Below, in pieces: positions 1 through 37,569 of a stretch of 37,569 bases of DNA. How positions within the stretch are numbered: the stretch's first letter is position 1; every line of letters begins with the position of its first letter. The stretch is from Bacteroidales bacterium (GTDB taxonomy: Bacteria; Bacteroidota; Bacteroidia; Bacteroidales; WCHB1-69): positions 1 through 37,569 of the forward strand of contig JAAYKF010000003.1 of NCBI GenBank assembly GCA_012522535.1. Reading direction: 5' to 3'. Under the pieces are notes generated by a model. That model was not told where the DNA came from, made no database searches, and saw only the letters and a list, made by a program, of their open reading frames with translations. The translations under genes were made by a program, and so were the position numbers.

Positions 1-64
1 CGGATGTTTTGATTTCTTTTTCATATATACCTAATTAGGTAGTGCAAAGTAAACACAAAAAAAC

Positions 65-85
65 CGAATAAACAAGCTTTATTCG
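65..85. terminator. Hairpin terminator, possibly bidirectional
   Basis: CGAATAAA-caagc-TTTATTCG, 8-bp perfect stem, followed by ATTTTTTTT on + and by a T-rich run on -. Confidence 0.6.
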
Positions 86-152
86 ATTTTTTTTATGATA
101 ATTACCTAATTTTTGTTAGGGTTTGGGAATAAGTTACGATATGGTAAAAAAT

Positions 153-190
153 AAAAGAAGCAAAATTCAGAAATAAATTTTGCTTCTTTT
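153..190 (-). terminator. Intrinsic terminator downstream of CDS 208-798 (-)
   Basis: AAAAGAAGCAAAATT (153-167) / AATTTTGCTTCTTTT (176-190), 15-bp perfect arms, 8-nt loop; T-rich tract follows on the - strand; 18 nt after the stop. Confidence 0.75.
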
Positions 191-207
191 GTTCTTTATT
201 TTCAATA

Positions 208-798
208 TTACAATAAAAATAGTAGTAATAACCAAGTAGCAGAACTACCTGCATAGCTTATCCATACTTTTTTCTTTTTTGCTTTGTGAGCCTCTTTTAC
301 ATATGCCTGATTATAGTCATAGTTTTTCATCAACTCTGCATCTGGGAAATTTAAGTTTTTCTCTGACGGTTCAATAGAGGAAAAAACTGCTGCTGGAATA
401 ACACCAAGCACTGGTGAAGTTAAAATAGTTATGGCAGAAGTCCAACCAGCTCCTGACCTTCTTCCTTTATAGTTCAATTTAGAATCTATTTGCCCTTTCA
501 TTCTCATATCTTCCGCTGAAGAAGTTGAGGTTGAGGTTGAAATAGGGTTTGATTCTTTTACTTCATCAAAAATATCTTTTGTTCCATTTTCATACCGCAC
601 CATTAAAATATCAGATTTTAATAAAGTATATGTTGGACCTTCTTGATTGCTATAAAGTTTATATTTAACTTCAGAATGGCTTATTTCTAAAACCTTTGTT
701 TGAATATCTTCGCCTGATTTTTTAGTTATTATATCCTGCGAAAACACTATATTATTTATAGCTAATAATGCTATTATTGTAAAAAATATTCTTTTCAT
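208..798 (-). CDS. Secreted/exported hypothetical protein, Bacteroidetes type
   Basis: 196 aa ORF with N-terminal signal peptide (MKRIFFTIIALLAINNIVFSQ); 'DIITKKSGEDIQTKVLEI' motif resembles common Bacteroidetes exported proteins; C-terminal hydrophobic segment. Confidence 0.7.
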   Translation of the reverse strand: MKRIFFTIIALLAINNIVFSQDIITKKSGEDIQTKVLEISHSEVKYKLYSNQEGPTYTLLKSDILMVRYENGTKDIFDEVKESNPISTSTSTSSAEDMRMKGQIDSKLNYKGRRSGAGWTSAITILTSPVLGVIPAAVFSSIEPSEKNLNFPDAELMKNYDYNQAYVKEAHKAKKKKVWISYAGSSATWLLLLFLL

Positions 799-810
799 AA
801 TACTTTGTTT

Positions 811-1350
811 TTAAAAGATTTCTTCTTGTTTATCTACTAAATTAAAAGCTTTAGATACTTCTTCATAATCGGTAAAATCTACGTTTGGGTTAGTATATAT
901 TATTTTAGATCTAATCAAAACAAACTTAAATCCTCTTGTATGTGAAGAGTTGAATGGCGAACTACCATCGGATTTTTCAGCATTTATATACATTAAACCA
1001 TTGTTGTCTGAAAACTCTGCAAACCAATTTATATCATAATAATCTTCTTTAAATGGAAGAGCTACCCAAAACTGCTCGCCTCCTAATTTTTCATATAGAT
1101 AATATGTTAATACCACATCACCTCTTTCAAAATAAGGCGTTATTCCGCTATAAGTTGCAAACGTAAAGCCAGCATTAAAAGTTATATTTTGTGAGAATAC
1201 TTTTGGTTGATTGTCATATACTGTTGAATTAGTGGCATAACCATATAAATCTTCATGTTTTAAATATTCAGACATATCTTTTTTACATCCAGCAAATATT
1301 GCTATAATAGCAAAAAAAACTCCCATTAATAAAATTTTATTTTTTTTCAT
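811..1350 (-). CDS. Putative lipoprotein of unknown function
   Basis: 179 aa ORF; lipobox-like N-terminus (LLMGVFFAIIAIFAGCKKD); upstream of and co-oriented with 208-798 (12-nt gap). Confidence 0.7.
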   Translation of the reverse strand: MKKNKILLMGVFFAIIAIFAGCKKDMSEYLKHEDLYGYATNSTVYDNQPKVFSQNITFNAGFTFATYSGITPYFERGDVVLTYYLYEKLGGEQFWVALPFKEDYYDINWFAEFSDNNGLMYINAEKSDGSSPFNSSHTRGFKFVLIRSKIIYTNPNVDFTDYEEVSKAFNLVDKQEEIF

Positions 1351-1574
1351 TTTTAAAAGTTTAAATTTATAATTTTTATTATTCGTGTGACTTTTCGAAT
1401 ATCGCCCCGTTTTTACTGGTTTCTGGACTCCTTTTTTTTGAATTACTATTCTGCGTCACGGAGGCACTTTAGGTGGTAATTTTTTATTTGCTTTTTTTCT
1501 TTTCATTTGGACTTTAAAGTTTTGTGCCTTTGCATAGTCCCAAAAATAAAAAAACGTGGGACAATTGCTTACTC

Positions 1575-1687
1575 GTAACCGAGGGAGTCCAAGCCCTGAA
1601 CAACAGAGTAAAGCAAAAGCCCACGCCATAGCGTGAGCATTTAACTAAACTTCCCTGTTGTTCCCTAAATTTGGACTTTTCGGTTAC
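1575..1687. repeat. Long interrupted inverted repeat with inner hairpin (candidate structured RNA or non-autonomous element)
   Basis: GTAACCGA 1575-1582/TCGGTTAC 1680-1687; AGTCCAA 1586-1592/TTGGACT 1671-1677; GAACAACAG 1598-1606/CTGTTGTTC 1655-1663; inner CACGC-CATA-GCGTG 1622-1635. No ORF covers it. Confidence 0.65.
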
Positions 1688-1787
1688 AGGTAGCGTAGCA
1701 AACGCAATATTTTATACTAATTTAATTTATCTCATTCAATTTTATTTGGTTTCAATTATATTACCTTGCAATATTAAATAATATTAC

Positions 1788-1841
1788 AACAAACTGCAAG
1801 TATATTTTAATAAAATTATTAAAATATACTTGCAGTTTGTT
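1788..1841. terminator. Very long perfect hairpin, likely terminator of the nadA-MORN unit (-)
   Basis: AACAAACTGCAAGTATATTTTAATAA-aa-TTATTAAAATATACTTGCAGTTTGTT, 26-bp perfect arms with 2-nt centre, about 55 nt downstream of the 1897-3423 stop. Confidence 0.65.
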
Positions 1842-1896
1842 TTTGCTATCCTTATTTGATTTTAAAATTGAGTTTTAATAATATAAAAATCCTCAA

Positions 1897-3423
1897 CTAA
1901 TCTTCCAAAGTTTCGGGCAATTCGGGAATAATTTTTGTGCTGTCGTAGCTTATTTCAACGCCTTTGCGATAGGTAACACGCAAAAACATTTCGCCACTTT
2001 CGTCAAAATATTGCCATACTCCATGCTTGCGACCAAGGATATATCTTCCCGACTCTTTTAATTTTCCATTAAACCAATACGATTTGTATGAACCATCGGG
2101 ATTGTCATCATTAAAAGTGGTTTCGTACGATTTATTTCCGTTTTTATAAGTTCCTTTCCAAGCTCCATTTCTTAAGCCTTCGAAATATTTTCCCTCTTCC
2201 ACAAAATCGCCATGCACTTCTGTCCAATTACCCTCTTGTTCATTATCTTGGTAAACTCCTTTCGACAAAACATTTCCATCTTCGTCATACTCCACAAACT
2301 CTCCCTCCAATTTTCCCAACTCATAGTTTGCTTCGCGAAGTGGCTTAGAATTTTCGTAATACCAAAACCATTCCCCTACTCTACGCCCCTGATTATCATA
2401 TGTTCCCTCTATTTCTAATTGTCCATTGGGTAAATAATATTTCCACTTTCCAACAGGTCTGGAATCCACATAATTTCCTTCTGCTTTTAAAACATTTCTC
2501 TTATATAGCTCTTTCCAAGGTCCCTGTTTTTTGCCATCTAAATCGATTATCCCAATTCCCAAAAGTTCACCCTCATAAAAGAGATAACTCTCTATAACTT
2601 CGCCTTTTGGCGAATATTCGCGTCTTACACCGTGAGGTTTTCCTTGGTAGTAAGTTTGAATTACCTTTTGACGACCATTTTTGTAATAGTCAACACGTGT
2701 TTCCAAAACTCTCGTCTCCTCAACACCCTCAACTATTTCGCCATTATTATATTTTTCTAAACTTATCAAATTGCCCTCTTCATCATAATATTTGAAAAAA
2801 CCATCTTTTTTATCATTCAAATAAAAACCCTCTTCCTTGAGAATATCATTGGCATAAAAAATCTTCCACAAACCTTGTTTAAATCCACTTTGATCTTTTC
2901 TATTTATATGTTCGCGGCGAAGAATATAACCTCTTTTATATTCTAAAATAGAAATTATTGTACCTTCGGAATCATACTCTTTTGCTATGCCCTCCTCCAC
3001 CCCATCAACAAAAGGAATTTCTTTTATTAGATGATTATCTTTATCGAAATGCTTTTCGTTTCCTTGTTTTAAATCATCTATAAAACTTTCTAAAATTCTA
3101 TCTCCATTGGGTTTAAAAGTGGTTTTAATTCCATCTTTTTTGTCGTTTTTATAATTCAACGACATATATAATTCACCTTCAGAATTGTAGAATTTCCACT
3201 CTCCATCCAAAAGTCCATCTTTTCTATTTCCCTCCGAAACCAAAACACCATTTTCGTTATAGCTTTTCCAGTAAGCATCTGGTTTTCCGTCTTTTAGATA
3301 ACCTTCACTGGATTTTACGCCATTGGCGTGATAAAAAATATTATAACCATTAGGATCTATGGTTTGGCATATTAGCGATAAACTTAGAAAAATGAATATA
3401 GACAGATTTAGAAGTTTTTTCAT
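1897..3423 (-). CDS. MORN-repeat-variant (YwqK-like) exported protein
   Basis: 508 aa; signal peptide then many repeats of the form 'G.W..Y..NG.L..EG.Y..G'; typical of toxin-antitoxin-labelled YwqK/MORN variant proteins. Confidence 0.85.
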   Translation of the reverse strand: MKKLLNLSIFIFLSLSLICQTIDPNGYNIFYHANGVKSSEGYLKDGKPDAYWKSYNENGVLVSEGNRKDGLLDGEWKFYNSEGELYMSLNYKNDKKDGIKTTFKPNGDRILESFIDDLKQGNEKHFDKDNHLIKEIPFVDGVEEGIAKEYDSEGTIISILEYKRGYILRREHINRKDQSGFKQGLWKIFYANDILKEEGFYLNDKKDGFFKYYDEEGNLISLEKYNNGEIVEGVEETRVLETRVDYYKNGRQKVIQTYYQGKPHGVRREYSPKGEVIESYLFYEGELLGIGIIDLDGKKQGPWKELYKRNVLKAEGNYVDSRPVGKWKYYLPNGQLEIEGTYDNQGRRVGEWFWYYENSKPLREANYELGKLEGEFVEYDEDGNVLSKGVYQDNEQEGNWTEVHGDFVEEGKYFEGLRNGAWKGTYKNGNKSYETTFNDDNPDGSYKSYWFNGKLKESGRYILGRKHGVWQYFDESGEMFLRVTYRKGVEISYDSTKIIPELPETLED

Positions 3424-3429
3424 ATAAGA

Positions 3430-4368
3430 TTATTTAGTTTTAAACGAGATATCAAACATTCTCAAAAGTGGAAGTTTTGCTTTTTCCATCAATTCATAAT
3501 CCAAATTTAACTCATTTGTCTCATTTTTCAAGCAGTCGACAATTTTTTCCAAAGAGTTTAGTTTCATGTATGGACAATCGTTGCAATTACAATTTTCGTC
3601 CGAAGGCAAAACTATAAATTCTTTATTGGGCGATGCTTTTTGCATTTGATATATAATACCAGTTTCGGTGGCAACTATATATTTTTGCGATTCATCTTTT
3701 TGTGTATATTCCAACATTGCTTTTGTGGAACCTATAAATTCTGCAAAATTCAAAATAACATCTTTACATTCGGGGTGTGCAATAACTTTTGCATCTGGAT
3801 GTTCTTGAACCAATTCCAACAATCTATCAGAATTTAATCTATCATGAACATGGCAAGCACCATCCCAAAGCACCATTTCTCTGCCAGTTTTACTATTTAT
3901 GTAGCTACCCAAATTTTTATCGGGAGCAAATATCAACTTTTGCTCTTTTGGAAAAGATTCAACCACATCAACTGCATTGCTGGATGTGCAAATAACTGTT
4001 GATAATGCTTTAATATCGGCACTACAATTTATGTATGAGATTACTTTGTGGTCGGGATGTTTTTTAAGAAATTTCTCAAAATCTTCTGCCGGATACGAAT
4101 CTGCCAATGAACAGTGAGATTCCAAATCTGGAACTAACACTTTTTTGTCGTGGTTTAATATTTTTGCTGTTTCTGCCATAAAGTTTACACCAGCAAAAAC
4201 TATTATATCTGCTTCAACATTTTGTGCAAAATGTGCCAAAGCTAAGCTGTCGCCAACAAAATCTGCCACTTCTTGAACTTCTGGTACTACGTAATAATGA
4301 GCTAAAATTATTGCATTTTTTTCTTTTTTCAACAATTCTATTTCATTAATAATATTATTATTTTTCAT
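3430..4368 (-). CDS. nadA: Quinolinate synthase NadA
   Basis: 312 aa; 'NAIILAHYYVVPEVQEVADFVGDSLALA', 'VFAGVNFMAETAKIL', 'DENCNCNDCPYMKLNSL' Fe-S motif. Confidence 0.95.
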   Translation of the reverse strand: MKNNNIINEIELLKKEKNAIILAHYYVVPEVQEVADFVGDSLALAHFAQNVEADIIVFAGVNFMAETAKILNHDKKVLVPDLESHCSLADSYPAEDFEKFLKKHPDHKVISYINCSADIKALSTVICTSSNAVDVVESFPKEQKLIFAPDKNLGSYINSKTGREMVLWDGACHVHDRLNSDRLLELVQEHPDAKVIAHPECKDVILNFAEFIGSTKAMLEYTQKDESQKYIVATETGIIYQMQKASPNKEFIVLPSDENCNCNDCPYMKLNSLEKIVDCLKNETNELNLDYELMEKAKLPLLRMFDISFKTK

Positions 4369-4454
4369 TTTAAAAAAAGTATTATTGTTATTATATGCTG
4401 TGAATTAGTGTATATTTTTATACGAAAATAATTGCTTTTTAATAAGTATGTGTT

Positions 4455-4710
4455 TTATCAACTACTTGTCAACTATTTTGTTTTTTATAACGTACTGATA
4501 TATAAATTAAAACTCCTTTTTATTAACTGAATTATTTTTTATTGTTTTTGATATATTTGATATTTTTAGTAAAAGTAAATACTTGATATTTTGTTCATAA
4601 ATAGCAAGTTTTCAACAAATGTAAGTGCTTTTTTTCAAACTTTCTACATTTTAAATATTTTTCAACATTTATCAACAATCTATTCACGCTTTATTCACTA
4701 ATTATGAACA
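4455..4710 (+). other. Cluster of DnaA-box-like 9-mers in AT-rich divergent intergenic region (candidate oriC)
   Basis: TTATCAACT 4455-4463, TTGTCAACT 4466-4474, TTTTCAACA 4609-4617, TTTTCAACA 4659-4667, TTATCAACA 4669-4677, TTATTCACT 4691-4699, TTATGAACA 4702-4710; same orientation, between divergent nadA and rpiB. Confidence 0.35.
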
Positions 4711-4738
4711 AAAACCATTAATTTTGTAGAAAAAAGAG

Positions 4739-5167
4739 ATGAAGATATATTTAGGTTCAGATCATGCAGGTTTTGCAATTAAGGAATTTGTGAAACAATT
4801 GCTTGAAAATAGAAAAATAGAGGTAATTGACAAGGGTGCTTTTTCATACGAAAGTGTAGATTATCCCGATTTTGCTCATAAAGTAGCAAAACATGTTGCC
4901 AACGACGAGGGTTTGGGAATATTAATTTGTGGCTCAGGAAATGGTATTTGTATGACAGCAAATAAACACAAAAAAATTAGAGCAGCACTCTGCTGGAATG
5001 CTGAAATGGCAAGCCTTGCAAAAGCTCACAATAATGCAAATATTTTATGTATGCCAGGTAAATATGTTACTACGCTTATGGCTGAAGAAATTGTAGATGC
5101 ATTTTTAAATACTATCTTTGAGGGTGGAAGACATCAAAATAGAATAAATAAAATTGATAATGAATAG
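4739..5167 (+). CDS. rpiB: Ribose-5-phosphate isomerase B
   Basis: 142 aa; 'MKIYLGSDHAGFAIKEFVKQLL', 'GILICGSGNGICMTANKHKKIRAALCWN' RpiB/LacAB signatures. Confidence 0.95.
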   Translation: MKIYLGSDHAGFAIKEFVKQLLENRKIEVIDKGAFSYESVDYPDFAHKVAKHVANDEGLGILICGSGNGICMTANKHKKIRAALCWNAEMASLAKAHNNANILCMPGKYVTTLMAEEIVDAFLNTIFEGGRHQNRINKIDNE

Positions 5168-5876
5168 TATTATTCTTAGTTCTAAGAAAAAAATAATCAA
5201 TCTTTTGAATGAATATCTTTTGGAGATTGATAAAAATGTAAAAAATAGTAAGCATGAGCTTCAATGGTTTTCCGATTCAAGTAAATTGGATTCGATACTA
5301 TTTAAAGAAAAGAGTGTTTATTATGTTGTTGAAGGCAATATAATAATATATATGGGTGATGAACTGAATAAAAAGGATAATACTTTTTTTATTTCGCCAC
5401 GAAATATATTGCTTTCTATGAATGAATTTTTTGAAATATTGAATTATAAGCCCATAAATTCTTCCTATCAAATTATAAATTTAAACACAAGTAAATCGAG
5501 ATATAGATTGGTGTTTTCTTTTACATCAATAGATGAGAAGTTTTTGAAAAATTTAGATTATCGAAAATTATATTATTGCATTGATTGTAATTTGTGTCAA
5601 ACTGTATGCCCAATTTCCAAAGTAATACCCGATTTTTATCCCATTGAAGATATTAAACGACAAATAATGGAAAAAAATATGGTTTCCGAACCTTTATGTA
5701 CCAGCTGTAAAGCTTGCGAAACAGTGTGTCCGGCAAACATAAAAATGTCTGAATATCTATTAAATTTAAAATTCAAAAAAGAAAAAACTTTCTTAGAACG
5801 TATCTTAATTATGCTGAATAATAAACCAAAATATCAAGAAAAGGTAAACAATTACATTAATAACAGGTTGAAATAG
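5154..5876 (+). CDS. HdrC-like 4Fe-4S dicluster ferredoxin protein with an unassigned N-terminal domain
   Basis: 240 aa; C-terminal 'CIDCNLCQTVCPISK' and 'CTSCKACETVCPANIKMSEYLLNLK' 4Fe-4S motifs; overlaps rpiB by 14 nt. Confidence 0.8.
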   Translation: MIMNSIILSSKKKIINLLNEYLLEIDKNVKNSKHELQWFSDSSKLDSILFKEKSVYYVVEGNIIIYMGDELNKKDNTFFISPRNILLSMNEFFEILNYKPINSSYQIINLNTSKSRYRLVFSFTSIDEKFLKNLDYRKLYYCIDCNLCQTVCPISKVIPDFYPIEDIKRQIMEKNMVSEPLCTSCKACETVCPANIKMSEYLLNLKFKKEKTFLERILIMLNNKPKYQEKVNNYINNRLK

Positions 5877-5877
5877 A

Positions 5878-8800
5878 GTGAAGAAGAAATCATTTATTAA
5901 AGAGTTTTATAGTGCAGAAAAAAAAGTAAGACTTTATCCCTTTTATTTTAATATTGCAAAAGGAATCTTAATCTATGCACTATTATTTTTCTTAATAATA
6001 AATCTTGAGCTTTTTTTATATCTTTCTCCAAGTATAAAAATCACCTTTTTTATACTATTTTTCATTAGTGCTGTTTTCTATTTTGTTGATAATTATATCT
6101 ATTTCAAAAAGAAAAAAATATATAAATCAAAAAAAATCAAATCCAATTTCAGAATATTTGAAATAATACAAAATACTTTTCAACTATTTGAACTACAAGG
6201 AGTTACATATTATTCCAACGATTTAATAAATTCAGCAATTGATGAAAAAAGCGAAAAATTAAACCTTGAATTGCAAGATACTGAGTATGTTAAACATACC
6301 AGAAAAAGACGAAGACGCTCGCTATATTTATTACTTATTTCGCTTTTAATATTTTTAATTCCATTGTTTTCAAAGGAGTATAAAAGTGCCTTGGACAGAA
6401 CCATAGATATCACTACAAAATATCAAAAACCATTATCTTATAGCATAGAAATTATAAATGATAATTTTGAAGTTTATAGAAATGAAAACTTTAGCCTTGA
6501 AATTGAATTGAAGGGAGAAAAATATCCAAGCGAAATTTTTATACGATCAAATAATAAATTAAATAAATTCAAAAAAGTGAAAAATAATAAATTCACTTAC
6601 GAATTTATAAATATTCGCGAGAATATTGACTTTACCATAGAAACCGATGAATATATTTCTCAAATTCACACCATAAACATTATAGATAAAGCCAAAATTT
6701 TACATTATAAAATGTACTTAAGTTATCCAGATTATTTGCAAAGAGAAAATGAGGTGGAGGAGAATATAAATAATATTAGTGTACCTTTTGGCACCAATAT
6801 TCGATTTGAAATATTGGCAGATAATGCTGATAAATTTGTCTTGAATGACTTGGATAAAAACGTAGAAATTCAAAAAAACAATAATGTTTATACCCATAAA
6901 TCAATTTTTATTGAGAATATAGATTTGTTTTTTACTGCTCACAATAACACCAATAGTTTTATAGATTCGCTTGAAATTTTTGTGAAAGTTATTGATGATG
7001 AGTATCCAAAAATCAATCTTATGGCTTATCAGGATTCACTTTATGATAATGTAATTTATCTTTTAGGACAAGCTAATGATGATTATGGATTGACTAAACT
7101 AAATTTGATATTTGATATTTTTGAAGATGAAAATGATGATAAAACAGAGACTTATACAGTTCCAATTCCAGTGGAAAATAACTCTTTGATGTATAATTTA
7201 AGTGAAATAATAAATCTTTTAAATTATGTTGATACTCTTCCACGACGCGTTGATATTTATGCAGAAGTGTTTGATAATGATAGAATTAGGTTGTTCAAAA
7301 AATCAGTTTCTCAAAAACATAGTTTTATATTTAAAACTTTAGAAGAGAAGCAAAAAGAGTTGGAAAAACAAAAGGATGAAAATATAAGTTCTCTCTCGGA
7401 AATGTCTAAGGAAGCTGACGAATTGGAAAAGGAGCTTGAAGACTTGAAAAATTTCCTAAAAACAGAAACAAAAAAAGATTGGAAAACTCAAAAGAAAATT
7501 GAAGAACTTCAAAAACGCTATGAAGAGCTTAAAGAAAAAACCGATAAGCTAAATAGCCAAATGGATCAAAATCCATTGGAACAGCTCAAAAGCGATGAAC
7601 AGAAATCCACTGAAAAGATGTTAAAAGAGACCCTTGAAGAGGAGATGAAATCTATTTTGGAAGAATTGGAAAATATGCTTAAAGAGGACAAAATTGATAA
7701 ACTTCGCGACCAAATTGATAAAATCAAAGAGAGAAATGATTTTATGAAAAATACAATGGAGATGAGTGCCGAAGATATGAAGCAACAACAATTTGAAGAT
7801 AAATTAGATGAAATTATTGACAAATTAAAAGATATAAATGAGCAGCAAAAAGATTTGAATAAAGAGGTAAATACAAAAGAAAATGTTCAGAACAATTTAG
7901 AAAAGCAGAAAGATATTCAAAAGCAATTTGAGTCGCTTAAAAAGGATATTAATCAGCTTGAAAAGCTCAATAAAAGCATGGAGCGTCCTAATAATTTAAT
8001 GGATACTCAACAGGAGCAGAGCGAAATAGATGAATCATTGGAAAATTCCATTGAAAACTTGGAGGATAATAAGCTTAATAAAGCTGGGCAAAATCAGAAA
8101 AGTACTCAAGAAAAGATGCAAGATTTATTAAATAAAATGGAGGAAAATCGCGATGATATGGCAGACGATAATCTTGCGGAAGATATTGAAGCAGTTAGAG
8201 AGTTGCTTAAAAACCTTATAAATATAAGTTTTATGCAAGAGGAGTTGATGAAAGATATTAAAAGAATTAAACTTATAGACCCTAAATTCAACACTTTAGT
8301 CAAAGAACAGCAACATATTGAAAATCAATATTATATAATTGGTGATACTCTAAAATCATTAGCTAAACGACAACCGCAGGTGAGAAATTATGTTCTTAAG
8401 GAGTATAATTTAATAAGTCAGAATTTGAGTGGTTTGGTGGATATAATGTTGGATAAGAAAATTGGTGAAGCTGGTAGGCGTCAACAATTTATAATGACTT
8501 CCACCAATAATTTAGCCTTGATGTTAGCTGAATCTTTAAAGAATATGCGTATGCAACAGAGCAGTAGTTCATCCTCTTCAAAAGATAAACAAAACAGTGA
8601 TAATCAGTGTGATAGCACAGGAAAGTCAAAAAAGAAAAAAGGCAAACCTCAACTCCCAGATATTAATAAACTCCAAGAACAGCTAAGTGAGATGATTAAA
8701 AGTGCTGGAGAAAAGATTAGCGAAGGTCAGGGTTCCCAGATGAGTGAGGAATTGGCACGTTTAGCTGCCCAGCAAGAGGCAATTAGGAAAATGTTACAAG

Positions 8801-9171
8801 ACTATTTAGAAGGTTTAAAAGATGAGGGTGCAGCTGCTGGCATGGATGGAAAATTGGATAGAATTTTAAAAGAGATGAATCAGATAGAGAGAGATATTCT
8901 CAATAGAAATATCAATCCAACAACCATAAATAGACTTAGAAATATTCAAACCAGACTTTTGGAATCTGAGAAAGCTGAAATAGAAAGAGAGAAGGAAGAG
9001 AAGCGTAAATCTCGTGAAGCAGAAGACTTTGTACCCAACAACATGGATATGCTTGAGATTATTGAAAAATACAAATTAAACCAGCAAGAACTCTTAAAAC
9101 AGAATCCCATAAAATTAAAAAAATACTATAAAGACAAAGTTTCGGATTATTTTCTTAATTTTGAGAATTAA
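5878..9171 (+). CDS. Large membrane-anchored coiled-coil protein, probable DUF4175 family (GTG start)
   Basis: 1097 aa; N-terminal TM segments, beta-rich extracytoplasmic part, then a long Glu/Lys/Gln coiled coil and Ser run; architecture matches Bacteroidetes DUF4175 proteins. Confidence 0.75.
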   Translation: MKKKSFIKEFYSAEKKVRLYPFYFNIAKGILIYALLFFLIINLELFLYLSPSIKITFFILFFISAVFYFVDNYIYFKKKKIYKSKKIKSNFRIFEIIQNTFQLFELQGVTYYSNDLINSAIDEKSEKLNLELQDTEYVKHTRKRRRRSLYLLLISLLIFLIPLFSKEYKSALDRTIDITTKYQKPLSYSIEIINDNFEVYRNENFSLEIELKGEKYPSEIFIRSNNKLNKFKKVKNNKFTYEFINIRENIDFTIETDEYISQIHTINIIDKAKILHYKMYLSYPDYLQRENEVEENINNISVPFGTNIRFEILADNADKFVLNDLDKNVEIQKNNNVYTHKSIFIENIDLFFTAHNNTNSFIDSLEIFVKVIDDEYPKINLMAYQDSLYDNVIYLLGQANDDYGLTKLNLIFDIFEDENDDKTETYTVPIPVENNSLMYNLSEIINLLNYVDTLPRRVDIYAEVFDNDRIRLFKKSVSQKHSFIFKTLEEKQKELEKQKDENISSLSEMSKEADELEKELEDLKNFLKTETKKDWKTQKKIEELQKRYEELKEKTDKLNSQMDQNPLEQLKSDEQKSTEKMLKETLEEEMKSILEELENMLKEDKIDKLRDQIDKIKERNDFMKNTMEMSAEDMKQQQFEDKLDEIIDKLKDINEQQKDLNKEVNTKENVQNNLEKQKDIQKQFESLKKDINQLEKLNKSMERPNNLMDTQQEQSEIDESLENSIENLEDNKLNKAGQNQKSTQEKMQDLLNKMEENRDDMADDNLAEDIEAVRELLKNLINISFMQEELMKDIKRIKLIDPKFNTLVKEQQHIENQYYIIGDTLKSLAKRQPQVRNYVLKEYNLISQNLSGLVDIMLDKKIGEAGRRQQFIMTSTNNLALMLAESLKNMRMQQSSSSSSSKDKQNSDNQCDSTGKSKKKKGKPQLPDINKLQEQLSEMIKSAGEKISEGQGSQMSEELARLAAQQEAIRKMLQDYLEGLKDEGAAAGMDGKLDRILKEMNQIERDILNRNINPTTINRLRNIQTRLLESEKAEIEREKEEKRKSREAEDFVPNNMDMLEIIEKYKLNQQELLKQNPIKLKKYYKDKVSDYFLNFEN

Positions 9172-9184
9172 ATATACTTGCCAT

Positions 9185-9625
9185 ATGGAAATAATATTAA
9201 AATCTGAAAACAATTCTCTACAAGTTTTGGATAATATTGTAGAGCAGCTAATGGACAATTTTCAAATTGATAGGGAGATGTTTGCTTCTTTATTAGTAGT
9301 TTTAGACGAAGCTGTTGAAAATGCTATAAAGTTAGATTTAAACAAGTCGCAGCAGAATGATATAATCATAAATTCGACTCTTGTAGATAATATTTTTTCC
9401 ATAAGTATTACCCATTCAAATACAGGATTTAGTGCCAGTAGTGATTTGCAAATTATCACAAAATTGGCTGATAAAGTAGAATTGTATAATAATGGTCAAT
9501 CAATAAAACTTGACTTCGATTTAGTTCTTTTCGAGCAAATGCGTTTAAGCGAAAAGAGGAGAGAGGCAATTTTAGCTGAAAAATCAAAGCATTTACAAAT
9601 TAGTAAAAAGCAAAATGTCCAATAA
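9185..9625 (+). CDS. Anti-sigma regulatory factor (RsbW-like HATPase)
   Basis: Internal ATG at 9185 preferred over upstream TTG 9161; 'DREMFASLLVVLDEAVENAIKLD' N-box-like and 'SISITHSNTGFS' motif. Confidence 0.75.
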   Translation: MEIILKSENNSLQVLDNIVEQLMDNFQIDREMFASLLVVLDEAVENAIKLDLNKSQQNDIIINSTLVDNIFSISITHSNTGFSASSDLQIITKLADKVELYNNGQSIKLDFDLVLFEQMRLSEKRREAILAEKSKHLQISKKQNVQ

Positions 9626-10034
9626 GATTTCTTTTTTCTACGAAAATACAGATTTCAAACTCGACAAAATTATGAAGCGTCGAGCATGGATTCTTGAAGT
9701 TCTAAAAATTCATTCTTTTAAATTGGGTGAGTTAAATATTATTTTCACCGATGATGAATATTTATTGGATATAAATAAAGAGTATTTGAATCATGATTTC
9801 TATACGGACATTATTACTTTTAATAATTGTGAGGGGGATGTTATAAGTGGAGATTTGTTTATTAGCGTTGATAGAGTAAAAGAAAATTCAGTCTCTTATA
9901 ACGAGTCTTTTGAAAGAGAATTAAACCGTGTTATTATACATGGCATTCTTCATTTGATGGGTTATGATGATTTAACAAAGGAGGATGAAAAATCCATGAG
10001 AGCAATGGAAAATAACTTTCTTGAATTGTTCTAA
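9615..10034 (+). CDS. ybeY: Endoribonuclease YbeY (16S rRNA maturation)
   Basis: 139 aa; zinc motif 'HGILHLMGYDD', 'DIITFNNCEGDVISGDLFIS'. Confidence 0.93.
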   Translation: MSNKISFFYENTDFKLDKIMKRRAWILEVLKIHSFKLGELNIIFTDDEYLLDINKEYLNHDFYTDIITFNNCEGDVISGDLFISVDRVKENSVSYNESFERELNRVIIHGILHLMGYDDLTKEDEKSMRAMENNFLELF

Positions 10035-10063
10035 TTGTTTAATATACAGGATATTATGTCCTG

Positions 10064-10079
10064 TGTTTCACGTGAAACA
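10064..10079. promoter_or_regulatory. parS: parS site (ParB/Spo0J binding)
   Basis: TGTTTCACGTGAAACA, exact match to the canonical 16-bp parS palindrome, immediately upstream of mnmG. Confidence 0.9.
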
Positions 10080-10084
10080 ATATT

Positions 10085-11953
10085 ATGTTTGAAAAATTTG
10101 ATACTATAGTTGTAGGTGCAGGACATGCAGGATGTGAAGCTGCTTATATTTCTGCAAAAATGGGGTCAAACACTTTATTGATAACCCAAAACTTAAATAC
10201 TATTGCACAGATGTCGTGCAACCCAGCCATGGGTGGAGTAGCCAAAGGACAGATTTTGAGAGAAATTGATGCCCTTGGTGGGATGAGTGCCATTATTTCG
10301 GATAAAAACACCATTCAGTTTAGAATGCTCAATAGGTCGAAAGGACCTGCAATGTGGAGCCCAAGAGCACAAATTGAAAGAGCTAACTACTCTCTTGATT
10401 GGAAACAAGTTTTGGAAAATACAGAAAATCTTTCGCTTTGGCAAGATGATGTTGTAAACTTGATTATAGAGGATAATGTTGTAAAAGCAGTAATTACGCA
10501 AACTGGCTTAGAGTTTTTTGCCAATTCTATAATTTTAACTAATGGTACTTTCTTGAAAGGAAAAATTCATATTGGTTCGGTAAATTACGAAGGCGGTAGG
10601 ATAGGGGAGCAGGCAAGTTTGCACTTGTCTGATAATTTGTTAGAGAGAGGCTTTACAGTAAAAAGACTTAAAACTGGAACACCTGTTAGGGTAGATGGTC
10701 GCAGTATAGATTTTTCTGTTTTAGAAGAGCAAAAAGGAGATGAGCATCCCGAGAAGTTTTCTTTTACTGAGACTTCAAAAGTTCAAGAGCAAAAAAGCTG
10801 TTGGATAGCTTATACCAGTTTAGAAGTTCATAATATTCTACGAACAGGTTTTGACGAGTCTCCGATGTTTAGCGGACGTATTGAGGGTGTTGGTCCAAGA
10901 TATTGTCCATCAATTGAAGACAAAATTGAGAGATTTAGTCATAGGGATAGACATCAACTTTTTGTTGAGCCAGAAGGTAAAAATACTACGGAATATTATA
11001 TAAACGGTTTTTCTTCATCATTACCCATTGATGTCCAATTTACTGCTTTAAGAAAGATTAAAGGATTTGAGAAAGCCAAAATAGTAAAACCCGGTTATGC
11101 CATAGAATACGACTATTTCGATCCTACACAATTGAAATATACTTTAGAGACCAAGTTGGTGGAGAATCTATATTTTGCTGGTCAAATTAATGGAACAACT
11201 GGATACGAAGAGGCGGCAGGTCAGGGGTTGCTGGCTGGTATAAATGCATCTTTAAAGCAGCAATCAAAGCCAGAGTTTGTACTTAAAAGAACAGAAGCTT
11301 ATTTGGGCGTATTAATAGATGATATTGTATCAAAGGGCGTTGATGAACCATATAGGATGTTCACTTCAAGGGCTGAAAATAGGATACTTCTTCGTCACAG
11401 CAATGCCGACGAACGTTTGTATAAATATGCCTATGAATTGGGAACAATTGATGAAGATAGATATTTGTCAATTGAAAATAAATATGCCAATGTAGATAAA
11501 ATAATCAAGTTTTTAGAAAATAATTCGGTAGAGCCTAAAGAGGTTGAAACTTATTTAAGTGAAATTGGAACTAGTGTTTTAAATCAAAAAGATAGACTTT
11601 ACAAGTTGGTGTTACGACCTCAGCTTAGCATTAATTCTATATCAAAACATGTTGCTGTCCTTAAAGATTATATTTTGGAGAATGGCTTTTCGGAAGAGGA
11701 GATTGAAGAGGCAGAAATAAGAATTAAGTATAAAGTTTATATTGAAAAAGAGATGGAAATGGCTCAAAAGATTTTGAAATTTGAGCATATTGCCATTCCA
11801 GAAAACTTCGATTACTTTTCTTTAAAATCCATTTCTATGGAGGGGAGAGAGCGTTTATCCAAGCATCGTCCTCAAAATATTGGTCAAGCTTCAAGGTTAA
11901 GTGGAGTCAGCCCCGCAGATATTTCAGTTTTACTTCTATATTTTGGCAGATAG
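10085..11953 (+). CDS. mnmG: tRNA uridine-5-carboxymethylaminomethyl(34) synthesis enzyme MnmG
   Basis: 622 aa; '[16 protein letters not shown]', '[24 protein letters not shown]', '[25 protein letters not shown]'. Confidence 0.97.
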
Positions 11954-11956
11954 TAA

Positions 11957-11972
11957 TGTTTCACGTGAAACA
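11957..11972. promoter_or_regulatory. parS: parS site (ParB/Spo0J binding)
   Basis: TGTTTCACGTGAAACA, second exact parS; extends to a 20-bp perfect palindrome AATGTTTCACGTGAAACATT (11955-11974), 3 nt after the mnmG stop. Confidence 0.9.
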
Positions 11973-12220
11973 TTTAGCTAAGTTGCTGATATTCATCTTA
12001 TATTGATGATTTACAAAAAAAAAATTACCTTTTTCGATTTATCCTGATTATAGCAAAATGCCAAGTCCATAAACCGCTGATAATCAGTTGGTTGTGTTTT
12101 GCGATAATCTAAAACGTTTTAGGTGTGCAATAATTTTTGCATATAATTGGTCAAAAAAATAATTTAAATCTCTTATATGTAAACTTTATTTTCTTAAGTT
12201 TGTATTTTATTAATACACAG

Positions 12221-15200
12221 ATGTTTATGTTTTTAAAACAGAAGATAAAATACAAATCTTTTAGATTTCTGCTTGGTTTCTTTCTATTTTCGCTATTAGC
12301 CATCTCATATGCACTTTATGTAAATAAGGTTGATAAGATTTCAGATATTCAAACAAAGATTGAAAAGAAGTTAAGAGAAAAAGAGAAAAGCTTAAACCAG
12401 CTTTTGGACATAATTGAATTTAATATTGAAGAAAATAATTTTGATAAGATTTTTTCGGACATAAATTTTATAACTAGCTATTATGCCGAAGGTATATTTT
12501 TCTACTATTATTCGGAGGATCATTTACGAAATTGGTCAACAAATTCTGTTCCCATATCCAATAGTTTTAGCAAACTAAAATTAAACAATGAAATTTGGCA
12601 ATTGAAAAATGGGATTTATTTACAAAAACACAGAAAAATCCCCAATTCTGAAGATAATATTGTTGTCTTATCACTTATTAAAAATAATTTTGTTTTCGAG
12701 AATAATTATTTAAGTAACACATTTCACAAAAGTTTTAATCTTTGTCCATGCGTTAAATTATCTATCACAGAAACAGACAATAAAATCTTTTCCAGTGATG
12801 GAAATTATCTTTTCTCAATTTATAAAGATGGAGATGTGAAAGATGAAGCTTATATGTTCATAATCATAATGTTAGTAGGAATGAGCTTCGTCTTTTTGCT
12901 CCTGTTTTTTGATTTATATATTAAAAATCTAAGAGTTAAACGCTCTAAAAAGACCTTGATATATTTGGGAATTTGTGTTTTTGTACTTTTAATTCGTGTG
13001 CTATCTTTTGTATTTACTTTCCCCGCTTCAATGTATGAAAACACTCTTTTTAGCCCTGTTCACTATGCTTCTTCAGACTTTTTACCCTCTTTGGGTGACA
13101 TTCTTTTAAATTCAATAGTTGTTTTTATAGTTGTTTTTATTTTCTTTTTCCGAATAAAAGTAAAGAGATTCTCCGGAAATTCTAAACTATGGAGGATATT
13201 AAACTGCTTTATTGCAGTCATATTATTATCCACAATTCCATTACTGTTTGCTTTTCTTTTCAACACTTTCAAAGGATTGGTTTTAAACTCCAATATATTG
13301 TTGGAAACTGAAAACTTATTCAAATTAAATCTTTTAAGCTATATAGCATTTTTGATATTTGCCATACTTTTGGCAATATTTTATATTGTAACTCTTAAGG
13401 TTTTTATCATTGCAAAACATTTCATACGAAGGATTAAAACATTCTATGTCCTTTTTGCAGTTTTGTCTATTGTAAGTTCCGTTTATATCTATCTCCAAAC
13501 TCAGACATTACAATTCTCTTTTTTGACCCTTTTAAGTCTCTTTTTGTTGTTCTATCTTAGCCTAATATTCAAATCGAGGAAATTTGCAAACTCTATTTTA
13601 ATTTTAATTCTGCTGTCGTCGCTTTTTACAACCATCACTTTAAATGTTTATACCAAGCAGAGGGAGCACGATTTAAGGCTTTTTACGGCAATGAAAATTG
13701 CCAATGAGCATGACCCGATTTTGGAATATAGAATGACAGAAATTTTGAAAGAAATTCCTGATGATGAGTTTTTATCTAAGCAATTTAATAATGTAGTAGA
13801 GAATGAAGCTCGCATTATAGATTACATTACTGAGAAGTATTTTGGAAGCTTCCAAAATAATTATAAGATATTGATTACCATTTGTTTACAAAATCAGAAC
13901 TTAAATATTCAGCCCGAAAATTATGATATAAATTGTAATCAATACTTCAGAAATAAATTAAATATTTTTGGCAGCTATAAGCTCAACAATCAAATTTGGT
14001 ATATGTCGTATGAGCCAGGGATGGTTAGTTATTTTGGCTCCATAAAGATAAAACGCAGTCAGAAAGACTCTAATGCAGAGGAGTTTACCATCTTTTTTGA
14101 GTTAGACAGTAAATCTTATATTAATGATATTGGTTACCCAGAGTTGCTTATCGACAAGCGGAACACCAGCACAAATCCTGATATTAGCAATTATTCCTAC
14201 GCCCGATATTATTATGATGACTTGGTGAGTCAATATGGAAAGTTCTTTTATAGTACCAATTTGTCAACCTATAATATTGATAAAAAAGAGCCAAATTACT
14301 TTGAAAATAATGGTTATAAACATCTGATATACAAGGCAAACGAAAAGGAAACCATAATTATTGGCAAACGAATAAACGGAGTTTTTGAAAACACCATTCC
14401 CATCTCGTTATTTATCTTCTTCTATGGTTTTTTAATTATTATCTTTTTGCTAATTACCGGTCTATTCTCCACAAGAGGAAGTTTTATTATGCTAAACTTT
14501 AAAACGAAATTGCAGTTTGCCATGATTCTCACCCTTATTTCTTCATTTATTATAATTGGTTTTTTGACGGTATTCTATTTTTTCAATATGAATATTGAGA
14601 AGAATAAGGAGATTGTGGCTGAAAAATCGCACACAATTTTAATTCAGATGGAACAGAATTTCAACTACTTATCTGAAATTGGTGGGCATAGTTTGGATCA
14701 GATAAATGACTTAATATTAAAACTATCGCGTCAGCTTTTTGTGGACATTAATTTATATAACCGTCAGGGTCATTTAATCTCTTCATCGCGTCCGCAAATG
14801 TATCAGCATGGTCTAATTTCGAGGCGTATCAATACGGAAGCCTTTTTGGAACTGCGTGCCAATAGAGAGACAATTTTTATGCACAACGAAACCATCGGAA
14901 AGCAGTCGTACTTGTCGTCGTATATGCCTTTGCGTAACAATGTAGGTAACACTATAGCCTATATTAATATTCCATATTTTGCACAACAAGAGGATGTAAA
15001 TAAGGAGGTTTCCAATTTTATGGTTGCTTTTTTGAGTGTTTATTTCCTTATTATAATTATTGCCATAATTATTGCCATAATTTTTTCGAGATATATCACT
15101 CGTCCGTTGGAGTTGATGAAGCGTAATATTGGTCAAATAAAGCTTAGGGGTTCGAACAAAAAGATAGAGTGGAAATCTAAAGATGAGATTGGCGAATTGA

Positions 15201-15934
15201 TTTTGGAGTACAATCGTATGGTTGATGAGTTGGCATTGAGTGCCGAGAAGCTTGCCAGTTCGGAGCGTGACTACGCATGGCGCGAAATGGCTCAGCAGGT
15301 GGCACATGAAATAAAAAACCCCCTTACGCCCATGAAGCTCAATATTCAATATTTACAGCGAGCATGGCAAAATCAGGAGGAAGATTGGGGTGATAGATTG
15401 GAAAGGTTTGCCCAGTCGCTTGTGGAGCAGATAGATACCTTATCGGATATTGCAACTTCATTTTCAGATTTTGCGAAGATGCCCAAAGGAAGTAATTCAA
15501 AAGAGAATTTGGTATCCATAATAAGCTCTGTGATTTTATTGTTCCAAGAGGAGGATTTTGATATAAACTTTGAGTTTAGTGATTCTAGTTTATTGATAGA
15601 AGGGGACAAAAATCAGTTGATTAGGGTGTTCAACAATTTGATTAAAAATGCTACACAAGCCCTAAGAGGTGTTGAAGGAGGCAAAATAAATATTGCTATT
15701 ACAAAAGAGACGCAAAGTGTACTTGTGTGCATAAGCGACAATGGTGTGGGCATTCCGGAGGACTTGAAACCAAAAATTTTCTATCCAAATTTCACCACCA
15801 AGAGTTCTGGCACAGGCTTGGGCTTAGCAATGGTGAAAAATATTGTAGAGTCGATGGGTGGCAGTGTTTGGTTTAATTCTGAAGAGGGTAGGGGTACAGA
15901 ATTTTATGTAAGCTTCCCTTATTTGTCAGAATAA
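12221..15934 (+). CDS. Multi-TM sensor histidine kinase, NtrY-like (HAMP-HisKA-HATPase)
   Basis: ORF opens at TTG 12137 but ATG 12221 precedes the first TM; 'MAQQVAHEIKNPLTPMKLNIQYLQRAW' H-box, 'NLIKNATQAL' N-box, 'DNGVGIPEDL', 'GTGLGLAMVKNIVESMGG'. Confidence 0.93.
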   Translation: MFMFLKQKIKYKSFRFLLGFFLFSLLAISYALYVNKVDKISDIQTKIEKKLREKEKSLNQLLDIIEFNIEENNFDKIFSDINFITSYYAEGIFFYYYSEDHLRNWSTNSVPISNSFSKLKLNNEIWQLKNGIYLQKHRKIPNSEDNIVVLSLIKNNFVFENNYLSNTFHKSFNLCPCVKLSITETDNKIFSSDGNYLFSIYKDGDVKDEAYMFIIIMLVGMSFVFLLLFFDLYIKNLRVKRSKKTLIYLGICVFVLLIRVLSFVFTFPASMYENTLFSPVHYASSDFLPSLGDILLNSIVVFIVVFIFFFRIKVKRFSGNSKLWRILNCFIAVILLSTIPLLFAFLFNTFKGLVLNSNILLETENLFKLNLLSYIAFLIFAILLAIFYIVTLKVFIIAKHFIRRIKTFYVLFAVLSIVSSVYIYLQTQTLQFSFLTLLSLFLLFYLSLIFKSRKFANSILILILLSSLFTTITLNVYTKQREHDLRLFTAMKIANEHDPILEYRMTEILKEIPDDEFLSKQFNNVVENEARIIDYITEKYFGSFQNNYKILITICLQNQNLNIQPENYDINCNQYFRNKLNIFGSYKLNNQIWYMSYEPGMVSYFGSIKIKRSQKDSNAEEFTIFFELDSKSYINDIGYPELLIDKRNTSTNPDISNYSYARYYYDDLVSQYGKFFYSTNLSTYNIDKKEPNYFENNGYKHLIYKANEKETIIIGKRINGVFENTIPISLFIFFYGFLIIIFLLITGLFSTRGSFIMLNFKTKLQFAMILTLISSFIIIGFLTVFYFFNMNIEKNKEIVAEKSHTILIQMEQNFNYLSEIGGHSLDQINDLILKLSRQLFVDINLYNRQGHLISSSRPQMYQHGLISRRINTEAFLELRANRETIFMHNETIGKQSYLSSYMPLRNNVGNTIAYINIPYFAQQEDVNKEVSNFMVAFLSVYFLIIIIAIIIAIIFSRYITRPLELMKRNIGQIKLRGSNKKIEWKSKDEIGELILEYNRMVDELALSAEKLASSERDYAWREMAQQVAHEIKNPLTPMKLNIQYLQRAWQNQEEDWGDRLERFAQSLVEQIDTLSDIATSFSDFAKMPKGSNSKENLVSIISSVILLFQEEDFDINFEFSDSSLLIEGDKNQLIRVFNNLIKNATQALRGVEGGKINIAITKETQSVLVCISDNGVGIPEDLKPKIFYPNFTTKSSGTGLGLAMVKNIVESMGGSVWFNSEEGRGTEFYVSFPYLSE

Positions 15935-15940
15935 TAATTT

Positions 15941-15969
15941 TTGTATGGGTTTTAATTTTTGTAATTTTG
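15941..15969 (+). promoter_or_regulatory. Bacteroidetes-type promoter of tRNA-Arg
   Basis: TTG at 15941-15943 and TAATTTTG (TAnnTTTG) at 15962-15969 with 18-nt spacing, 9 nt upstream of the tRNA. Confidence 0.55.
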
Positions 15970-15978
15970 CTTTTTCTT

Positions 15979-16052
15979 GGCCCCGTAGTTCAGCTGAATA
16001 GAACGTCAGATTCCGGTTCTGAAGGTCGTGGGTTTGAATCCCGCCGGGGCTA
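15979..16052 (+). tRNA. tRNA-Arg (anticodon CCG)
   Basis: GGCCCCG...CGGGGCT acceptor pairing; anticodon stem TCAGA/TCTGA with loop TTCCGGT; T-arm GTGGGTTTGAATCCCGC. Confidence 0.93.
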
Positions 16053-16277
16053 CTTTTCTCAAACAACACATCTAATTCTCCTAAATGTTTAGTGTGATCT
16101 TTTTCCTTTCTTAACAAAACTTATCACATAAATTTGTACACATAATTGTTGGATTTATGGACTTCAAATGGTTTTTCTTTACTTTTTGTTCTTTTTTTAA
16201 CAAAATAAATGGTTTGTGATGTAATTTGTATTATAATAAAATGTAATTTTGCACCTGAAAAAATTTGTAAATAAAAA

Positions 16278-16802
16278 ATGAGAAAAACAGCAGTTATTTT
16301 AATAAGTTTAGTTCTTTTTTTAGGAAATATTAATTCTGTTTTTGGAGATGATTTTGAGAAGTCATTTATAGAGAGTGCCAAGCAAAAAATGACCCAAAAT
16401 AAATATAAAGGAGCTATCAAGGATTTGGAGATGGTTATAAATTCTTCACCCGATAATGCAGAGGCTTATTATTTAAAAGGTGTTGCTAATTTTCACTTAC
16501 GTAGAAACGACAAATCTATTGAGAATTTAGAAATTGCCATTGCTTTGGACCATAGAGATGCAAGATTTTATTATTATAAAGCATTGTCTCATGCCGATCA
16601 GGATGAATTGAAGGAGGCTTTTCGTGAAATGAATTTTGCTTTAGAGTATGATAAAAACAATATTGAATATTTGTTATTTAGAGCAGATTTAGAATTTGAA
16701 TTAAAATATTACACAGATGCAATTCAAGATTGGGAACATGCAGCCAGTTTGGGTTCTGTTGATGCAAAAGATATGCTTGAAAAGCACGCATTGAAGATGT
16801 AA
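16278..16802 (+). CDS. Exported tetratricopeptide-repeat protein
   Basis: 174 aa; signal peptide; TPR-like repeats 'AEAYYLKGVANFHLRRNDKSIENLEIAIALD' and 'ARFYYYKALSHADQDELKEAFREMNFALEYD'. Confidence 0.85.
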   Translation: MRKTAVILISLVLFLGNINSVFGDDFEKSFIESAKQKMTQNKYKGAIKDLEMVINSSPDNAEAYYLKGVANFHLRRNDKSIENLEIAIALDHRDARFYYYKALSHADQDELKEAFREMNFALEYDKNNIEYLLFRADLEFELKYYTDAIQDWEHAASLGSVDAKDMLEKHALKM

Positions 16803-16824
16803 AATTTTACTAATAAAAATATTT

Positions 16825-16856
16825 AAGGGCTGTTTTAACATATAAAGACAGCCCTT
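16825..16856 (+). terminator. Intrinsic terminator of TPR gene
   Basis: AAGGGCTGT (16825-16833) / ACAGCCCTT (16848-16856) followed by TTT; 22 nt after the stop. Confidence 0.8.
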
Positions 16857-16960
16857 TTTGTATGTACTAAAAAAAGTAAATATTATATTTATTTTCCTGT
16901 TTTGAGTTTTGCAATATATATTTGCTTACATTTGTCTTTTCTAAACAAATTAAAATTTTT

Positions 16961-17212
16961 ATGAACATTTTTTGTGCAAGTCTTCCATTCAGTATGAATG
17001 ATACAGAATTGAAGGAATTATTTGAAGGTTACGGAGAAGTTAGCTCTGTACGTATTATTAAAGATAAATTTTCGGGAAGAAGCAAAGGTTACGGCTTTGT
17101 AGAGATGGATGATGATGCTCAGGCATTAAAAGCTATAGAAGAGCTTAATGGTACTGAGGTAAGTGGTCGTCCCATCGTAGTAAATAAAGCTGAGCCACGC
17201 GCTGAAAGATAG
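16961..17212 (+). CDS. RRM-type RNA-binding protein
   Basis: ATG at 16961 (MNIFCASLPFSMNDTELKELFEGYGEVSSVRIIKDKFSGRSKGYGFVEM); RNP1 KGYGFVEM and RNP2 IFCASL. Confidence 0.92.
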   Translation: MNIFCASLPFSMNDTELKELFEGYGEVSSVRIIKDKFSGRSKGYGFVEMDDDAQALKAIEELNGTEVSGRPIVVNKAEPRAER

Positions 17213-17256
17213 TATATTTAACTACGGTATCGACAATATTATCAGAATAATATTTT

Positions 17257-17286
17257 AATTTAGGCTCGCAATTGCGAGCCTAAATT
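17257..17286. terminator. Perfect palindromic terminator after RRM gene
   Basis: AATTTAGGCTCGCAATTGCGAGCCTAAATT, 30-bp perfect palindrome followed by T tract; 44 nt after the stop. Confidence 0.85.
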
Positions 17287-17379
17287 TTTTGTATTAGTTT
17301 TTAATCAACACGTAAACAACCACCTTACTATTTTTTAAGTAGTTGTATTTTTTACTAATTATAATTCAACTAAATTACA

Positions 17380-17856
17380 ATGAAAACACTTTTTTTTATT
17401 CGTCATGCTCAAGCAAAATATAATTCTCCTTCTGGAAAAGATATAGACAGGGAAATTGACCCTACGGGATATGTAAAGGCACAGCTACTTGCAAATGAGC
17501 TTAAGCGAAATAATTTCGATATTCAGAGAATAATTTCAAGTCCGGCTAAACGAGCTTTGCAAACCGCCAAAATCTTGAAAGAGGGTCTTTCAATATCCCA
17601 TGAAATAAGCCTTGAAAAGTCTTTATACTTCGGCAATAGAGACGACTATTTGAAACTTTTATATGCACTGCCCGACGAGCTAAACTCTGTAATGATAGTG
17701 GGACACAACCCAACAATTTCTGATGTTGTTTGGGAATTTAACAGGGAAATATTTATGATGAAAACTTCGCAAATGCATATGTTTCAAATAGATACAGATT
17801 TATGGACAGATATAAATATTTCTAAAACTGTTTCACACTTTTCGTTTCTTCAATAA
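17380..17856 (+). CDS. SixA-like phosphohistidine phosphatase
   Basis: 158 aa; 'LFFIRHAQAKY' RHG-type motif, 'IISSPAKRALQTAKIL', 'VMIVGHNPTISD'. Confidence 0.88.
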   Translation: MKTLFFIRHAQAKYNSPSGKDIDREIDPTGYVKAQLLANELKRNNFDIQRIISSPAKRALQTAKILKEGLSISHEISLEKSLYFGNRDDYLKLLYALPDELNSVMIVGHNPTISDVVWEFNREIFMMKTSQMHMFQIDTDLWTDINISKTVSHFSFLQ

Positions 17857-17925
17857 AATAGAGCTAAAATTAATTTTGCTTTAATGAAAATACTACCTTT
17901 GTGAAATAAATTAACATAATTGGGA

Positions 17926-18690
17926 ATGAAAAAAATTCTATCGTTTATATTAAATAAAATGGGCTATTCGGTAGTCAGTAACGATTTGCAAAAACGTTTT
18001 TCCGACATCAAAGAGGAGGAGTTTTGGGAAATATACAATCTTTGTAAAGACTACACCATGACCTCCGTTGAGCGAATGTACAGCCTCTATTCATCTGTAA
18101 ATTATGTTTTGCAAAACAATATTGAGGGCGACTTTGTGGAGTGCGGAGTGTGGCTTGGGGGCAGCTCCATGCTTATGGCTAAAATGCTGAAAAACAGAAA
18201 TATTAGCGATAGAAAAATCTATCTATACGATACCTACGAAGGAATGTCGGAACCTACAAAAATGGATGTTTCCATAGCCGGAGACGATGCTGATAAACTT
18301 ATGGAAAAAGAAAAAAATAATAAAGAAGAGTCGGTTTGGTGCTTGGCAGATTTGGCAGATGTTAAGCAAAATATGAAAAAAACAGGCTTCGCAGATGAAA
18401 ACTTAGTTTATGTTAAAGGAAAAGTTGAAGATACACTTACTAACGATTTGCCAATGAGTAAAATAGCACTCCTTAGATTAGATACCGATTGGTACGAATC
18501 CACCAAACATGAACTCAATGTTTTATACCCAATTTTAAATCAAAGCGGAGTTCTACTAATAGATGATTATGGACATTGGCAAGGTTGCCGACAAGCCGTT
18601 GACGAGTATTTTCAAGAACATAAAATAAACCCCCTAATGTCCAGAGTTGACTACACGGGAAGAGTAATGATAAAAAATAAAATCTTATAA
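17926..18690 (+). CDS. TylF/MycF-family O-methyltransferase
   Basis: ATG 17926 preferred over TTG 17920; 'GDFVECGVWLGGSSMLMAKML', 'ALLRLDTDWYESTKHELNVLYPILNQSGVLLIDDYGHWQG'. Confidence 0.85.
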   Translation: MKKILSFILNKMGYSVVSNDLQKRFSDIKEEEFWEIYNLCKDYTMTSVERMYSLYSSVNYVLQNNIEGDFVECGVWLGGSSMLMAKMLKNRNISDRKIYLYDTYEGMSEPTKMDVSIAGDDADKLMEKEKNNKEESVWCLADLADVKQNMKKTGFADENLVYVKGKVEDTLTNDLPMSKIALLRLDTDWYESTKHELNVLYPILNQSGVLLIDDYGHWQGCRQAVDEYFQEHKINPLMSRVDYTGRVMIKNKIL

Positions 18691-18692
18691 AA

Positions 18693-21017
18693 ATGAGAAA
18701 CCTAATTTTAAGTATTTTCTTTCTTTTTTACCTTATAAATTTTCATAATCTAAACGCTCAAGTACCTGGCAGATCCGATACTTTAGATGTGCTTCACTAC
18801 GATATTAATCTCTCAATTTTAGATTTCGAAAATCAGAAAATAGATGGATTTACTGAACTTACATTAAGGGCTTTAATGCCAAATATTCAAGTAATAAAGC
18901 TCGACTTACTCAAATTGAATGTAGATTCAGTTTTTATTAATGAAGCAGCTCTTTCAGATTTTAGTCATAATGATACTATTCTCAAAATCAACCTATTAGA
19001 CCCCATTGGTCTAAATGATACCATTTCTTTAAAGATATATTATTCAGGAAATCCGGTAAAAGACCCCTCCACGTGGGGTGGATTTTATTTTAGCAATAAT
19101 GTAGCTTACAATTTGGGAGTGGGTTTTGAGTCAATTCCGCACAATTTTGGACGTGTTTGGTACCCTTGTATTGATGAGTTTGTGGATAGAGCCACCTACG
19201 ATTTCAGAATCACCACTTCCATGGATCATACTGCTGTTTGTGGTGGAGTTTTGCAAGGCGTAAATCAAAATGATGATAACACTCAAACTTTTCATTGGAA
19301 ATTGAGTCAAGAAATACCAACATATTTGGCTTCTGTCGCAGTGGGTGAATTTCAAAAGCACAATATTGAAACCGACCAATCCATACCTTTGGAAATTTAT
19401 ACTCAGCCTAACAATATCCACAAAATAGATCCTACATTTGCCAATTTAGATACGATTTTCAAAATTTTTGTTCACCGCTTTGGACCCTATAAATGGGATA
19501 GAGTGGGATATGTAACCGTGCCTTTCAATGCTGGTGCCATGGAGCATGCCACAAATATTGCCTATCCGATAGCCACTCTAACTTCCAACAACACCTATGA
19601 AAGTCTTTATGCACACGAACTATCGCACCACTGGTTCGGAAATCTTATAACTTGCTCCAAAGCCGAGGAGATGTGGATTAACGAGGGCTTTGCCCGATAT
19701 TCTGAAGCTATTTATAAGGAAATTTTATACGCCAGTGAAGATATAAATGAAGATGGTTATAGGGTTGAAATTCGCGATTTGCAACACAGTGTTTTAAGAA
19801 ATGCACATAACGACGATGGCGGATATTTTGCCCTTGCTGATATGCCTCAAAATGTTACCTATGGCACAACATCGTACGATAAAGGCGCTTTGGTAATTCA
19901 TACTTTGAGAAATTATATGGGCGATGAAAAGTTCTTTACCGCCCTAAAATCTCTTTTGGAGGAGTACTCTTTTCAGGCTGTAAATACTCAGCAAGTTTGT
20001 CAGCATATGAGTCAAAATTCGGGAATTGATTTAAGCGATTTTTTTGATGCTTGGATTTTTCAAGCTGGATTTTTACATTTTTCTTTCGATTCTTTGCAAA
20101 AGATTGATAATGAGGACAATACCTACAAATACACCATACGTCAGAAATTACATCAAGCACCAAATTTTGGAAATTCCAACAAAGTTGAGGTTCAGTTTTT
20201 TAGTCAAAATTGGGAGAAATTTACCGATATAATTGAATTTTCGGGAGAGTTTGGAAGCAAAACAGTTCAACTGCCCTTTGAGTCAGTTTTCTACACAGTA
20301 GATTTTGATGAGAAAATGTCAGATGCGGTGAGCGATTATCAAGATATTATTAAAGCTCCCGGAAACAGGGCTTTTAGTAATGCATTTTGTGTTTTAAATG
20401 TTAATGAAATATCCGATTCAGCTCTGATAGTTGCCCAACATCATTGGGTGAAACCCAGTGGAGAAATCAGTCCTGATGGGGCTTTATCAAGATTATCTTG
20501 CGGAAATTATTGGAGAATAGATGGAATATTTCCCGAAAATTTCAAAGCAGGAATAACACTTAATTTGAGTAATGGCGAACTAAATTCGGATATCTTCGAT
20601 AATTACCCTGCCGATTCCATTGTAATTGCCCACAGAAAAGATATTCATCACCAGTGGAAAATAATTCCTTTTTCGAGAGTTGCTACCTCTAAAATTTTCA
20701 AAATAGAAGATTTTAAACCCGGTGAATATTGCTTAGCTATTGGCGATAAAACACAAGTGAGTGTAGAAAATTATGAAAAAGAGGAAGCTTTGGAGATTTT
20801 CCCCAATCCTGCACAAGATTTTATATACGTAAAAAATAATATTAGCTCCAAATCTGAATATAAAATTTATGATGTCAATGGAAAACTTTGTCAATGGGGG
20901 AGCTTGGAAGAGAATTCGAATAAAATCAATTTTAAAAATCTGAAAACTGGAACATATACCATAGAAGTTAGGGGCAATAATTACCAAAACAGCACTAAAT
21001 TCTCTGTTTTAAAATAG
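18693..21017 (+). CDS. M1-family aminopeptidase-like metallopeptidase with T9SS C-terminal sorting domain
   Basis: 774 aa; signal peptide; 'GAMEHATNIAYP', zinc motif 'HELSHHWFGNLITC...WINEGFA'; C-terminal 'EIFPNPAQDFIYVKN...YDVNGKL...NLKTGTYTIEV'. Confidence 0.93.
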   Translation: MRNLILSIFFLFYLINFHNLNAQVPGRSDTLDVLHYDINLSILDFENQKIDGFTELTLRALMPNIQVIKLDLLKLNVDSVFINEAALSDFSHNDTILKINLLDPIGLNDTISLKIYYSGNPVKDPSTWGGFYFSNNVAYNLGVGFESIPHNFGRVWYPCIDEFVDRATYDFRITTSMDHTAVCGGVLQGVNQNDDNTQTFHWKLSQEIPTYLASVAVGEFQKHNIETDQSIPLEIYTQPNNIHKIDPTFANLDTIFKIFVHRFGPYKWDRVGYVTVPFNAGAMEHATNIAYPIATLTSNNTYESLYAHELSHHWFGNLITCSKAEEMWINEGFARYSEAIYKEILYASEDINEDGYRVEIRDLQHSVLRNAHNDDGGYFALADMPQNVTYGTTSYDKGALVIHTLRNYMGDEKFFTALKSLLEEYSFQAVNTQQVCQHMSQNSGIDLSDFFDAWIFQAGFLHFSFDSLQKIDNEDNTYKYTIRQKLHQAPNFGNSNKVEVQFFSQNWEKFTDIIEFSGEFGSKTVQLPFESVFYTVDFDEKMSDAVSDYQDIIKAPGNRAFSNAFCVLNVNEISDSALIVAQHHWVKPSGEISPDGALSRLSCGNYWRIDGIFPENFKAGITLNLSNGELNSDIFDNYPADSIVIAHRKDIHHQWKIIPFSRVATSKIFKIEDFKPGEYCLAIGDKTQVSVENYEKEEALEIFPNPAQDFIYVKNNISSKSEYKIYDVNGKLCQWGSLEENSNKINFKNLKTGTYTIEVRGNNYQNSTKFSVLK

Positions 21018-21173
21018 TCGTTAACAATTTTGTTTTGTATGTTCTTTTTTATTGATAATTCAGCGATAAGGGAAGAAAAATTGTTTAAATAGCCTCATTC
21101 TTGTTTTTATAAATTCACAAAAAAGGGCTTTGTTTTATTCTTTTATTAAATTTGTGTTTTAAAATAATCGAAA

Positions 21174-22964
21174 ATGGAAGTAACAAGATTGTTTGATATT
21201 CTTGATAATTATCTAAAAAAATTCCCAAAAGAAGATGCATTAGCGGGCAAAGAAAATGGAGTTTGGATAAAATATAGCACCGAAGCTTATGTGCAAAATG
21301 TAAATGATTTATCCTATGGATTGATGCAGTTGGGCATAAAAAAAGGTGATAAAATAGCCACCATAACCCCCAATCGTCCAGAGTGGAACTTTTTAGATAT
21401 GGCAATTTTGCAACTTGGGGCTGTTCATGTTCCCATTTATCCCACCATCAGCGAAAGCGACTATGAGCATATTTTGAAGCATGCTGAGGTTAAAATGGTC
21501 TTTGTGGCTGGCTGGGAGCTATTGCGAAAAATTGAACACATATTGCCAAATATTCCAACTCTCAACAAAGAGGAGATGGTTTATACCTTTAAAAACCTTA
21601 GAGATTATAAACATTTGAGCGAAATAATTGAGCTCGGAAAAGCAAATCCAAGCCCAGAATATCTGCAGCAGATAAAAGACTCCATAGACCCCCACGATGT
21701 TGCCACAATGATATACACCTCCGGCACAACAGGATTGCCCAAAGGGGTAATGCTTTCGCATAATAATATTTTGAGCAACGCCATTGCAATTTCGCCCATT
21801 CCACCCGTTGGACCAGAAGGCAAAGCATTGAGTTACTTGCCATTATGTCATATTTATGAGCGAATGATTAATTATGCATGGCAATATTTAGGTTTTTCAA
21901 TCTATTATGCCGAAAGTTTGGCTACCATTGCCGATAATATCAAAGAGATTAGACCCCAATTAGTTACTACTGTACCGCGACTTTTGGAGAAAATATATGA
22001 CAAAATTATTTTGACTGGAAGAAAGCAAAAATGGTTAAAACGCAAAATTTTCTTCTGGGCAAATAGCTTAGCCCTCGATTTTGAATTAGAGGGTAAAAGC
22101 TGGTGGTATGGTAAAAAACTTGCAGTGGCTCGCAAATTAGTCCTCAGTAAATGGAAAGCCGCCTTGGGTGGAAATATTAAAGTAATTGTTTCGGGTGGAG
22201 CAGCCCTGCAACCCCGATTGGCAAGAGTTTTTTGGGCAGCCGAAGTGCCAATTCTTGAAGGCTATGGACTCACAGAAACATCACCAGTTATTGCAGTGAG
22301 CAACTTTGACGAGAATGGAATAAAATTTGGCACTGTGGGACCACCCCTATCCAATGTAGAGGTGAAAATTGCCCATGATGGCGAAATCCTTTGTAAGGGA
22401 CCATCTATAATGCTTGGCTACTACAAAGATGATGAACTCACAAAAGAAGTTATTGATGATGACGGCTGGTTTCATACCGGCGACTTAGGCGTTATTGAAC
22501 CCGAAGGACAACTGAAAATTACTGGCAGAAAAAAGGAGATGTTCAAAACAGCCTTTGGAAAATATGTGGTGCCAACATTGATAGAAAGTAAATTCTGCGA
22601 ATCGCCATTTATAGACACAATGATGGTGGTGGGAGAAAATGAAAAATTTGCTGCTGCAATTATTGTCCCCGACTTTATCGACCTTCGCAACTGGTGCACA
22701 AGAAAAGGAATTGAATATACCACAAATGGCGAAATGGTGAAAAATCCTGATGTGATAAAAAGGTATAAAAAAGAAGTAGCAAAATATAATGCACTATTTG
22801 GAGATACCGAACAAATAAAAAACTTTGCTCTGATGGACTATGAATGGACAGTGCAAACAGGCGAACTAACACCAACTCTTAAACTTAAACGTGGATTTAT
22901 TTCCGAGAAACACGCCGATGTAATAGAGAGACTTTTTGACCCTAACGGGAGTAGAAATAAATAA
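21174..22964 (+). CDS. Long-chain acyl-CoA synthetase (AMP-binding)
   Basis: 596 aa; 'TMIYTSGTTGLPKGVMLSHNN', 'EGYGLTETSPVIAVS', 'GWFHTGDLGVIEPEGQLKITGRKKEMFKTAFGKYV'. Confidence 0.93.
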   Translation: MEVTRLFDILDNYLKKFPKEDALAGKENGVWIKYSTEAYVQNVNDLSYGLMQLGIKKGDKIATITPNRPEWNFLDMAILQLGAVHVPIYPTISESDYEHILKHAEVKMVFVAGWELLRKIEHILPNIPTLNKEEMVYTFKNLRDYKHLSEIIELGKANPSPEYLQQIKDSIDPHDVATMIYTSGTTGLPKGVMLSHNNILSNAIAISPIPPVGPEGKALSYLPLCHIYERMINYAWQYLGFSIYYAESLATIADNIKEIRPQLVTTVPRLLEKIYDKIILTGRKQKWLKRKIFFWANSLALDFELEGKSWWYGKKLAVARKLVLSKWKAALGGNIKVIVSGGAALQPRLARVFWAAEVPILEGYGLTETSPVIAVSNFDENGIKFGTVGPPLSNVEVKIAHDGEILCKGPSIMLGYYKDDELTKEVIDDDGWFHTGDLGVIEPEGQLKITGRKKEMFKTAFGKYVVPTLIESKFCESPFIDTMMVVGENEKFAAAIIVPDFIDLRNWCTRKGIEYTTNGEMVKNPDVIKRYKKEVAKYNALFGDTEQIKNFALMDYEWTVQTGELTPTLKLKRGFISEKHADVIERLFDPNGSRNK

Positions 22965-23020
22965 AAAGTCTGTAAAATGATTCACAATAAAGCTAAGTTT
23001 ATGGCTTAATTGTGAGAGAA

Positions 23021-24067
23021 TTACCTATCTCTTTTCCTAAAATATTCATCGAAGCCGACAAATTCGTAGTGTTTTATTACGCGTATTCCAAAAATACCTT
23101 CGCCGATATAATATCGCACACCTGCCACTTCTTCGTAATCGATAGAGTGAAAGAATCTTACAAAACTGTAGTTTTTATAAGCGTCATTTTCTAATGCAAT
23201 TAAATCATCATCATTTTTATCGCTAATAAGGCTATTTTCGTAATAATCTACAATATATCTAAAATAGTGAGTTTCGGGTTTTATATTACTTACATTCAAC
23301 GAGTTAATCATAAAAATTCCGCTTACAATTAGTGGCATAATTCCCAATGCCATAATGTGTGGTTTTGATGTTTTTATAAGTTTGAAAACCCAAAAAACCA
23401 ATACTCCAATCAACACAGATGATAGATAAAGAATTTGCAAAACCGAATCGCTGACAATAACTTTTGTACTAAACTTTATAAAGAGAAATATGTTTAAAGC
23501 AAGATAGAAAAATGCCTGAAAAGGAGTAGATAATCCTATAACAATCAGTGATTTATAAATGTCTTTAAGACTCATTTTATCACCTTCTTTCAGCTTCAGC
23601 ATAAAAAACACTATGCTAAGAATACTTAACATCCCAGTGAAAATTATAGGCTCATAAGCCTCTTCGCTCAAAAGGAACAGAGATAGTAAGCTGAAAATAA
23701 TAAACGATATACCGAAAAAGATAAGTGAACCAAGTTTTAGAACATTCACCATGGTTTTATAATAATCAGAATTTATAAACTCCTCATATTGCATTTTAGC
23801 CATTTGGCGAGCCTTTTCACGTGCGGCTCTTTGCCTATCTTCATCCCATTGTGTGGCAGTTTTTTGATGAGTTCGGACATGTTTATTTTGAATATAATGC
23901 AACATGTATTCATAAGCTTCAGTGAGAAGTACAAACTGCTCGTGGGCGTTTTCGCTAGAATTAACGTCCGGATGTAGTAGTTTTGCCTTCTGTCTAAAAG
24001 CTTTTTTAAGCTCCTCTTCCGAAACATTTAAAGGCACTCCTAATACTTGTAGATACTTCTGTTGCAT
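23021..24067 (-). CDS. J-domain (DnaJ-like) membrane protein
   Basis: 348 aa; N-terminal J domain with HPD ('FRQKAKLLHPDVNSSENAHEQFVLLTEAYEYML'), then several TM segments. Confidence 0.85.
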   Translation of the reverse strand: MQQKYLQVLGVPLNVSEEELKKAFRQKAKLLHPDVNSSENAHEQFVLLTEAYEYMLHYIQNKHVRTHQKTATQWDEDRQRAAREKARQMAKMQYEEFINSDYYKTMVNVLKLGSLIFFGISFIIFSLLSLFLLSEEAYEPIIFTGMLSILSIVFFMLKLKEGDKMSLKDIYKSLIVIGLSTPFQAFFYLALNIFLFIKFSTKVIVSDSVLQILYLSSVLIGVLVFWVFKLIKTSKPHIMALGIMPLIVSGIFMINSLNVSNIKPETHYFRYIVDYYENSLISDKNDDDLIALENDAYKNYSFVRFFHSIDYEEVAGVRYYIGEGIFGIRVIKHYEFVGFDEYFRKRDR

Positions 24068-24107
24068 TGAAATAAACTCTTTCTTAATATAGATTTAGGG
24101 CAAAATA

Positions 24108-24911
24108 TTAATCCACAATTTCATAAATTGTCAATTTGCCATCTGTTTGCAAAATTGCTAAAAACTTTTGATTTATATCAAAATCAGCAATCTCATTTTC
24201 CATCTCTATAAGCTTAAAATCTTCAAAAGTTTTGGTATTATAAATCATAATGGAGTTCCCTTTTATATAAAAGAACTGATTGTTAATAAAGCTAGATTTT
24301 TTCTCAAAAATTATGGGAATTTTCTTCACAAAAGCTGCAAATTTGTCAAAAATCAATACACCATTATTTGGTATAAACAGATATAGTTTTTCATTGTATT
24401 CAACCATATGCTTGGGTAAAAAATCTTCACTACTCAAAAGATAAATTGGACTACTTTGGTGTGTTTTTGTTAGCGACATATTATACCTTTCAATCCTTTT
24501 TTCGGAAGCATTGAAAAGCCAAAAACAGTTGTCGTAGGAAGTACAAACCAATGGAATATTGTCCGAAGTGAATCTATCCAAATAGATAGTTTTTGCACTT
24601 TCGGTCATTTGGTTGTTTATATATTTAAGCGAGTAATTATTTGGCGAAAATATTAATATTTTGAAAGGATTACTAACGTCAACAATCATTTCAGAATCAG
24701 GTATTTGAAAGTTGTAATTGACGATGGTTTTATGGCTAAAATTATACTTTTCAACTTTGTTATCTGTAATAAGGTAGATGTTATTTAAAACATCAATTTT
24801 CACCTTTTTCGCTTTGGATTCTATTGTTTTAAAAGGCTTCAAACTTTGCTGTGCAAAGCAGGGTGCCAAGGCAAGGCTTATTATCAGAAAAATAAAAAAT
24901 CGTCTATTCAT
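24108..24911 (-). CDS. Exported hypothetical protein, possible beta-propeller
   Basis: 267 aa; signal peptide 'MNRRFFIFLIISLALAPCFAQQ'; repeated strand-rich segments; overlaps upstream GH3 gene by 8 nt. Confidence 0.7.
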   Translation of the reverse strand: MNRRFFIFLIISLALAPCFAQQSLKPFKTIESKAKKVKIDVLNNIYLITDNKVEKYNFSHKTIVNYNFQIPDSEMIVDVSNPFKILIFSPNNYSLKYINNQMTESAKTIYLDRFTSDNIPLVCTSYDNCFWLFNASEKRIERYNMSLTKTHQSSPIYLLSSEDFLPKHMVEYNEKLYLFIPNNGVLIFDKFAAFVKKIPIIFEKKSSFINNQFFYIKGNSIMIYNTKTFEDFKLIEMENEIADFDINQKFLAILQTDGKLTIYEIVD

Positions 24912-26415
24912 TTAATTTTAATATCTCCTCAATATGTTTTCTATTATTGGCAAGTCGGGGCACTTTGTACTGACCTCCTAATTTGTTTCTCTCTTTCATC
25001 CATTTCAAGAAAGTGCCTTGTGGCATCACCCTGATAATGGGCTTTTGTAGCAGAATATCCGATGCACGTTTGGCTTCATAATCTGAGTTTACAGATTTCA
25101 AAGTTTTGTCTAAAATCTCTTCAAATAGAGCCATATCTTGAGGCTCTTGTTCAAACTCTATTAGCCATTCGTGGGCTGCCTTGCTGTGGTCAGATTGATA
25201 GATGGGTCCGGCGGTATATTCCGAAACCTTAGCATTGGTAATTTTGCAGGCTTCAGAGATAGCCTTTTCGGCATTCTCCATTATCACCTCTTCGCCAAAA
25301 GCGTTGATAAAGTTGGCAGTTCTGCCGGTAATTTTTATCCTAAAAGGGTGCAGATTAGTAAACATCACCGTATCTCCAATAATATATCTCCACAAACCAG
25401 CATTGGTAGATATCAATATTGCGTAATTGGTGTTTAGCTCTACATCGGCAAGGCTGACTGCTTTGGCATTGGAGCTACCAAGTTCGTCTGGACGAATAAA
25501 TTCATAGAAAACTCCCACATTGGGAAGCAAGAGCATATCGTCCGACTCCTTTGTATCTTGAAAAGCAAAAAATCCCTCCGAAGCATTATAGGCGTTGAGG
25601 TAGAACATGCTGCCTGGCTCCACAATGGCGTTAAATTGTTCCACATAAGGGGCAAAATTAACACCACCATGCAAAAAAAGTTCCAAATTGGGCCAAACTT
25701 CATTTATGGTTTTTACGCCCTTTATTTCGATTATCCTTTTCAAGAGAATAAGCATCCACGATGGCACTCCAGAAAGGTTTGTAACATCCTGATCCATAAT
25801 GCTTCTTGCCATCAATTCTAATTTTTCGTCCCAATCTTCCATCAGTGCAATGGATTTATGTGGAGTTCGGAACGATTCCACCCAAAAAGGGGTGTTGGCA
25901 ATCAAAATAGAGGAAAGGTCGCCTGTGATAGCCTTGGGATTTATATCATTTTTTTGCTTCGAACCACCCAGAGCTAAAGATTTTCCCTTAAACATTTTCG
26001 ATTTTGGAAAGAGCTTAAAATAATTTGAAAGCAAGTACAGTCCGCCCCTCAAATGGCATAAATGCAGCGAGGCGTAGCTAATGGGTATAAATTTACTTTT
26101 ATCGCTGGTAGTCCCCGATGATTTTGAGAACCACTTGGTGCGTCCGGGCCAAAGTACATTTTTTTCTCCCAGCATCATTCGCTCAATATCCCCCTTCAAA
26201 TCGTTATAGGAAGCTATGGGAACATTGCGAGTGTAATCAGAATAAGTTTTTATATTTTTAAAGTCGTGCTTTTTGCCAAAATCCGTCTTTTTAGCCCTGC
26301 TAATGAGCCTGTTAAAAGTTTTTTCTTGTAACTCAAGTGGCTTCGTTTTGGCTCTATTTACTCTGGGATAGAAACGAAGAAAGTTTCTTTTTATCAGAAA
26401 GTTTAGCACAGACAT
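24904..26415 (-). CDS. GH3 auxin-responsive-promoter family protein (acyl-adenylate superfamily)
   Basis: 503 aa; 'WFSKSSGTTSDKSKFIPIS', 'YNASEGFFAFQD', 'YRYIIGDTVMFTNLHPFRIKITGRTANFINAFGEEV'-like motifs (read: LWRYIIGDTVMF). Confidence 0.88.
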   Translation of the reverse strand: MSVLNFLIKRNFLRFYPRVNRAKTKPLELQEKTFNRLISRAKKTDFGKKHDFKNIKTYSDYTRNVPIASYNDLKGDIERMMLGEKNVLWPGRTKWFSKSSGTTSDKSKFIPISYASLHLCHLRGGLYLLSNYFKLFPKSKMFKGKSLALGGSKQKNDINPKAITGDLSSILIANTPFWVESFRTPHKSIALMEDWDEKLELMARSIMDQDVTNLSGVPSWMLILLKRIIEIKGVKTINEVWPNLELFLHGGVNFAPYVEQFNAIVEPGSMFYLNAYNASEGFFAFQDTKESDDMLLLPNVGVFYEFIRPDELGSSNAKAVSLADVELNTNYAILISTNAGLWRYIIGDTVMFTNLHPFRIKITGRTANFINAFGEEVIMENAEKAISEACKITNAKVSEYTAGPIYQSDHSKAAHEWLIEFEQEPQDMALFEEILDKTLKSVNSDYEAKRASDILLQKPIIRVMPQGTFLKWMKERNKLGGQYKVPRLANNRKHIEEILKLNE

Positions 26416-26466
26416 TGATGTTTTGTTTAATTTTGATTTTTAAAAGTCTCCAAATTTAATAATAAA

Positions 26467-27282
26467 ATGATAGCATTCTCGAATTGTAAAGTCAATATTG
26501 GTTTAAATATTCTTAAAAAACGAAAAGATGGTTTTCATGATATTGAAACGCTTTTTTACCCCATATATTTTGTAGAAGATATTATAGAAATCGTAGAAAG
26601 TAGTTCTAATGCAGACACTTATCACTTTTCGGGGAAGAAAATAGACTCCCATTTGGAGAAAAATTTATGTTTTTTGACTATCCAAAAAATGAGAGAAAAA
26701 TACAAGTTTCCCAATATAGATTTATACCTACATAAAAATGTTCCAATGGGAGCTGGTTTGGGTGGTGGCTCTGCCAATGTAGCCACTATCATAAAGCTAA
26801 TTGACAAAAATTTTGACTTAAATATTTCTCAAAATGAGCAGATAGAAATTGCTTCAAAATTGGGTAGCGACACTGCTTTTTTTATCTTCAATAAACCTGC
26901 ATTGGGCGAAGGAAGGGGCGATGTTTTAAGCACAATAGATTTAACTTTAAGCCCCTATGAGATGCTTATAATTCATCCTGAAGTTCACATTTCGACAGCT
27001 CAAGCATACGCCAATGTCAAACCAAAACCAGCTGATTTTTCTCTGAAAAGTATTAATGAAATAGATATAAAAGATTGGGAAAAACATCTTAAAAATGATT
27101 TTGAGGATTCGATTTTTAAAATTCACCCTCTATTGGGAGAAATAAAATCATATTTGTATGATAAAGGAGCCATTTATGCTCAAATGTCGGGAAGCGGTTC
27201 GGCAATTTTTGGAATTTTCGATAAATTACCCAAAGATATTTCTACTGATTTCGGAAAAGTCTATTTTGGGAAATCAGGCTAA
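26467..27282 (+). CDS. ispE: 4-diphosphocytidyl-2-C-methyl-D-erythritol kinase
   Basis: 271 aa; GHMP kinase motifs 'KNVPMGAGLGGGSANVATII', 'YAQMSGSGSAIFGIF'. Confidence 0.93.
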   Translation: MIAFSNCKVNIGLNILKKRKDGFHDIETLFYPIYFVEDIIEIVESSSNADTYHFSGKKIDSHLEKNLCFLTIQKMREKYKFPNIDLYLHKNVPMGAGLGGGSANVATIIKLIDKNFDLNISQNEQIEIASKLGSDTAFFIFNKPALGEGRGDVLSTIDLTLSPYEMLIIHPEVHISTAQAYANVKPKPADFSLKSINEIDIKDWEKHLKNDFEDSIFKIHPLLGEIKSYLYDKGAIYAQMSGSGSAIFGIFDKLPKDISTDFGKVYFGKSG

Positions 27283-27289
27283 CATAATT

Positions 27290-28360
27290 CTAATCATTTT
27301 TAAAAGCGAAATATCCGGGGGCAATATCAACTTTAAAAGAGTCAATTATTTCGCCAGATGATTTATATCGATAAACCCATCCCTTTTGTGAAAAATCCTT
27401 AGCATCGGAGACATAAATTATATTTTGTTGAGGATCAACGCCTAAGGCGTAAAACATTTTATTATTTTCGGGAATAAAGGCAGACTCGGGTGTGTTGTTA
27501 TCGTTGATGGACATCTTATAAATTCCCGATTCTTGGGCATTGCTACCCCAACTCCCATTGATGAAATATAGGCTGTCTTTTGCCCCGTTGCAACTCAAAA
27601 ACGAAGGAGAACTGTTGATGTCCAAAAACTCAATCTTCAATTCAATCTCCATATTCTCCACATCTATTTTGGAGAGTGAGGCTTTTTCCTCACCGTAGGG
27701 CGAGCCTTGATAACCGCCATCAGACAAAACCCAAAGCTTGTTGTTTTTGTCGAAAACCATGCTGTTGGGCTGTTTGCCAACTGCCAATGAGTCCACAACT
27801 TTGTTTTGTGAAATGTCTATTTTGAAAATCTTATTGTTATATGACCAAGAGCTTACATACAGAAAGTTGTTTAAAATCAACATAGACTCGCTGGAAGAGC
27901 CAATATCAATATTGCCTGTTTTTTCTAAACTTATGGGGTTGAAAACCACTATTGAGTTTGAATTTATATCGCTAATAAAAGCTTTACTATCGGAAAAAAC
28001 AGAGATAAATCTGGGAGACGATAATCCAGAAATAGTACCTTTATGCTTGAAATTTTTCACATCGAGGACCACAATTTTTCCTGAATTATTTATTACGGCA
28101 TAGGCAAGGTTTTTATATATATAAATAGATTGTAGAACATCGCCCAACGGGAAATTATTGGCATTGAAAAACACCTGATTTTCCATTTTTTTTGTCTCCG
28201 TGTTGAAAAAAGAGAGGCTGGCATTTCCACTCATAAAGTTACCTTGATTGCAGATAAATACGCCCTTTTCGACAGAATAGTCAATATTAGAATTGTCATC
28301 TTTTTTACAAGAAAATAAGAAGATAAGGAGAGCTAAAATTAGACTTAATTTTGTTTTCAT
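27290..28360 (-). CDS. YncE-like/DUF5074-type beta-propeller lipoprotein, candidate BtuG-like surface cobalamin-binding protein
   Basis: 356 aa; lipobox 'LLIFLFSCKKD'; propeller-type repeats; lies directly downstream of a TonB receptor under a cobalamin riboswitch. Confidence 0.75.
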   Translation of the reverse strand: MKTKLSLILALLIFLFSCKKDDNSNIDYSVEKGVFICNQGNFMSGNASLSFFNTETKKMENQVFFNANNFPLGDVLQSIYIYKNLAYAVINNSGKIVVLDVKNFKHKGTISGLSSPRFISVFSDSKAFISDINSNSIVVFNPISLEKTGNIDIGSSSESMLILNNFLYVSSWSYNNKIFKIDISQNKVVDSLAVGKQPNSMVFDKNNKLWVLSDGGYQGSPYGEEKASLSKIDVENMEIELKIEFLDINSSPSFLSCNGAKDSLYFINGSWGSNAQESGIYKMSINDNNTPESAFIPENNKMFYALGVDPQQNIIYVSDAKDFSQKGWVYRYKSSGEIIDSFKVDIAPGYFAFKND

Positions 28361-28371
28361 ATTTTATATTT

Positions 28372-30333
28372 TTAGAATGTCATTTTTATAAAAAATTGAT
28401 AGTGTCGGCCTGGCATTGCTCGCCACAAAATGGCTTGATAGTCGGTATCGAGAAGATTTTCGATGGAAAATTTGGCTTCAAAAATTTGCTTGCCAACTTT
28501 CAAACTTTGACCCAGAGTCAAGCTGTGTAATTTGTATTGAGGGAGTTTGTGTCGCGAGTTTTCCGCCTCCTGAACAGTATATCTGGCACTTGTATAATTG
28601 AATCCGTAGTTAAAAAAACTATTTTTATATACAATACTTATATTGGCATTTGCCACATGTTTTGGAATGTATAGGAGTTGATTTTTGTAGTCGGTAAATA
28701 AGTTTCCGTTAGCCTCTTTGGCAGAGGTAAAATTCATGGAGTAGCTGATTTTGGTATCTATGGTAAATTTTCCAAGAATGGTGTTTAGCGAAATAAATCT
28801 TTCAGCACCCCTTGCAAAAACCTTTTGTAAGTTTGTTGGTCTCCAGTATCTAAAGTCGCTGGGTTGCCAAATAATCCAATCGTCTATTAGTGATGCATAC
28901 AGAACTAATTTGGCATCTAATTTATTATACTTCCCTAACTGTTTTGTAAAATGAAAACCCCAATCTATCGAGTACCCATTTTCCGATTTCAAATGGGGGT
29001 TTCCGCCGGGTTGCCAATACATGTCGTTGAGTGTGGGTCGATGATGCACTTTAGATAGGTTTGATTTTAGCTTCAGGTCATCAGTTTTAAAAGGTGCTAT
29101 TTCAAATCCTATGGTGGGCACAAAGGCAATTTCGCCATCGTTGGCATAATCGAGGTTTAGAAGAGCAAAAGATGAAAATTTTCTCGACCACTCATAAAAC
29201 ATGGATACGCCTCCCAATAGCTGCAATCTTTGTGCGTCAAACTTGCTCTCTTCTTTGATATCCCAATAGTCGGCATTATCAAAATTGGCTATGGCAAGAG
29301 TTTTTAAAACAATTTTCTTTTTCGGTGTCCATTCCGATTTGTATTTCAGAAAGCTTGTGTTTGTGGTGCTTTGGGTATTGTGATTTACAAATGGTCCAAT
29401 TATGGTTTGGCTGGACAAAAAGTAGGAAGTTTTATTGTGGGAGTGTCCAAGACTTAGCGAAGAGTAATATTTCTCCGAAAATCGTTGCCACTGGAGGCTC
29501 CATCGCAAATCGTCGTCGTTTTGTGTTTCTCTCCTTCCGCTGCCTTCATACGACATAATGGCTGGTAAATTTCGGAACGAATGTAGCTGCCACAATGAAG
29601 TTGTTATAAGATGATTTTTTGTTCTGTAAAACACCTCCGACAATGTGCCATATTTATTATATGATGCATTTTTTTGTTTTTGGTAGTTCCACAGTCCGTT
29701 GGCGGTGTTGTAAAATTCAAAATTATTTTCCGATTGCTCATAAATGGCTCTGAATCTAAATTGTATGTTTTTGAAACCACCTCCAATTTTCACTAAGCTT
29801 TGATAGTTTTCGAAGCTTCCGGCTCCAAGTGCTATGGCTCCATATATGGGAGTTCCGAAGCTGGGCAAACTTTGAATATTCACACTGCCGCCAATGGCTC
29901 CAACGCCAGTGTGCGATGAGTTTCCACCGGGCAAAACTTCAAAGTCGTCGATAAACCAAACAGGGATTTGCGAAAAATCGACCTGTCCCAACATGGGGTT
30001 ATTTATATTCATGCCATTCCATTCAACCCTTGTGTGTGAGGCTGCAGTACCGCGAAATGAAACTGTGGAAAGGGAATTTTGCCCGTAGGATTTTACAAAA
30101 ATGGGAGTATGATTTATTAATATTTCCGACAGAGATTTACTTTGCTGAAGGGAGAGGGCTGATGAGTCGGCTTTTATTTTATAAATGGCTTTATCTTTCA
30201 GCAGGCTTTTCGACTCTATGGTTATTCCATCAATAAAAATTATGCTATCATTTATTTGTGCTGTGGCAAAATATTGAAACAGGCACAAAGTGGCTATTGA
30301 CATTAAAATTTTTGCAATGGGTTTTTTTTTCAT
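28372..30333 (-). CDS. TonB-dependent outer membrane receptor, BtuB-like
   Basis: ATG at 30333 (MKKKPIAKILMSIATLCLFQYFATAQ signal) within ORF 28372-30381; plug region 'SKSLSEILINHTPIFVKSYGQNSLSTVSFRGTAASHTRVEWNGMNINNPMLGQVDFSQIP'; C-terminal aromatic strand 'PGRHYQFFIKMTF'. Confidence 0.88.
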   Translation of the reverse strand: MKKKPIAKILMSIATLCLFQYFATAQINDSIIFIDGITIESKSLLKDKAIYKIKADSSALSLQQSKSLSEILINHTPIFVKSYGQNSLSTVSFRGTAASHTRVEWNGMNINNPMLGQVDFSQIPVWFIDDFEVLPGGNSSHTGVGAIGGSVNIQSLPSFGTPIYGAIALGAGSFENYQSLVKIGGGFKNIQFRFRAIYEQSENNFEFYNTANGLWNYQKQKNASYNKYGTLSEVFYRTKNHLITTSLWQLHSFRNLPAIMSYEGSGRRETQNDDDLRWSLQWQRFSEKYYSSLSLGHSHNKTSYFLSSQTIIGPFVNHNTQSTTNTSFLKYKSEWTPKKKIVLKTLAIANFDNADYWDIKEESKFDAQRLQLLGGVSMFYEWSRKFSSFALLNLDYANDGEIAFVPTIGFEIAPFKTDDLKLKSNLSKVHHRPTLNDMYWQPGGNPHLKSENGYSIDWGFHFTKQLGKYNKLDAKLVLYASLIDDWIIWQPSDFRYWRPTNLQKVFARGAERFISLNTILGKFTIDTKISYSMNFTSAKEANGNLFTDYKNQLLYIPKHVANANISIVYKNSFFNYGFNYTSARYTVQEAENSRHKLPQYKLHSLTLGQSLKVGKQIFEAKFSIENLLDTDYQAILWRAMPGRHYQFFIKMTF

Positions 30334-30434
30334 CACATCTATATTTTGTGTATATTTTGTGGTGAAAATTCCGAATAACAAGCTTTTGCTTTTTACTCAT
30401 TGCCTTTCACCCGAAAGCATTCAAGTTTTAAACT

Positions 30435-30597
30435 ACAAGCAGGTTTTCTGGCTTGTTCCAATTTAGGCACCTTCCCATTTTCACAAACAGTGGTTTATAG
30501 CCTAATTTTAGCAGAACTCACAGCTACGGGTATAGCTCTTGAATTTCACAAGATTCCCTTTCTTCTTTTGGAAGAATTACCTGTAATTTGCCTGCAA
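30435..30597 (-). ncRNA. Cobalamin (B12) riboswitch
   Basis: On the - strand: 'GAAAGGGAATCTTGTGAAATTC', 'ACCCGTAGCTGTGAG', 'GGGAAGGTGCC' and the B12 box 'AGCCAGAAAACCTGC' (30439-30453), in order, upstream of the TonB receptor. Confidence 0.92.
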
Positions 30598-30828
30598 AGA
30601 TAGTTCTTTTATTTATAACAGTTATAAACAAAAGGTCATAAGAGGGAATTAATTTTATTTACACATTAAAAAAGTCAACATTAATTATGGTTTTAGAATT
30701 ATTTCATTTTATTCAGCTTGTGTTTAGGTTTAATTCAATAAAATATATTTAAAAACTTGTAAAGTGATGTCAATATCACCCCTCTTCCTTGTTTTGGTTA
30801 ATTTAAGTGTTAATTGTTTTTTTGTTTT

Positions 30829-30857
30829 TGTTAAGTGTATGAATTTCATTAAATTTG
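30829..30857 (+). promoter_or_regulatory. Bacteroidetes-type promoter of mce-mmd operon
   Basis: TTTG 30829-30832, 17-nt spacer, TAAATTTG 30850-30857; 28 nt upstream of the mce ATG. Confidence 0.45.
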
Positions 30858-30885
30858 CATCAAATTAATTTAAATTGTATAAATC

Positions 30886-31296
30886 ATGAAACTGACTCAC
30901 ATTGAGCACATTGGAATTGCCGTGAAAGATCTCGACAGTTCCATTCGTTTTTACGAAGACGTATTAGGTTTGAAATGTTATGCCATTGAAGAGGTTGTTG
31001 ACCAGAGGGTTAAGACAGCTTTTTTTATGGTTGGACAGGTAAAAATTGAACTTTTAGAGAGTACCGACCCCGAGGGACCCATTGGAAAATTTGTTGAAAA
31101 GCGAGGCGAGGGTGTTCATCACATTGCATACGCTGTTGAGGGTCTTGAAGAGACACTTCCAGAGTTGGAGGCTAAGGGCATTCAGCTAATCGACAAGAAG
31201 CCTCGCAAGGGAGCCGAGGGTCTGAACATTGCATTTTTACATCCGAAATCAACGGGTGGTGTTTTGACTGAATTGTGTGAAAATCCGAATAAATAA
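30886..31296 (+). CDS. mce: Methylmalonyl-CoA epimerase
   Basis: 136 aa; '[27 protein letters not shown]', '[20 protein letters not shown]', '[15 protein letters not shown]'. Confidence 0.93.
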
Positions 31297-31313
31297 TCAA
31301 AAAACATAGAACT

Positions 31314-32873
31314 ATGACAATGCAAGAAAAAGTAAAGCATTTACTTGAATTAAGAGCCCAGGCAAAACTGGGGGGTGGTCAAAAACGAATTGACAAACAG
31401 CATAGTTTAGGCAAACTAACTGCTCGTGAGCGTATTTATGCACTTCTTGATGAGGGTAGCTTCGAGGAGTTTGATATGTTTGTTACACATCGCTGTACTA
31501 ATTTTGGAATGGAAAAACGTACACCACTTTCAGATGGTGTTGTTACAGGCTATGGTACAATTGATGGACGATTAGTTTATGTTTTTTCGCAAGATTTCAC
31601 TGTTTTTGGAGGTTCTTTGTCTGAAGCTTTCGCACAGAAAATTTGCAAAATAATGGATCAAGCCATGAAGGTTGGTGCACCTATTATTGGTATTAATGAT
31701 TCGGGTGGAGCTCGTATTCAAGAAGGCGTTAACAGCTTGGCTGGATATACAGAAATTTTTCAACGTAATATTTTAGCATCGGGTGTTATACCTCAAATTT
31801 CGGCAGTATTTGGACCTTGTGCCGGAGGAGCAGTTTATTCTCCAGCACTAACCGACTTTATAATGATGTCGAAAGATACAAGCTATATGTTTTTAACTGG
31901 ACCTAAGGTGGTTAAAAGTGTTACAAACGAAGATGTTACAACCGAAGAGTTGGGCGGAGCATCGGTTCATGCCACAAAATCGGGTGTTGCACACTTTGTT
32001 GCCGAAACAGAAAAAGAGGGCTTGATGATGATTAGAAAACTTTTACATTATCTGCCATCCAACAACTTAGAAGAGCCGCCAGTTGAGATCAACGAAGACC
32101 CAATTAACAGATTGGAAGATTTCTTGAATGATATAATTCCTGATAATCCAAATAAGCCTTACGATGTAAAAGATGTAATTCACGCCATTGTTGATAATGG
32201 TGAATTTTTGGAAGTTCAGGCTGCTTATGCACCAAATATTGTTATCGGCTTTGGTCGTTTTGACGGAGTTTCGGTGGGTATTGTTGCCAATCAGCCAAAA
32301 TATTTAGCTGGAGTTTTAGATATAAATGCATCGCGCAAAGCAGCACGTTTTGTTCGTTTTTGCGATGCCTTCAATATTCCCATAGTAACATTGGAAGATG
32401 TTCCCGGATTCCTTCCCGGAACGGCACAAGAGTATGGCGGAATAATTCTTCATGGTGCAAAACTACTTTATGCATATGGCGAAGCCACAGTTCCAAAAGT
32501 AACAATTGTATTGCGTAAAGCATACGGTGGTGCATACTGTGTGATGGGTTCTAAGCACCTTCGTGGAGATATTAATTACGCTTGGCCAACGGCAGAAATT
32601 GCAGTTATGGGAGCAAAAGGAGCTATCGAGGTTCTTATGAGTAAAGATATTCAAGCAATAGAAGATGCAGAAAAGAGAAATGAATTTATTGCCGAAAAAG
32701 AACAAGAATATAGAGATAGCTTTGCAAACCCATTTGTAGCAGCCAAATATGGATATATCGATGATATAATTGAGCCTAGAAATACTAGATTCAGAATTAT
32801 TAGAGCATTGCAGTCGCTTAGAAATAAGCGTCTTGAAAATCCTGCTAAAAAACATGATAATTTACCACTATAA
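31314..32873 (+). CDS. mmdA: Methylmalonyl-CoA decarboxylase alpha / acyl-CoA carboxyltransferase subunit
   Basis: 519 aa; '[21 protein letters not shown]', '[19 protein letters not shown]', '[17 protein letters not shown]', '[16 protein letters not shown]'. Confidence 0.93.
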
Positions 32874-32883
32874 TCCTAGAGTA

Positions 32884-33774
32884 ATGAGAAAAATACTAAT
32901 ATATACATTGTTCTTTTTCATTCCTTTGATTTATGGCCATAGCCAAGGAAGCGATCAGTTGAAGATTAACGAAATAATGGTTCGTAACGACTCAACAATA
33001 ATCGACCAATATGGAAATCGAAGTGGGTGGATAGAGATTTTTAATACAGATTATAAAGCCGCAGGAATGGGAGGGCTATATCTAAGCAACGATACGGCAA
33101 ACCCCAAAATGTATCCCATATCTAAAAACGACCCAGAAACCAATCTTAAAAAGAGAGGTTACTATCTGTTTTATGCCGACAATAAGCCATATAGAGGAAC
33201 CAGCCATTTGAATTTCACACTGGAAGAGAGTGAATATGTTGCTCTTTATGATTCGGACGGAAAAACACTTTTGGATATAATACCTGTGCCGGAGGAGATT
33301 AAAGAGATGTCCAATCAGTCATTTGGAAGAGAGGAAGATGGCGAAGGGGATTTTGTTAATCTCAAAAGATACACCCCCGGAGCCACCAATACTTGGAAAG
33401 AGGCTGAATCTAAATCTAATAGAATAGCTCAATTAGACCCCTATGGCGTTGGGATGATTATTGTTGCAATGTCGGTGGTTTTTGCTTGTTTAGTTTTCAT
33501 CTTCATAATGTTAAAACTTTTTAGAGTTTTCGAAAATATGAAGTTTAAAAAGTATAGAAAAGCACAACCCGAAGAGACACAAACAGCAACCGAGGGTCAA
33601 GTTCTTGAAGATACCAGCGGAGAGGCAATTGCAGCCATATCAATGGCATTGCACCTTCACACTAGTAATATTCATGATCTAGAGAGCGAAATAGTTACAA
33701 TTTGTCACGCCAAGAGAACATATTCTCCTTGGGGAAGCAAACATCTTGTTTTGAAGAAAAACCCAAAAATCTAA
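32884..33774 (+). CDS. OadG-type sodium pump decarboxylase gamma-like subunit with N-terminal lamin-tail-like domain
   Basis: ATG 32884 (signal peptide MRKILIYTLFFFIPLIYGHSQG); 'LKINEIMVRNDSTIIDQYGNRSGWIEIFN' LTD-like; single TM 'GVGMIIVAMSVVFACLVFIFIMLKLF' typical of OadG. Confidence 0.8.
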   Translation: MRKILIYTLFFFIPLIYGHSQGSDQLKINEIMVRNDSTIIDQYGNRSGWIEIFNTDYKAAGMGGLYLSNDTANPKMYPISKNDPETNLKKRGYYLFYADNKPYRGTSHLNFTLEESEYVALYDSDGKTLLDIIPVPEEIKEMSNQSFGREEDGEGDFVNLKRYTPGATNTWKEAESKSNRIAQLDPYGVGMIIVAMSVVFACLVFIFIMLKLFRVFENMKFKKYRKAQPEETQTATEGQVLEDTSGEAIAAISMALHLHTSNIHDLESEIVTICHAKRTYSPWGSKHLVLKKNPKI

Positions 33775-33787
33775 AACAAAAATCATT

Positions 33788-34225
33788 ATGAAACAATATA
33801 AATTTATAATAAATGGCAATGATTATCAGGTAGATATACTCGATATTGAAGATAATATTGCAGACGTTGAGGTTAACGGAACCCCATATAAAGTTGAGCT
33901 TGACAAAGAGATGAATGTTAGGAGTACACCTAAAATAGTGCAAGCTAAACCAGCACCTAGTGCAGAAGCTAGCACTGCTGCTCCAAAGGCAGCTAGCCCA
34001 GCATCAACGGGAGGCGAAGCAATTAAATCACCACTCCCAGGAGCAATAATAGATGTTTATGTGAATGTTGGAGATACCGTAAAAACTGGACAGCAACTTC
34101 TTATGCTTGAGGCTATGAAAATGGAAAACAATATCGACTCAGATAGAGATGGAAAAATTTTGGAAGTAAAAGTATCTAAGGGCGATAATGTTCTTGAGGG
34201 TGATGTCTTAATAGTAATTGAATAA
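33788..34225 (+). CDS. Biotin carboxyl carrier protein of the decarboxylase
   Basis: 145 aa; Ala/Pro/Ser linker; biotinylation motif 'LLMLEAMKMENNID'. Confidence 0.93.
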   Translation: MKQYKFIINGNDYQVDILDIEDNIADVEVNGTPYKVELDKEMNVRSTPKIVQAKPAPSAEASTAAPKAASPASTGGEAIKSPLPGAIIDVYVNVGDTVKTGQQLLMLEAMKMENNIDSDRDGKILEVKVSKGDNVLEGDVLIVIE

Positions 34226-34235
34226 TATTTGTGAA

Positions 34236-35390
34236 ATGGGAAATTTAGGAGAATTTTTTTCTAGTGGACTTTTAGAATTCTTTAATTATTCAGCGTTTGC
34301 CAACATTGAATGGGGGCATATCATAATGATAATTATAGGGATTTTCTTTATAAGTATAGGAATTTTAAAAGAGTACGAACCCCTTTTACTTATCCCAATA
34401 GGCTTTGGAATTTTAGTGGGAAATGTCCCATTTCTTCAAGGCGAAGGAATTGGAATTTATGAAGAGGGTTCAGTGTTAAACTATTTATATTTTGGAGTTT
34501 TATATGGGGTCTATCCCCCCTTAATATTCTTAGGTGTTGGTGCCTTAACAGACTTTTCGGCACTTATATCAAACCCCAAATTAATACTTGTAGGAGCTTC
34601 GGCACAGCTGGGTATTTTTGGTGCCTATGTTGTGGCTCTATTGCTTGGATTTACTCCACACGAAGCTGGTGCAATTGGAATAATTGGAGGGGCCGACGGA
34701 CCAACGGCAATATTCCTGTCATCGCGGTTGGCACCGCACTTTATGGGGGCAGTGGCAATATCTGCCTACTCATATATGGCATTAGTGCCAGTGTTGCAAC
34801 CACCTGTTATGAGGCTACTTACAACCAAAAAAGAACGCCAAATTCGCATGCGTCCACCACGTGCAGTATCAAAAAGAGAGAAAATAATGTTTCCAATTAT
34901 TGGATTCTTATTAACCTCATTTATAGTGCCAAGTGCATTACCTTTACTGGGTATGCTATTCTTTGGTAACTTGTTGAAAGAGAGTGGTGTAACCCGCCGA
35001 TTGGCTCAAACAGCCGGAGGTTCTATGGTTGATATTGTTACAATTCTAATAGGTATAACAGTAGGTGCATCAACGCAAGCAAGCACATTCCTTACAACAA
35101 AATCAATTATGATTTTTGGACTTGGAGCTGCCTCGTTTATTGTGGCTACATTTGGAGGAGTTTTGTTCTGTAAAATACTTAACCTATTCCTTAAGGATGG
35201 AAACAAAATTAATCCGCTAATTGGAAATGCAGGAGTTTCGGCTGTGCCAGCTGCTGCACGTGTTTCGCAAATGATAGGTTTGGAGTATAACAAAACCAAC
35301 CACTTGCTAATGCACGCCATGGGACCCAACGTAGCGGGTGTTATAGGTAGTGCCGTTGCTGCTGGTGTACTATTGAGTTTCTTATACTAA
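34236..35390 (+). CDS. mmdB: Na+-transporting decarboxylase beta subunit (OadB/MmdB/GcdB family)
   Basis: ATG 34236 preferred; multi-TM; 'PPLIFLGVGALTDFSALISNPKLILVGASAQLGIF', 'GAIGIIGGADGPTAIFLSSRLAP', 'GNAGVSAVPAAARVSQMIG'. Confidence 0.93.
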   Translation: MGNLGEFFSSGLLEFFNYSAFANIEWGHIIMIIIGIFFISIGILKEYEPLLLIPIGFGILVGNVPFLQGEGIGIYEEGSVLNYLYFGVLYGVYPPLIFLGVGALTDFSALISNPKLILVGASAQLGIFGAYVVALLLGFTPHEAGAIGIIGGADGPTAIFLSSRLAPHFMGAVAISAYSYMALVPVLQPPVMRLLTTKKERQIRMRPPRAVSKREKIMFPIIGFLLTSFIVPSALPLLGMLFFGNLLKESGVTRRLAQTAGGSMVDIVTILIGITVGASTQASTFLTTKSIMIFGLGAASFIVATFGGVLFCKILNLFLKDGNKINPLIGNAGVSAVPAAARVSQMIGLEYNKTNHLLMHAMGPNVAGVIGSAVAAGVLLSFLY

Positions 35391-35410
35391 AAATTAATTT
35401 TAACAGATAT

Positions 35411-35442
35411 AATTTAGGCTGTCGATTTCGACAGCCTAAATT
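35411..35442. terminator. Bidirectional terminator between mmdB and glyS
   Basis: AATTTAGGCTGTCGA-tt-TCGACAGCCTAAATT, 15-bp perfect arms, between convergent genes. Confidence 0.85.
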
Positions 35443-35469
35443 GTATGTAATAAACCTTCAAGGTTTGGA

Positions 35470-37002
35470 TTATGGTCTATAAATATTAGCCTTCAACCTA
35501 TCACCAATAATTTTAGATAGCATAGAAATATCCACTCTCTCTTGTTTCATGCTGTCGCGCTCGCGAATGGTAACAGTATTGTCTTCCATTGTTTGAGTGT
35601 CGATGGTAACACAGTATGGAGTTCCAATGGCATCCTGACGGCGATAGCGTCTGCCAATGGCATCTTTATCGTCATACTGACAGTTGAAATCAAACCTTAA
35701 ATCATCAAGTATCTCTTTTGCCTTTTCGGGCATACCATCTTTTCTTACCAAAGGTAAAACTGCAACTTTGTATGGCGACAAAATAGGTGGAATATTCAGA
35801 ACTGTACGCAAAGAGCCATCTTCCAATGTCTCTTCGTTGTATGCATTACTAAATATTGCCAAAAACATTCTATCCATTCCAATGGAAGTTTCCACCACAT
35901 AGGGAATGTAGTTTTCGTTGGTTTCGGGGTCGAAATATTGAAGTTTTTTGCCCGATAAATCTTGATGTGCCTTTAGGTCGAAATCGGTTCTTGAGTGAAT
36001 ACCTTCCAATTCTCTAAATCCAAATGGGAAATCAAACTCAATATCTGTTGCAGCATTGGCATAATGGGCAAGTTTTTCGTGGTCGTGATAGCGTAGTTTT
36101 TCTTCGCTAATGCCAAGAGTACCAAGCCATTTGTAACGCTCTTCTTTCCAATACTCAAACCATTTAAGCTCTTCGCCGGGGCGAACAAAAAACTGCATCT
36201 CCATTTGCTCAAATTCACGCATACGGAAAATAAATTGGCGAGCTACAATTTCATTACGGAAAGCTTTACCAGTTTGGGCTATGCCGAAAGGAACCCTCAT
36301 GCGACCACTTTTCATAACATTCAAAAAGTTTACGAAAATACCCTGAGCAGTCTCTGGACGTAAATAAATTACCTCAGCACCTTCAGAGGTGGAACCCATT
36401 TGAGTAGAAAACATTAGGTTGAACTGACGTACGTCGGTCCAGTTACGACTTCCAGAAATGGGACAGGCAATTTTCAGCTCTTCAATAAGTGCCTTAACGC
36501 CCACCAAGTCATCGTTGCCAAGAGTTTCGTTCATCTTAGTGCGAACATCTTCAATCTCTTCCAAATATCTCATCACTCTGGGGTTGGTCTCGCGGTACAT
36601 TTTTTCGTCAAAATTTTCACCAAAACGCTTGTTAGCTTTCGCCACCTCTTTGTTTATTTTATCTTCAATTTTCAGAATATAATCTTCCAATAAAATATCT
36701 GCACGATAACGTTTTTTCGAGTCCCTGTTGTCAATCAATGGGTCGTTGAATGCATCAACGTGTCCCGATGCCTTCCATATGCTTGGATGCATAAAAATAG
36801 CCGAGTCAATACCAACAATATTTTCGTGCATCTGAACCATGGATTTCCACCAATATTGACGAATGTTGTTTTTTAGTTCAACACCATTTTGACCATAGTC
36901 ATAAACAGCACTTAAACCATCATATATCTCGCTGGAGGGAAAAATAAAACCATATTCCTTAGCGTGCGAAATTATTTTTCTAAATAGATCTTCCTTGCTC
37001 AT
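35470..37002 (-). CDS. glyS: Glycine--tRNA ligase (dimeric type)
   Basis: 510 aa; 'FIFPSSEIYDGLSAVYDYGQNGVELKNNIRQYWW', 'LRPETAQGIFVNF', 'RMREFEQMEMQFFVRPGEE'. Confidence 0.95.
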   Translation of the reverse strand: MSKEDLFRKIISHAKEYGFIFPSSEIYDGLSAVYDYGQNGVELKNNIRQYWWKSMVQMHENIVGIDSAIFMHPSIWKASGHVDAFNDPLIDNRDSKKRYRADILLEDYILKIEDKINKEVAKANKRFGENFDEKMYRETNPRVMRYLEEIEDVRTKMNETLGNDDLVGVKALIEELKIACPISGSRNWTDVRQFNLMFSTQMGSTSEGAEVIYLRPETAQGIFVNFLNVMKSGRMRVPFGIAQTGKAFRNEIVARQFIFRMREFEQMEMQFFVRPGEELKWFEYWKEERYKWLGTLGISEEKLRYHDHEKLAHYANAATDIEFDFPFGFRELEGIHSRTDFDLKAHQDLSGKKLQYFDPETNENYIPYVVETSIGMDRMFLAIFSNAYNEETLEDGSLRTVLNIPPILSPYKVAVLPLVRKDGMPEKAKEILDDLRFDFNCQYDDKDAIGRRYRRQDAIGTPYCVTIDTQTMEDNTVTIRERDSMKQERVDISMLSKIIGDRLKANIYRP

Positions 37003-37085
37003 AAAAATTTTAGTTTTTGCAAAAATACAAAAATTCTATGAAAATGAGAAATCTCAAATATCAATTAAGATAGCCAATACACCCC

Positions 37086-37358
37086 TTATCTCAGCTTCCG
37101 CTTTATATCATCTAAATCTTTTTGAATTTGCGATAGCTGTGATTTCAATCTGTCTATTTCGCGTTTCTGATTGTCTATGATTTTTTGCTGTTCGCTGATG
37201 GTTCTTTGGTTATTATTTGTCTGTTTTTCTAAGTCTCTAATATTGTTTTGATAGGTGTTAATCAATCTTTTTAGATTATTAAAATCATCTATGGAAATAT
37301 TCGAACGACCTATTTTGTCGAAAGTTGTAGTACCAATTGTAATAATAAAATAGTCCAA
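37086..37358 (-). CDS. Small coiled-coil protein, possibly truncated or remnant
   Basis: 90 aa; heptad-rich 'KQTNNNQRTISEQQKIIDNQKREIDRLKSQLSQIQKDLDDIKRKLR'; first codons lie inside an inverted repeat, so the start is uncertain. Confidence 0.5.
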   Translation of the reverse strand: MDYFIITIGTTTFDKIGRSNISIDDFNNLKRLINTYQNNIRDLEKQTNNNQRTISEQQKIIDNQKREIDRLKSQLSQIQKDLDDIKRKLR

Positions 37359-37379
37359 ACTATTTTATTATTTTACAAT
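37336..37379. repeat. Imperfect inverted repeat at the 5' end of the coiled-coil ORF
   Basis: ATTGTAATAATAAAATAGT-cc(aa)-ACTATTTTATTATTTTACAAT; one 2-nt bulge. Confidence 0.6.
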
Positions 37380-37397
37380 GGTAAATGCCGATATAAT

Positions 37398-37445
37398 AGC
37401 TGTTTAGTACAATTGGAATAAAATGAAAATTGGACTAAAACAGCT
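37398..37445. repeat. Imperfect inverted repeat
   Basis: AGCTGTTTAGTACAATT ... AATTGGACTAAAACAGCT; arms differ by one indel and one substitution. Confidence 0.6.
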
Positions 37446-37569
37446 CACTACATGACAAAAAATTAACTCACTGATAATCAACATTTTAGTGTTGATAAGT
37501 TTTTCAAAATATCAACATAAAAATTTGGATAAAAGACTGATATTCAGTAATTTAGATGAAAAAGTTAGC

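Follow-up and report, generated by a model that had tools for sequence, protein, structure and literature searches.

A widespread candidate 5'-leader RNA of Bacteroidota, outside Rfam, lying mostly upstream of genes for predicted exported proteins

Background

Positions 1351-1896 of the window (the whole stretch of DNA analysed, 37,569 nt) separate two genes of the minus strand and raise the question of whether a self-complementary tract devoid of coding sequence is a functional RNA, and if so of which gene, or a folded mobile element. A preliminary description had seen no ORF over these ~545 bp, and this is borne out, there being none of at least 80 aa between 1350 and 1897. Its interpretation of the layered inverted repeat within them was selection for structure, in no recognised RNA family, or a non-autonomous mobile element. 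The former part of this interpretation withstands the analysis below and the mobile element does not; the strand, the 5'-leader context and the adjacent DUF805-like RNA had escaped it.

Results and discussion

The block and its neighbouring genes

Read in the minus-strand direction, the block is best taken as 5' leader to the orphan gene 811-1350 (Table 1). The product of this gene returned no match in a Pfam search and has a single distant homologue among 98 other genomes of the window's family. Ahead of the element lies a putative promoter of the form TTG-N20-TAATATTG (1769-1799, minus strand), with the TTG at 1797-1799, 20 nt upstream of the -7 element. The 26-bp inverted repeat in the same region is likely to be the terminator of the upstream gene 1897-3423; the TTG of the promoter-like motif falls within its span. 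The distance from the element to the ATG of 811-1350 is 204 nt, as against the usual 50-80 nt in relatives, and the intervening sequence accommodates both the DUF805-like RNA and a 16-codon ORF, the latter possibly a chance occurrence or a remnant.

Table 1. Coordinates of the leader element, its helices and the neighbouring features in the window
Feature	Positions	Strand	Basis or remark
179-aa lipoprotein-like orphan, gene presumably controlled by the leader	811-1350	-	ORF
DUF805-like RNA (RF03081)	1372-1438	-	50.9 bits vs gathering 51.1
16-codon ORF MKRKKANKKLPPKVPP	1456-1506	-	ATG 48 nt past element; spacing like that of relatives
S2 helix GTCCC (1562-1558) : GGGAC (1541-1537)	1537-1562	-	Fold; covaries in relatives
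P1 3' strand ACGT inside ACG-TTTTTTT, running on into U tract	1548-1557	-	Sequence
Leader RNA element, core within covariance models	1555-1699	-	R1 89.2 bits, R2 100.1 bits
P2 3' strand TCGGTTAC	1575-1582	-	Fold, covariation
P3 3' strand TTGGACT	1586-1592	-	Fold, covariation
P4 3' strand CTGTTGTTC	1598-1606	-	Fold, covariation
P5 terminal hairpin TGCTCACGC-TATG-GCGTGGGCT	1618-1639	-	Most sequence-conserved part
P4 5' strand GAACAACAG	1655-1663	-	Fold; covariation of helices 3-5; partner 1598-1606
P3 5' strand AGTCCAA	1671-1677	-	Fold; helix 2 covariation; partner 1586-1592
P2 5' strand GTAACCGA	1680-1687	-	Fold; helix 1 covariation; partner 1575-1582
P1 5' strand GCGT	1702-1705	-	Pairs with 1554-1557
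Putative promoter -7 element TAATATTG	1769-1776	-	1 mismatch to Bacteroidetes TAnnTTTG
Perfect 26-bp inverted repeat, AT-rich, 2-nt loop	1788-1841		3' of 1897-3423(-)
MORN-repeat protein gene	1897-3423	-	Pfam match; flanks block on upstream side

Fold of the element in the window

The layered inverted repeat at 1575-1687 is a genuine structure: its folding energy is -44.1 kcal/mol, while shuffled sequences average -20.6 (sd 3.2), which gives z = -7.36, and none of 200 shuffles folds as well. P2, P3 and P4 correspond to its three nested blocks (8, 7 and 9 bp), which are exact as first described. The inner hairpin, P5, is likewise present, but comprises 8-9 bp with a conserved U-G wobble rather than the 5 bp originally proposed. 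The element as a whole extends beyond this repeat to ~1537-1705 through the addition of an outer helix, P1, and a downstream helix, S2. In the window P1 is weak, with 4 bp of which one is G-U, and the loop of S2 holds the U tract together with the 3' strand of P1.

A widespread family recovered by covariance models

DNA searches of relatives yielded weak matches to portions of the window element, and the matching loci on reading displayed a common anatomy with differing stem sequences. Aligning 14 copies by sequence alone with MAFFT obscured the helices, and modelling hence started from five sequences, with a structure derived by hand. The resulting covariance model, R1, was thus trained on five relatives, the window not among them; it recovers the window element with 89.2 bits (E 3e-19) and detects a second copy in the window's own genome (L068), though a DNA search of that genome with the window sequence gave no second copy at E < 0.001. 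R1 finds matches in 82 of 99 genomes of the family, 77 of 198 of the order and, at E < 1e-4, 54 of 396 of the phylum, with 14 to 30 copies in some genomes. Scanning 84,980 species with a sequence pattern located at least 115 places; among the matches listed (80 titles) nearly all are Bacteroidota, the carriers including Bacteroides, Odoribacter, Paludibacter, Flavobacterium, Chryseobacterium, Capnocytophaga and Pedobacter. Cultured species such as Flavobacterium ajazii, Chryseobacterium gambrini and Paraprevotella clara are among these carriers. Judged from these sequence comparisons, the window element is one copy of a widespread, predicted multi-helix RNA (P1-P5) found across Bacteroidota. 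A DNA-level search of the window against plasmids and phages gave no matches.

Two copies deserve separate mention. A metagenome-assembled genome labelled Paenibacillus (L096) contains the element and is probably a mislabelled or contaminated bin. At L033 (G007:C63) the 5' part of the element differs from that of L034, unrelated sequence having taken its place about the outer stem; this represents either an assembly error or a recombination breakpoint.

Covariation and conserved core

Selection for structure, as the preliminary description had suspected, is strongly supported by covariation. Across 109 aligned matches, 93.4% of cells are paired against 63.2% in shuffled alignments, and the covariation score is 0.731 against 0.172 for shuffles and at most 0.059 for slid partners; this alignment was fitted to the model, and model-free folds agree with it. 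Individual folds of relatives, obtained with no model, reproduce the same helices, and the nested helices with P2-AA-P3 and P3'-ACC-P2' could be located by hand in 13 of 13 sequences. Double changes that retain pairing occur in all 25 pairs of P2, P3 and P4, whose stacked stems vary freely and are always complementary. The junctions AA/ACC (between P2 and P3) and AATTTCA/GGGT (between P3 and P4) are conserved, and the central pairs of P5, including the U-G wobble, are nearly invariant (about 105 sequences). P3 is biased in composition, with pyrimidines at positions 2 and 3 and A at 7, which suggests tertiary contacts. A pairing of the P2 end plus AA with the UUUC of the P3-P4 junction was only weakly above shuffles and is not claimed.

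The outer helix P1 takes the form AAAGCGT:ACGCTTT in relatives, where GCGT:ACGC plus an A:U are nearly invariant, and a compensated change to GAAGCGT:ACGCTTC is seen in L041, L042, L059, L219 and L222. S2 also covaries: a pairing score of at least 6 is reached with the copy's own downstream sequence in 49% of cases and with swapped partners in 18%. This helix begins just ahead of the P1 3' strand and stops shortly before the start codon, its downstream partner lying mostly 20-50 nt past the element; S2 and P1 are adjacent and at most partly overlapping, and may form a pseudoknot together rather than alternate. The element scores on both strands in the covariance-model search. G-U pairs outnumber A-C mismatches by 125:33 in P2-P4, which makes the minus strand the more probable source of the functional RNA.

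Position upstream of genes and nature of the targets

The copies are placed in a consistent manner between promoter-like motifs and start codons. Occurrences of the Bacteroidetes promoter motif TAnnTTTG cluster at 60-120 nt upstream of the element: three bins hold 97 of the 173 motifs, and shuffles give 34 motifs over all 300 nt. A start codon lies 50-79 nt past the element in 107 of 203 copies, and a same-strand ORF of at least 100 aa starts at most 150 nt downstream in 149 of 201; a divergent ORF starting at most 150 nt upstream is found in 7 of 178. Signal-like N-termini, called like the lipobox by a simple heuristic, occur in 77.6% of the downstream proteins against 27.1% of other ORFs at the same loci, and a lipobox in 25.9% against 8.2%. 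The downstream proteins are otherwise diverse, with BspA-type LRR, Por secretion tails, PEGA, BNR and lipocalin-like domains, and also include EcoRI-type methylases and other restriction-modification proteins; no single or coherent metabolic pathway was recognised among these genes. A coding role for the short ATG that follows the U tract in several copies was rejected, its frame not being conserved. Taken together, a role of the element as a conserved, structured 5'-leader RNA appears well supported, and the leaders would mostly precede genes for exported proteins across Bacteroidota.

The DUF805-like RNA adjoining the element in the window matches its model over the full length (1-68; E 3e-8) at 0.2 bits under the gathering cut-off, and lies upstream of a gene, the ATG of 811-1350 following about 21 nt downstream. 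DUF805 RNA (RF03081, clan CL00115), of which Weinberg 2017 is reportedly the source, is likewise a 5'-leader RNA found near start codons in the same bacteria; it has 68 positions, short stems and a conserved ACGGGGCG core, and shows no evident likeness to the new element in either structure or sequence. In two relatives (L115 and L135) a DUF805 RNA that scores above gathering directly follows the element, and the next ATG comes after it, an order which the window shares with a longer spacer. By a strict pattern this tandem occurs in 3 of 230 copies, against about 0.04 expected from density in the loci, and tandem copies of the element with itself are also seen. A second DUF805 RNA in L135 (5843-5911) lies directly upstream of the next gene, making DUF805 motifs likewise leader modules that recur in these genomes.

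Divergent stems between conserved flanks

Within single genomes, 33 pairs of copies share flanks at least 80% identical (60 nt upstream plus 50 nt downstream), mostly before unrelated downstream genes, and their stems are on average 55% identical, with 0 of 33 reaching 80%. In G203, two loci (L061 and L213) have genes 98% identical and flanks 92-96% identical, with element stems at 44%. The reverse is seen in a tandem pair of G134 (L207, 1262-1409 and 2387-2534), where the elements are 100% identical and the flanks and genes have diverged. Universally fast stem evolution was rejected in view of this pair and of a pair in G230 (L254 and L263), both with identical elements. Either of two processes can explain part of this pattern, constraint on the flanks while the stems are free to change or the exchange of elements through recombination, and the conserved flanks beside unrelated stems constitute a separate evolutionary puzzle.

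Relationship to known RNAs

As the preliminary description had supposed, the element matches no family in Rfam: there is no credible Rfam 15 match to it in the window, the sole overlap being Leu_leader at 18.2 bits (gathering 50). This and low-score microRNA matches were dismissed as chance hairpin matches. Rfam searches of the element in 15 related loci gave none up to E 0.1, and in 14 more none at gathering. Structured Bacteroidetes elements were previously found computationally, such as Flavo-1, Bacteroides-1 and the GUCCY-hairpin (Weinberg 2010, PMC2864571); those listed in Rfam do not match the new element, and the GUCCY-hairpin, having no Rfam model, falls outside this comparison. Three palindromic candidate RNAs of 106-132 bp, HMP2_4205, HMP2_1032 and HMP2_4078, are described for Bacteroidetes from human microbiomes (PMC8040213); the new element resembles them in scoring on both strands and, in a comparison by description rather than by sequence, differs from them in its neighbours, theirs being TPR, TonB and phage domains. 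By Rfam this is a new RNA family, which may nonetheless have been listed earlier, whether among these palindromic candidates, as the GUCCY-hairpin or in the paper that introduced DUF805.

Other structured or repeated features of the window include a Cobalamin riboswitch (RF00174, 93.2 bits) at 30421-30599 (minus strand), upstream of ORF 28372-30381 of the same strand, and a 27-bp imperfect inverted repeat at 35399-35454, which is likely to be a bidirectional terminator between the convergent ORFs 34218-35390(+) and 35470-37002(-). Repeats at 10064-10095 and 11941-11972, one on each side of a 622-aa ORF (10085-11953), both contain TGTTTCACGTGAAACA, which we take to be the canonical parS sequence.

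Possible mechanisms

The element is best read as a new family of cis-regulatory leader RNAs, and the natural assumption is that the gene downstream is regulated in cis. It is plausibly an orphan riboswitch or a protein-binding leader, whose ligand and mechanism we infer along the following lines. The conserved junctions and P5 would bind a trans factor, either a small ligand or a protein, and binding would tip the RNA towards either P1, with the U tract taken up, or S2, with the sequence ahead of the AUG folded; the choice would in turn govern how the downstream gene is translated or undergoes early elongation. Between the element and the start codon the window would carry, stacked on the first, a second leader RNA of the DUF805 type. 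On balance, we favour with some confidence the view that the block is the 5' leader of 811-1350, its main feature being a conserved Bacteroidota leader RNA outside Rfam that is bound by a trans factor and acts through the P1/S2 balance; the diversity of the targets and the 204-nt distance in the window are its weak points.

This explanation has two more specific forms. A reasonable, if tentative, possibility is that an RNA-binding protein present throughout the phylum recognises P5 and controls mRNA stability, translation or antitermination, as might be expected from the near-invariance of P5 down to its U-G wobble and from the conservation of flanks and loops while the stems drift. Alternatively, the junctions and P5 may form the aptamer of an orphan riboswitch for a small signalling molecule sensed by many leaders. 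The structured 5' leader with covarying helices and a conserved core is of the kind by which riboswitches are recognised, and the up to 30 copies per genome, the exported-protein targets and the tandems with DUF805 RNA or with itself are also consistent with this form; we hold it possible but somewhat doubtful, in that the downstream genes lack a coherent metabolic pathway and conservation is highest in a helical hairpin, which would equally suit protein binding. c-di-GMP riboswitches occur in many copies per genome before unrelated, often surface-related genes. The new element is like RNAs of that type in its dispersed leader copies, conserved core and variable stems, but differs in architecture and is without an Rfam match.

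Readings other than a bound leader fare less well. The P1 strands AAAAGCGT and ACGCTTTTTTT resemble a long-range terminator stem, as would suit a small RNA made independently, with its 3' end at the U tract that follows P1 and with read-through into the downstream gene; such an RNA is unlikely, given that some relatives lack the U tract (L041 and L042: ACGCTTCGTGG), that the coupling to start codons is tight and that S2 pairs across the U tract. Conserved junctions, freely varying stems and possible pseudoknots are typical of ribozymes too, and the element has all of these; a self-cleaving ribozyme, or an element that processes and stabilises the mRNA 5' end, nevertheless strikes us as quite improbable, there being no match to known ribozyme families in Rfam and no inferable cleavage site. 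The MITE- or REP-like mobile element that had been proposed at the outset would account for the many dispersed copies, some with flanks at least 80% identical before unrelated genes. The copies are indeed dispersed, but what they hold in common is a structure rather than a sequence, with one fixed orientation and a fixed spacing to the ATG; the helices of flank-sharing copies are near random in identity, the search of the window's own genome at the DNA level missed the copy that the model finds, and no clear element ends are apparent, all of which renders a mobile origin highly improbable.

Conclusions

Returning to the leader-RNA reading, its most far-reaching version, that of a phylum-wide class of leaders controlled as orphan riboswitches or by an RNP, which would co-ordinate exported-protein and restriction-modification genes and in which each copy carries its own stems that outpace the flanks, appears rather doubtful as a whole. 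With the covariance alignment, ligands, protein partners and reporter constructs can be tested directly. The occurrence of such an element in most genomes of one family, with dozens of copies in some of them and a place ahead of genes for what appear to be exported proteins, suggests that a major phylum of the gut and the environment has a post-transcriptional regulon so far unrecognised.
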